DNA from: Leptospirillum ferrooxidans C2-3
GTDB lineage: Bacteria; Nitrospirota; Leptospirillia; Leptospirillales; Leptospirillaceae
Length of the DNA stretch: 64,000 bases
Assembly (NCBI RefSeq): GCF_000284315.1
Contig: NC_017094.1
Coordinates: 2,495,539 to 2,559,538 of the forward strand
Reading direction: 5' to 3'
Position 1 is the stretch's first letter, and the number at the start of each line of letters is the position of its first letter. Shown here in pieces: positions 1-64,000 of the stretch. Under the pieces are notes generated by a model. That model worked only from the letters and a program-made list of their open reading frames with translations. It had not been told where the DNA came from and ran no database searches. Made by a program: the position numbers and the translations under genes.

Positions 1-1
1 C

Positions 2-358
2 TATGTCCGTCTTCAGGTCGCCCTGCGGGTTCGTCCCGACAGCCTGTTCTCCCTGATGGAGGACAGCGATGCCGAGGTTCGCAGGGTTGTGGCGGCGAGA
101 ATTCCCTCCCCGCACCACCTGAAGCTCAAAGATGATCCGGATCCCCTTGTCCGGATAGCGGTTCTGGAGCGCCTGAGCCCTGAACTCTGGATGGATGCGA
201 CGGAAGACAATGATATCCGGGTGCGATTCTGGCTCGCGGAACGCGCATTGGGGACCGTCCTCCTAAAAATGGCCGCGGATCCTGATTCGTTTATCAAAGA
301 CATCGCGAATGGCCGGTTAAAACAGTTGGAAACAGCATCGGAAAGGGTCGCGTCATGA
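2..358 (+). CDS. LRV/HEAT-like repeat protein, 5' partial
   Basis: The reading frame is open from base 2 to the stop at 356-358, so the N-terminus lies outside the window. The visible 118 residues consist of short helical repeats of the type 'D.D..VR..VA.R....L..L..D.D..VR..V..R', typical of leucine-rich-variant (LRV) or HEAT-like proteins. LRV proteins with an N-terminal [4Fe-4S] segment are found in nif clusters of other diazotrophs; that cysteine segment would be upstream and is not visible. The stop overlaps the nifS start by 4 bases (ATGA), so the two are translationally coupled. The nif link is firm from context; the biochemical role is unknown. Confidence 0.8.
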   Translation, partial: YVRLQVALRVRPDSLFSLMEDSDAEVRRVVAARIPSPHHLKLKDDPDPLVRIAVLERLSPELWMDATEDNDIRVRFWLAERALGTVLLKMAADPDSFIKDIANGRLKQLETASERVAS

Positions 359-1515
359 ACATTCAAAAACCGTCTTTTATCGATCTTGATTCCTCGGCAA
401 CGACACCCGTATCTCCCGGAGTCCTTGAATCCATGATTCCCTATTTCCGGGAAGATTACGGAAATCCATCAAGCCCATATCCCCTGGGAGAGAGAGCCAA
501 GGAAGCGGTCTCCCAGGCAAGGGAAAAACTTGCATGGCTTCTTTCGGCCCAGTCGCGGGAGATCCTTTTCACAAGCGGAGGAACAGAGTCCAACCAGACG
601 GCGGTCAGGGGAGCCCTCTCGGCAAGACCCGGAAAAAAGGAAATCCTGATCAGTTCGATCGAACACTCCTCCATTCTCGGACTCGCTCCTTTTCTGGAGA
701 AGGAAGGGTACAAGGTCACGCTCCTTCCCGTGAACCCATGTGGCCGAATCGAACCTGAAACGGTGAGAAACGCCCTTTCCGAAAATACAGCCCTGGTTTC
801 CGTCATGTGGGTCAATAACGAAACAGGTGCGATCCAGCCGATCGAGGAAATCGTGGCCGATGCCCACAAGGCGGGTGCCCTTGTTCACACGGACGCCGTC
901 GCAGCGACAGGAAAGGTCCCCATTGATCTCTCAAAGGTCCGGGTGGACTCCCTCTCCATGTCTTCCCACAAGATTTATGGACCCAAGGGAATCGGCGCCC
1001 TCTTTCTCCGCAAAGGAGAAACGTTCTCCTCTCTCATGCCGGGCTCGCAGGAAAGAAAACGACGGGGAGGAACGGAAAACGTCCCGGGAATCGTCGGACT
1101 GGGATATGCAGCGGTGGAGGCGGCCGAATTTCTCCAGAACAGTATCGCAAAAATAACCCTTCTCAGGGATCACCTTGAGGAATCCCTGATGGACTATTTT
1201 CCTTTTATCCGGAGAAATGGCCCGAAAGAACCATCTTTTAGGGCTCCCCATATCACGAATCTGGGATTTTTGGGCATTGCCGCGGAAAAACTCCTTATGG
1301 ATCTGGTCCGGGAAGGGATCTACGTGTCAATGGGCTCGGCCTGCTCCTCCGGATCGATCGACCCCTCCCATGTCCTGACCGCAATGGGGCAGACACGGGA
1401 GGAGGCACTGTCGGCGCTCCGATTTTCCCTGGGACGATCAACCACAGCCAGAGACATTGACCGGACGACAACCATTCTGTCCGGAATTCTCAAGGAAAAA
1501 CGGAGGGCGTCATGA
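355..1515 (+). CDS. nifS: Cysteine desulfurase NifS
   Basis: This is a 386-residue PLP-dependent class V aminotransferase-fold enzyme. It takes sulfur from cysteine to build Fe-S clusters for nitrogenase in the cytoplasm. The PLP-binding lysine is K206 in the motif SSHKIYGPKG. The catalytic persulfide cysteine is C330 in GSACSSGS. Length and motif order match NifS/IscS. I assign NifS because it sits inside a nif accessory operon, overlapping its neighbours by 4 bases on each side. No nifU gene is visible nearby; it may be upstream or replaced by a general scaffold. Confidence 0.95.
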   Translation: MNIQKPSFIDLDSSATTPVSPGVLESMIPYFREDYGNPSSPYPLGERAKEAVSQAREKLAWLLSAQSREILFTSGGTESNQTAVRGALSARPGKKEILISSIEHSSILGLAPFLEKEGYKVTLLPVNPCGRIEPETVRNALSENTALVSVMWVNNETGAIQPIEEIVADAHKAGALVHTDAVAATGKVPIDLSKVRVDSLSMSSHKIYGPKGIGALFLRKGETFSSLMPGSQERKRRGGTENVPGIVGLGYAAVEAAEFLQNSIAKITLLRDHLEESLMDYFPFIRRNGPKEPSFRAPHITNLGFLGIAAEKLLMDLVREGIYVSMGSACSSGSIDPSHVLTAMGQTREEALSALRFSLGRSTTARDIDRTTTILSGILKEKRRAS

Positions 1516-2666
1516 ATACGGAAAAGCCCCAGGAAAACCCCATCGCCTTTGACCGTGGCCAATGGACAAAGGAAGAGGAAGAACAGTGGGTCGCTCTTCT
1601 CGGAAGGGAGGGATTCGACAGGCCGGTCGAGACGCTCGAGGCCCGGCTTGGATTTGTCTTTGGGAGGGCCAAGGTTCTTTTGGTCCCCAGCCCATCCATC
1701 GCGCTCCATATTGTCTTGACCTCCCTCGGAATCAACGAGGGAAGCGAAGTCATCGCCTCCCCGTTTTCCTGGTTCGGTACGGCCAGAGCCATTCCCTGGA
1801 GCGGAGCGAAGCTTGTTGTCTCCGATATCGACTCCTGGTCTTTCACTCTGGACCCGGACAAGGTCTCAAAACGGATCAACGAGAAAACCCGCGCCGTCCT
1901 GATCGGAAACTCCCTTGGCCATCCGGCGGACTGGGATCGCTTTGAAGACATCAAAAAAGATCATCCGGTGATCCTGATCGAAGACTCGACCGAAGCTCTT
2001 TTTTCCGAATACCGGGGCCGACGCACAGGAAGTTTCGGAGATGTGTCGATCCTTGCTTTTGGATCGCCGCACCCCAATCTTGGCGAATCCTATGCGGCAA
2101 TCCTCACCGACAGGGAGGAGCTGGACACCCTTTTCCGGGCCATGAGGGACAGCCATCGGGCCTTGCCCCTGTCGCTACCGGATCCCATTCTCTCAATGGA
2201 CCTCGGAATCTCTCCGGCCCTGGCCATGACCGGTCTTTCTTCTCTTGGACGACTGGCGGGAGGTCTCAAGAAAAGAGCCCTGCTTCTGGAAGCTTACCAG
2301 GATGCCATGCGCTCCTTCGAGGGGGTCAAGGACCTCTATCTCTCCCCCAATGTGGAATGGGTCAACTGGATGACCTACATGGTCCATCTCGGAACCCGAT
2401 TCTCGGTTCTCTCGAGAAACGCCATTGTCGATGATCTCAGACAATCCGGTATTGAGGCCATGGCTTTTCCAAAAGCCCTTCACCTCGATCCCTGGTTTTT
2501 GGCCCGGGGATATTCCAAAGGAATGGCGCCTATTGCGGAGAAACTTTCAGAGAGGGCCATCGCCCTGCCATTTCACCCGGGAATGAATCCCGAAGATGCG
2601 GGGCAGATCATCGAACGATTCAAGGAGGCGGCGATCAATGTCGGTGCCGGAGCGGCCATTTACTGA
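1512..2666 (+). CDS. DegT/DnrJ/EryC1-fold protein with His at the PLP-lysine position
   Basis: This 384-residue protein has the DegT/DnrJ/EryC1/StrS aminotransferase fold. The PLP-ring aspartate motif is present as LIEDSTEALFSEYRGR (D158), followed by GSFGDVSILAF. In normal family members the next block is SFxxxK, where K forms the Schiff base. Here it reads AFGSPHPNLGE, with H187 in that place, as in the PMP-dependent sugar 3-dehydratases (ColD, DdhC/E1). The glycines of the usual GEGG are also changed. It overlaps nifS by ATGA and sits in the nif operon, far from any sugar-nucleotide genes. Substrate and function are unknown; it may be dehydratase-like or non-catalytic. Confidence 0.75.
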   Translation: MNTEKPQENPIAFDRGQWTKEEEEQWVALLGREGFDRPVETLEARLGFVFGRAKVLLVPSPSIALHIVLTSLGINEGSEVIASPFSWFGTARAIPWSGAKLVVSDIDSWSFTLDPDKVSKRINEKTRAVLIGNSLGHPADWDRFEDIKKDHPVILIEDSTEALFSEYRGRRTGSFGDVSILAFGSPHPNLGESYAAILTDREELDTLFRAMRDSHRALPLSLPDPILSMDLGISPALAMTGLSSLGRLAGGLKKRALLLEAYQDAMRSFEGVKDLYLSPNVEWVNWMTYMVHLGTRFSVLSRNAIVDDLRQSGIEAMAFPKALHLDPWFLARGYSKGMAPIAEKLSERAIALPFHPGMNPEDAGQIIERFKEAAINVGAGAAIY

Positions 2667-2736
2667 CAATCAGGTCATGGGAAAAACCATTCTCCCGGAA
2701 TTTCCGGGAGACGAGAAAAGATGGAGGATGAGCACA

Positions 2737-2940
2737 ATGGAAATGGTTCATGTCGTGTTCCTGAATAACGGATCGGTCCAGAAAATCACACATTGTCCGG
2801 AAGGGATGAGCTTTCAGTCCTGGTTCAACTTTCTTTCAAGGTCGACGGTGGACCGGTACGAACCCCTTTCCGGCGGGCGGGGAGTGTTTCGCTTCGAACC
2901 GGGAGAGATCGAGGACCTAAACCGGAAAGCCCTGGCCTGA
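2737..2940 (+). CDS. Small nif-operon protein of unknown function (67 aa)
   Basis: The start is chosen at the ATG at 2737 because GGAGG at 2723-2727 lies 9 bases upstream; in-frame starts further upstream (2596, 2728) lack a well-placed ribosome site. The protein begins MEMVHVVFLNNG and has a compact pattern with a tryptophan (SFQSWFNFLS) and a 'YEPLSGGRGVFRF' segment. There is no signal peptide, membrane segment or cysteine pair. I do not recognise the family. It lies between the DegT-like gene and nifZ on the same strand, so a nif-linked role is inferred only from position. Confidence 0.6.
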   Translation: MEMVHVVFLNNGSVQKITHCPEGMSFQSWFNFLSRSTVDRYEPLSGGRGVFRFEPGEIEDLNRKALA

Positions 2941-2981
2941 ACAGGACCGGAACGTCTTTTTGATTGGAAAGGAGAACCTCC

Positions 2982-3290
2982 ATGAGTGGAAGCGATATTG
3001 TCGAACTGACCGGACCACCTTTTTTTGAATTTGGCGAAAAGGTCAAGCTCAAGAAACATATCCGAAATGACGGAACGTTCCCGAACCGCGAAGTGGGGGA
3101 CATTCTGGCAAGAAAAGGAGATGAGGGATACATCCGGAGTATCGGCACCTTTCTCCAGCAGTTCTATATCTATGCCGTCTATATCCCTGAAACCGGGGTC
3201 ACCGTCGGGTGCAAGTTCCGGGAGATAGAGTCTCTCGATTACGACGACAGTCCCGATGAAGAGCCAGTCAAAACCGAAAACCCCTCATGA
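2982..3290 (+). CDS. nifZ: Nitrogenase maturation protein NifZ
   Basis: The 102-residue product shows the NifZ signature: FGEKVKLKKHIRNDGTFPNREVGDILARKG followed by GYIRSIGTFLQQFYIYAV, given here in two pieces of a conserved SH3-like domain. NifZ assists formation of the second P-cluster on the MoFe protein (family knowledge). The ATG at 2982 is preferred over 2964 because AAAGGAG lies about 10 bases upstream. The gene sits upstream of the NfuA-like gene in the nif accessory operon. Confidence 0.9.
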   Translation: MSGSDIVELTGPPFFEFGEKVKLKKHIRNDGTFPNREVGDILARKGDEGYIRSIGTFLQQFYIYAVYIPETGVTVGCKFREIESLDYDDSPDEEPVKTENPS

Positions 3291-3354
3291 CCGGATCGGA
3301 CAGATCCGGGGAACCGATGATTCGGAAACGTTTTTTCCACTGAAGGAGAGGACC

Positions 3355-3654
3355 GTGGACGAAATATTTGAAGAGCCGGATGCCGACCGGGATGACTTTG
3401 TCGGCGACTTCTACTGGTCTTTGCACAGCGTGATGGATCCCATCCGGTGCGAGCTGATTCTTGCGGGAGGAGATGTCCGGCTGGCCGGTGTTGCCACCGA
3501 TGGCCGGGTCATCGTCCGGCTCATGGGCCCCTTTACGAAATCCTGCATGGACAAAAGGGCGGTTGTCGAACAGATCGAACAATATCTGAAGTCAAAGGAC
3601 GATCGCGTCACACAGGTTCTTCCTGTTTGCCCGAATCCTGAAGAAACCCTTTGA
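3355..3654 (+). CDS. Small NfuA/NifU-C-like protein lacking the CxxC
   Basis: A GTG at 3355 is preceded by GGAGAGG at good spacing and gives 99 residues; an in-frame ATG at 3256 would overlap nifZ and has no clear ribosome site. The central part (CELILAGGDVRLAG, then DGRVIVRLMG) follows the core of the NifU C-terminal/NfuA domain, IRP.L..DGGD..L. After it, NfuA proteins have GACxxC, the Fe-S ligands. Here the segment is PFTKSCMDK with a single cysteine. The fold assignment is by eye and moderate. If right, it is a scaffold-like domain that cannot hold a cluster in the usual way. Confidence 0.55.
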   Translation: MDEIFEEPDADRDDFVGDFYWSLHSVMDPIRCELILAGGDVRLAGVATDGRVIVRLMGPFTKSCMDKRAVVEQIEQYLKSKDDRVTQVLPVCPNPEETL

Positions 3655-3714
3655 TTTCCGGATGATCTGGAAACCACCTTTTCTCTTCATGAACCCTTAA
3701 ACGAAAGGCCGACT

Positions 3715-3924
3715 GTGAAAGTCATGGTCCGTAAAAATGCAGACGGTATTTTTTCAGTCTATGTCCCGAAAAAGGACCTTGAAGAACCGATCGTCCAGTC
3801 CGACAAGGAAGCCTTGTTCGGAGGAAATGTCACTTTGGCCAATGGAATGGTGCTGGAGCTTCCCGAGTTGACCGATGGCCAATCTCTTCCGATTACGGTC
3901 GAGGCACGGAAAGTTTCGGGATGA
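3715..3924 (+). CDS. nifT: Nitrogen fixation protein NifT/FixU
   Basis: This 69-residue protein starts at GTG and reads MKVMVRKNADG followed by FSVYVPKKDLEE, the canonical opening of NifT/FixU. The rest (TLANGMVLELPELTDG) also fits the family. NifT is a small cytosolic protein conserved in nif operons, with a proposed but unsettled role in nitrogenase maturation. AAAGG about 7 bases upstream can serve as ribosome site. It lies in the nif accessory operon between the NfuA-like and DUF6129-like genes. Confidence 0.92.
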   Translation: MKVMVRKNADGIFSVYVPKKDLEEPIVQSDKEALFGGNVTLANGMVLELPELTDGQSLPITVEARKVSG

Positions 3925-3948
3925 GCAAGCAAAGATGGAGGAGGAACG

Positions 3949-4209
3949 ATGGAGGAGACAATGCTTGACGAAGTCACGGCGGTTGTCGCCGAACATTGGG
4001 AGGGAATGGGACGGAGGACGCTTCTTCTTTTGAAGGAGCAGTTTCCCGGAATTGTCTTCATCGCCGTTCCGGCCTCTGACGTCATAGAGGAACCTGCCCG
4101 CAGATCCGGATCGATCGACCTGCATTTCATCGATACGCAGAACCATTGCGTATCGGTTATCAGCGACTCAAAAAGAGCGGGCGGCATTTTGCTCGCAATC
4201 AGGGAATGA
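3949..4209 (+). CDS. Small nif-associated protein, DUF6129-like
   Basis: The 86-residue product is preceded by GGAGGA. Its C-terminal half (DLHFIDTQNHCVSVISDS followed by KRAGGILLAI) resembles the DUF6129 proteins found next to nif genes in proteobacteria, which end with a 'LYLVDG.HCL.LT.D...A.GVVLAE' pattern. The resemblance is from memory and was not tested by alignment. There is no metal motif or signal peptide. It is co-directional with nifT and the SIR2-like gene. Confidence 0.6.
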   Translation: MEETMLDEVTAVVAEHWEGMGRRTLLLLKEQFPGIVFIAVPASDVIEEPARRSGSIDLHFIDTQNHCVSVISDSKRAGGILLAIRE

Positions 4210-4217
4210 GGGAAATC

Positions 4218-5087
4218 ATGGCCATTGTCCAAACCAGTATGGAAGTTTCGCCGGAAGAGATGACCAATACCATCGGAGAAATTGCAAAGTTTTGGAAGGA
4301 TGGATCCCTTGTCGTCTATCTCGGGCCGGACCTGTTTGTTAATCCTCCGGGATTTCCGACAAGCGAACCTGAGCTCTGCGCAAGGCTTTGTGAAAAAATT
4401 ACCGTTCCCGGACGGCTCAAAGGCAAGCTTCACGAATCCGCCCAGTATATAGAGTCCTACAAGCACAGGAAAACACTCACGTCCCTGATGGGGGAGCTTT
4501 TTACAAAAGACGCGGACGAAGCTCCCGTCCATCGGATTTTATCCGAATATCCCCTGCCTCTCGTCGTCGATACCTGGTTTTCAACCATATCGTCAAAGTG
4601 TCTGGTCAGGACGGGAGAGATCCAGATCAGCGCCGTGAGCAAGGCGGAATACAGGGACAAATGGTACCGGATCGACCGGAAGACCAAAGACGGGTGGGAG
4701 CCGGCAGATCATGTCTCTCCCTCTGATCATGTCCTCTATCGTCCGTTCGGAACGATGATTCCCAATGTGGAGGTGCTGGTCTCCGACGCCGACTTTGTCG
4801 AGGTCCTGACCGAAATCGACATACAGACCCCCATTCCCGAGTGGATCAAGACCCACCGGACAGGCAAACACTTTCTTTTTCTCGGTTGCCATTTTGACGA
4901 TCAGACAACCCGGATGTTTGCCCGCCAGATCATGAAACGGTCCTCAAACCGGCACTTTGTCGTCACCGACGGGGCCGTGCTCCCAAAAGAAGGGCGTTTC
5001 TACGAGCAGGAAGGGATTTCGATTCTTCCCCTGGCTCTCAACAGCACTTTTCTCCCGAAACTCAAGGAAGTGCTCGGAAAAGACTGA
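4218..5087 (+). CDS. SIR2-like domain protein of the nif operon
   Basis: The start is taken at the ATG at 4218, eight bases after the upstream stop; the frame stays open further upstream but would overlap that gene. The 289-residue protein has the layout of SIR2_2-type Rossmann proteins: LVVYLGPDL near the N-terminus in place of the usual GAGxS loop, a central PVHRILSEYPLPLVVDTWFST segment split as the 'T.N.D' region, and a C-terminal HFLFLGCHFDDQTTRMFA block. The sirtuin zinc ribbon is absent. Such proteins occur in nif clusters of other diazotrophs, but their role is unknown; NAD-linked control of nitrogenase is only a guess. Confidence 0.65.
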   Translation: MAIVQTSMEVSPEEMTNTIGEIAKFWKDGSLVVYLGPDLFVNPPGFPTSEPELCARLCEKITVPGRLKGKLHESAQYIESYKHRKTLTSLMGELFTKDADEAPVHRILSEYPLPLVVDTWFSTISSKCLVRTGEIQISAVSKAEYRDKWYRIDRKTKDGWEPADHVSPSDHVLYRPFGTMIPNVEVLVSDADFVEVLTEIDIQTPIPEWIKTHRTGKHFLFLGCHFDDQTTRMFARQIMKRSSNRHFVVTDGAVLPKEGRFYEQEGISILPLALNSTFLPKLKEVLGKD

Positions 5088-5121
5088 CCGATCGAAAAAC
5101 GGTCACGAAAGGAGGGTTTCC

Positions 5122-5433
5122 ATGGACGGATCGGCCTGTGTCACGGGAACCACAAGAGGTCAACTGACCTGGACCCCGCGATTTGTCGAAACGATCGACA
5201 TCGACAAGTGCATCGGATGTGGCCGCTGCTTCAAGGTCTGCGGGCGGGGAATCCTGGCCCTCATGGGCATCGACGAGGATGGAGAGGCGGTGGTCATTAC
5301 GGCTGAAAACGAAGACGAACTCGACAAGAAAGTCATGAACATCGTTCATCCGGAATTGTGTATCGGCTGTGAGTCATGTGCCAAGGTGTGTCCCAAAAAG
5401 TGCTACCAACACAAGGAAATGCAAACATCCTGA
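5122..5433 (+). CDS. fdxB: 2[4Fe-4S] ferredoxin, nif-specific type III (FdxB)
   Basis: The ATG at 5122 follows AAAGGAGGG. The 103-residue protein carries CIGCGRCFKVCGR near residue 31, a following LMGIDEDGE, and a second motif CIGCESCAKVCPKKC at the C-terminal end. This arrangement, with the first motif's fourth cysteine not followed by proline and an insert of about 45 residues between the motifs, is that of the nif-associated ferredoxin III. It is a cytoplasmic electron carrier expected to serve nitrogenase or cofactor assembly. It lies between the SIR2-like gene and nifW. Confidence 0.88.
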   Translation: MDGSACVTGTTRGQLTWTPRFVETIDIDKCIGCGRCFKVCGRGILALMGIDEDGEAVVITAENEDELDKKVMNIVHPELCIGCESCAKVCPKKCYQHKEMQTS

Positions 5434-5465
5434 CGGAAAATTCCGTTTGGATCAGGAGGTCTCTG

Positions 5466-5798
5466 ATGGTCGTATGGGAAGAAGAATCCAGAAAACTGAG
5501 CGCTGCCGAGGACTATTTCCATTTTTTCAATGTGGAATTTGACCCAAAGGTCGTCCATGTCAATCGACTGCACATCCTGAAAAAATTCGGACAGTTCCGT
5601 GACGCGATCGAAAAGGAATGGCCTTCGGACGGCTCTCCGGAACAAAAGCGCGAAGCTTACCGGAGGGCTCTTGAAATGGCCTATGAAACCTTTCTGACAG
5701 CAACGGCACAGGATGAAAAACTGTTCAAGGTGTTCCAGCATGAAGCTCAGGTTTTCAATGTGGAGTTTCACCCTGAAGGAACAAAGGATCGGGATTAG
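5466..5798 (+). CDS. nifW: Nitrogenase-stabilising protein NifW
   Basis: The ATG at 5466 has AGGAGG just upstream; the open frame extends to 5376 but would overlap the ferredoxin gene. The 110-residue protein shows the NifW pattern: LSAAEDYFHFFNVEFDP, VVHVNRLHILKKFGQF, and a helical C-terminal half. NifW binds MoFe protein and protects it from oxygen damage (family knowledge). It precedes nifI1 on the same strand. Confidence 0.9.
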   Translation: MVVWEEESRKLSAAEDYFHFFNVEFDPKVVHVNRLHILKKFGQFRDAIEKEWPSDGSPEQKREAYRRALEMAYETFLTATAQDEKLFKVFQHEAQVFNVEFHPEGTKDRD

Positions 5799-5849
5799 CC
5801 CGATTCTTGATAACGCATCCAACCCCAACAACACCATGGAGAGCAAAAA

Positions 5850-6170
5850 ATGATGAAAATGGTTCGGGCAATTGTTCGTCCTGAGAAAGAAAACGACGTG
5901 GTTCTGGCACTGGAAGCCAAAGGTTTTCCCGCGTTGACAAAAACGCATGTGTTTGGACGCGGAAAACAGAAAGGAATCACCGTTGGCCCGATCCATTATG
6001 ACGAACTTCCCAAGGTCATGCTCATGATTGTCACAGAGGATGAATCTGTCCCTGTCATCATCGATGTCATACAGAAGGCAGCCTTTGTGGGCTACGAAGG
6101 GGATGGAAAGATTTTTGTCTCGCCTGTGACAGAAAGCTATACCATCAGAACCGGGGCAAAAGCCGAATAA
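5850..6170 (+). CDS. nifI1: PII-like nitrogenase regulator NifI1
   Basis: This 106-residue PII-family protein begins MMKMVRAIVRPEKENDV and ends with VGYEGDGKIFVSPVTESYTIRTG, the conserved B- and C-loop region. The T-loop region lacks the uridylylated tyrosine context of GlnB/GlnK. The paired, divergent gene that follows identifies it as NifI1. In methanogens NifI1-NifI2 bind nitrogenase directly and switch it off in response to 2-oxoglutarate and ammonium status. Here the pair lies after nifW and not between nifH and nifD as is common. Confidence 0.9.
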   Translation: MMKMVRAIVRPEKENDVVLALEAKGFPALTKTHVFGRGKQKGITVGPIHYDELPKVMLMIVTEDESVPVIIDVIQKAAFVGYEGDGKIFVSPVTESYTIRTGAKAE

Positions 6171-6197
6171 TCGCTTTCTGGAAAGGGAGATGTGAGC

Positions 6198-6623
6198 ATG
6201 TTGGTCGAAATAACTGCAATTTTGCGCCGTGACAAGGTGGGTCCCACAATGAAGGGGCTCGATGCCATGGGTCTTGGGGCGATGACGCTGACAACGGTCA
6301 ACGGACGGGGTCTCCAGGGAGGCAATGTGATGACCGATATCGATCGGGCGGTTCCCGCCGAATATGAGTCGGTCTCCAAAATTGTCAACCATCTGACCCC
6401 TGCGTCTTTCGCACTGTCCCATTCGTTGACCCGTCCCGTGTTCTGGATTCCCAAGAGGATGATCCAGATCGTCGTTCCGACATCGATGAAAAACGAGGTG
6501 ATCGATCTGATCATGAGTGTAAACAGGACAGGCTGGATGGGTGACGGAAAGATCTTCGTCAGCCCCATCGAGGAAAGTCTTCGTATCCGGACAGGTGAAC
6601 ACGGAACAGATTCCGTCTTGTAG
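6198..6623 (+). CDS. nifI2: PII-like nitrogenase regulator NifI2
   Basis: The ATG at 6198 is chosen because GGGAG ends 8 bases upstream; a GTG at 6192 is too close to that site. The 141-residue product is a PII protein with a long T-loop insert (GRGLQGGNVMTDIDRAVPAE and the segment after it) as in NifI2. It ends with GDGKIFVSPIEESLRIRTGE. With NifI1 it is expected to form a 2-oxoglutarate-sensing complex that inhibits nitrogenase after an ammonium shift. It is the last gene before an intrinsic terminator. Confidence 0.9.
   Translation: MLVEITAILRRDKVGPTMKGLDAMGLGAMTLTTVNGRGLQGGNVMTDIDRAVPAEYESVSKIVNHLTPASFALSHSLTRPVFWIPKRMIQIVVPTSMKNEVIDLIMSVNRTGWMGDGKIFVSPIEESLRIRTGEHGTDSVL
6601..6616 (+). 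promoter_or_regulatory. Candidate ANTAR-type hexaloop hairpin at end of nifI2
   Basis: ACGGA and TCCGT can pair around a six-base loop ACAGAT, which has A at loop position 1 and G at position 4 as in ANTAR antiterminator targets. It lies 24 bases before an intrinsic terminator and upstream of an ANTAR-protein gene. The loop ends A and T could also pair, leaving a tetraloop, and no convincing second hairpin was found, so this is tentative. Confidence 0.3.
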
Positions 6624-6640
6624 ACCGGTTTGGCTTCTGA

Positions 6641-6676
6641 AATGAATACCATTCTTACAAAATGGTATTCATTTTT
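6641..6676 (+). terminator. Intrinsic terminator after nifI2
   Basis: A perfect 13-bp stem (AATGAATACCATT / AATGGTATTCATT) encloses a 7-base loop at 6654-6660 and runs straight into a short T tract. It separates the nifS-to-nifI2 transcript from the ANTAR gene, which has its own promoter downstream. Confidence 0.85.
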
Positions 6677-6744
6677 GTCTTTATGGATCCATTTCCCTAC
6701 AGGGATAAGCCTGTAAAGTGGCCCCAAACAGGATATTTCAAAGA

Positions 6745-6760
6745 AGGCATGGAACTTGCG
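6745..6760 (+). promoter_or_regulatory. Sigma-54 promoter upstream of ANTAR regulator gene
   Basis: The bases GGCATGGAACTTGC at 6746-6759 match the sigma-54 (RpoN) consensus TGGCACG-N4-TTGC, with the invariant GG and GC separated by exactly 10 bases. Transcription would start near 6771, about 26 bases before the ATG of the ANTAR gene. A NifA-type upstream site (TGT-N10-ACA) was looked for and not found in perfect form; CCTGT and ACAGG arms flank 13 bases just upstream. Confidence 0.7.
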
Positions 6761-6796
6761 ATTATCTTCTGAATCTTCAACCGGAAGAGGCATATT

Positions 6797-7417
6797 ATGA
6801 GTACGATCGTTCTGGTTCAAAAAGACACCAATCGTCACACCGAAATCGTCCGGGAGCTGACCGCCATCGGAGTGGAGAGGGTTCTGGTCCTTTCACTTGA
6901 GGCCTTTCTTTCGAGGACGGACCCTGAGAGCGTGGACGGGATCCTTCTCGATCGGGGGGAATCCCTGGGAACCTTCTTTCAGATTGTCCAGAGTGTTGGA
7001 GGGGGCCCACCCATACCGATCATCCTTCTCATGGAGAGAAGGGATGAGCATGGGGGACGGGATTGTCTCACCGGAGTCATGCTGCAGCCGTTTTGCGACC
7101 TCCGCTTTGCCTCCCTGTTCAAGGAAGCCGTCTTCCATATCCGGGACTTCTGCGCCGTATGCGAGGAAAACCAGAGACTCAAGGAGGAGGTGCTCGAGCG
7201 CAAGATCATCGAACGGGCCAAATGGATTCTGGTGAAGCAGGAAGGTCTTTCCGAGGACAATGCCTATCGTCGCATCCGGGCAGAAAGCATGAAAAAGCGA
7301 CGGTCGATGAAAGATGTCGCCATCGACATTCTGGCCCGGTCAGGAGAGTTCGGAGAGGATCTGATGTACAGGGAGCATGAAACCGGTGAAAAAGGTCTCC
7401 CCGGCAATAGGCGCTAA
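6797..7417 (+). CDS. ANTAR-domain RNA-binding response regulator-like protein
   Basis: The 206-residue product has an N-terminal receiver-like half (residues 1-120) that lacks a clean phospho-acceptor pocket. A coiled helix (ENQRLKEEVLERKIIERAK) then leads into the ANTAR three-helix domain (WILVKQEGLSEDNAYRRIR, then KRRSMKDVAIDIL). ANTAR proteins such as NasT, AmiR and EutV bind paired RNA hairpins and prevent transcription termination. A sigma-54 promoter at 6745 and the location between nif blocks point to a nitrogen-regulated role. Its RNA targets are unknown; a candidate is noted at 6601-6616. Confidence 0.85.
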   Translation: MSTIVLVQKDTNRHTEIVRELTAIGVERVLVLSLEAFLSRTDPESVDGILLDRGESLGTFFQIVQSVGGGPPIPIILLMERRDEHGGRDCLTGVMLQPFCDLRFASLFKEAVFHIRDFCAVCEENQRLKEEVLERKIIERAKWILVKQEGLSEDNAYRRIRAESMKKRRSMKDVAIDILARSGEFGEDLMYREHETGEKGLPGNRR

Positions 7418-7451
7418 AACCGTTTTTTCGTCAAACAGTCAGGAGGTCTCG

Positions 7452-7649
7452 ATGGATCTGAAAGAACTTGAAGGAAAGTACCGAAAACTCGCACGTCAGG
7501 CATCTGAAACAGCCATGGAGCTTCACGACCTGACGGAGGAGCTTCCCGGGGCATACCAAAAAATTGAGGAAGTGGCCAGAAAGGCGATTTTGAAACACCA
7601 GGAATGGGCCGAAGCCAAGGAAGCCTTCGAAAAAGCTCAGTCTTCCTGA
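7452..7649 (+). CDS. CCE_0567/DUF683-type small nif protein
   Basis: The ATG at 7452 follows AGGAGG. The 65-residue protein is almost entirely helical: LEGKYRKLARQASETAMEL, HDLTEELPG, then a second helix. This is the two-helix Rop-like fold of the CCE_0567/DUF683 family, which normally sits with nifX and DUF269 genes in nif clusters and can bind metal. Function is not established. It lies just before nifV. Confidence 0.75.
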   Translation: MDLKELEGKYRKLARQASETAMELHDLTEELPGAYQKIEEVARKAILKHQEWAEAKEAFEKAQSS

Positions 7650-7691
7650 CCTGTTTTACAACTCAGGGAAAACTGATGGGGAGGGCACAAG

Positions 7692-8906
7692 ATGATCGAG
7701 GAGGGAACAGAAGTCCATAACAAGGCGGATTCGGGTTTCGATCCTGTCTTTGTCGATACGACCATTCGTGATGGCGGACAGTCGCCTGGGGTTTTCTTTG
7801 ATCGCCCCACCAAAATGGTCATCGTTACCACCCTTGCAAGAATAGGCGTTCGGGAAATCGAGGTCGGAACTCCCTGTCTGGGAGACCACGAGGTCGAGGA
7901 TCTCCGGGCCTTGCTTTCCCTTCCGGTTCCGGTCGAACTTTTCCCGTGGCTGCGACCACTCGATACCGATTTTGAGACGGCACTGACGCTCGGTTTCAAG
8001 AGGGTCCATGTCTCTTTTCCCACATCGGATGCCCATCGGGCCTCAGTCCAGAACATGGGGCAGCCGGACATTATCGAGCGGGTCCGGAAAACCGTTCTCA
8101 AACTCTCAGGCGAGGGGTGCCGGGTCTCGATCGGACTTGAAGACGGATCGAGGGCCCCCATGGATTTTCTGAAGGAGTTCATCGCCGCCGTCCGGGAGTC
8201 CGGGGGAATCCGGGTACGTTACTGCGACACAGTCGGAAAGCACCATCCGGCCGAACTGATTGGAAGAATTGAGGAGATTTCAAAAGAGGGTCTTCCGATC
8301 GAGATCCACTGCCACAATGATTTGGGTATGGCGACCGCCAATACGGTTGCCGCTTATCATTCCGGTGCCCGGTATCTCTCCACTACAGTGACCGGTGTCG
8401 GAGAGCGCGCAGGAAATGCGGCCATGGAAGAGGTGGCCTTTGCCCTGGCCTGCGAAAGGGGAGATCCGTCGCTTCCCGAATCCTCAACGATCGACCTTCC
8501 TGGACTTGCCCATATTTCCCGATGGCTTTATGGGGCTATCCGGAGAACCCTCTCTCCCTATCGACCGGTGGTCGGCTCGCGAATCTTTCATCATTCCTCG
8601 GGAATTCATGTCGACGGGGTCATCAAGGATCCCGCCAATTATGAGCTTTTCCCCCCCGATCTTGTGGGTTCCAAGCGAAAAATCATCGTGACCCACCAGA
8701 CAGGCCGGGCCGGGATCAAAAATGTTCTGGAACGCATGGGATATCGGCCGTCGAAAGAGATTCTCGACCGGCTGGTTCCCCTTGTGAGGGAAGAAGGATG
8801 GAAACTCAAGGGAATTGTTCCGGCACAGACGATTCTGAACCAGTTCATGGCCATCCTGGATTCGAACGAGGGACGATTCCAGGAACCACTGGGACACAGG
8901 CTATGA
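7692..8906 (+). CDS. nifV: Homocitrate synthase NifV
   Basis: This 404-residue enzyme of the HMG-CoA-lyase-like (DRE-TIM) family condenses acetyl-CoA and 2-oxoglutarate to homocitrate, the organic ligand of FeMo-cofactor. It has VDTTIRDGGQSPGV at residues 18-30, IEIHCHNDLGMATANT in the middle (metal-binding HxH), and GVGERAGNAAMEEV after it. The C-terminal region is short, without the leucine-feedback domain of LeuA. A clearly different leuA is present at 56868, so the two roles are split. Context next to hesA and modABC supports NifV. Confidence 0.92.
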   Translation: MIEEGTEVHNKADSGFDPVFVDTTIRDGGQSPGVFFDRPTKMVIVTTLARIGVREIEVGTPCLGDHEVEDLRALLSLPVPVELFPWLRPLDTDFETALTLGFKRVHVSFPTSDAHRASVQNMGQPDIIERVRKTVLKLSGEGCRVSIGLEDGSRAPMDFLKEFIAAVRESGGIRVRYCDTVGKHHPAELIGRIEEISKEGLPIEIHCHNDLGMATANTVAAYHSGARYLSTTVTGVGERAGNAAMEEVAFALACERGDPSLPESSTIDLPGLAHISRWLYGAIRRTLSPYRPVVGSRIFHHSSGIHVDGVIKDPANYELFPPDLVGSKRKIIVTHQTGRAGIKNVLERMGYRPSKEILDRLVPLVREEGWKLKGIVPAQTILNQFMAILDSNEGRFQEPLGHRL

Positions 8907-9640
8907 CCGCCATTCTGGAAAATGCCCGAGTAGCCCGTCAGATGAACCTTCCCGGATGGAGCCAGGAGCATCAGGACCGTCTGTTCAGAAGCCGGGTTTT
9001 TCTCGCCGGAATCGGAGGGATCGGAGGAGTGGTCGCGGAATATCTGGTCATGGGCGGCGTTCGGGAGATCACTCTCGTCCATGAGGGGGAGCTCTGTCTT
9101 CCCGACCTGAACCGGCAGACCCTCATGAGCTTTGACGGAATCGGCAAAAGTCGGGTTCATCTGGCTGCCAACCGGCTCAGGAGCCTGGTTCCCGATTGCC
9201 ATATCGAGGCCTTTGACACAAAGGTGACAAACGATCTTCTCCCTCTTCTTTCATCGGCGGACATCGTCATCGATGCACGAACAAACTTTGAGGAACGATT
9301 TCTCCTGAACAGGCTGTCGGCAGTCTCCGAAAAATCCCTGATTTTCTCGGCAATGAATGGCACGGAAGGGATGGTCGCCCATCTTCGACCGGGTCGGGGA
9401 GCCTGTCTTGAATGTGTCTTTCCCGAAGGAGATCCGGAATGGGATCCGCTCGGTTTTCCCGTTCTCGGAGCCATCTCGGGAACGGTTGGCGCGATGGCCG
9501 CCATTTTGGCCATCCGGATCCTCTCCGGCTATGGATCCCAGGCAGAAGAGCAGATGACCCTCTTCGAGGGGATGGACCTGTCGACCAGGAACTTCTCCCT
9601 GGTCAGACACAAGGCCTGTCCTTTCTGCCAGAGTCTGTGA
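8903..9640 (+). CDS. hesA: HesA/MoeB/ThiF-family E1-like protein
   Basis: The start ATG overlaps the nifV stop. The 245-residue protein has an adenylating Rossmann domain, with the glycine loop VFLAGIGGIGGVVAEYLV near residue 33 and the ATP-binding DLNRQ. Zinc-binding pairs are CLEC in the second half and CPFC near the C-terminus. MoeB/ThiF relatives adenylate the C-terminus of a sulfur carrier. The HesA branch is found with nif genes in cyanobacteria and other diazotrophs and is thought to help Mo or sulfur delivery for FeMo-co. Position between nifV and modABC fits. Confidence 0.85.
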   Translation: MTAILENARVARQMNLPGWSQEHQDRLFRSRVFLAGIGGIGGVVAEYLVMGGVREITLVHEGELCLPDLNRQTLMSFDGIGKSRVHLAANRLRSLVPDCHIEAFDTKVTNDLLPLLSSADIVIDARTNFEERFLLNRLSAVSEKSLIFSAMNGTEGMVAHLRPGRGACLECVFPEGDPEWDPLGFPVLGAISGTVGAMAAILAIRILSGYGSQAEEQMTLFEGMDLSTRNFSLVRHKACPFCQSL

Positions 9641-9677
9641 TCATCAATTACCTCCGTTGGAGAAAGGAAAAATCCTG

Positions 9678-10493
9678 ATGAACAAGCTTGTCAGAAATAC
9701 GTCCTTCACCCCTGACAGCCCTTTCATGACCCTGTTCCTGTGTTTTGTGCTGATCGCTGTCTCGCTTTTACGGGTCCCGGCCAGTGCCTTCGGAGAAACG
9801 CTCAGGATCACGGCCGCAGCCGACCTGATGGCTGTCTTGCCGGAAATCTCCCACAACTTTACAAAAAAGACGCACGTGACAGTGCGCATCTCCTACAGTT
9901 CTTCCGGTGAGTCCGCGATCGCGATTCGCCATCATGCTCCGTTCGACCTGTTTCTTTCGGCCGATTCATCCTTTCCCGAGAACCTCTCAAAACAGGGCTG
10001 GGTGATCGCAGACAGTGTCAAAACATATACCAGGGGGATCCTTGTCCTCTGGGTCTCGCAAAAGGCCCTGCCTCCAAAAACAAACGGCAAGATCGGAACG
10101 TCAACCCTTCTGGACTCCGGGATCCGGAAAATCGCACTGGCCAATCCTCGCCTTGCTCCCTATGGCCACGCGGGGATGAAATGTCTCAAGTCCCGGAACC
10201 TCTGGACTCCGCTTCGCACAAAGCTCGTTTATGCCAACACCCTGGCTCAGGTTTCACAATATATGAGAACAAAAACCGCCGATGCAGGCTTTCTGTCCAA
10301 GGCCCAGGCCATGATTCTTTCCCGGCATTCGAAAGGGAGCTCCATCGAACTTTCTCCGGGATGCGTCCCCGATCTTGACCAGAAGATGGCCATCATCAAG
10401 ACGAGCCCCCACCTGAAAGCGGCCAGAGACTTTGAAACCTTCATTCTGGGACAACCAACACAGGATTTCCTGAAAGCCCATGGATACCGTTAG
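9678..10493 (+). CDS. modA: Molybdate ABC transporter, periplasmic binding protein ModA
   Basis: The 271-residue protein starts at the ATG at 9678 after GGAGAAAGGAAA. A signal peptide (hydrophobic FMTLFLCFVLIAVSLL ending near PASAFG) precedes the ModA opening LRITAAADLMAVLPEI and SYSSSGESAIAI, whose serines bind oxyanion. The C-terminal half has the YGHAGMKCLKS and ADAGFLSKAQ segments. It captures molybdate in the periplasm for FeMo-cofactor synthesis. modB and modC follow directly. Confidence 0.9.
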   Translation: MNKLVRNTSFTPDSPFMTLFLCFVLIAVSLLRVPASAFGETLRITAAADLMAVLPEISHNFTKKTHVTVRISYSSSGESAIAIRHHAPFDLFLSADSSFPENLSKQGWVIADSVKTYTRGILVLWVSQKALPPKTNGKIGTSTLLDSGIRKIALANPRLAPYGHAGMKCLKSRNLWTPLRTKLVYANTLAQVSQYMRTKTADAGFLSKAQAMILSRHSKGSSIELSPGCVPDLDQKMAIIKTSPHLKAARDFETFILGQPTQDFLKAHGYR

Positions 10494-10517
10494 GCCATTT
10501 CCCAAAAGGAGGCTGTG

Positions 10518-11204
10518 ATGAACCATTCGGCTCTCTATGTGACGGTCTCCCTTTCCCTTCTCACCGCCACCATACTGACCGTCTCGAGTCTCCCGTTTGC
10601 ATGGTGGATCGTTTATTCCGGAAGCCGTTGGGTCACTCTGGGGGAGGCGATCCTGACGCTCACCCTGGTGCTGCCCCCGGCCGTCCTGGGCTATCTCCTT
10701 CTCGTTGTCTTCAGCCCGGACAATCCGTTTGGGGGTTTTTTTGCAAAGATCCTGGGCCACCCGCTTCCTTTCTCCTTCGAAGGCCTCCTTGTCGCATCCC
10801 TCCTCTACAGCCTTCCGTTTGCCGTCCAGCCAGTGTCCCAGGCTTTTCGGCAAATCCCCCAAAGTACCATTGAAATGGCCAGGCTGCTTGGTGCCAGCCG
10901 GGCGAGAACCTTTTTCCGGATTATCGTTCCCCTTTCCCTTTCTGGTCTCTGGACAGGCTGGATACTGGGATTCGCCCACACAGTCGGAGAATTTGGGGTC
11001 GTCATGATGGTGGGAGGAAATATCCCCGGATCGACACGAACCCTGTCCCTTAAAGCCTATGACGATCTTCTCTCGATGAATGACAAAAGCGCCTGGGAAT
11101 CCATCGGTTATCTTCTTCTCTTTTCCTTTCTGGCTCTCACCGCGCTGAACCTGATACGCCGAAAGGGAACATCCCGTGAATCCATCGAAGTCACTCGACG
11201 TTGA
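10518..11204 (+). CDS. modB: Molybdate ABC transporter permease ModB
   Basis: The start is the ATG at 10518, after AAAAGGAGG. The 228-residue protein has about five hydrophobic segments and the ModB motifs LVLPPAVLGYLLL and EMARLLGASRARTFFRIIVP, the EAA loop that contacts ModC. The last part (HTVGEFGVVMMVGGNIPG) is typical of molybdate permeases. It overlaps modC by 29 bases. Confidence 0.92.
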   Translation: MNHSALYVTVSLSLLTATILTVSSLPFAWWIVYSGSRWVTLGEAILTLTLVLPPAVLGYLLLVVFSPDNPFGGFFAKILGHPLPFSFEGLLVASLLYSLPFAVQPVSQAFRQIPQSTIEMARLLGASRARTFFRIIVPLSLSGLWTGWILGFAHTVGEFGVVMMVGGNIPGSTRTLSLKAYDDLLSMNDKSAWESIGYLLLFSFLALTALNLIRRKGTSRESIEVTRR

Positions 11205-11937
11205 TCTTCTGCTCAGAAGACCGGGATCCCCAAGGCTAGAGATTCGATGTTCCATCACTCTCGGCCAAAAATATCTCCTTGGGGTCTGTGGCGCTTCCGG
11301 ATCGGGAAAGACCTCCTTCCTTCGCATGCTCGCCGGCCTTCTTTCCCCCGATGACGGATCGATCGTCATGGGAAACTCTGTCTGGTTTGACCGGCAAAAA
11401 GGAATCGAAGCCCCCACAGAGCAGCGGGACATTTCCTACCTTCCGCAGAATGTCTGTCTTTTTCCCCACATGACGATCCGGGAGAACCTTGTCTTTGCGG
11501 CGGAATCAGCAAGACCAGAAAAAACCCGCTTGGCTTTTTCCCTTTTTTCCGGAATAAAACGAACCGGAAAGATCTCAAAAGAACGCGATCAGGAGCTGAC
11601 ACGGTTGTCGACCCTTTTCGGGATCGAAGATCTCATGAACAAAAAAGTGGGAGAACTCTCCGGAGGGCAAGCCCGAAAGGCCGCCCTGGCCCGGATGTTT
11701 CTGAAACCCTGTTCCCTCTACCTTCTCGACGAGCCCCTGACAGCCATCGATCCGGCGGCCAGACGGGTTTTGACCAGCGTGATCATGAATCTTCTCGACG
11801 AAACGGGAACTCCGGCGATATGGGTCACCCATTCTCCCGATGAGGTGGCCTGCGTGGCTAACGAAATGGCCGAGTTTTCCACCTCTGAGGCGGAAGACAA
11901 GACAGGATGGTGGCAAAAACCACTCCGAAACCAATAG
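11176..11937 (+). CDS. modC: Molybdate ABC transporter ATPase ModC (short form)
   Basis: This 253-residue ATPase starts at GTG inside the end of modB. Walker A is GASGSGKTSFL near residue 37. The Q-loop region is YLPQNVCLFPHMT, the signature is LSGGQARKAALARM, Walker B is LYLLDEPLTAID, and the switch histidine is WVTHSPDEV. It lacks the C-terminal Mop/TOBE molybdate-binding domains of standard ModC (about 350 residues), so regulation by bound molybdate is not expected here. It completes the nif-linked modABC set. Confidence 0.9.
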   Translation: MNPSKSLDVDLLLRRPGSPRLEIRCSITLGQKYLLGVCGASGSGKTSFLRMLAGLLSPDDGSIVMGNSVWFDRQKGIEAPTEQRDISYLPQNVCLFPHMTIRENLVFAAESARPEKTRLAFSLFSGIKRTGKISKERDQELTRLSTLFGIEDLMNKKVGELSGGQARKAALARMFLKPCSLYLLDEPLTAIDPAARRVLTSVIMNLLDETGTPAIWVTHSPDEVACVANEMAEFSTSEAEDKTGWWQKPLRNQ

Positions 11938-12284
11938 GAAACGTCCACCCAAAATAGAAAAAAGCCTCTGCCAGAACCAGACTGGAAAAATGCCATGGAT
12001 TTCATGAACTCCTGTTGAGCGCAAAAACCCCTTGTAATCTCTCCATCCCGAGATTATATTCTTGAACGGTATCTCTTCTCTGATTTCTCCTTCTCTTTTT
12101 CCCCTCCGACGCCGCTGTCGGTTTCCCCAATAGTCGATTGCCGGCAAAGAAGCCCTGCACCAATGCACAAGACCCCAGGATCCATTCCAAAATCATTTTA
12201 TAAAGAATCCTGAAGACCAAAAGCCTGAACTCCGTCCCATGGTCTACCGGGTCCTTCAAGTCTATCCTTCCCAAAGGAGGTCTC
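11938..12284 (+). other. Intergenic region modC-hupS
   Basis: These 347 bases between the molybdate and hydrogenase operons have no supported gene. A candidate sigma-70 promoter is described separately. No intrinsic terminator for modC and no sigma-54 GG-N10-GC match was found. Confidence 0.6.
12032..12060 (+). promoter_or_regulatory. Candidate sigma-70 promoter for the hydrogenase operon
   Basis: TTGTAA at 12032-12037 and TATATT at 12055-12060 are separated by 17 bases. It would give a 5' leader of about 215 bases before hupS. No other promoter as good was seen in the gap. Confidence 0.4.
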
Positions 12285-13430
12285 ATGCCCGAAACCGTTT
12301 ATGAAGTGATGAAAAGTCAGGGAATCACCCGAAGAAGCTTTATCAAATTTTGCAGTCTCATGGCGGCGGGAATGTCACTCGCACCATCATTCGTTCCGGT
12401 CATTGCCAGTGCGCTCGAGACCATGCCCAGAGTTCCGGTCCTCTGGCTCCATGGTCTTGAGTGCACCTGCTGCAGCGAATCCTTCATCCGTTCATCGCAT
12501 CCGCTGGCGAAGGATGTGATCCTCTCGATGATCTCCCTTGACTATGATGACACTCTGATGGCTGCAGCGGGACATGAAGCTGAAGACTGCCTTGAAAGCG
12601 TGATGAAAAAGCACCCGGGGGAATACATCCTCGCCGTCGAGGGCAATCCGCCCATGAACGAAGACGGAATGTACTGCATTGTCGGCGGAAAACCGTTTGT
12701 GGAGCAGTTGAGAAGAGTCGCATCCAAGGCCAAGGCAGTGATCGCATGGGGATCCTGCGCCTCGTGGGGATGCGTTCAGGCGGCCAAACCCAACCCCACC
12801 CAGGCAACCCCCATTCATGAAATCCTGACCGACAGGCAGGTCATCAAGATTCCGGGATGTCCTCCGATCGCCGAGGTGATGACCGGAGTCATCACCTATA
12901 TCACCACCTTTGGCAGACTCCCTGAGCTCGACCGTGAGGGACGTCCCAAAATGTTTTACAGCCAGAGAATCCACGACAAGTGCTACCGTCGCCCCAACTA
13001 CGATGCCGGGCAATACGTCGAACACTGGGACGACGAGGGAGCCCGCAAGGGATATTGCCTTTACAAAATGGGTTGCAAGGGGCCGGTGACCTACAATGCC
13101 TGCTCGACCACAGGGTGGAATAATGGGGTCTCTTTTCCCATCAAGTCCGGACACGGATGCATCGGTTGCTCCGAAAAGGATTTCTGGGACAAGGGCCCAT
13201 TCTACAAACATCTTTCAAACCTTGAAGGATTTGGTGTAGAGGCTGACGCCGACACGATCGGGCTCACCACCCTTGGTGTCGCGGGAGCAGGTGTTGCCGC
13301 CCACGCTCTCCTCACAGGCATTCAAAAATCCGGCGGAGGTCACGAATCCGGAAAAACGAAGGCTTCCCGATCCGAAGCAGCCGGCAAGGATCAGGCACCG
13401 AACTTGCCTCAGAAGGAGACGAAAGAATGA
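12285..13430 (+). CDS. hupS: Uptake [NiFe]-hydrogenase small subunit, O2-tolerant type
   Basis: This 381-residue electron-transfer subunit has a Tat signal (TRRSFIKF at 15-22) and a C-terminal hydrophobic anchor ([14 protein letters not shown]). It is therefore exported with the large subunit and held at the periplasmic face of the membrane. The proximal cluster ligands are C60, C62, C63, C158, C163 and C192. C62 and C163 are the two extra cysteines that mark the [4Fe-3S] cluster of group 1d, O2-tolerant enzymes such as E. coli Hyd-1. Later cysteines ([29 protein letters not shown]) hold the medial and distal clusters. A 35-residue charged tail after the anchor is unusual. Confidence 0.95.
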
Positions 13431-15220
13431 GCGTCTATGAAACACAAGGTTTCCGGATGGACAATTCCGGACGAAGGGTGGTGGTTGACCCTGTTACAAG
13501 AATCGAGGGACATCTTCGCTGTGAAGTGAATCTTGACAGCAACAACATCATCAGAAACGCGGTCAGTTCCGGAACAATGTGGCGAGGAATCGAGACCATC
13601 CTTAAAGGGAGAGATCCCCGGGACGCCTGGGCCTTCACCCAAAGGATCTGCGGCGTTTGTACCGGAGTCCATGCCCTCGTCTCCGTCCGGACGGTCGAAG
13701 ATGCCTTGGGAATCACCATTCCCGACAATGCCAACATCATCAGGAATCTCATGCATCTGACTCTCATGGTTCAGGATCATCTGGTCCACTTCTACCACCT
13801 CCACGCCATGGACTGGGTCGATGTGCCCAATGCCCTGAAGGCAGACCCCAGACAAACCTCGGCAATCGCCCAAAAGATCTCCCGTTGGCCAAACTCGTCA
13901 CCCGGATATTTCCGGGATGTCCAGAACCGGCTCAAAAAATTCGTCGAATCCGGACAACTAGGCCCCTTCATGAACGGCTACTGGGGGAATCCCTCCTACA
14001 AACTTCCGGCAGAGGTCAATCTGCTCGCGGTGACCCACTATCTTGAAGCACTGGATTTCCAGAAGGAAATCGTCAAGATCCACACGATTTTCGGAGGAAA
14101 AAATCCCCATCCCAACTGGCTGGTTGGCGGCGTTCCCTGCGCGATCAATATCGACGGAGATCTTTCGGCGGGAGCACCGCTCAACATGGAACGATTGAAC
14201 TATGTCTCCCAGATCATCGAGAGAACCATCACGTTCATCGATCAGGTCTACATTCCGGACCTGGTCGCCATCGCGTCCTACTATAAGGACTGGCTGTACG
14301 GAGGAGGCCTGTCGAGCCAGAATGTCATGTCCTACGGAGAGTTTCCGGACCACCCGAATGATTACTCTCCCCGAAACCTTCTTCTTCCCCGCGGAGCGAT
14401 CATCGGTGGAGACCTCTCCACCGTCCATCCGGTGGACCTCAAAAACCCCACCGAGATCGAAGAGTTTGTCGTCCACTCCTGGTACCGGTACCCGGATGAA
14501 ACCAGAGGAATCCATCCCTGGGACGGCATCACCGATCCGAACTATATTCTGGGGAAAAACGCCAAGGGAACACCGACCGACATCAAGGAGCTGGACGAGG
14601 AAGGTAAGTACTCCTTCATCAAGGCCCCGAGATGGAACGGCCATGCCATGGAAGTGGGCCCATTGGCCAGATGGATCATCGGATACGCCCAAAAAAAACC
14701 GGAATTCAAGGAGCCGGTCGACAAACTCCTGAGTTCGCTTGGACTTCCCGTGAGCGCCCTTTTTTCAACGCTCGGCCGAACGGCGGCACGGGGTCTTGAA
14801 GCCTCCTGGTCGGCCCACAAGATGCGCTATTTCCATAAACGTCTGATGGACAATATCCGCGCTGGAAATACAGCGACCGCCAATACGGAGAAGTGGGAAC
14901 CCCGGACTTGGCCAAAAGAGTGCAAGGGGGTTGGATTCGCGGAGGCTCCGAGAGGCGCCCTCGGCCACTGGATCCGGATCAGGGAGGGGAAAATCGAAAA
15001 CTATCAGGCGGTCGTTCCCACCACCTGGAACGGATCTCCACGTGACCCCAAGGGACAGATCGGCGCGTTCGAGGCCGCCCTTATGAACACCCCTCTCGCC
15101 GATCCGAAACAGCCTCTTGAGATACTCAGGACACTCCACAGCTTCGATCCCTGCCTGGCCTGCTCCACTCATATCCTCGGGCCAGAGGGGAAACCTCTTC
15201 ACAGTGTGAAAGTCCGGTAA
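13427..15220 (+). CDS. hupL: Uptake [NiFe]-hydrogenase large subunit
   Basis: This 597-residue catalytic subunit oxidises H2 at a Ni-Fe(CN)2CO centre. The N-terminal ligand motif is [10 protein letters not shown] and the C-terminal one is DPCLACSTH, followed by a 15-residue tail that the HupD protease would remove after the histidine. It overlaps hupS by ATGA. The enzyme probably recovers H2 released by nitrogenase and may also allow growth on H2. It travels to the periplasm with the Tat-bearing small subunit. Confidence 0.96.
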
Positions 15221-15243
15221 AAATCCGGACATGGAGGAAAAAT

Positions 15244-15945
15244 ATGGGGTACGAGGTCGAAGTTTCCACGGTGGCTCCGGAAAACGATGAAGGGGTCCAC
15301 TACATCTATGAAGCTCCGGTCCGAATTTGGCACTGGATCAATGCCGGATCGATCCTCGTCCTGGCGGTGAGCGGTTATCTAATCGCCCACCCGTTTCCAA
15401 GTCTCATGGGCGAGGCAAGCCATCATTTCCTGATGGGAGACATCCGGTTCTCCCATTTTGTCGCAGCCTATCTCTTCGGCGGGGGATTTCTCATCCGGTT
15501 TTTATGGAGCTTCATCGGAAACACCTATTCCCGGGAACTTTTCCGCATCCCGGTAACAAGCGGCGAATGGTGGAAGGATCTGTCCCGTGAAATCCGCTGG
15601 ATCTTCTTTCTGGAAAAGAGTCCAAGGAAATACTATGGACACAATCCCGTGGCCCAGTCGGCCATGTTTGTCTTTTTCGTACTCGGCTCCCTTGTGATGA
15701 TCGGTACAGGCGGGGCGATGTACGCAGAGGGACTCGGAGCAGGTTCATGGGCCGATCGATTGTTTGGCTGGATCACTCCCCTAGTTGGACAGCCCCAGGA
15801 TTTGAGAACGCTCCACCACCTCGGCATGTGGTTTATTCTGGTCTTTGTTTTGGGACATATCTACATGGCGATCAGGGAAGACATTGTGGGACGTCAGACC
15901 TCGGTCGGGACCATGATCAGCGGTTTCCGGTTCTTCAGAAAGTGA
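15244..15945 (+). CDS. hupC: Hydrogenase cytochrome b subunit HupC/HyaC
   Basis: The 233-residue integral membrane protein has four hydrophobic segments and the di-haem cytochrome b pattern: VRIWHWINAGSILVLAVSGYLI first, in pieces RIWHW and SGYLI, then FSHFVAAYLF, and HHLGMWFILVFVLGHIYMA near the end. It passes electrons from the HupS clusters to the quinone pool. It is 23 bases downstream of hupL and followed by the maturation protease. Confidence 0.93.
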   Translation: MGYEVEVSTVAPENDEGVHYIYEAPVRIWHWINAGSILVLAVSGYLIAHPFPSLMGEASHHFLMGDIRFSHFVAAYLFGGGFLIRFLWSFIGNTYSRELFRIPVTSGEWWKDLSREIRWIFFLEKSPRKYYGHNPVAQSAMFVFFVLGSLVMIGTGGAMYAEGLGAGSWADRLFGWITPLVGQPQDLRTLHHLGMWFILVFVLGHIYMAIREDIVGRQTSVGTMISGFRFFRK

Positions 15946-15953
15946 TCGGAAAA

Positions 15954-16526
15954 ATGGAGAGTCTCCCAAAAACATTGATTCTGGGGATTGGAAACCTCCT
16001 GTGGGGAGACGAGGGGTTGGGCGTCCGGGCCGTCTGGGCCTTTCAGGAACAGTTTCATCTTCCCGAGGGAGTCACCATCATGGACGGAGGAACCCAGGGG
16101 CTTTCACTCACCCCGTTCATCCAGGAAACCGACCGTCTCCTGATCTTTGATGCCGTGGACTTTCAACAAGAGCCCGGATCCATTGTTGTGCGCCGAAATG
16201 AAGAGGTCCCGGCTTACCTTCACTCAGGCAAGATGAGCCTTCATCAAACCGGCTTCCAGGAGGTGCTGATCCTGTGCGACCTCCTTGGATCATCTCCGAG
16301 GGAAATGGCCCTGGTCGGAGTGCAGCCATTGGAGTGGGATGAATTCGGTGGATCACTCACCGCTCTGGTAGAAGGACAGATTCCCCTTATTCTGGAAAAA
16401 GGAGCGGAGATCCTCGCTGAATGGGGGCTCGTCCTGTCTCCCGGAAAGGAGATTCCCTTTGACAGGATCTCTCCCGACCCTATTCACATGACCATATCCG
16501 ACCGGAGAACATTCCCATGTGCCTAG
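15954..16526 (+). CDS. hupD: Hydrogenase maturation endopeptidase HupD/HyaD
   Basis: This 190-residue protease cuts the C-terminal tail from HupL after nickel insertion. It opens with TLILGIGNLLWGDEGLGVRA, the family signature whose Glu binds Ni. The Asp of IFDAVDF and the His of MSLHQTGFQ are the other two expected ligands. The ATG at 15954 is used; a GTG at 15942 overlapping the hupC stop is possible but has no ribosome site. It overlaps hupF by 10 bases. Confidence 0.93.
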   Translation: MESLPKTLILGIGNLLWGDEGLGVRAVWAFQEQFHLPEGVTIMDGGTQGLSLTPFIQETDRLLIFDAVDFQQEPGSIVVRRNEEVPAYLHSGKMSLHQTGFQEVLILCDLLGSSPREMALVGVQPLEWDEFGGSLTALVEGQIPLILEKGAEILAEWGLVLSPGKEIPFDRISPDPIHMTISDRRTFPCA

Positions 16527-16825
16527 GAGTGCCCATGAGGGTTCTTGAGTCCCACCCTTTCCTTTCGAAATGCGAGGGTCGTGGGGAAATCCGATCCATT
16601 CAGATGGCCCTGGTCGGAGCTCAGACGCCGGGAACATGGGTCATGGCCTTTCTGGGTCAGGCCCGCCAGGTTCTGACGGAGGATGAGGCAATGGAGATCA
16701 ATCTTGCCCTGGACGCCCTTGAGGCGGCATTTGCCGGGGAGACTGACTTTGAGCGCTTTTTTCCGGACATCCCTTCCCGCTCCTCCGGAGCGGCCAATGG
16801 ACTCACCGATGGAGAAAACCCATGA
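16517..16825 (+). CDS. hupF: Hydrogenase chaperone HupF (HypC paralogue)
   Basis: The 102-residue protein begins MCLGVPMRV, the HypC-family N-terminus in which Cys2 contacts the Fe-bearing partner. A longer C-terminal tail than in HypC and the location directly after hupD identify HupF. In Rhizobium HupF helps mature HupL under oxygen (family knowledge). A second, shorter HypC is encoded at 22496. Confidence 0.88.
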   Translation: MCLGVPMRVLESHPFLSKCEGRGEIRSIQMALVGAQTPGTWVMAFLGQARQVLTEDEAMEINLALDALEAAFAGETDFERFFPDIPSRSSGAANGLTDGENP

Positions 16826-17628
16826 GCATGACCTCCTCTCCGGACATTCCGGAACACACACGCATCACCCCCAGACTTTACGAATCCATGGTCGCCATTC
16901 AAGATCTGCTGGCAAAAGCCATCGAACACCCCGATGAAAGCTATGGGTTATCCCTTGAATCCCTCACGCCGGAAGAATGCGGCCACCTTGTCGAACTCTT
17001 GGGAGAAGGAGAGATCTCCGGGAGGATTCTTTCGGACGATCCGGAAAAAAAAGGCAAGGCACTCCATGTCCGGGAATCAAACTATCCAGGTCTATGGCTT
17101 CTGGGAAACAGTCCGGAGGGGTCTTCGAACGGAGTGGTCCTTTCGGAAATTGAGGTGGGAAGATCTCCCCGGCTTCTCCGCACAAAACCGGTCGTGGCGC
17201 CCGGCCTCGTCCCGGACGAGCGTTATGAAGGCCCACTCAAGCACCTCTTTCCCCATCTCATGAATGCTCGTCCACTCCTGGGCGAGTTGGCATGGCATCT
17301 TGAAAACCATTCCCCCCGAAAGGGGGCCCATAAAATCTTTCTGAACAAGCTTCCCCTGTCTGAAGCAGATGCCGAATGGATCGACCGGCTCTTGAAAGAA
17401 GACCGGATCTCTCTGGTCTCCAGGGGGTACGGAGCCTGCCAGATCCATTCGACTGCTTTTCCGGGTCTATGGAGGGTCCTCTACAAAAATCCGGAAGGAA
17501 TCCTGCTTCTCGATGCCATTTGTGTGACGGACGTTCCGGATGAGGTTGCGGCGACAGGGGAGGACATGACCGATGGTCTTCTCCAATATGAGGAATTTCT
17601 CAAATGGATCGCATCGGACCTTTCTTGA
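16822..17628 (+). CDS. hupH: Hydrogenase maturation protein HupH/HyaF
   Basis: The 268-residue protein contains two copies of the HupH C-terminal-domain pattern: NYPGLWLL with flanking residues near position 88, and TAFPGLWRVLYKNPEG near 215 followed by LLDAICVTDVPDEVAA. HupH/HyaF interacts with the small subunit during cluster assembly in O2-tolerant hydrogenases. It overlaps hupF by 4 bases and hupK by 25. Confidence 0.87.
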   Translation: MSMTSSPDIPEHTRITPRLYESMVAIQDLLAKAIEHPDESYGLSLESLTPEECGHLVELLGEGEISGRILSDDPEKKGKALHVRESNYPGLWLLGNSPEGSSNGVVLSEIEVGRSPRLLRTKPVVAPGLVPDERYEGPLKHLFPHLMNARPLLGELAWHLENHSPRKGAHKIFLNKLPLSEADAEWIDRLLKEDRISLVSRGYGACQIHSTAFPGLWRVLYKNPEGILLLDAICVTDVPDEVAATGEDMTDGLLQYEEFLKWIASDLS

Positions 17629-18785
17629 GACCGATCAAAACTCCAAAAGCTCCCCCCGGACTGATCGAGCTTTGTCTGGAGAGTGACCCGGGCGGGCCTT
17701 CGGGGAGGATCGGGATTGTTCCCAGGAACCTTTCCCATCTGAAACTTCTTGAGGGCATTGATGCCGGGAAGAGCCTCGCCCGGGTGGGATTTCTCTTCAC
17801 CCTTTGTCGCATGGCCCAGACCACCTTGGCCCGGGAAGCTTTATGCTGTGCCCAGTCACGGCCCATCCTTCCAAACGAGCGAAGAAAAGCCGAATGGATG
17901 GTCCTGAAAGAAAGTCTTCTCGAGTCGCTCAGAACCGTCCTGACTCTCCCCGGGACCTCTTTTTCTCCAAGCGGCTGGAACTTCGACGATTTTCGGGGGC
18001 TGGCCAACGGGGTACCCGACGAAAATCCCGACACACCCTTCTGGAGAGCTTTCCGGGAGATAAGCGAACGTTCTGTTTTCGGAGGTCCATCCTCCCGCTT
18101 CATGGAAATGGATTCGCCTGAACAATGGGACCAATGGGCGCAAAGTGGAAAAAAGGAAAAAAACACTCCGGTCTCCCTTCTGGCCCGGGAGCTTTTCAAA
18201 GAAAAACGAATGAAGAATGTTTTTTTTCCGGAAATGACAACACAGAGGATCATGGAGACCCGGGAGGTCATTATGGACAGTCTCCACAATGTTCACTTCC
18301 TGACCCACCCTCATCTTCGGGGAGTTTTTCATGAGACTGGACCCAAATCCAGAATGAGCTCCCATCCACTGGTCATCAGCCTGGATACAGAGCGTCCTCT
18401 TGCCGCCCGTCTCGCATCCCGGCTTCTTGAACTCGCCTCATGGGCAGCAGAAGGTCCCCGGATGGTCGGGAAAAGCCTTCTCTTCGGAATTGCCTCAGAA
18501 TCCACAGCCCCCGGGACCGGCCTGGCGTGGGCTGAAACAGCCCGTGGGGTTCTCGTCCACCTGGCGACTGTCCGCAACGGACAGACCGGGATCTACCGGA
18601 TCCTCGCCCCGACCGAATGGACCTTTCATCCGGAGGGAGGACCTTTTAAAAGATGGGTCAACAACTGGCATGGACTCTCCGGACCCTGCGAAGAATCGGG
18701 TGAAACGAATGAATTCTGGACAAGCCTCGATCAGGCGTTATGGATCTTCGACCCCTGCACCCCGGTCCGCTTGCCGGAGAGGTGA
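17604..18785 (+). CDS. hupK: Hydrogenase accessory protein HupK-like
   Basis: This 393-residue protein looks like a reduced copy of the hydrogenase large subunit. Its C-terminal third has YRILAPTEWTFHPEGGPF followed by IFDPCTPVRLPER, where only one cysteine of the DPCxxC pair remains. No N-terminal RICGxC motif is present. HupK/HoxV proteins have this character and are thought to act as a scaffold for the Fe(CN)2CO group before transfer to HupL. Position after hupH supports this. Sequence in the N-terminal two-thirds is weakly conserved, so the name rests on the C-terminus and context. Confidence 0.75.
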   Translation: MDRIGPFLRPIKTPKAPPGLIELCLESDPGGPSGRIGIVPRNLSHLKLLEGIDAGKSLARVGFLFTLCRMAQTTLAREALCCAQSRPILPNERRKAEWMVLKESLLESLRTVLTLPGTSFSPSGWNFDDFRGLANGVPDENPDTPFWRAFREISERSVFGGPSSRFMEMDSPEQWDQWAQSGKKEKNTPVSLLARELFKEKRMKNVFFPEMTTQRIMETREVIMDSLHNVHFLTHPHLRGVFHETGPKSRMSSHPLVISLDTERPLAARLASRLLELASWAAEGPRMVGKSLLFGIASESTAPGTGLAWAETARGVLVHLATVRNGQTGIYRILAPTEWTFHPEGGPFKRWVNNWHGLSGPCEESGETNEFWTSLDQALWIFDPCTPVRLPER

Positions 18786-18803
18786 AGACGGGAGGACGGA
18801 AAA

Positions 18804-19145
18804 ATGCATGAACTATCACTTGCAACAAGCCTTCTAGAGCTATTGGAGGAGCGGGCCTTACTCGACGCCTTCAGCCGGGTTCAGAAGATCGTTCTGAAAG
18901 TGGGAGAACTGTCCGGGGTATCGATTCCGGCCCTCCGCCAGGGCTTTGAGTTTGCCACGAAAGGGACCCTCGCAGAAGGGGCGAAAATGGATATCATCGA
19001 ACCCCCCGGATCAGGCTGGTGCTTCACCTGCGAACGGACCGTTCCGCTCAGGGATCCCTTCCGAAGCTGTCCGTATTGCGGAAAAAGCGCTGTCACACCA
19101 ACCGGTGGAATGGAATTCATGGTCGTGGAACTTGTGGTCCTGTAA
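18804..19145 (+). CDS. hypA: Nickel chaperone HypA
   Basis: The 113-residue protein begins MHEL, whose His2 binds nickel. A rubredoxin-like zinc site follows as CFTC and CPYC in the C-terminal half. HypA delivers Ni together with HypB to the large-subunit precursor. It heads the hyp block directly after hupK. Confidence 0.95.
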   Translation: MHELSLATSLLELLEERALLDAFSRVQKIVLKVGELSGVSIPALRQGFEFATKGTLAEGAKMDIIEPPGSGWCFTCERTVPLRDPFRSCPYCGKSAVTPTGGMEFMVVELVVL

Positions 19146-19224
19146 AAATGCGTTCACCGGGTGCATTCGCACCCATAGTACTGGCTGATCAGATCATGTG
19201 TTGCTGAAGACACAAGGGGGCTTT

Positions 19225-20037
19225 ATGTGTATCGATTGCGGCTGCACCTCATCCAATGAGAGCCATTCCCATGAACATGATGGCCATAGCCATGATCATC
19301 GAAATCACTCCACTTCTTCCAATCTCCACTCCACAACCCGTCGCATCAGCCTGGAACAGGACGTTCTCGCCGCCAACAACCGGCTGGCTGCTGAAAACCG
19401 GCGTTTCTTCCAGGAAAAAAGAATTCTGCCTCTAAATATTCTCTCGAGCCCCGGAACCGGAAAAACAACCCTCATAGAACAGACCGTTCTGGCACTCGAG
19501 AGACGGTCCCGGGCAGGAAGTCAGTCCTTCCCACTGGCCGTCATCGAGGGAGACCAAGCAACAAGCAGGGATAGCGACCGAATCAGACAGCTGGGAATTC
19601 CGGCAATCCAGATCAACACGGGAAAAGGGTGCCACCTCGACGCCCATCAGATCGGTCACGCCTCCCGGGATCTTCCTCTTTCTCCCGGGCTGGTTCTCTT
19701 CATCGAAAATATCGGCAATCTCGTCTGTCCCGCTCTTTTTGATCTGGGAGAGTCGGCCAGGGTTGTCCTTTTCTCCGTCACCGAAGGAGAGGACAAGCCC
19801 ATCAAGTATCCCCAGATGTTCCAGCTGGCCGATCTCGTCCTCATGACAAAGACCGACCTCCTTCCTCATCTCGACTTCGATCGGGAGATGGCGCTGAACT
19901 ACATCCGGGCGATCAATCCCGAGGCAACGATCCTCGAGGTGTCCGCCAAATCGGGAGCCGGTCTGGAGAAATGGATCGAATGGATCTTTTCTCTCGAAAA
20001 ACGGGTGTGCGATCCCGTTATGAGAACGGACGCATAG
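19225..20037 (+). CDS. hypB: Nickel-binding GTPase HypB
   Basis: The ATG at 19225 follows AAGGGGG. The 270-residue protein opens with CIDCGC (high-affinity Ni site) and then a His-rich stretch with eight histidines between residues 14 and 36. The GTPase core has LSSPGTGKTTLIEQ (P-loop), the IEGDQATSRD switch, IENIGNLVCPALFDLGE and TKTDLL. The His-rich part suggests nickel storage as well as delivery. It overlaps hypF by one base. Confidence 0.95.
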   Translation: MCIDCGCTSSNESHSHEHDGHSHDHRNHSTSSNLHSTTRRISLEQDVLAANNRLAAENRRFFQEKRILPLNILSSPGTGKTTLIEQTVLALERRSRAGSQSFPLAVIEGDQATSRDSDRIRQLGIPAIQINTGKGCHLDAHQIGHASRDLPLSPGLVLFIENIGNLVCPALFDLGESARVVLFSVTEGEDKPIKYPQMFQLADLVLMTKTDLLPHLDFDREMALNYIRAINPEATILEVSAKSGAGLEKWIEWIFSLEKRVCDPVMRTDA

Positions 20038-22523
20038 TGGACCCGACGGCCCTCCACCAAACTCCTCACAGGATAGGAGATCCATTTCTTCCGAAATCCG
20101 GACAGCCATTTTGCTCCTCCGAAAGGGTTCGTCTGGTTATTTCCGGACAGGTTCAGGGAGTGGGCTTTCGTCCATTTGTTTTTAGTCTTGCCAGCTCCCT
20201 CGGGCTGACAGGATTCATTTTAAATGATTCCCGTGGGGTGACGATCGAGGTTCAGGGCGATAGGAAAGCGCTTTCAGAGTTCTCGTTACAGCTTGAGCTC
20301 CAAAAACCGTCCGTTTCCCGCATTGACAGCCTCCGACGGGAAAATGTGGCAGCTTGCCCGGAAGAGTCGAGTTTTTTGATCCGGATCTCTCCGGCGTTTG
20401 ACGAAAACACTCGTGGGACCAGCTTTGATTCCCTTCTTCCGGATACTGCCACCTGCCCGGATTGCCTTACCGAACTGTTCGAACCGAAAAACCGCCGGTA
20501 TCAATATCCTCTAATTTCATGCACCAGATGCGGCCCCCGATTTTCAATCGCCATCAAACCCCCGTTCGATCGTGTCCGGACGACTCTCGAGAGATTTCCC
20601 CTCTGCATTCAATGCCAAAAAGAATTTGAAGACCCCGGAAACCGCCGTTTTCATGCCCAGACCATCGGATGCCCAATGTGCGGACCGAAAACACACTTTC
20701 TTGACGGAGAGGGAAATCCGGTTTCCGGTGGAGACCCGGTACAAAATGTCCTCCAGGCACTTCTGAAGGGAGAGGTGATCGCGATCAAGGGTATCGGGGG
20801 GTATCACCTGGCTGGGGATGCCAGGAACCGGGAGACCGTAACCCGAATCCGCAACCTGAAAAACCGCCCGAATAAACCGCTGGCTGTCATGACGGGAGAT
20901 CTATGGACAGCATCCATGCTTGCCCATATGGGGATCCTTGCCAAAAAAGCGCTTCTTTCCCCCGAGAGACCGATCGTCCTGCTTCCGATCAAAAAAAATG
21001 GCCCTCTTCCGTATGATCTGATCGCTCCGGATCTTGACCGAATAGGGGTTTTTCTCCCCTGCACTCCAATCCAGCACCTTCTCTTCGGAAAAGGGTCCTT
21101 TCACCTTCCGGACTCGAGGGAACCGCTGGCGCTGGTCATGACTAGCGCCAACGCCGAGGGAGAGCCGATCGCTCTCGCAGAAAAAGAGGTCCTGAAGATC
21201 TTCGCAGGCAAGATCGATGGATTTCTCATACATGACCGGATCATTCACCATCGTCAAGACGACAGCCTGATCTGCGCGGATGGAAACAACCGGATTCTTC
21301 TCAGACGAGCCCGGGGCTGGGTCCCACAAGCCTTCCCCGTCGGGAAGAAAAGATCTTCCTCCCCAAGAACAGACTCTCCAGAACCCTTCGTTCTCGCACT
21401 GGGAGGACAGATGAAAACCGCCCCATGCCAGATCAGGGAGGGAAAGGCTCTTGTTTTTCCCCATATGGGCGATCTGGACGGGGAGAGATCCAGAGAGGAA
21501 TACCGCTCTTCTGTCCGTACTTTCCTTCACGCACAAGGTGCGACTCCGACCGCCCTCGCCTGCGATCTCCATCCGGATTTTTACACGACCAGGATGGCTT
21601 TTGAATGGGGGCAGGAGTGGGGAGTTCCGGTGATCCCCGTCGGCCACCATCACGCACACATCGCATCGGTGATGGCCGATCGGGGTCTCAAAGGACCTGT
21701 TCTTGGAATAGCCCTGGACGGATTTGGAATGGGAGTCGATCAAACCCCCTGGGGAGGGGAGCTTCTTCGGGTTGACCAAACGGACGCCTTCCGTCTGGGT
21801 CACTTCAGGACCCTGTTCCTTCCGGGAGGAGACAGGGTTCCCCGCGAACCCTGGCGCATGGGGGTCTCCGCACTTTGCGCCCTTGGTCGGGGGGAAGATG
21901 CCGAAAAAATCTTCTCCCACCCCCAGGCGCATGATCTTGCAAATCACCTCAAAAGCGCCGGGCAGACCTTTTTCCCCAAGACATCGAGCGCCGGACGGCT
22001 CTTTGACGCGGCATACGCACTTCTTGGGGGAAAAGAGCAGCTGGACCATGAAGGACAAGGAGCCATGGAGCTTGAGGTATGGGCACGATCTTTCAGAGGC
22101 CAGAACCAGGAGACAGGGAACGGATATGTGATCAGTGAAGCGGACGGTCAGGGAATTCTTGACTTTCTTCCCCTCCTTGAAAAACTACGGATGGAGAGAA
22201 AAAAGGAAAAGGGCGCGGCACTCTTTCATGAGACACTCTCACTCGGAGTTCGGGACTTTGCGGTTTGGGGGAGAGAACGGACCGGAATACGTTCAATCGT
22301 CCTTTCCGGGGGGGTTTTCCAAAATACCCTTCTCTCCCGGCGGGTATCGGCTCTTTTGGGACAATCGGGATTTTCCGTTTACAGACCGCTCCGGGTTCCG
22401 ACAAATGACGGAGGTCTGTCTTTGGGGCAGGCGTGGGTCGCATTGAGCAGGATCCTGACAGATATCCGGATCAAAAAGATTGAAAGGAGAATCGAATGTG
22501 TCTTGCCATTCCGGCATGCGTAA
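20037..22523 (+). CDS. hypF: Carbamoyltransferase HypF
   Basis: HypF turns carbamoyl phosphate into the thiocarbamate that becomes cyanide on HypE. Domains in order are acylphosphatase (GQVQGVGFRPFVFSLA), two zinc-finger pairs (CPDC..CTRC and CIQC..CPMC), a YrdC-like domain, and a Kae1-like domain with VGHHHAHIASVMADRG. I use the GTG at 20037, which overlaps the hypB stop, giving 828 residues; the frame is open back to 19971 inside hypB. It overlaps hypC by 28 bases. Confidence 0.93.
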   Translation: MDPTALHQTPHRIGDPFLPKSGQPFCSSERVRLVISGQVQGVGFRPFVFSLASSLGLTGFILNDSRGVTIEVQGDRKALSEFSLQLELQKPSVSRIDSLRRENVAACPEESSFLIRISPAFDENTRGTSFDSLLPDTATCPDCLTELFEPKNRRYQYPLISCTRCGPRFSIAIKPPFDRVRTTLERFPLCIQCQKEFEDPGNRRFHAQTIGCPMCGPKTHFLDGEGNPVSGGDPVQNVLQALLKGEVIAIKGIGGYHLAGDARNRETVTRIRNLKNRPNKPLAVMTGDLWTASMLAHMGILAKKALLSPERPIVLLPIKKNGPLPYDLIAPDLDRIGVFLPCTPIQHLLFGKGSFHLPDSREPLALVMTSANAEGEPIALAEKEVLKIFAGKIDGFLIHDRIIHHRQDDSLICADGNNRILLRRARGWVPQAFPVGKKRSSSPRTDSPEPFVLALGGQMKTAPCQIREGKALVFPHMGDLDGERSREEYRSSVRTFLHAQGATPTALACDLHPDFYTTRMAFEWGQEWGVPVIPVGHHHAHIASVMADRGLKGPVLGIALDGFGMGVDQTPWGGELLRVDQTDAFRLGHFRTLFLPGGDRVPREPWRMGVSALCALGRGEDAEKIFSHPQAHDLANHLKSAGQTFFPKTSSAGRLFDAAYALLGGKEQLDHEGQGAMELEVWARSFRGQNQETGNGYVISEADGQGILDFLPLLEKLRMERKKEKGAALFHETLSLGVRDFAVWGRERTGIRSIVLSGGVFQNTLLSRRVSALLGQSGFSVYRPLRVPTNDGGLSLGQAWVALSRILTDIRIKKIERRIECVLPFRHA

Positions 22524-22726
22524 CGGAAAAACTGGACGAGTCCCGGGTCCGGGTGAGTCTTGGAGGGATCGAGCAGGAGGTTTCGACCATTCTTCTTGAT
22601 TCGGTGGATATCGGGGATTATCTCATTGTTCATGTGGGATTTGCCCTGGGCAAAATCGACAGCGGAGAAGCTCTTGAAACGCTGGAATTGATGAAGGATT
22701 GGCCAGAAACCGGAACGGCTTCATGA
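22496..22726 (+). CDS. hypC: Hydrogenase chaperone HypC
   Basis: The 76-residue protein begins MCLAIPACV and contains VSLGGIEQEVSTILLD and GDYLIVHVGFALGKID, the standard HypC beta-barrel. It works with HypD to assemble and deliver the Fe(CN)2CO unit. Compared with HupF (16517) it is the general-purpose member. Its start overlaps the hypF end and its stop overlaps the hypD start. Confidence 0.95.
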   Translation: MCLAIPACVTEKLDESRVRVSLGGIEQEVSTILLDSVDIGDYLIVHVGFALGKIDSGEALETLELMKDWPETGTAS

Positions 22727-23865
22727 AGGCCTCCCTCCGGTTCATTGAAGAGTTTCGGGATCCTCCGACAGGGCTCTCCCTTATCGCACACCTGAAGAAA
22801 GCCGTGACCCGTCCGATACGGCTGATGGAATTCTGCGGTGGACACACCCATGCCTTCTATCGTTTTGGTCTTCTGGATCTTCTGCCCGAAAAGATCCGCA
22901 TGATCCACGGACCTGGCTGCCCGGTTTGCATTCTTCCCATGGGACGCATCGATGCCGCCATTGACCTCGCCCTTCGACCGGAAGTGATCCTCGTCACTTA
23001 CGGAGATGTCCTCCGTGTCCCGGGATCGGCCGGCATGACGCTCATGAAGGCCAGATCCCGGGGGGCCGATGTCCGGATCATCTATTCGGCCGTTGAAGCT
23101 CTCGCTCTGGCCCGGAAATACCCGGAAAGAAAAGTCGTCTTTTTTGCCATCGGCTTTGAAACGACGACTCCTCCAACAGCCGCAGTGCTCATTGAAGCGC
23201 GACAATCCGGTCTTGGAAACTTTTTCGTGTTCGCCAATCATGTCATGACGCCTCCGGCCATGCGGGCCATCTTGTCGAACCAGAAATCAGGAGCCGAGCT
23301 CGACGGCATTATCGGACCATCCCACGTCAGCACCGTCATCGGGTCAGATGCATATTCTTTTGTCGCCGACGAATTCCACATCCCTGTCGTTATCGCCGGA
23401 TTCGAACCGCTGGATATTCTTCTCGCATTAAAAATGCTTGCAAATCAGATTTCCGGCCATCAGGCCATTGTGGAAAACGAATACCGCCGGGCGGTCACTC
23501 CCAAGGGAAATCCACTGGCCCAGAAGCTGGTCGGGGAGGTCTTTCAGACGGCTTCCTCTTTCGAATGGCGGGGACTTGGCATCCTTGGCGAGAGTTCTCT
23601 GGAAATACGCCCGGAATATTCAGCCCACGATGCGCTTTGCCAATTTGATATCACCATCACTGCGATCTCCGATCCGAAAGCCTGTGAGTGCGGAGAGATC
23701 CTCAAAGGGCTGAAACGCCCTCGGGACTGCCGGATCTTTGGAACTCTCTGCACCCCGGACACACCTGTCGGTTCATGCATGGTCAGCGCCGAAGGAGCCT
23801 GCGCCGCGGCCTATCACTATGGATCCGGGACTGTTGCCAAAAATGCCGGGGAGATCCTCCATTGA
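22723..23865 (+). CDS. hypD: Hydrogenase maturation Fe-S protein HypD
   Basis: The ATG at 22723 overlaps the hypC stop (ATGA). The 380-residue protein has the conserved motifs LMEFCGGHTHAFYRFG, IHGPGCPVCILPMGRID and FFAIGFETTTPPTA, then GPSHVSTVIG, and C-terminal cysteines (ACECGEILKG, GTLCTPDTPVGSCMVS) for its [4Fe-4S] cluster. HypD is the scaffold for Fe(CN)2CO assembly. Confidence 0.95.
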   Translation: MKASLRFIEEFRDPPTGLSLIAHLKKAVTRPIRLMEFCGGHTHAFYRFGLLDLLPEKIRMIHGPGCPVCILPMGRIDAAIDLALRPEVILVTYGDVLRVPGSAGMTLMKARSRGADVRIIYSAVEALALARKYPERKVVFFAIGFETTTPPTAAVLIEARQSGLGNFFVFANHVMTPPAMRAILSNQKSGAELDGIIGPSHVSTVIGSDAYSFVADEFHIPVVIAGFEPLDILLALKMLANQISGHQAIVENEYRRAVTPKGNPLAQKLVGEVFQTASSFEWRGLGILGESSLEIRPEYSAHDALCQFDITITAISDPKACECGEILKGLKRPRDCRIFGTLCTPDTPVGSCMVSAEGACAAAYHYGSGTVAKNAGEILH

Positions 23866-24932
23866 GCGCCTCTTCCGGAAGGCGCCACCACGGAGCTCCT
23901 ATCGACCGGGAAAAGGGGCTCATCGAGATGGTTCACGGAAGCGGAGGAAGAGCCTCGGCGCAGCTTGTCGACGAGATTTTCCTTCCGGCCTTCGACAATC
24001 AGTGGCTCAGGCCGCTTGGAGATCAGGCCAGGATTTTGTTGGAGGGCGGGCCCTGGACCATGACGACCGACTCCTATGTCATTACTCCCTATTTCTTCCC
24101 GGGAGGAGATATTGGATCTCTTGCGGTTCACGGGACGGTCAACGATCTCTCCATGGGAGGAGCCGTTCCGTTGTACCTGACCGCGGCCTTCATTCTTGAG
24201 GAAGGCTTTCCGATAAAGGACCTCGCCACCATCACAAACAGCATGGCCCTTGCCGCAAAGGAGGCAGGTGTCGCACTCGTGACCGGCGACACCAAGGTTG
24301 TCGAGAAAGGAAAAGGCGGAGATGGCATCTACATCAATACCTCAGGAATCGGCCGAATCCCGGAAGGAGTTTATCTGGACCCCTCGAAGATCCGACCGGG
24401 AGACACGATTCTGCTCTCGGGATCCATCGGTGATCACGGCAGCGCTGTTCTCGCCGCCAGAGAAAATTGGGGGCTCTCCACATCGCTTCTTTCGGATTCA
24501 GCATCACTCCATGGCCTGGTGGCCTGCATGCTCGAATCCGCTCCCGGACTTGTCTGTCTGAGGGATCCGACGAGGGGAGGTGTTGCCACTTCTCTCAATG
24601 AATGGGCCCAGACGGCCGGAGTCGACCTTTTGATCGACGAAGAACGACTCCCTGTCCGAGAGGAGGTTCGGGGAATCTGCGAGCTCCTGGGGCTCGATCC
24701 CCTGTATCTCGCAAACGAAGGGAAACTTCTGGCGGTATGCAGGAAACAGGATGCCGACAGGCTTCTTTTGACCATGAAGAATCATCCATTGGGCCGGAAC
24801 TCGGTTATTTTGGGTCATGTCACGGGAGAAGCCCCAAACGGTCGGAGCGGTCAGGTTCGTATGACCACTCCCATGGGAGGCACCCGGATGGTGGACTGGC
24901 TGCGGGGAGATCCCCTTCCACGGATCTGCTGA
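23862..24932 (+). CDS. hypE: Carbamoyl dehydratase HypE
   Basis: A TTG at 23862 overlaps the hypD stop and gives 356 residues. The N-terminal PurM-like part has VHGSGGRASAQLVDEIF and TDSYVITPYFFPGGDIG. The C-terminus ends PRIC, in which the terminal cysteine accepts the carbamoyl group and is dehydrated to thiocyanate. It is the last hyp gene and is followed after 13 bases by the nickel permease. Confidence 0.94.
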   Translation: MSASSGRRHHGAPIDREKGLIEMVHGSGGRASAQLVDEIFLPAFDNQWLRPLGDQARILLEGGPWTMTTDSYVITPYFFPGGDIGSLAVHGTVNDLSMGGAVPLYLTAAFILEEGFPIKDLATITNSMALAAKEAGVALVTGDTKVVEKGKGGDGIYINTSGIGRIPEGVYLDPSKIRPGDTILLSGSIGDHGSAVLAARENWGLSTSLLSDSASLHGLVACMLESAPGLVCLRDPTRGGVATSLNEWAQTAGVDLLIDEERLPVREEVRGICELLGLDPLYLANEGKLLAVCRKQDADRLLLTMKNHPLGRNSVILGHVTGEAPNGRSGQVRMTTPMGGTRMVDWLRGDPLPRIC

Positions 24933-24945
24933 GAAAGGAATTCCG

Positions 24946-25779
24946 ATGTCACTTGAAACAGGGTTGTTATCTTCGTCAGGAACAATTCACCAGGGCTCCA
25001 TCGTCCTCATCATGATGGCTCTGATCATGGGTTTCCGACATGGTCTGGATCCTGACCATCTCACAGCGATCGATGCCATCTTGCGCTTTCAGGCGAGCCG
25101 CAAACACCGGCTTGTCCGGTGGGCAGGCCTGTACTTCTCCCTGGGACACGGGATTGTCGTCATGGGGATCGGCCTTACTGTCCCGGCTCTCTCCCTCCAC
25201 TGGAAAACCCCGACAGGACTGATTCTTTTCGGAGGACTGTTTTCCGCAACTTTTCTTCTGGGTATGGCCGGGATGAACACCATGGCACTGGTCCGTTCGG
25301 ATTCGTCAAAGCCTTTCGTCCCGGCAGGTCTCCGATCGCGATTTCTTCTCCGATACGTTCCTCTCGAACGTCCGCTGTTCATTCTTCTTTTGGGAATGAT
25401 GTTCGCCGTCTCATTCGATACGATCTCCCAGACTCTGGTTTTCTCCTGGGCCGCCTCCGGGTTGGGGGGAATAAGGGAAACCCTTTTGGTCGGGCTGGCC
25501 TTTATCATCGGTATGGTCTTGTCCGATGGAACAAACGGATTGTGGATCGCCCGTCTGATTTCCCGGGCGGACCGGCAAGGCGTCCGTATTTCCCGGACAA
25601 TGGGATGGACCGTTGTCTCCTTAAGCCTTTTCGTCGGTCTTTATATTCTGTCTTCAACCCTTTTCCCGTCGCTCCCGCTCGGAACTCCCATCCTTGATAC
25701 CGGAATCGGACTCGGGGTCATCCTCTGCCTTTCCCTGTCTTATATGGTCGTTGATATGAGAATCCCGCCTGGTCAATAA
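24946..25779 (+). CDS. NiCoT-family nickel/cobalt permease
   Basis: The 277-residue membrane protein has several hydrophobic segments and a GFRHGLDPDHLTAID motif at residues 25-40. This corresponds to the NiCoT signature RHAxDADHI in transmembrane segment 2. A second family segment, LGMMFAVSFDTISQT, is also present. Linkage to hypE points to nickel for hydrogenase, though the cobalamin genes downstream make cobalt a possible second substrate. Confidence 0.88.
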   Translation: MSLETGLLSSSGTIHQGSIVLIMMALIMGFRHGLDPDHLTAIDAILRFQASRKHRLVRWAGLYFSLGHGIVVMGIGLTVPALSLHWKTPTGLILFGGLFSATFLLGMAGMNTMALVRSDSSKPFVPAGLRSRFLLRYVPLERPLFILLLGMMFAVSFDTISQTLVFSWAASGLGGIRETLLVGLAFIIGMVLSDGTNGLWIARLISRADRQGVRISRTMGWTVVSLSLFVGLYILSSTLFPSLPLGTPILDTGIGLGVILCLSLSYMVVDMRIPPGQ

Positions 25780-25852
25780 TCAACAGGAATTTCCCGAAAA
25801 CATGGACGATTTTGAATAGCCACCCCGGATTTCTGAAGAATGGGTCCTAAAA

Positions 25853-26713
25853 TTGATCAGGTCGAACACCACCGACAAACAATTGGAGAGCTCAGGATTT
25901 CTCCCGAATGATCTTGAGGTCGAGATATCGGCCCATCGCTCGCCCACACGATATGGACTTTCTTTTCAGCCCGTTCCGAAAGGGGTGGGCTGGGCCCTCC
26001 ATCTGAAAGTTCCACGTGGAACATCCGAAGAAAAGATCCGGGAAATCCTCTATCGCCACAGGAGATGGATCAACGCGCGATTCCAGAGATTCCGACAGGG
26101 AATCCTTCATTCCCATGCCAACCATCCTGAACATTCCGGAAAGAATCATGAGTCACTGATTCTTTTTGACGGAATCTTCCACAGGATCATCATCGAGAAA
26201 AACCATCCCGGACCGGACGGAAAAAGGGTTTTCACAAACCCTGACCAGACCATTACGGTCCAAAGCCCCGGAGATCTTTCCGATCATGAAGCGGCTTTGG
26301 CCATCAGGGAGTTTTTTCTTTCGGAAATGATCCGGAGAACTTCCGGAATCCTGAAACATCGCTCACAGCAACTTAATCTTTACCCCAAAAAAGTTGTGAT
26401 CCGGAATACAAAAAGGCAATGGGGATCGATGAACCGTCATGGGGTCATGTCCCTGTCGCTCAGGCTGGCACAGATGACCGAAGAGATTCTGGATCTGGTG
26501 ATTGTTCATGAACTGTGCCACATGCTTCATCCCAACCATGGAGAGTCCTTCAACACCCTCCTGACGAGACTGACCCCGGACCACCGGCAGAAGATGAAAG
26601 AGATTTCCGCCATTTGGACCTTTGGTGAGACCCCCCTTTGGGAAGCCGGGTTTTCATCCCTTCCGATTCCCGACAATCTCCTCCCCCAACCTCACAATAG
26701 TCCCAAGACTTGA
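25853..26713 (+). CDS. YgjP/WLM-type zinc metallopeptidase (DUF45)
   Basis: The 286-residue product starts with TTG; no in-frame ATG lies nearby. The C-terminal half carries RNTKRQWGSMN and the zinc motif VIHELCHMLHPNHGESF (HExxH plus a third His), characteristic of the YgjP/DUF45 family, close to SprT-like and WLM peptidases. These are cytoplasmic proteins often linked to phage-restriction or DNA-protein crosslink repair loci, but no such genes are visible here. Role unknown. Confidence 0.85.
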   Translation: MIRSNTTDKQLESSGFLPNDLEVEISAHRSPTRYGLSFQPVPKGVGWALHLKVPRGTSEEKIREILYRHRRWINARFQRFRQGILHSHANHPEHSGKNHESLILFDGIFHRIIIEKNHPGPDGKRVFTNPDQTITVQSPGDLSDHEAALAIREFFLSEMIRRTSGILKHRSQQLNLYPKKVVIRNTKRQWGSMNRHGVMSLSLRLAQMTEEILDLVIVHELCHMLHPNHGESFNTLLTRLTPDHRQKMKEISAIWTFGETPLWEAGFSSLPIPDNLLPQPHNSPKT

Positions 26714-26759
26714 AGAAGGAGGCTATGGCGTTCTAGGATAAGTGATCTGAACCAAACCG

Positions 26760-27977
26760 ATGACCTCCCTTCTTTCAAAACCCATGGACGGTTCCTGCGT
26801 CCAAACAGAACACCGGGATAGCCCTGACAAAGTGGAAAACAAGGAAAAACCAAAAGGACAAAGAACAGGATTTTCCACCGGCGCATGCTCCCAGGCCGGT
26901 GTGGCGGCCTGTCTGGTGGCCTTTCTGGAAGGAGCCCCCCCCCAAGAGATCGCTGTCAGGCTTCCCATTGGCAGAAAAGCCGTTTTTCCTCTCGCCGATT
27001 TTTGCCTGGACCTCCATTCCGACAAGGATCGTCCCAGCGCAACGGCAACCATCGTCAAGGATGCCGGCGATGATCCCGATGTCACCCATGGAGCCTCCAT
27101 CATCACTTCCGTCCGGATCACGTGCGTCCCCGGCGTGCGCTTTTTTGCGGGAGAAGGGGTTGGAACCGTCACCAAGCCGGGACTGGGCCTCGCTGTCGGA
27201 GATCCCGCCATCAATCCTGTTCCCAGAGAGATGATCAAAAACGAGTTTCTTCTGCGGCAGGACGATCTGAAGGCCTGGACCTCAAAACATTACGGATGGA
27301 GCGATCCGGGAATGGATGTCACCATCTCCATTCCCAATGGAGAAGTTCTCGCAGAAAAGACACTGAACGGACGGTTGGGGATACTGGGCGGCCTTTCCAT
27401 ACTGGGAACAAAAGGCATAGTCGTTCCTTTCAGCACATCCGCTTACAGGGCCAGCATCTCCCAGGCGATCGATGTCGCCCTGGCCCGGGACATCTCTACA
27501 CTTGTGTTTACAACGGGCGGGCAAAGTGAAAAATTTGCCCAGAAGATCCGCTCGGACCTCCCGGAAGAGGCCTTCATCCAGATCGGGGATTTCACGGGAT
27601 TCTCCCTTCGGGAGGCGGTCAAGAAAAAGGTGGGACGGGTGATCATGGCGGGTTTTCTCGGGAAATTTTCCAAGCTGGCGGCAGGCGTCACCCAAACGCA
27701 TGCGGCAGGCTCATCGGTGGATCTTGAATTTCTCTCCTCCGTCGCCCGGGAGGCAGGGTGTCCGGAAGCTGTCTGCAATGAGATCGCCCACGCCAATACC
27801 GCAAGACACGCCGGAGAAATCGCCTTGTCGGCGGGATGCACAGGTTTTTTCTCCTTCCTGGGAAAAAGGGTCACCAGCCAATTGAAGAAAACAGTAAAGA
27901 ACGAGCTTCCCATCGAAGTCCTCCTCACCAACTTCGATGGGACCATCCTCTCCCATGAGGGAGACAAAACATGCTAG
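26760..27977 (+). CDS. cbiD: Cobalt-precorrin-5B C1-methyltransferase CbiD
   Basis: The 405-residue protein has the CbiD opening RTGFSTGACSQAGVAACLVAF, given here as TGFSTGACSQAGVAAC, and GVGTVTKPGLGLAVGDPAIN with NPVPREMI after it. CbiD methylates C1 in the anaerobic corrin pathway. It overlaps cbiE by 7 bases and begins the cobalamin block. Confidence 0.95.
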   Translation: MTSLLSKPMDGSCVQTEHRDSPDKVENKEKPKGQRTGFSTGACSQAGVAACLVAFLEGAPPQEIAVRLPIGRKAVFPLADFCLDLHSDKDRPSATATIVKDAGDDPDVTHGASIITSVRITCVPGVRFFAGEGVGTVTKPGLGLAVGDPAINPVPREMIKNEFLLRQDDLKAWTSKHYGWSDPGMDVTISIPNGEVLAEKTLNGRLGILGGLSILGTKGIVVPFSTSAYRASISQAIDVALARDISTLVFTTGGQSEKFAQKIRSDLPEEAFIQIGDFTGFSLREAVKKKVGRVIMAGFLGKFSKLAAGVTQTHAAGSSVDLEFLSSVAREAGCPEAVCNEIAHANTARHAGEIALSAGCTGFFSFLGKRVTSQLKKTVKNELPIEVLLTNFDGTILSHEGDKTC

Positions 27978-28678
27978 GAAAAGAGGCTCTCCAAAATCCC
28001 GTTCACCGGGAAGCCCGCATCCATGTCATCGGAATGGAACCGGAAGGGCTCTCGACAGAAGATCTCCGATTTTCCGGACTTTTCTCTCGCTGCTCTCTTC
28101 TCGTCGGTGGAGACCGCCAGTTGAAAACGCTCACCGGACCACTCCCTCCGGATATTGAAAGACTCACCATCCGTGGGAAGATGGAGCCGATCATCGATCG
28201 TCTCCGTCCGTTTCAGGAGCAATCCTCATCGGAGGTCGCGGTGATTCTGGCCTCCGGGGACCCGCTCTATTATGGAATCGGATCGACCCTCATCCGGGCA
28301 ATCGGAAAGGAAAGCCTGGCTTTTTATCCCGCCCCGACACTCGTCCAGAGAGCCTTTTCCCTTTTGGGTCTTCCATGGGAACAATCCACAGTGATTTCCT
28401 TCCATCGGCCGGACAGCCCCGAGGAGATCCCCCATACCGGGCTTGGCAATCTTCTGGCCTTCTATACCGATGGCTCAGATGGTCCCCGTAAGGTCCTTTT
28501 GGCGATCGAAAAGGATCCTTTTCTCAAAAAAAGGCTGAACGAATTCACCGTCCTTGAAAACATCGGACTCGATGGCCAGACCATCAGACTATTCACTCCC
28601 GAGAAATTGGACTTGCTCCGCGAAACACCATTTGCCCCACTCAATGTCGTCGTCGTGACACTCAATCCTTCCGACTGA
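27971..28678 (+). CDS. cbiE: Cobalt-precorrin-7 C5-methyltransferase CbiE
   Basis: The 235-residue SAM-dependent methyltransferase of the tetrapyrrole family opens with HVIGMEPEGLS and has the VAVILASGDPLYYGIGSTL motif. It is separate from CbiT, unlike the fused CobL of aerobes. It follows cbiD with a short overlap and precedes cbiT. Confidence 0.9.
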   Translation: MLGKEALQNPVHREARIHVIGMEPEGLSTEDLRFSGLFSRCSLLVGGDRQLKTLTGPLPPDIERLTIRGKMEPIIDRLRPFQEQSSSEVAVILASGDPLYYGIGSTLIRAIGKESLAFYPAPTLVQRAFSLLGLPWEQSTVISFHRPDSPEEIPHTGLGNLLAFYTDGSDGPRKVLLAIEKDPFLKKRLNEFTVLENIGLDGQTIRLFTPEKLDLLRETPFAPLNVVVVTLNPSD

Positions 28679-28710
28679 ACACTCAAAACAAGGATCAAAG
28701 GAGATCGCCC

Positions 28711-29319
28711 ATGAGCCGGGAAACCCTGTTCGGCCTGCCAGAAGAAGCTTTTCATTTTACGGTTCCCAGAAAGGGACTCATTACCAAAACGGAGATTCGG
28801 GTTCTCTCCCTCTCCAGACTGGACCTCGCTCCCGGCCTGCACCTGTGGGATATCGGCGCGGGCTCCGGATCCGTCGGAATTGAAGCCGCACGCCTGGTGC
28901 CGACACTCACAGTGACCGCGATCGAAAAAGATCAGGAGGATTTTGACTGCCTGATCAAAAATGTTTCAACCTTTGGACTCGAGGAACGCATCCGGACGAT
29001 CCATGGAAAGGCCCCTGAAAAACTCCCCAGAGATCCCCGCCCGGACAGGGTTTTTATCGGTGGAACCGGAGGAAGGCTCGCAGACCTTCTCGACCTGTCA
29101 CAAGAACTCCTGCCCCCCGACGGAAAAGTGGTCATCAACCTTGCGACCTTTGAAAACATTTCCGAGGTTCTCGACTGGACCCGGGACAAGGGGATCTCTC
29201 CCGAAATCTGGCAGATCCAGACAGGAAGAGGAAAAACCATTCTGGGGCTTCACAGGATCGAAGCCATGAATCCGGTCGTCATCATTTCCTTTTCACCCAA
29301 GAAACCCGAGACCCCCTAA
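28711..29319 (+). CDS. cbiT: Cobalt-precorrin-6B C15-methyltransferase (decarboxylating) CbiT
   Basis: The 202-residue protein opens with the TKTEIRVLSLSRLDL segment and has HLWDIGAGSGSVGIEAA, the class I SAM-binding loop. RVFIGGTGGRLADLL follows, typical of CbiT. It methylates C15 and decarboxylates the C12 acetate in the corrin ring pathway. An AAGGAG lies just upstream. Confidence 0.92.
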   Translation: MSRETLFGLPEEAFHFTVPRKGLITKTEIRVLSLSRLDLAPGLHLWDIGAGSGSVGIEAARLVPTLTVTAIEKDQEDFDCLIKNVSTFGLEERIRTIHGKAPEKLPRDPRPDRVFIGGTGGRLADLLDLSQELLPPDGKVVINLATFENISEVLDWTRDKGISPEIWQIQTGRGKTILGLHRIEAMNPVVIISFSPKKPETP

Positions 29320-29342
29320 AAAATAGCCGGAGAACAATCCTG

Positions 29343-30476
29343 ATGGAATCCATACCCGTTCTGACAACTGCCAAAGAAAAAATCGCCATCATCACCATCA
29401 CCCGACCCGGTCTTGAAAAAGCAGCCGCCCTCCTGAAGGGGCTTGATGCCACACTTTACGTCTCCGAGAGATATGCCGGCGAAGCGCCGGAAGGCGCAGT
29501 CATTTTTGACGGGGTCGTCAAGAATCTTCTGCCCGGGCTCTTCGACTCCTACGACGGGATAATCCTTGTCATGGCCCTTGGGATCGTGGTGAGAACCATT
29601 GCCCCCCTGATCGTGGATAAAAAAAAGGATCCGGGAATTGTCGTCATCGACGTCACCGGCCGATTTGCCATCAGCCTCCTTTCAGGACACCTTGGAGGAG
29701 CCAACGCTCTTGCGAGGGAAGCGGGAGAAATCCTGGGAGCCATACCGGTCATCACCACCGGGACCGATGTCAGGGACACCATCGCTCCTGACATGATGGC
29801 AAAAGAGATCGGAGCCGACCTCACTCCTTTTGATCTCCTGAAACGGGTCAGTTCCGCAATCGTCGACGGAGACCGGGTTTTGGTGCTCAACCCCGAAAAA
29901 ATCCCGTTCACACAGCTATCCGGAACACTCAAACCCAACATACTTCTTCATGGGGAGTGGCCGGATCCCATGCCACTGGCCCGGGCCGCGATTGTGATCT
30001 CTTCGTCGTCTGCCCCGCCGACGGATCTCCTGCCGGTTCATGTCACGATTCACCCAAGGGTCCTTGCCGTCGGAATCGGTTGCAATCGGGGAACATCCGC
30101 CAAAGAAATCATTTCCCTTGTTGAACAGACACTGGAAAAAGCCAATCTGTCCGTTTCGTCGATCGCCCGTTTTGCCACGATCGACCTGAAAAAAGATGAG
30201 GAAGGGATCCTTGAGACCGCCCGGTTTTTCAATCGTCCGCTGGAGATTTATACCCGGGAAGAGCTCTCGCAAATCGATTCTCCCAACCCATCGGAGGTAG
30301 TCCGGTCTCATGTCGGGACGCCCGGAGTCTCGGAACCGGCTGCCCTTCTCGCAATCCGTCTCCATGCGCCCTTTCCGGATGGTAGTGGAGAACTTTCAAT
30401 CGAGAAGGTCAAATCGGAAAATGCCACAATGGCCGTCGCCAGATGGAAAGCCCGGGAAGCCACGTCCGAAAGCTGA
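29343..30476 (+). CDS. cbiG: Cobalt-precorrin-5A hydrolase CbiG
   Basis: The 377-residue protein has the three CbiG parts: an N-terminal domain with VMALGIVVRTIAPLI, a middle part with SLLSGHLGGANALAREAG, and a C-terminal domain with AVGIGCNRGTSAKEI. CbiG opens the delta-lactone and releases acetaldehyde, a step of the anaerobic pathway only. It ends next to the convergent marC gene. Confidence 0.93.
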   Translation: MESIPVLTTAKEKIAIITITRPGLEKAAALLKGLDATLYVSERYAGEAPEGAVIFDGVVKNLLPGLFDSYDGIILVMALGIVVRTIAPLIVDKKKDPGIVVIDVTGRFAISLLSGHLGGANALAREAGEILGAIPVITTGTDVRDTIAPDMMAKEIGADLTPFDLLKRVSSAIVDGDRVLVLNPEKIPFTQLSGTLKPNILLHGEWPDPMPLARAAIVISSSSAPPTDLLPVHVTIHPRVLAVGIGCNRGTSAKEIISLVEQTLEKANLSVSSIARFATIDLKKDEEGILETARFFNRPLEIYTREELSQIDSPNPSEVVRSHVGTPGVSEPAALLAIRLHAPFPDGSGELSIEKVKSENATMAVARWKAREATSES

Positions 30477-31088
30477 TCAGGGGGTTGTCCGGATCAGTCC
30501 CAGGATCCCGAAGTGGATGAGTCGAACGGCGATCGCCGCCAGGAGGAGGGAGAAAATCTTTCCCGCCACCGCGGATGAGGTCACCCCGATCTTTTTATTG
30601 ATCACATCGGACATGGACAGAAGCGGGTACAGGATCGCCATATTGAAAAAAAGAGCCCCGACAACCAGAATGATTCCGTGGCTCTTGGCAAGAATGAGAG
30701 AAGAGGTGAGCACCGCTGGACCGGCGATCAGTGGGATTCCCATGGGAACCGCTCCCCAGGATTTTGGCAACGTCGGCGGGGAGGACAGGGCAGATCCTGC
30801 CGCCTGACTCTGGCTCTTCAGCAAATCGGAAATCGACAGGACCAGGAGGAGGATTCCCCCCGAGATTGAAAAGTCCCAGATGGAAAGCCCCAGAAAATCC
30901 AGAAGGATTTTTCCACCCACGGCAAAAAGGACACTCGCCATGAAAGCGGTGAGGACCGCGGTTCTTGCGATCTGTTTTCGTTGACCCGCCTCCAGCTCTC
31001 CGGTCAGCCCGATAAACAGAGGAAGGATGCCTGGTGGATCAATGGCTACAAAAAGGGGTAGAAAGGATAACCAGAACTCCTGCCACAC
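30477..31088 (-). CDS. MarC-family integral membrane protein
   Basis: The 203-residue protein has six hydrophobic segments and the MarC pattern FVAIDPPGILPLFIGLTG near the N-terminus and VPMGIPLIAGPAVLTSSL in the middle. The family's function is unknown; the old multiple-antibiotic-resistance link does not hold. It lies on the opposite strand between cbiG and cbiH, splitting the cobalamin genes, with no spare bases after cbiG. Confidence 0.88.
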   Translation of the reverse strand: MWQEFWLSFLPLFVAIDPPGILPLFIGLTGELEAGQRKQIARTAVLTAFMASVLFAVGGKILLDFLGLSIWDFSISGGILLLVLSISDLLKSQSQAAGSALSSPPTLPKSWGAVPMGIPLIAGPAVLTSSLILAKSHGIILVVGALFFNMAILYPLLSMSDVINKKIGVTSSAVAGKIFSLLLAAIAVRLIHFGILGLIRTTP

Positions 31089-31276
31089 GTTTGTCTCCGA
31101 AAATTAAAGGATTGGGGGTCATATCGGGGGACAGTTGATGTATGCCCCGCCCGGGCTTTATCATATCCCATGTGTGCAGTCTGTCCGCACCATGCCGATT
31201 TCTCCTTAGAGGGAACACCAACATATCATTCTCCACGGAAACTCCATATGCATTCCAGGAAGGAAAAGATCATATC

Positions 31277-32101
31277 ATGTCCAATAACGCACCCCTTACC
31301 CCCGAATCCCCCCGGGGAAGCCTTCTCCTCGTGGGCTTCGGGCCGGGATCGGAAGAACACCTGACCCATCGGGCAAAATGGGCCATTGAGCATGCCGAGA
31401 TCATCATTGGCTATCGCACCTATATTGATCTTGTCCGCCCTTTGATCCAGAACAAGACCATTATCCAGACCGGGATGACTGAGGAGATCGAACGTGCCTC
31501 CCAGGCGGTTGACCTTGCTTTTTCCGGAAAAACCGTAGCGCTCGTCTCCAGCGGGGATGTCGGGATCTATGGAATGGCCGGGCTGGCCTATGAGGTTTTA
31601 GCCGACCGGGGTTACACCGGCACCGAAATCGATGTCGAGGTCATACCGGGCGTCACTGCCCTTTCGGCGTGCGCTTCGATTCTGGGAGCTCCCCTGATGC
31701 ATGATTTTGCCTCCATTAGCCTTTCCGACCTCCTCACCCCATGGGAAGTGATCCGGAAAAGACTCAGGGCCGCCGCTGAAGCGGACTTTGTCATCGCCCT
31801 CTACAACCCGAAATCATCAAAACGGGTTCGTCAAATCGAGGAAGCCCGGGAAATCATGATGGAGGTCCGGGATCATGATACCCCGGTTGGAATTGTGAAA
31901 AGTGCCATGAGGGAAGGGGAAAACATTGTCATCTCGAACCTTTCGGAGATGCTCACCCACCCCATCGGCATGCTCACCACCATCCTCGTGGGCAACTCCC
32001 AGACCAGGATCATCGCCGGAAAAATGGTCACCCCGCGTGGCTATCAGAAAAAATACAATATCCATACAGGAGACCGGCTGACAAAGTCGAAAACCCTATG
32101 A
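31277..32101 (+). CDS. cbiH: Cobalt-precorrin-3B C17-methyltransferase CbiH/CobJ
   Basis: The ATG at 31277 follows GGAAGGAAAAG; the frame is open to 31142 but lacks another ribosome site. The 274-residue methyltransferase has LLLVGFGPGSEEHLTHRA, IGYRTYIDLV, ALVSSGDVGIYGMAGLAYE and VIPGVTALSACASILG. It contracts the ring by C17 methylation. It overlaps cobO by 4 bases. Confidence 0.93.
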   Translation: MSNNAPLTPESPRGSLLLVGFGPGSEEHLTHRAKWAIEHAEIIIGYRTYIDLVRPLIQNKTIIQTGMTEEIERASQAVDLAFSGKTVALVSSGDVGIYGMAGLAYEVLADRGYTGTEIDVEVIPGVTALSACASILGAPLMHDFASISLSDLLTPWEVIRKRLRAAAEADFVIALYNPKSSKRVRQIEEAREIMMEVRDHDTPVGIVKSAMREGENIVISNLSEMLTHPIGMLTTILVGNSQTRIIAGKMVTPRGYQKKYNIHTGDRLTKSKTL

Positions 32102-32634
32102 CGGATGAAGCCCTCAAAAAAGGTTTGGTCATTGTTCATACGGGAGACGGCAAAGGGAAAACCACCGCTGCCCTGGGAATGGCGTTTCGGGCCGCGGGTT
32201 ACGGAATGCCGGTATTGATTGCCCAATTCATCAAGGGATCCTGGCATTACGGGGAGCTTGACGCCATCAAGCGATTCGAGGGGATTCTCACCATCAGGCA
32301 GATGGGTGAGGGATTTACCTGGGAAACCAAGGACCCTGTCCGGGACCGGGAAGTGGCCCAGAAGGCGTTTGCCTGGGTCAGGGAAGAGATTCTTTCCGGA
32401 AAATACCACATGGTCATCCTCGATGAAATCAATATCGCCATGCGTTACCATTATATCGATATGGAACAGGTCGATGCCCTGATCGATGAAAAACCTCCGG
32501 ACCTTCATCTTGTCATGACCGGAAGAAATGCCCATCCGCGATTGATTGAACGGGCCGATCTGGTGACCGAGATGAAGGCCATCAAACACCCTTATGAAAA
32601 AGGGATCATGGCCCAGAAAGGAGTCGAATTTTAA
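32098..32634 (+). CDS. cobO: Cob(I)alamin adenosyltransferase CobO/CobA
   Basis: The 178-residue enzyme has the unusual P-loop HTGDGKGKTTAALGMAFRA and the aspartate segment MVILDEINIAMRY. It attaches the adenosyl ligand to the cobalt of corrinoids using ATP. It overlaps the deformylase start by one base. Confidence 0.94.
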   Translation: MTDEALKKGLVIVHTGDGKGKTTAALGMAFRAAGYGMPVLIAQFIKGSWHYGELDAIKRFEGILTIRQMGEGFTWETKDPVRDREVAQKAFAWVREEILSGKYHMVILDEINIAMRYHYIDMEQVDALIDEKPPDLHLVMTGRNAHPRLIERADLVTEMKAIKHPYEKGIMAQKGVEF

Positions 32635-33194
32635 TGGCCCTCTTGAAAATAGCCCGTATGGGAAATCCTATCCTCCGAAAGATTGCCGAGGCGGTTCCGT
32701 TGGCAGAAATCGAAACGCCCGCGTTCCAGAGCTTTATCGACGATCTTGTCGACACAATGAGGGATGGTGACGGTCTGGGGCTCGCCGCTCCCCAGGTTCA
32801 TGTCTCGAAACAGGTCGTCGTTGTGGAGTCCATTGAAAACGAGCGGTATCCCGATGCCCCTTCCATCGGCCTTCTGGTTCTCGTCAATCCGGTCTTCAAA
32901 TATATGTCTAAAGAGACCCGGTATGGATGGGAGGGATGCCTGTCCGTCGACAACCTTCGGGGAAAAGTGACCAGAAGCCGGGCAGTAAAGCTTGAGGCTT
33001 TGGACCGTTATGGAAAAAAGATGCTTCTCGACTGGGAAGGGTTCCCGGCTGTCATCTTGCAGCATGAGACGGACCATCTCCGGGGAACGCTCTTTGTCGA
33101 CCGGATGAAGGACATGACAACCCTTTGCCACCTTGAGGAATTTTCAAGATATTGGGTGAGAAAGGAAAGCGACGATGAAGAAGACGTCGTCTGA
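32634..33194 (+). CDS. def: Peptide deformylase
   Basis: The 186-residue enzyme has all three deformylase motifs: GLGLAAPQV, WEGCLSV, and QHETDHLRG, whose Cys and two His bind Fe2+. It removes formyl from nascent N-terminal methionine. It is coupled to cobO by a one-base overlap, an odd pairing for a housekeeping enzyme; a second def elsewhere in the genome is possible. Confidence 0.93.
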   Translation: MALLKIARMGNPILRKIAEAVPLAEIETPAFQSFIDDLVDTMRDGDGLGLAAPQVHVSKQVVVVESIENERYPDAPSIGLLVLVNPVFKYMSKETRYGWEGCLSVDNLRGKVTRSRAVKLEALDRYGKKMLLDWEGFPAVILQHETDHLRGTLFVDRMKDMTTLCHLEEFSRYWVRKESDDEEDVV

Positions 33195-33319
33195 CTGAAA
33201 ACCCTGCAACATGGCTGACCAGCCGGATCAAACCCAGGGGCTCAGCTGGTTTGGGTCCCTGGAAGGGCGGCAGTCCTCAACCCCCGATGCACAACATCTG
33301 AAACATCCGGAAAATGGCC

Positions 33320-33353
33320 CCCTTCGGAGCGGGAAGGGCTAGTGGGCTTTTTG
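33320..33353. terminator. Weak candidate terminator between def and XRE-cupin gene
   Basis: CCCTTC (33320-33325) and GAAGGG (33333-33338) can pair around 7 bases; a CTTTTT run follows a few bases later on the + strand. It lies between convergent genes, where a two-way terminator is expected, but the stem is short. Confidence 0.3.
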
Positions 33354-33383
33354 GTCAAAACCCCTTTTTCTTCTGGTTGTTTT

Positions 33384-33929
33384 TCAGGAGGAAGAAACGA
33401 GAAGCACCGTGGCAGGTCCTGTTCCGGTATTTTTCCAGTTATGGGGCTTTGTGGGGTCAAAATAGACCGCATCAAGGTCCTTCAGGGTATAGGTCCTGTT
33501 CGACTGTTCAAAAAGAATCTCCCCTTCCAGAACAATGGCAAACTCCTCACCTTCGCTTCCCGAATAGGGATAATCTCCGACCTCCCCCCCAGGATCAAGC
33601 CTTAAAAGGAAAGGCTGCATCTTTTTCTTGGAAAGTCCTCTCGCCAGAGGCTCAAGAGTGGCATGTGAAGGTGCGCTGTAGACACGGCGTCGGTCCTGTG
33701 CCGGCATCAGAACCGGATCTCCCGCTTCATCCGGTTCATCAAAAAGAACGGTGATGGGAAGATGAAGAGCCGCGGTAATCTTTTCAAGGGTGGCAACGGA
33801 AGGAGACACCTGTGAAGACTCGATCTGGGACAGGGCGCTGGGAGAAATGCCCGCGGCCAACGCAAGCCCCCTCAGGGTCATTTTTTTTTCCAAACGAAGA
33901 TTTCGGATTCTCTCACTGACTTTCTGCAT
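33384..33929 (-). CDS. XRE-family regulator with C-terminal cupin domain
   Basis: This 181-residue regulator has an N-terminal helix-turn-helix at residues 5-60 (MTLRGLALAAGISPSALSQIE, as TLRGLALAAG and SPSALSQIE). A cupin barrel occupies about residues 105-178 (GEEFAIVLEGEILFE, DAVYFDPTKPHNWKNTG). Cupin regulators of this type usually sense a small metabolite. It is divergent from the CdhB-like genes. Its own promoter overlaps an inverted repeat whose core recurs in the other promoter, so it is the natural candidate to control that operon and itself. No cognate ligand can be deduced. Confidence 0.9.
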   Translation of the reverse strand: MQKVSERIRNLRLEKKMTLRGLALAAGISPSALSQIESSQVSPSVATLEKITAALHLPITVLFDEPDEAGDPVLMPAQDRRRVYSAPSHATLEPLARGLSKKKMQPFLLRLDPGGEVGDYPYSGSEGEEFAIVLEGEILFEQSNRTYTLKDLDAVYFDPTKPHNWKNTGTGPATVLLVSSS

Positions 33930-33954
33930 GGAAGAAGTCTAGATGATCAGTGGT

Positions 33955-33967
33955 AACAGATTCAAGT
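33955..33967 (+). repeat. 13-bp element, copy 1 (XRE promoter)
   Basis: AACAGATTCAAGT here recurs exactly, in the same orientation, at 34377-34389 in the promoter of the divergent operon. In this copy it is flanked as GTAAC-N8-GTTAC. Two exact copies of a 13-mer in 430 bases is unlikely by chance, and both overlap core promoters. Confidence 0.6.
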
Positions 33968-33992
33968 TACAGAAAAAATTGATCATGGACAA
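33964..33992 (-). promoter_or_regulatory. Candidate sigma-70 promoter of the XRE-cupin gene
   Basis: Read on the - strand, TTGTCC (33992-33987) and TAACTT (33969-33964) are 17 bases apart, about 35 bases before the start codon. The -10 box lies inside the inverted repeat GTAAC-N8-GTTAC at 33953-33970, so a bound repressor would block it. Confidence 0.5.
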
Positions 33993-34371
33993 TCCCCGGA
34001 AGACAAATAGGCGGTTATTCCACTCCCCCAGCACTCTTTTTATGGACAAAAATCCTCTTTATGAATCTTTGAAGGAATAGAACCTTCCAATGAACATTTC
34101 CACGCAAAACATGCGCTTTTCACCGGCATCATGTGGTTCAGGTCGCCTCTGTTATGGCCCCATGATGATCTGCAAGCAAAATTCAATATGTGATCATATT
34201 TTTATTCCAAAAATAATTGATAATAAAAACGGACACATTCGTATTTTAAAAGAAACACATATCCGACACAGGACACTCCGGAATTGATCAAGAAATAAAA
34301 AAATAAATGAATCAATAATACTTAATCATTATCCCCTTCAATCATTCTTCCTCCCCAAACAGTGGCCTTGT

Positions 34372-34401
34372 TTGACAACAGATTCAAGTGTTCATTATAA
34401 T
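34372..34401 (+). promoter_or_regulatory. Consensus sigma-70 promoter of the CdhB-like operon
   Basis: TTGACA at 34372-34377 and TATAAT at 34396-34401 are perfect matches, 18 bases apart. Transcription would begin near 34408, leaving about 49 bases before the ATG at 34457. This excludes the earlier in-frame start at 34388, which lies inside the promoter. Confidence 0.85.
34377..34389 (+). repeat. 13-bp element, copy 2 (CdhB-like operon promoter)
   Basis: This is an exact second copy of AACAGATTCAAGT, lying between the -35 and -10 boxes of the strong promoter at 34372-34401. It also forms AACA-N8-TGTT with the following bases. Confidence 0.6.
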
Positions 34402-34408
34402 GAACACT
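34387..34408. promoter_or_regulatory. Perfect 22-bp palindrome over the -10 box (operator)
   Basis: AGTGTTCATTA is followed at once by its exact reverse complement, centred on 34397/34398. The palindrome covers the whole -10 box and the expected start site, the classic place for a repressor dimer. The half-site TAATGAACACT occurs again at 39096-39106 before the hyf-like genes. Confidence 0.8.
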
Positions 34409-34456
34409 CAGATGAACAGAAGCATCAAGCAATTTGGCGACAACAAGGAGGGGATT

Positions 34457-35047
34457 ATGTCCAGATATCACATGCCCATCGGTGAAAGTTCTTTTCTGAC
34501 ACCAGCAGCTGCCATCGAGGGAGTCATCCTTCCGGATCCAGGGGAGTCTCTGGTTCAGGGAAGCATTTTTAACGAAGAAGAGGCTCTCATCATCGCGGCA
34601 GATAAAATACTTGCAGCCAAGAATCCCACCCTTTTTCCTGGTCCTCTCGTCATTTGGAACTGGAGCAAGGAATCACAGGAAATGGCCAAAGCCGTCAGGA
34701 AGCTTGCCGAGGCAGGAAACATGAACATTATCCCGATGACGGACTATCGGCCCAAATACCCCAAGATCAACCCGGAATCGGAAATCAATCCGAACCATCC
34801 CAATATCACAATTTGGCACAACGCCATCGATGTCTGTCTTTTTGTTGGCGTTCACTGCCATTACTCAAATATCGCACTCAAGATCATTCGCGGTGGAACC
34901 GACTGCTTCACGATTGCCCTATGCAGCTTTTCGGGGGATGACGAGGCTCATCTGACCGTTCGGGATGTCTCCCCGGAGAAAGTTGACCGTCTGTCCCAGA
35001 TTCTGCGAGAGCGAAAAGCCCATCTCTTGTCAGCATCAATGAAATAG
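34457..35047 (+). CDS. CdhB/PorE-like protein, copy 1
   Basis: The ATG at 34457 follows AAGGAGGGG. The 196-residue protein resembles the CdhB family (CO dehydrogenase beta / acetyl-CoA synthase epsilon, a DHS-like Rossmann fold): PTLFPGPLVIWNW, then DVCLFVGVHCHYSNIALKII and CFTIALCSFSGDDEAHLT, matching 'V.FLGVHYYY...L..LK....TI.I...Y.PNA...' of that family. Relatives form the fifth (epsilon) subunit of 2-oxoacid:ferredoxin oxidoreductases in reductive-TCA bacteria. No CO dehydrogenase or oxidoreductase subunits lie in this window, so the partner is unknown. A paralogue follows at 35473. Confidence 0.7.
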   Translation: MSRYHMPIGESSFLTPAAAIEGVILPDPGESLVQGSIFNEEEALIIAADKILAAKNPTLFPGPLVIWNWSKESQEMAKAVRKLAEAGNMNIIPMTDYRPKYPKINPESEINPNHPNITIWHNAIDVCLFVGVHCHYSNIALKIIRGGTDCFTIALCSFSGDDEAHLTVRDVSPEKVDRLSQILRERKAHLLSASMK

Positions 35048-35091
35048 AAACGCATCTCTCTTTAAGGAATGTCTTTCAGCGAGGAGATCTG

Positions 35092-35433
35092 ATGAATTCT
35101 GAAAAACGTCAGCAGTCCGTTTCTCCCGAAACCAGAGCTTCCACTTTTTCGGTCTGGACGGATGAAGGGGGAAACCCGCAATTTCCCACCGAGAAGCAGT
35201 CCGCGATCTCAAGTGACTATTTTGTTTGGATCGATCCCTCAAAGTCCACAGAAGTCGGGCAATGGGTTCTCCTCTCCACCCAAAACAGGATGACTTTTGA
35301 CAGGATCATTCATGGAAAAAGAGGTCTCTCGCTCGAAAAGAACCCGCTCTGGAGCCTCTCGGATCCGGACATTTACGTATTGGGTGTTGTGATTGCCGGA
35401 TTGGAGTGGATTGACATTGCTGAAGGAGATTGA
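35092..35433 (+). CDS. Unknown protein between two CdhB-like genes
   Basis: This 113-residue ORF starts at an ATG with GAGGAGATCTG just upstream. The N-terminal 40 residues are polar and probably disordered. The rest (DYFVWIDPSKS, VGQWVLLSTQNRMTFDRII, YVLGVVIAGLEWIDIAEG) looks like a small globular domain. There is no cysteine, signal peptide or membrane helix. I do not recognise a family. It lies 44 bases after the first CdhB-like gene and 39 before the second, so the three are one operon and probably work together. Confidence 0.7.
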   Translation: MNSEKRQQSVSPETRASTFSVWTDEGGNPQFPTEKQSAISSDYFVWIDPSKSTEVGQWVLLSTQNRMTFDRIIHGKRGLSLEKNPLWSLSDPDIYVLGVVIAGLEWIDIAEGD

Positions 35434-35472
35434 TTCACAAAACATGTAACCCAATAATGAACAGGAGGATTG

Positions 35473-36054
35473 ATGAAGCCATACCAGGTTTCAAGGGGAC
35501 CAGAAGGATTTCTTCCACCAGCTGCGGCCATGATGGGCGTAACGTTGCCAGTCGAAGGGCAAGGATCCATTTTGGGGCTGAGGGTTTTTGAGGATCAGGC
35601 TATTGAAGAGGCCGCCAGACAACTGGCCCATGCAAAAGTTCCCACCATCTTTCCGGGTCCGCTTGTGCTCTGGGGATGGAATGCTCAAGCCATTGAAATG
35701 GCCAATGCCGTGGCACATGTTGCTGAAACATGTGGGATCAACATCATACCAATGCCGGACTATCGCCCAAAATACCCAAAGATTGATCCAGAAGCTGAAA
35801 TCAATCCGAATCACCCCAACCTGACGATCTGGCATAACAAAATTGACGTTTGCCTGTTCGTCGGGGTCCATTGCCACTATTCCAATCTGGCCTTGAAAAT
35901 CATTCGTGGCGGGACAGGCTGCTATACCATTGCCCTTTGCAATTTTGCCGGGGACGAAGAAGCGAATCTCACGATTCGTGATCTGACTTCAGAAAAAATT
36001 CTGAAAATTGGTGAAAATATCCAGAAAATGAAAAGGGACTCCCGCCGGTTTTAA
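35473..36054 (+). CDS. CdhB/PorE-like protein, copy 2
   Basis: The ATG at 35473 follows AGGAGG. The 193-residue protein is a paralogue of the product at 34457: over an 81-residue block starting DYRPKYPKI I count 65 identical residues, while the N-terminal 60 residues differ more. The same VCLFVGVHCHYSNLALKIIR core is present. Tandem copies that diverged mainly at the N-terminus could be two non-identical subunits of a heteromer or serve different partners. A strong terminator follows. Confidence 0.7.
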   Translation: MKPYQVSRGPEGFLPPAAAMMGVTLPVEGQGSILGLRVFEDQAIEEAARQLAHAKVPTIFPGPLVLWGWNAQAIEMANAVAHVAETCGINIIPMPDYRPKYPKIDPEAEINPNHPNLTIWHNKIDVCLFVGVHCHYSNLALKIIRGGTGCYTIALCNFAGDEEANLTIRDLTSEKILKIGENIQKMKRDSRRF

Positions 36055-36086
36055 CTCTGCCATACCCATCCTCCCATGATTCTTGT

Positions 36087-36124
36087 GAGAAAAGCTCTGC
36101 GGGATAAACGGCGGAGCTTTTCTC
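36087..36124. terminator. Bidirectional intrinsic terminator
   Basis: GAGAAAAGCTC (36087-36097) pairs perfectly with GAGCTTTTCTC (36114-36124) around 16 bases that add a GC/GC pair. It lies between the second CdhB-like gene and the convergent pyrF, and the A/T-rich outer stem can serve either direction. Confidence 0.75.
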
Positions 36125-36149
36125 AACAGGCAGAAGCGAAAACGCTAGT

Positions 36150-36914
36150 TCAGACGGAGGAAAGAAGATCTTCGAGTAATCTTTTGGGGTCCTGGCTTTT
36201 CAAAAAGGGACGCCCGATCACCAGAAGGTCCGATCCACCCAGAAGTGCCTCTTTGGGACTTCCCGCCAAGACTTGGTCATCCTTTCTGCCCCCGCCGGAA
36301 ACAGACCCTTCCTCCCAACGGATTCCGGGAGTCACAAGATAGGGCGCCCCACCAAAACGGTTTCTTGCGGATGAAAGATCACCCGGAGCCATCACCAGCC
36401 CATGCGCACCGGACTCCAGGGCCAAACTCCCAAGTCCGAGTACTCCCGCCCCGCGGTCGGAGACTCCGAGCCGGCCAAGCTCACGGTCATCCAGATGGGT
36501 CAACAGTGTCACAGCCAAAACCAGCGGCGAGACTCCAGGAAGACTGTCGGAAGCTTCCCTAGCCGCGCGAATCATTGCTTCCCCCCCTTGAGCGTGGACC
36601 GTCAAAAGCCTGAGTGTCGGCAGGGATAGACCGGAGATCGCACCAAAAACCGTGTTGGGAATATCATGCCATTTCAGATCAAGGAAAAGAGGAATTCCCC
36701 GGTCGGAAATCTCCTCCAGAAAACGCATTCCCGACCGCATGAAAAGGACCGGACCCACCTTGATCATTCCGACCATATCTCCGATCGCCAGAAGAAGGGA
36801 TCGGGCCCGGACAACATCCGGTTCATCAAGAGCGAGACAGATCCTGTTTTTAAGAGAGCTCCTCAACGTCTCCACAATCGGGGAAGAGGAAAACTTCGGA
36901 TGATATTGACTCAA
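36150..36914 (-). CDS. pyrF: Orotidine-5'-phosphate decarboxylase PyrF
   Basis: The 254-residue TIM-barrel enzyme makes UMP. The catalytic motif LFLDLKWHDIPNTVFGA holds the Asp-Lys-Asp network. The C-terminal phosphate-binding part reads LVTPGIRW and GGSDLLVIGRPF. An N-terminal stretch of about 20 residues before NRICLALDEPD is longer than usual, so a later start is possible. It overlaps prmA by 4 bases. Confidence 0.93.
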   Translation of the reverse strand: MSQYHPKFSSSPIVETLRSSLKNRICLALDEPDVVRARSLLLAIGDMVGMIKVGPVLFMRSGMRFLEEISDRGIPLFLDLKWHDIPNTVFGAISGLSLPTLRLLTVHAQGGEAMIRAAREASDSLPGVSPLVLAVTLLTHLDDRELGRLGVSDRGAGVLGLGSLALESGAHGLVMAPGDLSSARNRFGGAPYLVTPGIRWEEGSVSGGGRKDDQVLAGSPKEALLGGSDLLVIGRPFLKSQDPKRLLEDLLSSV

Positions 36915-37786
36915 AAGTCCGCCTTTCTGAGCCAGAATGTGTGAAATTTTTTTGCCTTGTGAAAGGATCTTGGAGCCGGAAGGATCTCTTCCACCTTTTT
37001 CCTCTCTCGCGTTGAAATCCCTGACAGGACCATCGCCCCTCCCGGTTCAAGAAGCTCCCACAAATACGGAATCCAGTTTACGAGAACTCCTCCCGTCACA
37101 TTTGCGATGATCAGCCGAAACTTCCCGTCGTTTCCAAACGGGGAACCATCCCCCGGGGTTTCAGGAGAAAGCCCCGTTTTCGAAAATTGCTTGAGACCGT
37201 TCAGCTCCAGATTTTCCAAAGTCGCCTCAACCGCAAGGGGATCATTGTCCACAGCGACAAGAAAGTCTCCGTGACCCAATACAAGTGCCGCAATGCCCAG
37301 AATCCCGGTACCCGACCCGAAATCCAGAATTTTTCCCCCTTCGACAGGAACCCTTGGATAATAGTCGACCAGAAGCGACAGGCACTTCCCCGTCGTCTCG
37401 TGAAGTCCGGTTCCGAAAGCCAGATGCGGATGAATCCGTATAAAGGGCGTTGCAGGCTTGGGATCGGTATCCCATTCGGGAATGATTGAAAGCCAGTGAT
37501 TCACCAGAAATCTCTGGAATCCCTGACTTTTCCACAGGGTTTCCCAGTCCTCTCCGGGAAGAAACTCATCGGTGGCCTCTATGGCGCCCATGGATTTGAC
37601 CGACTCCCTTACCAGAAGGGATTCAAGACTATCAAGACGTTCGAGAGATGCCGTGAGCCTGACAATCCCGGAAACTTCCTGCTCCAGGACAGGGAGCTTG
37701 GTTTTCTTGACCAGCCAGTCTGCTACATTCTGGGCCTCCCCGGAAGGAACATCGACCTTCAGCAAGCGATACCCTTTTTCGTTCAT
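36911..37786 (-). CDS. prmA: Ribosomal protein L11 methyltransferase PrmA
   Basis: The 291-residue class I methyltransferase has the PrmA motifs FGTGLHETTGKCLSLL, ILDFGSGTGILGIAALVLGH and LIIANVTGGVLVNWIP, where the family has NPxY-like 'ANILA'. An N-terminal substrate-recognition domain is present at normal length. It methylates lysines of L11. It is cotranscribed with pyrF and the thioredoxin-like gene. Confidence 0.9.
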   Translation of the reverse strand: MNEKGYRLLKVDVPSGEAQNVADWLVKKTKLPVLEQEVSGIVRLTASLERLDSLESLLVRESVKSMGAIEATDEFLPGEDWETLWKSQGFQRFLVNHWLSIIPEWDTDPKPATPFIRIHPHLAFGTGLHETTGKCLSLLVDYYPRVPVEGGKILDFGSGTGILGIAALVLGHGDFLVAVDNDPLAVEATLENLELNGLKQFSKTGLSPETPGDGSPFGNDGKFRLIIANVTGGVLVNWIPYLWELLEPGGAMVLSGISTRERKKVEEILPAPRSFHKAKKFHTFWLRKADF

Positions 37787-37797
37787 GTTTTTCCCTT

Positions 37798-38823
37798 TCA
37801 GGTGGGATCAAAGGTGAAAGAATAAATCCTCACGGCCGGACCTGCCGGTACCAGCGTCAGGGTATGACCACCAAAGCTCTGATGGGAAATCAGCGTGTAC
37901 ATTCTTGGAGCTCGAAGCAGAAGATACGATTCGCCTTTTCGATCATACCGGATATCTTCACCCGAAACTTTTCTGGAGACAGGTTTTCCGTCCTGGAAAA
38001 CCAGGATCCTGACAGGCTTTGCCCCTTTTTCATGGCGAAGGACACACCTCACGCCAGCGGCATGGTAAGGAAGCGTCAATTCAGGGTGTCCACCGGAAAA
38101 AACGGGACGGACAAATTCGGCGGTTGAAATCCAGCTCCCGGAGAGATTGATATTGTCAGAAACAACGGGCCCCTTCGGGTAGACAAACGGTTCCCCGGAA
38201 ACGAATCCGGGGGGGGGAGACAATGACTGACGCTCTGTCCCGGCATAAAGTTCGGGGGTCATCGATTCCGGAAAATCCGGAGCAGAAGAAGATTCAAGAG
38301 CTTTTGCCCCCACCCCGATCGCCCCCCGGATAGCGGCTTCCATCCGTTCGTCATCTCCTTCACCAATCGTGTGAAAGATCAGTTTTCCATTCCGGTCAAA
38401 CAGATATTGGGCCGGCCAGTAATGGTTGTGAAATCGGTCCCAGAGTCTTCTGTCACTGTCGATCGCCACCGGGTATTCCAGATGATACTTCTTCACAGCG
38501 TAAGCGACATGGTTTTCTTTCCTGGCAAAAGAAAACTCAGGTGTATGGATACCGATCAGAACAAGCCCTTTGGGTCCGTAGGTGCGGTACCAGCGTTTGA
38601 GGACGGGAAATGTCCGGACACAGTTGACGCAGGTATACTCCCAAAAATCGATCAGGACCACCTTCCCCCGAAGGGAGCCATCGGTGAGAGGAGGACTGTT
38701 GATCCATCCGGTCGCACCGGAAAAGGAGGGAAGATCAGAGGCCAATGAAGGGGTAACACCCATGACTCCCGCAAAAAGGAGGAACAGGACAAACGAAATA
38801 CTCCTGGCTTTTTCCAGAACCAT
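37798..38823 (-). CDS. Exported thioredoxin-like (TlpA/DipZ-type) protein
   Basis: The second in-frame ATG (38823) is used because GGAGGGG lies 5 bases upstream. The 341-residue protein has a signal peptide ending near PSLASDLPS. A thioredoxin domain follows with VVLIDFWEYTCVNCVRTFPVL (CxxC as CVNC), IGIHTPEFSFARK and YWPAQYLFDRNGK. The C-terminal 140 residues form a beta-rich domain like that after the thioredoxin unit of DipZ proteins. It probably acts as an extracytoplasmic thiol oxidoreductase. No DsbD-type membrane part is fused to it. It heads the - strand operon with prmA and pyrF. Confidence 0.82.
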   Translation of the reverse strand: MVLEKARSISFVLFLLFAGVMGVTPSLASDLPSFSGATGWINSPPLTDGSLRGKVVLIDFWEYTCVNCVRTFPVLKRWYRTYGPKGLVLIGIHTPEFSFARKENHVAYAVKKYHLEYPVAIDSDRRLWDRFHNHYWPAQYLFDRNGKLIFHTIGEGDDERMEAAIRGAIGVGAKALESSSAPDFPESMTPELYAGTERQSLSPPPGFVSGEPFVYPKGPVVSDNINLSGSWISTAEFVRPVFSGGHPELTLPYHAAGVRCVLRHEKGAKPVRILVFQDGKPVSRKVSGEDIRYDRKGESYLLLRAPRMYTLISHQSFGGHTLTLVPAGPAVRIYSFTFDPT

Positions 38824-38854
38824 GCGAATCCCCTCCAAAACATCCTATGGACAA

Positions 38855-39034
38855 CAAAAGCACCTTTAACGACCGGACCCTGGACAGAGACAAAACCCTT
38901 TTGGTGTTCAGACTAACAAAATCCATCGGAGAGTTCATCCATGAATAAAGATACAGGTTTTCCGACAAACCTGTTCAGAATAATTAACGTTGAATTAAAC
39001 TGGAAATAGGGAGATACTTGTAAAGGTGCTTTTG
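38855..39034. repeat. 14-bp inverted repeat flanking 152 bases
   Basis: CAAAAGCACCTTTA at 38855-38868 has its exact reverse complement at 39021-39034. The arms are too far apart for a simple hairpin terminator. They lie one beside each divergent gene, as would two operators for one regulator. Confidence 0.6.
38953..38974. promoter_or_regulatory. 8-bp inverted repeat, possible operator
   Basis: ACAGGTTT-tccgac-AAACCTGT is a perfect repeat with a 6-base spacer in the divergent region. There is no T tract, so an operator is more likely than a terminator. Confidence 0.45.
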
Positions 39035-39146
39035 ACTTAGATACTTTCGGGACCCAAAAAGCAGACTGGGGACGGCTCAAGTCAGGATTTCGTTTTAATG
39101 AACACTTATCACAAATAGACAGGACAGCTGTCACGGGACGAATCGA

Positions 39147-41186
39147 ATGATTTTTTCCTTCACTCCGTTAGACCTATCTCTTTCGGCCGTTGTGTTCTGG
39201 TTTGTTTTGGCCATCCTGTCGCTCCTTCTCTCACAAGTCCCCAGCGTACCCCTCTATCAGATGTTTCTTCCGAGTGCGAATGGAAGCCTTCTGCTGGCGA
39301 TATCCGGCTTTACTGGCTTAAATGGATCTCCCCAGACCAAAATCATCCCTTTCGGCCTTCCAGGTCTTCCCTTTCACCTTCATCAGGATGCCCTTTCTTC
39401 TTTGTTCATTCTGCTCATAGGGTTCGTCTCCTTCGGCATTTCTGTCTTTGCGGCAGGGTATTTTAAAGAAGATCACCATAGGTCCGATCTGGGTTTTTTG
39501 TCTTTCCAGTATAATCTTTTCTTGATATCCATGACACTCGTTCTTCTTTCGGCCGATTCATACCTTTTTCTTCTTTCATGGGAATCGATGGCCATGACAT
39601 CATACTTTCTGGTTGTGACCGACCACGAAAAGGATGTGGTCCGGCAGGCGGGATTCCTCTATTTGCTCCTTGCCCATATCGGTACACTCGCCCTTTTCCT
39701 GTCCTTTGGGATTCTCTCCTCGGGAGGAAGTCTGTCGGACTTTTCCGGATATGCTTTCGATACCATGGCAAAAGGGCACCATTCTTCTTTTCTTATGGCC
39801 ATGGCCTTTTTTCTGGCTTTTTTTGGATTTGGGGCCAAAGCGGGAATTTTTCCCCTTCACATCTGGCTTCCCGAAGCCCACCCCGTCGCTCCGTCACCCA
39901 TATCGGCACTCCTCAGTGGCGTGATGCTCAAAGTCGCCATCTATGGAATGATCCGGGTCTGGTTCAACCTGATCGGCGTCCAGAATCTGTCCTGGAAATG
40001 GGGAGCGGTCGTTCTTGCGATTGGGTTGTTCACCGCCCTTTTCGGAATTCTGTTTGCCCTCACCCAAAATGATCTGAAACGTCTTCTGGCCTATTCGTCG
40101 ATCGACAATATCGGAATCATTGTCATGGGGCTGGGACTTTCGGTCATTTTTTTTGGAACAGGTCACCCCATTCCGGGGGCACTCGGTCTGATCGCAGCCC
40201 TTTACCATAGCCTCAATCACGCGGTCTTCAAGGGGATCCTCTTTCTGGGTGCCGGCTCCATCCTCCACTCATCCGGTGAAAAAAATCTGAACAGGATGGG
40301 GGGGCTTATCCGCTCAATGCCCCAGACAGCAGCTCTTTACCTGGTCGCGATCCTCTCCATCTCGGCAATCCCCCCGCTCAATGGTTTCGTATCGGAGTGG
40401 CTCACCTTCCAGACCGCCCTCTCGGTCCCTCTTCTCGATACCGGCGGCATTCGCAGTCTTGTCGCCCTCTCGGCGGCCGGACTCGCCCTGGTCAGCGCCT
40501 TGACAGCGATGTGTTTTGTCAAAGTCTACGGTATTGGATTTTTGGGAGTTCCCAGAACTCAACCGCTACCCGAACGTCATGAAGCAACGGTTTTTGAACG
40601 GCTCGGGATGCTTTGGCTTGCTGCGGGATGTCTGGCACTGGGCTGTCTCCCGACGTTCGTCGTCAGCCACCTTGAAACCATATCCGTCTCCCTGACAGGT
40701 GAAGGTCTGGGTAAAGACGCAAACGGAGCCGGATGGCTCTGGCTTGTTCCCGAATCCGCAAAACGGGCCAGTTATAGTCCGTTTATCTTTCTTGTCGTGA
40801 TTGTCAGCGCAACAATGTTGACGTTTTTTGCAATCCGATTCCTGTTTAACAAAAAAACGCGCAAAACATCCTCCTGGAACTGTGGATATCCCGTGCGAAC
40901 CTCCCGGATGCAAGATACGGCCGACTCGTTCTCACAACCCATCCGGCATTTTTTTTCTCCGGCTTACAGGATGACAAGACATCTTCCCCTGCCAACCGAT
41001 GAGAAACCCATTTTTTTTGTGGAAATTGATGACCAAAGCTGGTTTTTATTCTATCGGCCAATCCAGAAACTGGTGGAAAAATTATCCGCCCTTTTCGGAA
41101 AACTCCAGACAGGAAAAATTTCCGTCTATCTTACCTATAGTTTTTTGACACTCCTGTTTCTTCTCTTTCTGGTCAAATCACCATGA
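39147..41186 (+). CDS. hyfB: HyfB/NuoL-like proton-channel subunit of Ehr-type complex
   Basis: The 679-residue antiporter-like protein has about 14-16 hydrophobic segments. Channel motifs include FLLSWESMAMTSYFLV (Glu in TM5), AKAGIFPLHIWLPEAHP and YSSIDNIGIIVMGLGL, with a Lys/His in the discontinuous helix around YHSLNHAVFKGILF. The C-terminal cytosolic part has SWNCGYPV and MQDTADSFSQPI as in HyfB/HycC. It would pump protons or sodium driven by the peripheral subunits. It starts the six-gene operon. Confidence 0.88.
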   Translation: MIFSFTPLDLSLSAVVFWFVLAILSLLLSQVPSVPLYQMFLPSANGSLLLAISGFTGLNGSPQTKIIPFGLPGLPFHLHQDALSSLFILLIGFVSFGISVFAAGYFKEDHHRSDLGFLSFQYNLFLISMTLVLLSADSYLFLLSWESMAMTSYFLVVTDHEKDVVRQAGFLYLLLAHIGTLALFLSFGILSSGGSLSDFSGYAFDTMAKGHHSSFLMAMAFFLAFFGFGAKAGIFPLHIWLPEAHPVAPSPISALLSGVMLKVAIYGMIRVWFNLIGVQNLSWKWGAVVLAIGLFTALFGILFALTQNDLKRLLAYSSIDNIGIIVMGLGLSVIFFGTGHPIPGALGLIAALYHSLNHAVFKGILFLGAGSILHSSGEKNLNRMGGLIRSMPQTAALYLVAILSISAIPPLNGFVSEWLTFQTALSVPLLDTGGIRSLVALSAAGLALVSALTAMCFVKVYGIGFLGVPRTQPLPERHEATVFERLGMLWLAAGCLALGCLPTFVVSHLETISVSLTGEGLGKDANGAGWLWLVPESAKRASYSPFIFLVVIVSATMLTFFAIRFLFNKKTRKTSSWNCGYPVRTSRMQDTADSFSQPIRHFFSPAYRMTRHLPLPTDEKPIFFVEIDDQSWFLFYRPIQKLVEKLSALFGKLQTGKISVYLTYSFLTLLFLLFLVKSP

Positions 41187-42169
41187 CACCCATCAACCCC
41201 GATCCACACCAGTGGATCACGGATCTTCTTTTCAAAAGCATTGATGAGCTGTTCCAGACAGCCTTTGTGATCTTTTTTGCCCCCATATTCCTCGGCTGGA
41301 TCAATATGTGGCGCTCCTGGCTGCAAAATCGAAAATCCGCCGGAATTCTTCAACCATACCGGGACCTTTTCAAATTTCTGGGAAAAGAAGCGGTCGTCGC
41401 TACCGGTGCTTCTCCTCTTTTCCGGATGACTCCCTACATTGTTTTTGGCTCCATGGGACTGGCAGCGGCACTTGTTCCGGCTGTGACGACCGCTCTTCCT
41501 TTTGGACCGGCAGCTGACGCCATCGCTCTCGTTGGGGTGTTTTCCCTGGCGCGCATTTTCATGGCCCTGTCCGCCATGGATATCGGAACACCCTTTGGCG
41601 ACCTGGGAGCCAGACGGGAGATGATGATCGCTTTTCTGGCCGAACCGGCCACAATGATGATCCTGTTCACGGCATCGCTGATTTCAAGGTCCACCTCCCT
41701 TTCCACCATTGCTGAAACACTTGGAAGCCGACATTTTACCCTTTACCCCAGCCTCGTTTTTGCCACGACATCCTTTTTCCTCATCATTCTGGCTGAAAAC
41801 TCAAGACTTCCCATCGACAATCCCTCCACACACCTCGAACTCACCATGATCCATGAGGCAATGCTCCTGGAATATTCCGGGCGACATCTCGCATTGATGG
41901 AATGGGGAAGTTCCATCAAGCTTCTGGTCTACTTTTCGATCATCATTTCATTCTTTCTTCCATGGGGTATCTCCCATGGAGCATCCTTCCAGGGTTTATT
42001 GGCAGGATTCGCCTATCTTATTCTCAAGCTTTCCATTCTGGCTCCATTGTTGGCCATTCTGGAGTCAACGCTTGCCAAACTCCGGCTTTTCCGGGCGCCA
42101 GAATTTCTGGCCGCAGCCTACCTTTTGGCCGTGATCGCGTTTTTATCCCACTTCATCCTGGAGGTATGA
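41183..42169 (+). CDS. hyfC: HyfC/NuoH-like membrane subunit
   Basis: The 328-residue protein overlaps hyfB by 4 bases. It has eight or so membrane segments, GRHLALMEWGSSIKLLVYF and FLGWINMWRSWLQNRKS near the N-terminus, and the charged loop motif LAENSRLPIDNPSTHLELTM, cut here as ENSRLPIDNP. This loop in NuoH/HycD connects quinone- or cluster-linked changes to the membrane arm. Linked to the same Ehr-type complex. Confidence 0.88.
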   Translation: MTPINPDPHQWITDLLFKSIDELFQTAFVIFFAPIFLGWINMWRSWLQNRKSAGILQPYRDLFKFLGKEAVVATGASPLFRMTPYIVFGSMGLAAALVPAVTTALPFGPAADAIALVGVFSLARIFMALSAMDIGTPFGDLGARREMMIAFLAEPATMMILFTASLISRSTSLSTIAETLGSRHFTLYPSLVFATTSFFLIILAENSRLPIDNPSTHLELTMIHEAMLLEYSGRHLALMEWGSSIKLLVYFSIIISFFLPWGISHGASFQGLLAGFAYLILKLSILAPLLAILESTLAKLRLFRAPEFLAAAYLLAVIAFLSHFILEV

Positions 42170-42850
42170 ATGTCACTTGCCCATGAATCTCCCTTCGGGA
42201 TTGAAATGGTCAATCTTCTCGGAGCCTTCATTCTTCTTGTCGCCTTTGCAATGCTTGCATCGAGGAGAACCCTTTCCCTGATCCGCCTTTTTGCCTTCCA
42301 GGGATTTTTTCTTTCCATGAGCATTTTTCTGGTGGCGTTTTTATCCGGAGAATCCAATCTCTACTATTCCGCCTTGTTTACTTTGGCACTGAAGGTCATC
42401 CTGCTTCCATGGATCCTCCGGGACCTTTCTAGACGACTGAATATTGGTGGAGATATCGAAACACTGGTCAATGTCCCCGTGACCATGATCATCGGCATCG
42501 GAGTGGTGGTTTTTTCCTTTTCCCTGGCGGAACCTATCCTGCAAGCGGCAAGCACCGTCACCCGAAGTCTCATCGGGGTTGGCCTTGCCTGCGTTCTATT
42601 GTCCTTTCTGGTGATGATCACCCGGAAAAAAGCCATGACCCAGATCATCGGCTTTCTCTCCATGGAAAATGGACTTCTTTTTTCCGCCACCAATGCCACC
42701 TATGGCATGCCCATGGTGGTTGAACTGGCGATTGCTCTTGACGTTCTGATCGGCGCGATTATTTTTGGCATCTTCTTTTTCCAGATACGCGAGACATTCG
42801 AAAGTCTTGATCTCAAATATTTTGAAAAGCTCAGGGAAGAGGAGGGCTAA
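42170..42850 (+). CDS. hyfE: HyfE-like membrane subunit
   Basis: The 226-residue protein has about six or seven hydrophobic helices in the HyfE arrangement, with MVNLLGAFILLVAFAML at the start and a NuoK-like segment (FLSMENGLLFSATNATYGMP) with a membrane glutamate. It lies with no gap between hyfC and hyfF. HyfE-type subunits are present in Hyf, Ehr and related complexes but not in complex I. Confidence 0.82.
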   Translation: MSLAHESPFGIEMVNLLGAFILLVAFAMLASRRTLSLIRLFAFQGFFLSMSIFLVAFLSGESNLYYSALFTLALKVILLPWILRDLSRRLNIGGDIETLVNVPVTMIIGIGVVVFSFSLAEPILQAASTVTRSLIGVGLACVLLSFLVMITRKKAMTQIIGFLSMENGLLFSATNATYGMPMVVELAIALDVLIGAIIFGIFFFQIRETFESLDLKYFEKLREEEG

Positions 42851-44298
42851 TGCTGGTTTTCTCCGTTCTCGCAATACCACTCATCGCATCTGTTCTTTTG
42901 GCCCTTATGGGTCACAAGCCCTGGGCTTATCTCCTGAATGCCGGAATGACTCTCCTCACATTCATCGACTCCCTGCTGCTTGCCAAAAAAGTTCTGGAAT
43001 CGGGACCCATCCTGGTTTTCAGGGAAACGTTCTATGTCGATTCTTTCAATATTTTCCTGATTTCCCTGACCGCTTTCGTAGGGCTGACAACAGCGATCTT
43101 TTCTGGACCCTACATGAAAATCGAGGAAAAAAAAGGCAAGGTCACACCCAAGATCCTGAGGCTTTACCACAGCGCGTACCAGATCTTTCTCTTTACAATG
43201 CTATTGGCTCTTTTCAGCAACAACCTCGGGATCCTATGGGTCTCAATCGAGGGAGCGACTCTGGCAACGGTTCTCCTCGTCAGCCTCTACCGGACCCGGG
43301 CCAGTATCGAAGCCGCATGGAAATACTTCATCCTGTGCGGTGTCGGAATTTCCCAAGCGCTTTTTGGGACGATCCTTTTATATTTTGCAGCGGAAAAGAT
43401 CCTGGGCCCAGGAGGAGGCGCCCTTCTCTGGACGCATCTTTTCCAGATACGATTCCAGCTTGAGCCCACTGTCCTGAAGATCGCTTTTGTCTTTCTCCTG
43501 GTGGGATATGGAACCAAGGTAGGCCTCGCTCCGCTTCACAACTGGCTTCCCGATGCCCATGCGGAAGGCCCGACACCAATATCGGCGGTGTTGTCGGGAC
43601 TTCTTTTAAATGTCGCATTGTATGCTCTTGTCCGTTGCAAGGTCCTGGTTGACGGAGCCCTCCATACCAATCTTGCAAGTGAGATGATGATGGGATTTGG
43701 ACTTCTGAGCATGCTTGTCGCTGTTTTCTCCATGCTCAGAAGGAAGGATGTCAAAAGACTGTTTGCATACTCCTCCATCGAACACATGGGGATTGCAACA
43801 TTTGCTTTTGGATTGGGGGGAGCACTGGCAACATTCGCCGCACTTTTGCATATGACCGTCCACAGCCTGACAAAATCCTCCATCTTTTTTTCCGTGGGCC
43901 ATGCAACCCAGATCAATGGAACCCAGCAGATGTCCCAGATCCAAGGCCTCCTCAAAAGAATGCCCAGGCTCGGCTGGGGTCTTCTGCTCGGAAGCTTTGC
44001 CATTCTTGGCATGCCTCCTTTTGGAGTCTTCGCCAGTGAATTCATTGTCCTGACCGTTGCCATGAAACAGGTTCCCTGGACAACCCCCATCCTTCTTTTA
44101 TGTCTTGCTGTCGCGTTCGGAGTCATTTTTTTCCGGGTTGGAAATATGGTCCTTGGGGAAGGGGTCAAAGAAAATCTTTCCCACCCGCCGGCTCTTTTTC
44201 CGGTCTTTCTCCATCTGGCCCTCGTTCTTGTCCTGGGAATCTTTATTCCGCCATTTCTCGCTCACTGGTACCAAAACGCCTCGCGCTTCATTGGCTAG
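42850..44298 (+). CDS. hyfF: HyfF/NuoN-like proton-channel subunit
   Basis: The 482-residue antiporter-like subunit has LWVSIEGATLATVLLVSLY (TM5 glutamate), YGTKVGLAPLHNWLPDAHAEGP, SYSSIEHMGIATFAFGLG in the form YSSIEHMG, and HSLTKSSIFFSVGHATQI with its channel lysine. It is the second ion-translocating unit of the complex. One base overlaps hyfE. Confidence 0.88.
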   Translation: MLVFSVLAIPLIASVLLALMGHKPWAYLLNAGMTLLTFIDSLLLAKKVLESGPILVFRETFYVDSFNIFLISLTAFVGLTTAIFSGPYMKIEEKKGKVTPKILRLYHSAYQIFLFTMLLALFSNNLGILWVSIEGATLATVLLVSLYRTRASIEAAWKYFILCGVGISQALFGTILLYFAAEKILGPGGGALLWTHLFQIRFQLEPTVLKIAFVFLLVGYGTKVGLAPLHNWLPDAHAEGPTPISAVLSGLLLNVALYALVRCKVLVDGALHTNLASEMMMGFGLLSMLVAVFSMLRRKDVKRLFAYSSIEHMGIATFAFGLGGALATFAALLHMTVHSLTKSSIFFSVGHATQINGTQQMSQIQGLLKRMPRLGWGLLLGSFAILGMPPFGVFASEFIVLTVAMKQVPWTTPILLLCLAVAFGVIFFRVGNMVLGEGVKENLSHPPALFPVFLHLALVLVLGIFIPPFLAHWYQNASRFIG

Positions 44299-44308
44299 GA
44301 GAATTCCT

Positions 44309-45814
44309 GTGGAACAAGAAACCGATTTTCCCAAAGATTCCTTCATCGAAGTAGAGGACGTAGACAGTGAAGGGTATGTCCGGCTTGCACAAAACATGCA
44401 TCTCTCAAAAGCTCGTCTCCTCTCGATCTGGGCATTTGTCGGCGAAGATCTCTCCCTCGTCTTCTCCTCTTACTTCAACGGCAATAAACTCATGGTTGGC
44501 CGGTTATCCCTTCCACCAGAGGTCAATCACATCCCGTCGATCGCCCCATTTTTCCCGGGCGCATCCAGGATGGAACGGGCCATACAGGATCTTTGGGGGA
44601 TTTCTGTTCCCGACAACCACGACGGACGCCGATGGCTGGACCATGGATACTGGGAGAAGGCTCCTTTGACAGGGAGGGATCTTCCGGAGCATCCGGAAAA
44701 GGGGGATTACCCATTTGTCAGGGTGGAAGGAGAAGGGGTTCACGAAATCCCGGTCGGTCCTGTTCATGCCGGAATGATCGAACCCGGCCATTTCCGTTTT
44801 CAGGTGGTGGGAGAAAAGGTGCTTCGAATGGAAGAACGTCTGGGGTATACCCACAAGGGGATCGACGGTCTTTCCCGGGACCTTCCCTGGACGAAGGGGG
44901 TCAAGCTTGCCGGGAGGGTCTCCGGAGATACAACAGTGGGCCACTCTCTGGCGTATTCATTGTCTGTAGAAGCGGCTATCGGGATGGAAATCCCCAAAAG
45001 AGGCCAATTTTTGAGAGGGTTGCTCCTTGAGCGGGAGAGAATCGCAAATCATCTCGGCGATCTTGGAGCATTGGCCAATGATGCCGGGCTTTCTTTTGGT
45101 CTTTCCCAGTTTCTGATCCTGAAAGAGGATTTCCTGAGACAGAACAAAACCCTGTTTGGCCATCGACTTCTTATGGATCTTGTTCTTCCCGGTGGGGTCG
45201 TCAAAGACCTTGCCCCTGAGGCCATTCTCGCAATGTCCGAAGAAGCTGCGCGGATTCTTCGGGAAATCGAAATTCTCCAGACGATCTTCGATGAACACGG
45301 GGGGCTTCAGGACCGATTTTTTGGAACAGGGATCCTTCTTCCTGATATCGCAGAAAAAATGGGTCTTTGTGGTGTTTGCGGAAGGGCGAGCGGTCAGCCA
45401 TCGGACTTGAGAAGCCTCTGGAAATTGCCTCCTTATGACGAAATGGACTTCACTCCGGCGCTTGAAACCGGAGGAGATGTCCGGGCACGGGTGGCGGTCC
45501 GGTTTTTTGAAGTCAGGGAGTCATTGAGGCTCGTCAGGGAAATTCTTCTGAAGTTGCCCGGAGGTGAAATCTTTACAGAGCCTCCCAGCGGAGTGAAGGG
45601 ACGGGAAGGAATCAGTGCAGTCGAGGGTTGGCGTGGCGAGATTCTCTGCTGGTCAAGACTTGGGGGCGGGAACATTGTCATGGCCAGCCACTTCCATGAC
45701 CCTTCCTGGATCCTTTGGCCGGCACTTGAGATGGCCATACCCGGAAACCTTGTGGCCGATTTCCCCCTGATCAATAAATCATTCAACCCAAGCTATTCGG
45801 GCCACGACCTGTAG
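44309..45814 (+). CDS. hyfG: HyfG/NuoCD-like large subunit lacking all Ni ligands
   Basis: The GTG at 44309 follows TAGGAGAA and gives 501 residues; the frame is open back into hyfF. The N-terminal 150 residues are NuoC-like (AIQDLWGISVPDNHDGRRWL). The rest is the hydrogenase-large/NuoD fold with LRMEERLGYTHKGID. Where hydrogenases have RVCGIC the protein reads RVSGDTTVGH (S205 and T208 for Cys). The C-terminus is NPSYSGHDL in place of DPCYSCTDL. Both cysteine pairs are gone, so it cannot bind Ni-Fe. This is the mark of Ehr (energy-converting hydrogenase-related) complexes. Confidence 0.88.
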   Translation: MEQETDFPKDSFIEVEDVDSEGYVRLAQNMHLSKARLLSIWAFVGEDLSLVFSSYFNGNKLMVGRLSLPPEVNHIPSIAPFFPGASRMERAIQDLWGISVPDNHDGRRWLDHGYWEKAPLTGRDLPEHPEKGDYPFVRVEGEGVHEIPVGPVHAGMIEPGHFRFQVVGEKVLRMEERLGYTHKGIDGLSRDLPWTKGVKLAGRVSGDTTVGHSLAYSLSVEAAIGMEIPKRGQFLRGLLLERERIANHLGDLGALANDAGLSFGLSQFLILKEDFLRQNKTLFGHRLLMDLVLPGGVVKDLAPEAILAMSEEAARILREIEILQTIFDEHGGLQDRFFGTGILLPDIAEKMGLCGVCGRASGQPSDLRSLWKLPPYDEMDFTPALETGGDVRARVAVRFFEVRESLRLVREILLKLPGGEIFTEPPSGVKGREGISAVEGWRGEILCWSRLGGGNIVMASHFHDPSWILWPALEMAIPGNLVADFPLINKSFNPSYSGHDL

Positions 45815-45847
45815 GAGTGTCAGGATAGCCGTTCAGATGGAGCATAC

Positions 45848-46354
45848 GTGCATCATATTCTTCTCAGGATCCTCAAAACCGGCATAGTCACCCAAAAAAC
45901 GCCCGAAACTCAGGAGGAGTTGAGAGATCTTTCAAAAAAACTGTTGGAACGGGGGTTCGGGCGATTTGGACACAGCCTTTCCATCCGCCACCTCGATGCA
46001 GGCTCCTGTAATGGGTGTGAGATCGAAATCGGAATGCTGAATAGTCCCTATTTCATGCTTGAGCATCTGGGATTCAAATTTGTCGCCTCTCCTCGGCATG
46101 CAGACCTTCTCCTTGTCACAGGCCCTGTCTCCCTTCATATGAGGCAAGCTCTCCTCGACACTTTTGACGCAATGCCGTCCCCGAAACTCGTTGTTTCGGT
46201 GGGAGATTGCGGATATGACTGTGGAATATTCAAGGGAAGCTATGCTTTGGCTGGTGGCGTCTCGGAGGTCATTCCGGTCGATCTTCATATTCCGGGTTGT
46301 CCACCGGAGCCTCTGGACCTGATCAGGGGACTGTTGACAGCGGTCGGCGGCTAA
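45848..46354 (+). CDS. hyfI: HyfI/NuoB-like [4Fe-4S] subunit
   Basis: The 168-residue protein starts at GTG after ATGGAG. It keeps all cluster N2 ligands: [25 protein letters not shown] and IPGCPPEP, with IPVDL before the last. It joins HyfG to the membrane arm. No HyfA/HyfH-type ferredoxin subunit is encoded beside it, so the electron entry route is missing from this locus. Its end overlaps the convergent EAL gene by 4 bases. Confidence 0.9.
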
Positions 46355-47769
46355 GCGTGAGACAGGCGAATGGCGCTCAGGATATTTGCAAGTCCTGAAA
46401 AAAGGGTTTCCTTCAGGGCCACAAGCTTCTCCCCATAGAGAGTGGCTTCATCCCACCTTCCGGAATTCAGGAAAACAAGGGCCTTTTCTGCAACAAGATG
46501 CATTTCCTCATGCAGTTTGCCGATCTCGACAAATCCCTCGAAGTCTCCATACTTGATCCGGCCGTCTTCGGAATACCATCGTCCGAACCGGCATATGGCA
46601 TAGTCCTCCATACCGATCGCATAAAGCCCTGACTGGGAGTGCTGGATTTGATCAATGATGCGGGAAACCCAGACGGAATGGTCATACTGGGCCAGAAGAA
46701 GAGGAACATCGGTGAGGTCGAACTTGACCCCGGACCAGAGGGCCCATGAAGGATCCGGCTTGTAGTTTCCTACCCAATCCATGACCTCCTCTCCCGGAAG
46801 AGCCCGGGAAATGCAGAACCCCTGGGCAAGATCACAGCCCAGCCACATCAGTACGACGCCCGCTTCCGGAGACTCAACCCCTTCCGCGATCACCGACCGA
46901 TGAAAGACCTGGGCCAGGGCGATGACCGCCTTGATCAGCTCCATGTCTCCCGAGTCATGAAGGAGGCCAAGGACAAAGGACTGGTCGATCTTCAAGGTGT
47001 TGCTGGGAAGTCTCTTGAGATAGCGAAGGGAGGAATAGCCTGTTCCAAAATCATCGATGGAAAAGGTCACTCCCATTTGCTGGCATTCGACCATCAACTG
47101 GGACATGGCTTTCAAGTCTCCGATGGCGACGGACTCGACAATCTCGATATCGATCAGATGAGGGGGAAGATCGGGATAGCGGGAAAGGGCGTCTTTGAGA
47201 CGGATCAGGAATGCTCGATGTGTCAGGTGATTGACTGACAGGTTGATGCTCACGGGAATCAGTTGCCCCATCTGCTGCCATTGGTCGATCTGATGAAGGG
47301 CTTTGTCGAGGACCCACTCTCCGATATCGATGATCAGGGAACTTTCTTCAATTTGCGGGAGAAAGGAAAGAGGCGGAATCAGACCAAATTCGGGATGTTC
47401 CCAGCGAATAAGCGCTTCAAGCCCCACAACCTTCCCAAGTCGCATATTCACCTTGGGCTGGTAATAGAGATGGAACTCCCCCCCGTCAAGAGCCTGGTAG
47501 ATCCGTTCGACACTCTGGTTGACATGCCATCTTTTCCCTTCGGAGTCATTGGAATCTTCGGAAATAAACCATTCGGGAGAAGGAAGGTCGAACGTTTCAG
47601 GAGGTTGACTGGGGGGCAGAGAGGGAAGAAGCAACTTGGAAGGAGAAATGTTTTCTCTCAGGTCCGCCACCGCATCGAGAAGGAATCGGACATCCCCCGG
47701 AGAAATCCATCCGGAAAGGGACAAACTTTTTTCTATGCGGACTAGCCGGTCCTGAACCGTCATCATCAA
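46351..47769 (-). CDS. EAL c-di-GMP phosphodiesterase with C-terminal CZB zinc-sensor domain
   Basis: The 472-residue cytoplasmic protein has a 90-residue N-terminal region of unknown type. An EAL domain covers about 92-335 (E118-[43 protein letters not shown]), with all catalytic motifs present. The C-terminal 120 residues match the CZB (chemoreceptor zinc-binding) pattern: one His in [28 protein letters not shown] with its Cys, and [14 protein letters not shown] with two His. This predicts c-di-GMP breakdown controlled by zinc or thiol oxidation, as in DgcZ but with the opposite enzyme. Confidence 0.85.
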
Positions 47770-48164
47770 TCGTTTCCGATAAGGTTAAAGGGTCTTTTTC
47801 CGGTCCATAAAAAGCCAAAAGCCGTTACTTCCGATAGCCCGAACGAATCATCGACGACCAATCATCTGAATGATTTGGGAATTTATAGCAATTTTCATAC
47901 CATTTTATAGATAGAGAGAGTTTATTCAGAATATCCCTAACCCCTGACCCTGAAAGGGGGAACGGATGGATTTCCTCCATGACTTTTTGGTCAATAATGT
48001 GTAAAGAAAAACGTCAATCCATTTATCAGGTGTAAAAAATCCGGACGGTTCATGGAAAAAAAAGAATTGGAACAACAACAGGAATTTGCTTCTTTTTTGT
48101 CTTCATGAAACGATGGGTGGCAAATTGAAGAAAAAGATCAAAGACTGACGATAGGAAACAAAAG
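47770..48164. other. Intergenic region EAL-CZB / DMT transporter
   Basis: These 395 AT-rich bases separate divergent genes. Only weak -10-like TATAAA boxes and a short CCCCT/AGGGG hairpin near 47940 are visible; I see no gene and no firm promoter. Confidence 0.5.
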
Positions 48165-49121
48165 GTGCCATTGCCGGACAGTACCATTCCCCCAGAACCC
48201 ATCATGGCCAGACGCCAGGTCCGATGGGCCATCATGGCATCATTTCTTTTTGCCCTTTCCACCCCTCCGGCCAAGGTGCTGTCTTCGGAACAGACACCCT
48301 TTCTCCTTTGCGGCCTGTTTTACCTTGGTTCCATTTTTGGCATTATCCCCTCGATCCTTTCGACCCCACGGGAGAACGGGGCGGGTGGGTGGAGAAAGCT
48401 TTTATTGCCGGAAAAACCAAAACAAAAAGAGATCGGAATTGCCATTTTATCTGTCCTGATCGGAGGCGGAGCCGCTCCCATCCTTTTGATCTGGGGACTC
48501 AAGCATTATCCGGCATCACTGGGAAGTCTCCTGATGAATGCCGAAGGCATTGTGACCGTTCTGCTGGCCTGGCTTATTTTTCGAGAACCCCTGAACATGA
48601 GACTCTCCATTGGGGCCATTCTGGGAGCCGCTGGATGCGCGATTGCCTCCGATAGCGAAGGGAGCCACGGATTTTCCGGTGCCATTCCCTTTTTTCTCGC
48701 GGCTGGCCTGTGGGCGCTGGACAGCAACCTCCTCCGATTTTTATCCGGGTGGAGTCCTGTCACGATCACCCTCTGGAAAGGATTGGGCTCTTCTTTCCTT
48801 CTGCTTCCACTCGGTCTCTTTCTTCCCCATCCCCCCATGACGATATCCATCATGGGGGAAGCACTGCTGACAGGAGGACTTGGCTATGGTCTGAGCCTGA
48901 TTCTCTTCATCCGTTCCATCAGGGCCATAGGTGTTTCGGCAACCGGCGCCTGGTTTTCGATCTCTCCCTTTCTGGGTGCCTTTTTATCGATTCTCTTTTT
49001 GAAAGAGCCCGTTACCAGAACATTCTATGAGGCTTCTGTCATCCTTTTCGTCGCTGTCCTGTTCCTAAACGGACCAATGTCCCCCAAAACATCCTCGGAC
49101 ATTCCTAGACATACCGGGTAA
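48165..49121 (+). CDS. EamA/DMT-family exporter
   Basis: The 318-residue protein has ten hydrophobic segments in two EamA repeats: MASFLFALSTPPAKVL first, then GSLLMNAEGIVTVLLAWLIF, and in the second half LSGWSPVTITLWKGLGSS and SISPFLGAFLSILFL. It starts at GTG with AGGA nearby; an ATG at 48204 is an alternative without a ribosome site. Substrate unknown. Its end overlaps the convergent RuBisCO-like gene by 17 bases. Confidence 0.85.
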   Translation: MPLPDSTIPPEPIMARRQVRWAIMASFLFALSTPPAKVLSSEQTPFLLCGLFYLGSIFGIIPSILSTPRENGAGGWRKLLLPEKPKQKEIGIAILSVLIGGGAAPILLIWGLKHYPASLGSLLMNAEGIVTVLLAWLIFREPLNMRLSIGAILGAAGCAIASDSEGSHGFSGAIPFFLAAGLWALDSNLLRFLSGWSPVTITLWKGLGSSFLLLPLGLFLPHPPMTISIMGEALLTGGLGYGLSLILFIRSIRAIGVSATGAWFSISPFLGAFLSILFLKEPVTRTFYEASVILFVAVLFLNGPMSPKTSSDIPRHTG

Positions 49122-50280
49122 ACGCGGTCAGCGCAGCATCAAGTTCGGGATGGTCCTTTCTGTAACGGGAAAGAGGTATCCCCTGGCTGATGGCATCCCA
49201 TGCCTGACGAATCGATTTTCCACCCGCCCGGGCTCCGTCGGGGTGACCACAGACCCCTCCACCGCACAGATAGGCAAAATCCGGTCCAAAAAGATCATAG
49301 TGGACCTTCATGGTACCCGCATGCATACCTCCGCCGACCGCAATCAGGCTTTCCTTGCGGGTTCCCAAGGGAGTTTTCACTGCATCCATGACCTCCAAAA
49401 GCTCGGAACGGGTTGCCTTGAGCGTTCCCTTGAGGGCGGGATAGAGCACAATATCGGCCCCGGCAAGACGCATGAATTTGGACCATGCGCGGACACTCAT
49501 TCCGTTTTTCTGCCAAAGCCACCCACTCATGGCCATATGGGCCATGATCGGGAAGCGCTCCATCCGGGCAAGCTCCTCCAGCATGGGAAATCCGGAAGCC
49601 GCCGGAGACAGCATGGCCAGATCACAGCCCATATTCGCTCCCCGGGAAAATCGGTCCACCATCTTCATCGGGGTGTCTACCGGATGCATCATCACATTCT
49701 TGGGCTCACCCGTTTCTTTTTCCGCCCGTCTTGCTGCAGCGACAGCGGCCTCAAATCGGGCCGTCCAGTTTTTGTCGGACTCCTGAAGAAGCTCATCGCT
49801 TTTGATCGCATCCATTCCACCAACAAGGCTTTCATAGGCGATATGGGCGTACTCCTCCGGAGTGAGTCCCTGGGATGGCTTGATAACCGTGATAAACAAC
49901 GGACGGTCAAGATTTCCCCTGCGCTTTTTGATTCCAGACAAACCAAAGGCCGGGCCCGGGAGACGGTCCGCCAGAGCCTTTGGCAGGTCAAAATCCAGAA
50001 GCTCTATGGATTTCAGGATCTTGAGGCAGCTGATCTCTCCGGCAATCGACAGGAGAAGGCCATAGACGGTGCTGATATTCGCGGAAGGCACATCAATGGT
50101 GATAATCCCCCGTGATCCGACCTTCTTGATCGTATCCACAGTCGCCATGAATCCCCCCGTCTTGCTGTTCTCATAGCGGGTTTTTTTCACACCGACACTC
50201 ATTTCTCTCGCAATCAGGGCAGCTGCCCGGGGAAGGTCGTTTGAGGCGATGGCATAGGTCGCGCGAATCATTTCAGACAT
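49105..50280 (-). CDS. RuBisCO-like protein, form IV
   Basis: The 391-residue protein has the RuBisCO large-chain fold. Aligning by motif, TVIKPSQGLT keeps the first active-site lysine but loses the second. GGMDAIKSDELL keeps the carbamylated lysine and the Asp-Glu pair of KDDE with one change. IMAHMAMSGW keeps the histidine. The loop-6 GKLEG is absent (ALKGTLKA), and GGGVCGHPDG keeps the phosphate loop. It should not fix CO2. Form IV proteins act as enolases or isomerases in sulfur salvage; which reaction here is unknown. No mtn genes are nearby. Its upstream region is formed by an IS element. Confidence 0.9.
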   Translation of the reverse strand: MSEMIRATYAIASNDLPRAAALIAREMSVGVKKTRYENSKTGGFMATVDTIKKVGSRGIITIDVPSANISTVYGLLLSIAGEISCLKILKSIELLDFDLPKALADRLPGPAFGLSGIKKRRGNLDRPLFITVIKPSQGLTPEEYAHIAYESLVGGMDAIKSDELLQESDKNWTARFEAAVAAARRAEKETGEPKNVMMHPVDTPMKMVDRFSRGANMGCDLAMLSPAASGFPMLEELARMERFPIMAHMAMSGWLWQKNGMSVRAWSKFMRLAGADIVLYPALKGTLKATRSELLEVMDAVKTPLGTRKESLIAVGGGMHAGTMKVHYDLFGPDFAYLCGGGVCGHPDGARAGGKSIRQAWDAISQGIPLSRYRKDHPELDAALTAFTRYV

Positions 50281-50325
50281 TGGTCTTTTCTCCTGTCGAT
50301 TGGGAATACCTGATGAACTTTCCCG

Positions 50326-50348
50326 CCACTAAGCTGACGCTGTAGTGG
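50326..50348. repeat. IS end hairpin next to tnpB remnant
   Basis: CCACTAAGC pairs with GCT-G-TAGTGG around the loop TGAC, with one bulged G. It marks the element end facing the RuBisCO-like gene. Confidence 0.65.
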
Positions 50349-50835
50349 GGATTTCCGCTCTCACGAACGGACGTTCCTCTTTCGCCGAGGATGCGCAAAG
50401 GCGCATGGACCTTTGCGTCTGATCGTCCTCTCCGGAGGCTTTGACTTCGGACGGTTCCTGTCCTGGGTGTTTCTGTTTCCCGATCCCGCACCGCCGAACC
50501 TCTTTCTTCTGGATCTTCCCTTCCAGAAGAAGCCGGATCCCCCTTCGGGCGATGACTCGACTGGCGTTGTGATCGGCATTGTCTTTTAGTCCGCAGCGCT
50601 GGCAGACGAACTCGGCCCGGGAAGGCCGGTTTTCCGGTCCGATGAACCGGGCGTACTCCTGATCGATGGGAACGGGCGTTCCCGAAAGAGAGACCGCTTT
50701 TTGGGCGAAGGCCCGGTCATACCGGTCTTCCGATACCTTGGCGTTATAGATGAACCGCTGGTGTCCGATCCATTGGAGCAGGATCTGTTCCTGGGCGGGA
50801 GTGGGATAGGCGCGAAGGCGCTTGCTGGTCTGCAT
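50329..50835 (-). pseudogene. tnpB: tnpB (IS605 OrfB) remnant with large internal deletion
   Basis: The frame is intact but encodes only 168 residues against about 380-420 for TnpB. The N-terminus (KRLRAYPTPAQEQILLQWIG) is joined near residue 70, after RFIGPEN, directly to the C-terminal zinc ribbon (FVCQRCGLKDNADHNAS). The RuvC core and most catalytic acids are therefore missing. The tail after the ribbon is frame-true and basic. It cannot be an active guide-RNA nuclease. Confidence 0.8.
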
Positions 50836-50858
50836 GGGAGCATGATAACTTTGCTTAC

Positions 50859-51305
50859 ATGGAAACTCAACCAAACAAGTCAAGATCCAATGCCGTCTAT
50901 TCTCTCAAGCTGCACATTGTCTTTGTGACAAAGTATCGGCGCAAGACGCTCGCTCCGGATCTTCTGGAATATTTGCAGGGCGCCTTCGGCGAGATTCTGG
51001 CGGAATGGCGATGCACCTTGCTGGAATTCGGAGGGGAAGCGGATCATGTGCATCTTCTGGCGGAGATCCACCCGGCACTCAACATCTCCACCCTGATCAA
51101 CAATCTGAAAACGGCCTCTTCCAGGCGTGTTCGCAACCGATTTTCGGAGCATCTCAAGCCGTTCTACCGGGAACCGTATTTCTGGCATCGGGCCTACTAT
51201 GTGGGGAGTGTGGGCGGAGCGACACTGGAAACGGTCCGTCGCTATGTGGAAGCTCAAGGAACAACTGAAAAAGCGGGAAGAAGAAAAACAAAATCGCCCG
51301 CTTGA
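50859..51305 (+). CDS. tnpA: IS200/IS605 transposase TnpA (HUH-Y1)
   Basis: The 148-residue transposase has YSLKLHIVFVTKYRRK at the start, the HUH motif as ADHVHLLAEI, and the catalytic-tyrosine segment FWHRAYYVGSVGG. Length is normal, so it may still move itself by single-strand transfer. It is divergent from the tnpB remnant, with 23 bases between their starts. Confidence 0.9.
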   Translation: METQPNKSRSNAVYSLKLHIVFVTKYRRKTLAPDLLEYLQGAFGEILAEWRCTLLEFGGEADHVHLLAEIHPALNISTLINNLKTASSRRVRNRFSEHLKPFYREPYFWHRAYYVGSVGGATLETVRRYVEAQGTTEKAGRRKTKSPA

Positions 51306-51311
51306 CCCCCT

Positions 51312-51329
51312 CTTGGCCTGTGGCCTAAG
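51312..51329. repeat. IS end hairpin next to tnpA
   Basis: CTTGGCC pairs with GGCC-T-AAG around the loop TGT, with one bulged T. It marks the element end facing purU. Confidence 0.6.
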
Positions 51330-51358
51330 AAGAATAATGCGCGGGGAAGTGACCAACG

Positions 51359-52210
51359 TTAATGAAAAACGATGGTCCGGTTGTCATGGACCAAAACCCG
51401 ATCCTCGACATGATAGCGGAGCCCCCTGGCCAGAACCAGCTTTTCAATGTCACGGCCAAGTCGGGCCATCTCTTCCGGAGAATCGCCATGATCGATCCGG
51501 ATAACGTCCTGCTCGATGATGGGACCGGCATCAAGCTCTGCCGTCACATAATGGCAGGTGGCCCCTATCAGTTTGACGCCGCGCAAAAAAGCCTGACGAT
51601 AGGGGCTCGCCCCGGCAAATGAGGGGAGGAAGCTGTGATGGATATTCAGGATGCGACCTGAAAACCGGGTGCAGATGGATTCTGGGAGGATCCTCATATA
51701 TCGCGCAAGGACCATGACATCTCCCTTGTACTCTAAAAAGAGACGTGCAATTTCAGAGAAGTGGTCCTGTGGGGATTGGGAATCCACCGGAAGGTAATGA
51801 AAGGGAATCCGGTTCCACTCGACAAATGATCGCAAGTTTTCATGGTTCGAAAGGATTGAGACAATCTCGAACGGCCCATCTCCGGTGGAGGCCCGGTGAA
51901 TGAGTTCGTTGACACAGTGATCTTCCCGGCTCGCAAGAACCACAACACGCTTTTTCTGGCCAGTATCCCAAATGCGCCACTTGATACCAAAACGGTCGGC
52001 GATGGGGGAAAAGAGATCCGAAAAAGCGTCCTGGGGAAAGTCCAGACTATCGGCCCTGATCGCCTGACGCATGAAAAACCATTGGGTGGAAGGATCTGAA
52101 TGATAGCTGGCTTCATCGATCCAGCCTCCGTGATCTGCCAGAAATCCGCTGACAGCCGAAATGATCCCGCACGCATCCGGACAGGACATGGTCAACACAA
52201 GGTGTCTCAA
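51359..52210 (-). CDS. purU: Formyltetrahydrofolate deformylase PurU
   Basis: The 283-residue enzyme has an N-terminal ACT domain (TMSCPDACGIISAVSGFLAD) and a C-terminal formyltransferase domain. Catalytic residues appear in LNIHHSFLPSFAGASPY, GVKLIGATCHYVT and ELDAGPIIEQDV. It releases formate and THF from 10-formyl-THF, balancing one-carbon pools. The IS element begins about 14 bases after its stop and seems to separate it from the RuBisCO-like gene, which reads the same way. Confidence 0.93.
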   Translation of the reverse strand: MRHLVLTMSCPDACGIISAVSGFLADHGGWIDEASYHSDPSTQWFFMRQAIRADSLDFPQDAFSDLFSPIADRFGIKWRIWDTGQKKRVVVLASREDHCVNELIHRASTGDGPFEIVSILSNHENLRSFVEWNRIPFHYLPVDSQSPQDHFSEIARLFLEYKGDVMVLARYMRILPESICTRFSGRILNIHHSFLPSFAGASPYRQAFLRGVKLIGATCHYVTAELDAGPIIEQDVIRIDHGDSPEEMARLGRDIEKLVLARGLRYHVEDRVLVHDNRTIVFH

Positions 52211-52259
52211 GGTGATCCTTTCCGTCTAAAGATCATCTTTCTCATCATACCCGGAATTC

Positions 52260-52676
52260 TCAGAATGGGTGAGGTCGATCGCCCCGTTGTCTCCCGACCG
52301 GCAGATCAAAGGTGGTGATCTCGATCCAGTGGCCATCGGGATCGAAGAAATAAATAGAGAGGGAAATGCCATGGTCGTCGGTCGTAAAGGGAATCTGCCT
52401 TTTGGCCATTTCCATCACAGCCTCATCAAAACCTTCGCGATCCACATTGAATGCCAGATGACGGTCCGGATCGGATCCTGGCGATGGAGGAAGCGGAAGT
52501 GTCACAGCCGGATGGATCAGCGCGACACAAGTCTCTCCCGCACACATCATGGCCGGATAGTCGCCCCATTCCTTCTCATAACGCCGGGTCAATCCCAGAA
52601 CGTCCTGATACCACCGGATCGATCTGGCCAAATCCGAAACAGGGATGGCCACATGGTCAATATGCCGGATTTTCAT
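52260..52676 (-). CDS. VOC/glyoxalase-family protein
   Basis: The ATG at 52676 follows TTGGAG at 9 bases; a longer frame to 52745 lacks a site. The 138-residue protein begins MKIRHIDHVAIPVSDLARS and has ALIHPAV, HLAFNVD and FFDPDGHWIEI, giving the metal-binding His/Glu set of vicinal-oxygen-chelate enzymes. It may be a methylmalonyl-CoA-epimerase or glyoxalase-like enzyme; substrate unknown. It lies upstream of purU on the same strand. Confidence 0.82.
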   Translation of the reverse strand: MKIRHIDHVAIPVSDLARSIRWYQDVLGLTRRYEKEWGDYPAMMCAGETCVALIHPAVTLPLPPSPGSDPDRHLAFNVDREGFDEAVMEMAKRQIPFTTDDHGISLSIYFFDPDGHWIEITTFDLPVGRQRGDRPHPF

Positions 52677-52975
52677 ACGATTGGCTCCAATGACTCCAAA
52701 CCTCCGGGAAAAATAAAACGGATTCACATCCCGACATTCGTCCAACCCTGATTTCCAAGGATTTCTGAAAATCCATTCTATACCAACAAAAGGCGTTTTG
52801 GGAGTTCATCCCGCTCCCGGAAAATCCCAGATGATTGACTCGCCATCGAAGCTGGTATCACAATGCCAAGACTGGAAGAACAACTTTAGACCCCTGAAGC
52901 GCCACGATTGAAACATATGGTCTTGGAGGGGCGATTTGGCAAAAAACCGAACAGGATTCGAAACAGAAGGATATC

Positions 52976-53467
52976 ATGCAAATAGACGATAAATGGCGAC
53001 TTAACCGGAAAAAAAATGAATTTGCAAGAAGCTGTCCGGGGTTATTGACCTCTCTTGAGGAGGCCGAAGGAAAAACGGTTGAAAAAGTGATTCCCCTCTC
53101 GAAACAGGGTGACTCGGTTATTTTGTTCAAAGGAGGCTCATTTTTGATCGTGGGCTTTGGAGCTGTGATGCCTCCTGAACTTCTCGAAGGGTTAAACCTT
53201 TTGAGAACATTCATTGAGCCTGTTTATCCGGATTTTTATCGGGAACTCGACCGGATGGCATCGGAAGACCGGGAGCTTTCCCGGCTGGCAAAACTCGAAA
53301 ATATTCTCGGAGCGATCCGGAACAATGCCAAAAATCTGCCCGAACTGAAAGAAGCCCTCAGGAAAGCTCTTCTGGATCTTGAATCAGGGGCGTTTGAGCC
53401 ACAGTGCCAGACACCATCGACAAAACCATCAGAATTTTCGGGAGATCCAGGAAAACAGAAAAAATAA
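52976..53467 (+). CDS. Unknown 163-aa protein
   Basis: A soluble protein starting MQIDDKWRLNRKKNEFA. A compact segment TVEKVIPLSKQGDSVILFKGG is followed by helices rich in Glu, Arg and Leu (YRELDRMASEDRELSRLAKL) that may form a coiled coil. The C-terminal 25 residues are polar. There is no recognised motif. It stands alone on the + strand, 300 bases after the VOC start, and its end overlaps the DUF2905 gene tail to tail. Confidence 0.6.
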   Translation: MQIDDKWRLNRKKNEFARSCPGLLTSLEEAEGKTVEKVIPLSKQGDSVILFKGGSFLIVGFGAVMPPELLEGLNLLRTFIEPVYPDFYRELDRMASEDRELSRLAKLENILGAIRNNAKNLPELKEALRKALLDLESGAFEPQCQTPSTKPSEFSGDPGKQKK

Positions 53468-53674
53468 GAGAGATAATCCGACAGAAAGCAAAAGGCTTGT
53501 CATTAACGGGAAGTACAGATGAAATCCTGGCCTGTGGATCTCAATATCTCCCGGAAGACGTCCGGGAAGGGGAAGACCGGATTTTTTTCCCCATCTTGAC
53601 CACAACTCCGACATCCCCGCCAGAAGCAGAAATAGTACCCCAAGAAACCAAAAAAGACGGGTCAGGCTAGGCAA
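53429..53674 (-). CDS. DUF2905-family small membrane protein
   Basis: From a TTG at 53674, overlapping the end of nadA, the product has 81 residues: a hydrophobic helix, then PLPGRLPGDIEIHRPGFHLYF, then a second hydrophobic helix. The G-R-LPGDI signature is that of DUF2905. Function unknown. The frame is open upstream inside nadA, so the start is uncertain. An opposite-strand ORF at 53404-53670 is its shadow. Confidence 0.7.
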   Translation of the reverse strand: MPSLTRLFWFLGVLFLLLAGMSELWSRWGKKSGLPLPGRLPGDIEIHRPGFHLYFPLMTSLLLSVGLSLLFFLFSWISRKF

Positions 53675-54629
53675 TGTCCAGCATTCTTTGAAGAGCTTGG
53701 CTTGCCGGAAGCCTGATCTCTTCGGGAATCTCGATTTCCGGAGCCATATCTTCCAGCGCCCAAAGAATTTTTTCAAGAGAATTGACCTTCATGTTGGCAC
53801 AATCACAGGTAGTGCAGGCAGCGACAAAGCTTTTCCCCGGATTTTCCTTCTGAAGGCGATGGATCATTCCCGTTTCGGTCCCGACAATCACTGTTTGCCC
53901 GGAAAAGTTACGGACCTCCGTGGCCATTTTTGATGTTGATGTCACAACATCCGCAATCATCGCGACATCAGGCTGACATTCCGGATGAGCCAGGACCAGC
54001 GCATCCGGGTGTTCCTCCTTGGCCTGATGAATGTCCTTTGCCATGATTCTCATGTGAGTTGGGCAAAATCCCCTGAAAAGGATCAGATTTCGTCCCGTTT
54101 GCCGCTGGACAAAATCTCCCAGGAACTGGTCGGGAATAAAGATGACGGGAACAGACTCGGGAATCGAGTTGACGATCTTCACAGCATTGGCCGAAGTGCA
54201 GCAGATATCGCTTTTGGCTTTGACCGCAGCCGGTGAGTTGACGTAGGTCACAACAACCGCACCCGGGTGTTCGGCTCTCAGGCGATCGACCTCTTCCGGG
54301 GTGATCATGTCCGCCATAGGGCATCCTGCGTCAAGGTCGGGAACGATGACCCTCCGGGACGGATTTAAAATTTTGGCGGTCTCGGCCATGAAATGAACAC
54401 CGCAAAAAAGAATGACAGGGGCCGACCCGGTTGCCGCCCATCGGGCAAGTTCCAGAGAGTCCCCCACCAGATCCGCAACATCCTGGACATCGCCTACCTG
54501 GTAATTATGGGCCAGAATGACCGCCCCGCGCTCCTGTTTCAGTTTTTGGATACGGGCAACAAGGTCCGCTATGGCAGGATCCTGAGCGGGCATTGTGCCG
54601 TATTCCTTGGAAGAAGAGAGATTATTCAT
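53667..54629 (-). CDS. nadA: Quinolinate synthase NadA
   Basis: The 320-residue Fe-S enzyme condenses iminoaspartate with dihydroxyacetone phosphate in NAD synthesis. Motifs are AVILAHNYQVGDVQDVADLVGDS in pieces LAHNYQ and VGDSLELAR, CGVHFMAETAKIL, HPECQPDV, DVVTSTSKM and CTTCDCANMKVNSLEK with cluster cysteines. It overlaps asd by 4 bases. Confidence 0.94.
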   Translation of the reverse strand: MNNLSSSKEYGTMPAQDPAIADLVARIQKLKQERGAVILAHNYQVGDVQDVADLVGDSLELARWAATGSAPVILFCGVHFMAETAKILNPSRRVIVPDLDAGCPMADMITPEEVDRLRAEHPGAVVVTYVNSPAAVKAKSDICCTSANAVKIVNSIPESVPVIFIPDQFLGDFVQRQTGRNLILFRGFCPTHMRIMAKDIHQAKEEHPDALVLAHPECQPDVAMIADVVTSTSKMATEVRNFSGQTVIVGTETGMIHRLQKENPGKSFVAACTTCDCANMKVNSLEKILWALEDMAPEIEIPEEIRLPASQALQRMLDIA

Positions 54630-55678
54630 TTTTTTTCCCGATGATTGGGGAGTATGCCCAGGGAAAACTCGGCGATCTGAACAGCATTCAACGCTGCCCC
54701 TTTTCTCAGATTATCCCCGACAACCCACAGGTTCAAGCCATGATCAACAGAAAAATCCCGCCGGATCCGACCGACATAAACATCGTCCTGACCAGCCACA
54801 TCCATCGGGAGTGGATACTCGCAGTCCGAAGGATTGTCCAAAACTTTCACTCCAGGAGCTTTCTCGAGAATTTTCCGGGCTGTTTCGGGAGAAAGATCCC
54901 TTTCAAACTCGATATTGACCGCCTCGCTATGACCGACCATAACAGGGACCCTCACCGTAGTTGCCGTTACCCTGATATCGGCCATATCCAGAATCTTCCG
55001 TGTCTCGTTCACCATTTTCTCCTCTTCCTTGGTATAGCCATCCGGAAGAAAAGAGTCGATGTGCGGAAGAACGTTAAAGGCAATCTGGTGGGGATAAACC
55101 TTCGGAGCAACATCCCCGATCCTTCCGTTCAATATCAGAGAAAGCTGGGTTGTGAGCTCATCCATCGCATCTTTTCCCGTCCCGGAGACCGACTGGAAGG
55201 TCGTGACCACAATCCTTTTTGCCCCAGCACAATCAATGAGAGGCTTGATGGCCAAAAGCATCTGGATCGTGGCGCAATTGGGATTGGCCACGATCGCTCC
55301 CGCCGGATAAGCCGGAATTTTTGAAGGATTGATCTCCGGAACCACAAGGGGAACATTCGGATCCATCCTGAATGCCGAGCTATTATCGATGACAAGAATC
55401 CCCTGGTCCCTGAGGATAGGAGAAATTTCAAGACTTGGTGTCGCTCCCGCCGATAAAAGGGCAATATGGATTCCCTTGGCTTTTTCCGGGTTATCAAAAG
55501 AGGAAACCGTTATGGTCCGACCTTTAAAAGACACTTTTTCTCCGGCGGACCGCTCGGTTGCGAAAAGTCGAAGTTCCCCCACCGGAAAACGCCGTTCTTC
55601 CAGTATGGAAATCATCTCCTTTCCCACAGCCCCTGTTGCCCCAAAAATACCGACGCATAATTCTTTGATCTTCTTCAC
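54626..55678 (-). CDS. asd: Aspartate-semialdehyde dehydrogenase Asd
   Basis: A GTG at 55678 with AAAGGA upstream gives 350 residues; the frame is open to 55846 but that part overlaps leuB. The NADP-binding loop is VGIFGATGAVGKEM. The catalytic cysteine is in IVANPNCATIQML, and the active-site histidine in EIEFERDL/VGHSEAVNIEF region as VMVGHSEAVN. It feeds lysine, threonine and methionine synthesis. Confidence 0.93.
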   Translation of the reverse strand: MKKIKELCVGIFGATGAVGKEMISILEERRFPVGELRLFATERSAGEKVSFKGRTITVSSFDNPEKAKGIHIALLSAGATPSLEISPILRDQGILVIDNSSAFRMDPNVPLVVPEINPSKIPAYPAGAIVANPNCATIQMLLAIKPLIDCAGAKRIVVTTFQSVSGTGKDAMDELTTQLSLILNGRIGDVAPKVYPHQIAFNVLPHIDSFLPDGYTKEEEKMVNETRKILDMADIRVTATTVRVPVMVGHSEAVNIEFERDLSPETARKILEKAPGVKVLDNPSDCEYPLPMDVAGQDDVYVGRIRRDFSVDHGLNLWVVGDNLRKGAALNAVQIAEFSLGILPNHREKK

Positions 55679-55697
55679 AACCAATCCTTTACAAGAG

Positions 55698-56801
55698 TTA
55701 GACCCGAGAATACTCCCTGATGATTTTTTCACCCATTTCCCGAGTACCCAAAACCTGTCCCTTGACCTGTGCGATGTCCGCTGTCCGGAATCCCTGGGCG
55801 AGAACGGATGAAACGGAGCGTTCAATTCTCTGGGCGAGATCCTCACGGTTGAGTGAATACCGCAAGAGAAGCGCCAGGGAAAGGATCATCGCCATCGGGT
55901 TTGCGATATTCTTGCCTGCGATATCGGGAGCGGATCCATGAATTGGCTCATAGAGCCCGGTTTTTCCACCAATGGAAGCGGATGCAAGCATCCCGATGGA
56001 ACCGGTCAGCTGGGAGGCCTCATCCGAGAGAATGTCCCCGAAGAGGTTCCCTGTCACGATGACATCGAACTGTTTGGGTTTGCGAACAAGCTGCATCGCC
56101 GCATTGTCGACATACATATGATCAAGTGTCACATCGGGATAATCCTTGTGAACGCGGATCACAACCTCTCTCCAGAGAACCGAGGACTCAAGGACGTTGG
56201 CCTTGTCGACGGAGGTGACCCGATGGCTTCTTTTTCTGGCCAGGTCAAATGCCACCCGGGCAACCCGTTCGATCTCCGGTTCGGTGTAGGTTTCGGTATT
56301 GATTCCCCTCCTGATCCCATTCTCTTCCACAATGCCCCTGGGCTTCCCAAAATAGATTCCCCCTGTCAGTTCCCGGACGACCATGAGATCCAGGTCGGAA
56401 ATCACCTCCGGCTTCAGGGTGGAGGCATCAACAAGCTCCGGGAAAAGACGGGCTGGGCGAAGATTGGCAAACGCTCCCAAATGTTCCCTGATCCCGAGAA
56501 GGGCCCGTTCAGGACGAAGTTCATAGGGAAGAAGATCATATTTTGGACCCCCAACGGCCGCCAAGAGGACAGCATCGCAGGAATCGGCCATTTCAAGGGT
56601 TTCTTTTGGCAGGGGCTTTCCTGTGGCATCCGTTGCTGCCCCGCCGATGAGTCCTTCAAGCAGTTCAATCTGGAATTTTCCCTGGGAACCCGACTCCGAA
56701 CGATTGATCTCTGAAACGAGCTCCCTGACCGGAACGGTCACTTCAGGACCGATGCCATCACCGGGAAGAAGAAGAATCTGGTGCTTTTTGAACATGCTCA
56801 T
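55698..56801 (-). CDS. leuB: 3-isopropylmalate dehydrogenase LeuB
   Basis: The 367-residue enzyme has [31 protein letters not shown], the catalytic Lys in [29 protein letters not shown], and [14 protein letters not shown]. It is the NAD-dependent step of leucine synthesis and lies between leuA and asd on the - strand. leuCD are not in the window. Confidence 0.95.
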
Positions 56802-56867
56802 GACTTATCTCCGATATATCTGTTATCGACCGGAATCGTTGGATTCCATTTTTAAAACCTGATTGAT

Positions 56868-58427
56868 TCAAAGAACAGGACGGGACACCTCTCCGTCTGC
56901 TTTGTGCTCCTGGCTTTTTTTACGATCAAGGCGATTTAAAGCGGACAAATACGCCTTGGCGGAAGCGACCAGAATGTCTGTATCGGACCCTCTTCCCACA
57001 GCGAGTACACCCTCTTCTTCAAGTCTTACCGTGACTTCCCCCTGGGCATCGGTACCGCCTGTAATGGCTTTGACGACATAAGAAACAAGTCTTGGGGTCG
57101 TTTTGGTCATCTTTGCGAGCGTTCGGTAGATCGCATCGACCGGGCCATCTCCCAATCCAGCCATCCGGTGTTCCTGCCCATCGACATCAAGAACGATGGT
57201 GGCCGTTGGAGGAATCTCGGTGCCACCACTTAAGTGCAACCTCTTCAGGATGAACCGGAAGGAGGTCTTCCGTCCTGTTGCCACGATCAATGTTTCAATA
57301 TCTTCTTCAAAGATTTCTTTTTTTTGGTCGGCAAGCTTCTTGAACCGGTCGTAGAGATCGTTCAGCTCCTCTTCACCAAAGGAATATCCCATGGTCAAAA
57401 GACGATCCTTGAGGGCATGCCTCCCGGAGTGTTTTCCAAGAATCAGCCCCCCGGCACTGGCCCCAACCTGTTCCCTTCCCATAATTTCATAGGTTTTCTT
57501 ATCTTTAAGATAGCCATCCTGATGGATCCCCGACTCATGGGCAAAAGCATTTTCTCCGACAATCGCCTTGTTGGGCTGAACCATCATTCCTGTGACTGTT
57601 GAGACAAGGCGGCTTGTTTTGGTGAACTCTTCGGTCCGGATCGCAGTCTCTACTCCAAAGTACGGCTTCCTGACCTTAAGGGCCATCACAATCTCTTCAA
57701 GGGCCGCATTTCCCGCCCTCTCTCCGATACCGTTTATCGTGCACTCAACCTGACGGGCACCTGCTTCAACCGCTGCCAGAGAGTTCGCAACCGACAGACC
57801 CAGGTCATCGTGACAGTGGCATGAGAAAATCACATTCCCGGCACCCGGCACTCTGGAAATCAGATTTCTGAACATCTCCGATATCTGGGACGGAACGGCG
57901 TATCCGACCGTATCGGGAAGATTGATGATACCGGCTCCCGCTTCGATCGCGCAGGTCACTGCCCTTATGAGAAAATCCGGCTCTGACCGGGTGGCGTCTT
58001 CAGCGGAAAACTCCACCTCATAACCATATCCACGCGCCATGGAAACCGACTTGAAAATACTTTTGAGTACCTGATCCTCTGACATCTTGAGCTTTTTTTC
58101 CATATGAAGGGGGCTTGTGGCGATAAACGTGTGAATCCGTCCGCGAGAAGCTCCGGAGAGGGCTTCGGCAGCGACAGTGATATCACGATCTACCGCTCTG
58201 GCAAGGGCGCATATGATGGGACCATCCTGAATATCTTTCGAGATGGCCGAAACCGCAGAAAAATCATCAGGGCTTGCAACCGGAAATCCCGCTTCAATGA
58301 CATCCACCCCAAGACGGGCAAGTTGCCTCGCAACAAGAAGTTTCTCTTCTTTTTGCATCGAAGCTCCGGGGCTCTGCTCCCCATCCCTGAGTGTTGTGTC
58401 GAAAATGCGAACAATCTGGCTGTCCAT
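56868..58427 (-). CDS. leuA: 2-isopropylmalate synthase LeuA
   Basis: The ATG at 58427 follows GGGAGGAATC and gives 519 residues. The catalytic domain has RIFDTTLRDGEQSPGASM and FSCHCHDDLGLSVANSLA, with GIGERAGNAALEEIVMAL next. A full C-terminal leucine-binding domain from about residue 390 allows feedback control. This separates it from nifV (404 residues). Confidence 0.95.
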   Translation of the reverse strand: MDSQIVRIFDTTLRDGEQSPGASMQKEEKLLVARQLARLGVDVIEAGFPVASPDDFSAVSAISKDIQDGPIICALARAVDRDITVAAEALSGASRGRIHTFIATSPLHMEKKLKMSEDQVLKSIFKSVSMARGYGYEVEFSAEDATRSEPDFLIRAVTCAIEAGAGIINLPDTVGYAVPSQISEMFRNLISRVPGAGNVIFSCHCHDDLGLSVANSLAAVEAGARQVECTINGIGERAGNAALEEIVMALKVRKPYFGVETAIRTEEFTKTSRLVSTVTGMMVQPNKAIVGENAFAHESGIHQDGYLKDKKTYEIMGREQVGASAGGLILGKHSGRHALKDRLLTMGYSFGEEELNDLYDRFKKLADQKKEIFEEDIETLIVATGRKTSFRFILKRLHLSGGTEIPPTATIVLDVDGQEHRMAGLGDGPVDAIYRTLAKMTKTTPRLVSYVVKAITGGTDAQGEVTVRLEEEGVLAVGRGSDTDILVASAKAYLSALNRLDRKKSQEHKADGEVSRPVL

Positions 58428-58481
58428 GGTGATTCCTCCCTGATTCAGATTCCAGGTGAACAATGTGATTCTGGTTGGTTC

Positions 58482-59336
58482 CTAATGTTTTTTGGGGTGG
58501 CTAAACCGGTCCGAAAGGAGACGGGACTTGAGAGACCTGCCTGTTGGAGACGCGGGGGGATTGGGCAGTGTTTCCAGAATTTGTGGTCTTTTCATAAAAA
58601 ATCTGTAAACAATAAATTCAGAGGGGCCCAGAAGAGCATAGGTCAAAATGACCAAAAAAAAGGATTGTTTGGGATAAAGCACGAAAAGAAGAGAGACCAG
58701 CAATACCGAAACAAAGGTATGTTGCGGCTTTTTCAGGAATCGAACCTCCTTGAAACTCCTGTATGGAATGGGACTGACCATCAGGATGGAAACCAGGTAG
58801 GTCGACACAAGAAAAAACATGGGCGAAAACGGAATGACCGTTGAAAGCGGACCCGTTGAGACAATTTCGGCAGAGGCGATGAAAAGGGCACCCGCGGGGA
58901 TGGGGAGCCCGATAAAGTAGCGCGAGGAGACCTTGGACGTAATGACATTGAATCTGGCCAATCGAAGGGCACCACAGGCAGCGAACAAGAATGCGGCCAT
59001 CAAACCGAGCCGGTGGTAACCTCCGAGACTCGCATTCAGAACCAGAAAGGCCGGAGCCACGCCAAAGGAAACGAGGTCGGCAAGGCTGTCGTATTCAACC
59101 CCAAACTGGCTTGTAGCCCTGGCGAGCCTCGCCACTTTTCCGTCAAGATTGTCAAAAACAGAAGCGATCAAAATGGAAAAGGCGGCCTTTTTGAAATCAT
59201 GCTGGAAGCTTGACAGAATCGCGAGAAAGCCAAAAAACAGATTTCCCGTGGTAAAAAGATTCGGAAGTATGTAAATTCCCCGGGAACGCGTTCTGGATCC
59301 CGCATTCCCTTCTTCGTCATGAGGATATGTATCCAA
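58482..59336 (-). CDS. pssA: CDP-diacylglycerol-serine O-phosphatidyltransferase PssA
   Basis: A TTG at 59336 with AGGAGGGGAG seven bases upstream gives 284 residues and overlaps psd by 20 bases; a longer frame to 59423 is less likely. The CDP-alcohol motif DGKVARLARATSQFGVEYD..D is clear, and several membrane segments follow. It makes phosphatidylserine, which Psd then decarboxylates. Confidence 0.9.
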   Translation of the reverse strand: MDTYPHDEEGNAGSRTRSRGIYILPNLFTTGNLFFGFLAILSSFQHDFKKAAFSILIASVFDNLDGKVARLARATSQFGVEYDSLADLVSFGVAPAFLVLNASLGGYHRLGLMAAFLFAACGALRLARFNVITSKVSSRYFIGLPIPAGALFIASAEIVSTGPLSTVIPFSPMFFLVSTYLVSILMVSPIPYRSFKEVRFLKKPQHTFVSVLLVSLLFVLYPKQSFFLVILTYALLGPSEFIVYRFFMKRPQILETLPNPPASPTGRSLKSRLLSDRFSHPKKH

Positions 59337-59955
59337 TGACAGACTCCCCTCCTCTAACCCGGTCACCCATGGAAACCCTGATCTCCGAATCTCCCGGAAG
59401 ATCAAGATCCACTCTTGAGCCAAACCTGATCAGACCAAAAATGACACCACTTTCCAGAAGATCATTCACTTCGGCATAACAGACAATTCTTCTGGCTATC
59501 AGACCCGCCACCTGGGTCATGCGGATTTCCTGTTTTCCTTGCGTTTCGATAACAAGTGTATTTCGCTCATTTTCAAGAGAGGCCTTGTCCATATCCGCAT
59601 TCAGAAACTTCCCTGGATGGTAGGCTATTCCCTTGACGATTCCCTTTATGGGAATCCGGTTCAAGTGAACGTCGAACACATTCATGAAAATGGAAACTTG
59701 CATCCGTCCCCGGTCATCATGTTCGACCCGGACAATCTTTCCATCGGCGGGGGAAACGATTGTCTTTTCTCCCGGTGGAACCTGTCTTGTCGGATTTCTG
59801 AAAAAATTGATGACAAAAACCGGGATGACAGTGAATATTCCTCCTGCAGGTCCCAAAAGATAGACTGAACCTGCAAGGATTCCCAAAGAAATCAGGATAA
59901 AAGGCATTCCTTCCTTTGCAATGGGTTTGGAAAAATGATCTGGAGAGACTTTCAT
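59317..59955 (-). CDS. psd: Phosphatidylserine decarboxylase, short form
   Basis: The 212-residue proenzyme has one or two N-terminal hydrophobic segments (LGILAGSVYLLGPAGG) and the conserved IVSPADGKIVRVE, MNVFDVHLNRIPIKG, and self-cleavage region FGLIRFGSRVDL, where the Ser after Gly becomes the pyruvoyl group. It belongs to the short, archaeal-like type. It lies between ilvC and pssA with tight spacing. Confidence 0.9.
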   Translation of the reverse strand: MKVSPDHFSKPIAKEGMPFILISLGILAGSVYLLGPAGGIFTVIPVFVINFFRNPTRQVPPGEKTIVSPADGKIVRVEHDDRGRMQVSIFMNVFDVHLNRIPIKGIVKGIAYHPGKFLNADMDKASLENERNTLVIETQGKQEIRMTQVAGLIARRIVCYAEVNDLLESGVIFGLIRFGSRVDLDLPGDSEIRVSMGDRVRGGESVIGYISS

Positions 59956-61002
<1,047 letters not shown>

Positions 61003-61031
61003 CTAGATGGTCAATAGTGCAGGTGCGGATC

Positions 61032-61583
61032 CTAGCGATGATGGGAATATTCCCCCTCAATACTATGTTTTGAAGGTTTATGGCCCCCATGTTGTTCTTC
61101 TCTGGCGATCGCAATTTTTCCTGAACGAATGATTTCCTTGATTCCAAGGGGTTTCAGGAAATTCAGGATGGCTTCTATCTTTTCGGTATCGCCGGTAACC
61201 TCTATCGTATAGGTTGTCGGAGAGGAGTCAACGATTCTCGCCCGGAAAATCTCGGAAATCCGGAAGGCTTCTTCCCTGTCTCCAGGACGGGCGGTATTGA
61301 CCCTGATCAGAAGGGTTTCCCTGCAAAGAAAAGAGAACTCTGACAGATCCACAACCTTTATGACGTCAATGAGTTTGTTCAGCTGTTTGACAATCTGTTC
61401 CACAACGTGGTCATCACCCTGTGTCTCGATTGTCATCTGGCTAACGGTCGGATCAATTCCCGGTGCGACGGAGAGACTGTCGATATTGAAACCTCTTGCG
61501 CTGAAAAGACCTGCGACTCTGGAAAGAACACCAAACTTGTTTTCAACAACTACCTGTATGAAATGTTTCTGTATATCACTCAT
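61032..61583 (-). CDS. ilvN: Acetolactate synthase regulatory subunit IlvN
   Basis: The 183-residue subunit has an N-terminal ACT domain (VVENKFGVLSRVAGLFSARGFN as VLSRVAGLFSARGFNID) that binds valine, and the ALS_ss C-terminal domain (LIRVNTARPGDREEAFRISE). It starts 11 bases after ilvB. A charged, His-rich 20-residue tail is unusual. Confidence 0.94.
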   Translation of the reverse strand: MSDIQKHFIQVVVENKFGVLSRVAGLFSARGFNIDSLSVAPGIDPTVSQMTIETQGDDHVVEQIVKQLNKLIDVIKVVDLSEFSFLCRETLLIRVNTARPGDREEAFRISEIFRARIVDSSPTTYTIEVTGDTEKIEAILNFLKPLGIKEIIRSGKIAIAREEQHGGHKPSKHSIEGEYSHHR

Positions 61584-61594
61584 GATTTCCCGCC

Positions 61595-63346
61595 TTATGC
61601 CGTCAGGATGGAGTCTCGTTTTTTTCGATCATCCCTATGTTCAGGGGCTTCAAAGATCATTTCGATATTCGACCCACCCGCAGGAACCATCGGGAAGACA
61701 TTTTCTTCAGGATCGACATGAAATTCCATGAGAACGGGTCCCCGTCTTGAGAATCCATCAAGTATGATGTTTTCGACCTCATCATGTCTGGACGCCTTCA
61801 GGCCAACAATTCCAAAAGCTTCTGCGAGTTTGACGAAATCCGGACTTTGGCCAATAAAGGAGGATGAATACCGTCCACCATAGAAAAATTCCTGCCACTG
61901 TCGAACCATTCCCAAATATTTGTTATTGAGAATCACAATCTTGACAGGAATATCGAGGGAGGCAACAGTTGCAAGCTCCTGGATATTCATCATGAAACTT
62001 CCTTCACCGGTAATGGCGATGACCCTTTTGTCCGGATGGGCTTTCTGCGCTCCAATCGCGGCAGGAAATCCGTAACCCATCGTACCGAGACCACCTGATG
62101 TCAGCCATGTATTGGGTTTGATGAATTTGAAAAACTGGGCTGTCCACATCTGGTGCTGACCGACATCGGTTGAAACAATACAGTCTCCTTGTGTGAACTG
62201 ATAAACTTTCTCGATCACATACTGGGGTTTAATCACCTCTGTGTCATGCTCATATGTCAACGGATGTTCTTTTTCCCACTCTTCAACCTGCTCAATCCAG
62301 GGATCAATGAGTTTTTCCTTGGATGGAGGTTCAGGTTTGTTCAGTTCCTTTATTTCTTCGATCAGGTCTTTCAGGATATGTTTGGCATCTCCGACAATGG
62401 GAATGTCCACGTGAAAGTTTTTTCGGATAGATGTTGGATCGATATCGATATGAATGACCTTCGAGTGGGGGGAGAACTCGGAGATTTTTCCAGTGACGCG
62501 GTCATCAAATCGAACGCCCACTGCAATGAGAAGATCACAATGATGAATGGCCATATTGGCAGCATATGTCCCATGCATTCCCAGCATTCCCATAAATCTC
62601 GGATGCGTTCCGGACAATGCTCCGAGACCCATGAGTGTCAGGGTTGTGGGGATGTTGGTCAACGTCACCAGATCGAGTAGTTCTTTTGTTGCATCAGAAG
62701 AGATGATTCCTCCCCCGGCGTAAAGGACAGGTCTCTTGGCTTTGGAAATGGCCTGGGCTGCTTTACGGATTTGCCACCGGTTTCCCTGCATTGTCGGATT
62801 GTAGGACCGGATGGAAACGCTGTCGGGATAAATGAAATCAGCCCTGTCAACGATAACATCTTTCGGAAGATCGACGAGAACCGGACCTGGACGGCCTGTT
62901 CTGGCGATATAGAAGGCTTCCTTTATGATTCTCGGCAGATCCTGGATCTTTCTTACGAGAAAGTTGTGTTTGGTACAGGACCGGCTGATGCCTACGATGT
63001 CAGCTTCCTGAAAGGCGTCATTTCCGATCATTTTGGTCGGAACCTGTCCTGTAATGACGACGATCGGTATGGAATCCATATTGGCATCTGCCAGTCCCGT
63101 TACGGTGTTGGTAGCACCAGGACCGGACGTGACCAGTACAACTCCCACCTTGTTGGTGGATCGGGCATATCCTTCTGCAGCATGCACTGCGCCCTGTTCA
63201 TGACGTGTGAGGACAACCTGAAGGGAAGGATCCTTGAACAAGGCGTCAAAGATCGGAAGAACAACTCCTCCGGGATAACCAAAAATATGTTGTACATTTT
63301 CCCTCTTGAGGGATTCGAGGAGCATTTCGGCTCCGCTCATCTTCAT
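61595..63346 (-). CDS. ilvB: Acetolactate synthase catalytic subunit IlvB
   Basis: The 583-residue ThDP enzyme starts at ATG after AAGGAG. Motifs are IFGYPGGVVLPIFDAL with the catalytic Glu in TRHEQGAVHAAEGYAR, VTSGPGATNTVTGLADA, and the ThDP-binding GEGSFMMNIQELAT...NN region. It forms acetolactate or acetohydroxybutyrate. The - strand order ilvB-ilvN-ilvC-psd-pssA-leuA-leuB suggests one branched-chain and lipid operon. Confidence 0.95.
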   Translation of the reverse strand: MKMSGAEMLLESLKRENVQHIFGYPGGVVLPIFDALFKDPSLQVVLTRHEQGAVHAAEGYARSTNKVGVVLVTSGPGATNTVTGLADANMDSIPIVVITGQVPTKMIGNDAFQEADIVGISRSCTKHNFLVRKIQDLPRIIKEAFYIARTGRPGPVLVDLPKDVIVDRADFIYPDSVSIRSYNPTMQGNRWQIRKAAQAISKAKRPVLYAGGGIISSDATKELLDLVTLTNIPTTLTLMGLGALSGTHPRFMGMLGMHGTYAANMAIHHCDLLIAVGVRFDDRVTGKISEFSPHSKVIHIDIDPTSIRKNFHVDIPIVGDAKHILKDLIEEIKELNKPEPPSKEKLIDPWIEQVEEWEKEHPLTYEHDTEVIKPQYVIEKVYQFTQGDCIVSTDVGQHQMWTAQFFKFIKPNTWLTSGGLGTMGYGFPAAIGAQKAHPDKRVIAITGEGSFMMNIQELATVASLDIPVKIVILNNKYLGMVRQWQEFFYGGRYSSSFIGQSPDFVKLAEAFGIVGLKASRHDEVENIILDGFSRRGPVLMEFHVDPEENVFPMVPAGGSNIEMIFEAPEHRDDRKKRDSILTA

Positions 63347-64000
63347 TGGGACTCTCCTTAGGCAGCGTGTGAATGAAGCTCACATGGACGGTGGTTGGGC
63401 ACAGTTGGCCGTTTCCATAAAAAAATGGAAAGTTTTTTCCAGAGTTAAAAGACTATTCTATGGGATACCTTCATGGAGGGTCAAGGTACTTCCGAATTTT
63501 GTGATGTCATTTTTTTAGAGATAGAATTTTTGTATTGTTTTTTTGTTTTAAGTGAAAAGTAAAGAGTAGAGCGATTTTTTTCTGGGGATAAGTCTTATAA
63601 TTATTTTTATTTTAATGAAATAATCTATTTTATATTCTGGGGATAAGTTCTGGGTTCGATTCCTTGAATTGTGGATTATGGATCTGTTAGGATCGTGACG
63701 TCCGGTTATACGCTAGTTTTGCACAGGAAGTTCTGATGGTTGTCCACGGTTGATCCACAAAAAGACAAATATTTTTGTAAGACAGGGGGCAGGTGTATCG
63801 GTTCTCTCGTTTTTATGATGTTTTGTGGATTGTTCCGAGGTAGATATTCTCCCCGTATTTTCCGGAACCAGGACTTTCCCCTCCATCTTCGGCTTTCCCC
63901 GGATGACCGTCTGCCGCTTCCCAATAATCCTTTTTCAACAGGTGTGAATGAACTGTGGAAAGACTTTTGATCCTTGCCTAAAATAAAGGACGAAGAAGAG
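63347..64000. other. Intergenic region upstream of ilvB; holds putative oriC
   Basis: No gene is supported here. Near ilvB, hairpins TACCTT/AAGGTA and TTTCCAT/ATGGAAA are visible on the leader but no T tract or leader peptide, so attenuation is unproven. The distal part is AT-rich with DnaA-box-like sites (next entry). Confidence 0.6.
63510..63965. other. Putative chromosomal replication origin
   Basis: An AT-rich tract (63510-63640) is followed by 9-mers close to the DnaA box TTATCCACA/TGTGGATAA. TGGGGATAA occurs at 63583 and 63638, TGTGGATTA at 63670, TGATCCACA at 63751 (one mismatch each). TGTGGATTG at 63824 and TGTGGAAAG at 63954 have two mismatches. Clustering next to an AT-rich unwinding-type tract is typical of oriC; the neighbour after the window end should show whether dnaA or dnaN is there. 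Confidence 0.5.

Follow-up and report, generated by a model that had tools for sequence, protein, structure and literature searches.

Why two paralogous proteins of a CO dehydrogenase-related family should flank a small partner protein, under a promoter of their own and beside a divergent gene for an XRE-cupin regulator, is the question raised by a locus of Leptospirillum ferrooxidans C2-3, within the 64-kb stretch of DNA that was analysed (the window), which forms the end of a single contig of 2,559,538 bases. An earlier note placed this locus at 33384-36124, and these coordinates are correct. The note had also observed that no oxidoreductase or CODH subunit gene adjoins the locus, and none is adjacent to it within the 64-kb window. 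Here the two paralogues are called delta1 and delta2, the protein between them X, and the three genes together the trio; g1 denotes the genus of this genome and g3 a second genus of the Leptospirillaceae that carries the trio.

Genes and conservation of the trio

The features of the locus are collected in Table 1. Both flanking proteins match PF02552 (CO_dh) well above the curated cut-off of 21 bits, with 4.3e-40 and 137.7 bits for the delta1 open frame (34388-35047) and 3.2e-37 and 128.3 bits for that of delta2 (35470-36054). The true starts are likely the ATG codons at 34457, which is preceded by the ribosome-binding site AAGGAGGGG, and at 35473. The two proteins share 68 identical residues in their best 81-column window, in line with the 65 of 81 counted earlier. 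The divergent gene encodes a protein with HTH_3 (5.5e-13) and Cupin_2 (9e-14) matches. The operon had been credited with its own strong promoter and terminator; the promoter is indeed the sole perfect sigma-70 match of the stretch, whereas the 3′ hairpin (15-nt arms, 93% complementary, 10-nt loop, no T-run 3′ of it) is plausible but not proven as the terminator.

Table 1. Coordinates of the features of the trio locus (positions in the window)
Feature	Position	Strand	Basis
XRE-cupin gene (HTH_3 + Cupin_2), PuuR-like, proposed trio regulator	33384-33929	-	Pfam
XRE-cupin promoter, TTGAAT - 18 - TAGACT	33936-33965	-	Same element at the orthologue in ten genomes
Trio sigma-70 promoter, TTGACA-18-TATAAT, 12/12	34372-34401	+	-35 and -10 kept in ten genomes
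Operator O1, GTGTTCATTATAATGAACAC, a perfect palindrome of 20 bp that covers the -10 box	34388-34407	strandless	Conserved in trio promoters
delta1 (T1), PF02552, 196 aa	34457-35047	+	Pfam; clade T1 100/99
X, 113 aa, S24-fold (LexA/CI/UmuD'-like), without HTH and Ser-Lys dyad	35092-35433	+	Profile and model
Operator half-site AATAATGAACA ahead of delta2	35453-35463	+	Second operator of genus g1
delta2 (T2), PF02552, 193 aa	35473-36054	+	Pfam; tree
Hairpin 3′ of the operon, candidate terminator, no U-tract	36086-36125	+	Sequence

Between two congeners, the dN/dS ratios (YN00) were about 0.10 for delta1 (dN 0.05, dS 0.51), 0.29 for X, 0.04 for delta2 (dN 0.04, dS 1.09) and 0.03 for the XRE-cupin gene. 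These low ratios indicate that the four genes are not chance open frames and that all of them are under purifying selection.

X was searched for in 61 genomes and in the whole Leptospirillaceae family (21 genomes). All 11 genomes that bear X belong to this family, and in every one of them X lies between a delta1-type and a delta2-type protein; the order delta1-X-delta2 is thus intact in 11 of the 21 family genomes. Neither X nor the trio was found outside the Leptospirillaceae, and when 84,980 species were scanned, each represented by one genome, this group alone was returned. The delta1 gene of G011 is broken across two contigs; the open frame around that of G010 needs care, with a stop in the upstream extension. 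In g3 the flanks of the trio differ, with a 6PGD-like gene upstream and genes downstream that were named recC/recB-like from reading the sequences, not from a family search; these different flanks indicate that the trio is kept as a block at a different place. The earlier note had proposed to judge its module idea by whether the three genes are neighbours elsewhere, and they are neighbours in all 11 genomes with X. Its description as a self-contained unit holds as well, given this conservation and a promoter with a dedicated operator (see below), and delta1-X-delta2 is a conserved unit more defined than first noted.

PF02552 proteins are delta subunits of the pentameric POR and OGOR in Aquificaceae and have been proposed as such also for Leptospirillum (PMC10052474), the role of this subunit in aerobic reverse-TCA oxidoreductases being open and "intriguing" according to the Aquifex authors (PMC10052474). 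The earlier label "CdhB/PorE-like" is therefore right as to the CdhB family, whereas the literature makes the family the delta subunit PorD/ForD, not PorE. Like PorD/ForD of the five-subunit enzymes of Hydrogenobacter, Aquifex and Leptospirillum (PMC10052474, PMC2607301), the trio deltas lie well above the PF02552 cut-off, and they share a core motif with the canonical copies of the Leptospirillaceae. They also share the Pfam family of CdhB, the archaeal CODH/ACS epsilon subunit, but no CODH/ACS genes lie nearby, and no solved structure matched the delta family by sequence, including no solved CODH chain at E 1.

PF02552 is represented by four genes in this genome. The two canonical delta genes (2.229-2.231 Mb) precede genes for an antiporter-like subunit, DabA and a P-II protein, while the tandem oxidoreductase cluster at 2.407-2.415 Mb comprises two four-subunit sets and contains no delta gene, all four PF02552 genes lying outside it. 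With four delta genes for two tandem oxidoreductase sets, the trio deltas are an extra pair, and unlike the canonical ones they belong neither to the oxidoreductase cluster nor to the Dab operon. No oxidoreductase gene lies beside the trio at any locus among the genomes that have it; most canonical delta copies in Leptospirillaceae are likewise not beside alpha, beta, gamma and epsilon genes, and the tandem oxidoreductase cluster of other genera ends with one canonical copy. Levican et al. (2008) described stand-alone forD copies in L. ferriphilum (PMC2607301), which by comparison of their neighbourhoods are of the canonical class and not the trio.

In a maximum-likelihood tree, delta1 and delta2 form one group (89/91), within which the delta1 clade (100/99) contains both genera, suggesting with moderate support an ancient divergence in which the duplication predates the separation of these genera. 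A set of 21 canonical delta proteins has 89 invariant positions, of which delta1 keeps 63, delta2 77 and both together 62; the trio members retain most of the run DYRPKYPKI..E.EINP.HPN.TIWH..ID.C.F.GVHCH, the shared invariants arguing that they still bind the partner or ligand of the canonical proteins. Besides their own clade, the tie to X and the operator, the trio deltas are set apart from canonical PorD/ForD by a consistent change of GHED to GD[DE]E; delta1 has in addition lost 26 of the 89 invariant positions, among them the N-terminal GPE..LPP motif.

Several observations concern the canonical genes. In both g1 and g3 the canonical delta genes adjoin genes for a DabB-like antiporter subunit, DabA and a P-II protein (2229287-2238147 in this genome), a linkage that places an oxidoreductase delta subunit beside an operon for inorganic-carbon uptake. 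The DabA beside them is long, with about 1150-1200 residues vs. 747 profile positions; DabA is present in 21 of 21 family genomes and was discarded as a shared trait of those with the trio. Two small genes, one of them DUF1841, separate the two oxidoreductase sets (8063-8770 of that locus), a position that orf2 and orf3 occupy in L. ferriphilum.

Protein X, an S24 fold without the dyad

The earlier note had assigned X to no known family, which stands for the single sequence, as it matched no Pfam family, but not for the profile and the predicted fold. With a profile of ten X sequences, the first five PDB matches were lambda CI (best E 0.08) and the sole Pfam match was S24 (E 0.21, one member), neither being significant alone. 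A single LexA sequence did not match the X profile, a family alignment being required. Using hhalign against 24 S24 domains that were taken from these genomes and aligned, X reached a local score of 31.9, vs. a maximum of 18.5 in 200 column shuffles, 11.8 and 12.7 for reversed controls and at most 17.6 for 24 other families; the full global alignment was weaker (21.0).

The model built from the window sequence was poor (pLDDT 61.7), whereas a relative as the lead sequence gave pLDDT 77.0 and pTM 0.71. With this better model, Foldseek ranked lambda CI, UmuD, LexA and 186 CI first (best E 4.5e-3), with a probability of 1.00 for the lambda CI C-terminal domain. In a further structural comparison the top 19 rows were all S24 domains with Z from 7.8 to 5.2, the highest value being obtained with UmuD' and lambda CI (1f39: 76 residues, rmsd 2.9); these Z values are middling alone, and the S24 call rests on the agreement of sequence profile and fold. 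At the position of the catalytic Lys of the lambda motif FTFKK every X member has G, D or A, and the Ser position is variable. No N-terminal DNA-binding domain was found, the model having about 18 low-confidence residues ahead of the fold. Profile and model together thus identify X as a protease-dead S24 (LexA/lambda-CI/UmuD') domain without the DNA-binding part, which unlike the S24 peptidases stands alone. Such a domain beside metabolic subunits is an unexpected use of the SOS-control and phage-repressor fold. What is new here is this fold without the dyad, and a palindromic trio operator that resembles the PuuR site; the unit itself is built of known parts.

The operator and its candidate regulator

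In 10 genomes the trio promoter bears the palindrome TGTTCATTATAATGAACA, which overlies the -10 box. The arrangement, TTGACA or TTGACT, about 9 nt and a site like TGTTC-ATTATTAT-GAACA, stands ahead of delta1 in 10 of 10 genomes read, with 25 summed mismatches vs. 70.9 expected (0 of 1000 shuffles). Most operons have a second copy, ahead of X in most g3 genomes (weak in G009) and ahead of delta2 in g1; in the E1-X spacers the summed mismatches were 58 vs. 90.2 (0 of 1000 shuffles). Genome scans allowing up to 3 mismatches returned the trio as the best or joint-best match in 5 of 6 trio genomes, while a backward control pattern gave 0-2 matches per genome. Other operator-like sites lay at unrelated genes or inside genes, and a regulon beyond the trio was rejected. 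Given its position over the -10 box, binding to the operator should repress.

The natural candidate for the regulator, judging from sequence comparison, is the XRE-cupin protein. Its best NCBIfam match is PuuR, the E. coli XRE-cupin repressor, at 67.2 bits vs. an equivalog cut-off of 211 bits, and its identity to E. coli PuuR is 25% over 171 aa (E 2e-19). The two share HTH plus cupin and a similar recognition-helix region, but here there are no putrescine genes. TATAATGAACA is common to the O1 half-site and the E. coli puuD site, the puu region having AAAATATAATGAACA at the puuD start and AAAATATAATGACCA upstream, and the trio operator differs from the PuuR site in being a perfect palindrome in this genome. 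Part of this likeness is trivial because the half-site overlaps the -10 hexamer; the PuuR site consensus was compared with the E. coli sequence alone.

The earlier note had further proposed autoregulation, with a promoter element shared between the XRE-cupin gene and the operon. A 13-bp element, AACAGATTCAAGT, does occur twice (33955 and 34377); however, it forms the -35 region of the XRE-cupin promoter and, for the operon, the spacer between -35 and -10. It was rejected as a shared operator since it is not conserved and is absent in the sister genome. The trio operator is absent from the XRE-cupin promoter in ten genomes (at best 6 mismatches), which leaves no support for autoregulation, and in g3 the regulator gene lies elsewhere. 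In ten genomes about 6 nt separate the XRE-cupin promoter from the ATG, and the mRNA of this gene is probably leaderless.

Orthologues of the XRE-cupin gene were found in 11 of 19 Leptospirillaceae genomes searched and adjoin the trio only in g1. They occur in 9 of 10 trio genomes tested vs. 2 of 9 without the trio (G004, G014), a difference confounded by descent; the trio genome in which the gene was not found, G017, is 66% complete. The unlinked gene in g3 lies near glyQS and a gene for a 2Fe-2S ferredoxin or a CDGSH iron-sulphur protein, surroundings that may reflect an earlier target connected with redox or Fe-S status. G002 has a second, truncated copy about 1.4 kb from the intact gene (4498-4776 of its locus).

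Candidate roles of the trio

The reading that we favour, tentatively and a little short of an even call, is that the trio supplies repressor-controlled alternative delta subunits, with X as a scaffold partner, for CO2-fixing oxidoreductases. The PuuR-like XRE-cupin repressor would bind the palindrome over the -10 box, together with the second site within the operon in most genomes, and would block transcription of the trio until a small ligand occupies its cupin domain. Derepression would yield two alternative delta subunits, which may replace or join the two canonical deltas in the five-subunit reverse-TCA enzymes pyruvate:ferredoxin and 2-oxoglutarate:ferredoxin oxidoreductase. The idea of the earlier note that the trio might swap or modulate oxidoreductase subunits is thus far plausible. 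X, as a non-self-cutting LexA/CI-type domain that probably dimerises, could serve as scaffold or chaperone for delta1 and delta2. An alternative delta pair for the same enzymes, made when needed, would be the simplest account. Against this stand the lack of an oxidoreductase gene beside any trio, the linkage of the XRE-cupin gene in one genus only, its occurrence without the trio in G004 and G014 and its apparent absence from G017, the missing operator in its promoter, the partly trivial likeness to the PuuR half-site and the invariants lost from delta1.

Alternatively, the trio might form a neofunctionalised stand-alone complex, off the oxidoreductases, in which the delta fold binds a nucleotide or acyl-CoA ligand. 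We consider this unlikely overall and yet a serious rival, as the trio is without linkage to oxidoreductase genes, X is obligatory in it (11/11), GD[DE]E is specific to it and delta1 has lost the N-terminal motif. However, both deltas retain the 62 canonical invariants, their dN/dS is near 0.1 or below, and canonical deltas are often away from their oxidoreductase too, so that the missing linkage is weak evidence. Rather improbable in our view is a novel kind of metabolic switch, a heteromeric delta1-X-delta2 sensor or adaptor that would alter the CO2-fixing oxidoreductases, e.g., in O2 tolerance or in direction, in response to a signal that the XRE-cupin repressor senses. X might instead be part of the switch, as a CI-type co-repressor or antirepressor acting on the XRE regulator or its DNA complex while the deltas sense the acyl-CoA or CO2 state; its repressor C-terminal fold and its place between operators of the same operon would suit this role, which is nevertheless highly improbable given that the XRE-cupin protein has its own cupin sensor domain, that X evolves faster than it and that no sign of contact between them was seen.

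The identity of the regulator is a separate matter. That another regulator reads the operator, the adjacency of the XRE-cupin gene in one genus being incidental, is a substantial though not the favoured possibility: the gene is unlinked from the trio in g3 and occurs without it in two genomes. Its distribution, with the one gap in an incomplete genome, and the pairing of a PuuR-like protein with a PuuR-like site speak against this, the former being confounded by descent. Two further associations were dismissed. Nitrogen fixation was not decisive as a shared trait, nifH exceeding the cut-off in 9 of 11 genomes with the trio (all but G009 and G017) vs. 4 of 10 without it, or 5 of 10 if a partial match in G020 is counted. 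The third, three-gene oxidoreductase of this genome was rejected as the trio partner, as its high-scoring alpha gene is present in G004, which has no trio, and was not found in the trio-bearing G008 and G009.

In this lineage, which consists of aerobic acidophiles, a second delta pair is retained under separate regulation and with a dedicated partner, and comparing both pairs in one organism would directly test the contribution of the delta subunit. Elsewhere in the window, 39147-46354 encodes a membrane complex of the complex-I/group-4-hydrogenase type, with two Proton_antipo_M proteins, NADHdh, a 49/30-kDa fusion and a 20-kDa protein; its large subunit seems to be without the paired CxxC nickel ligands, suggesting that it is probably not a hydrogenase but an energy-converting hydrogenase-related complex.
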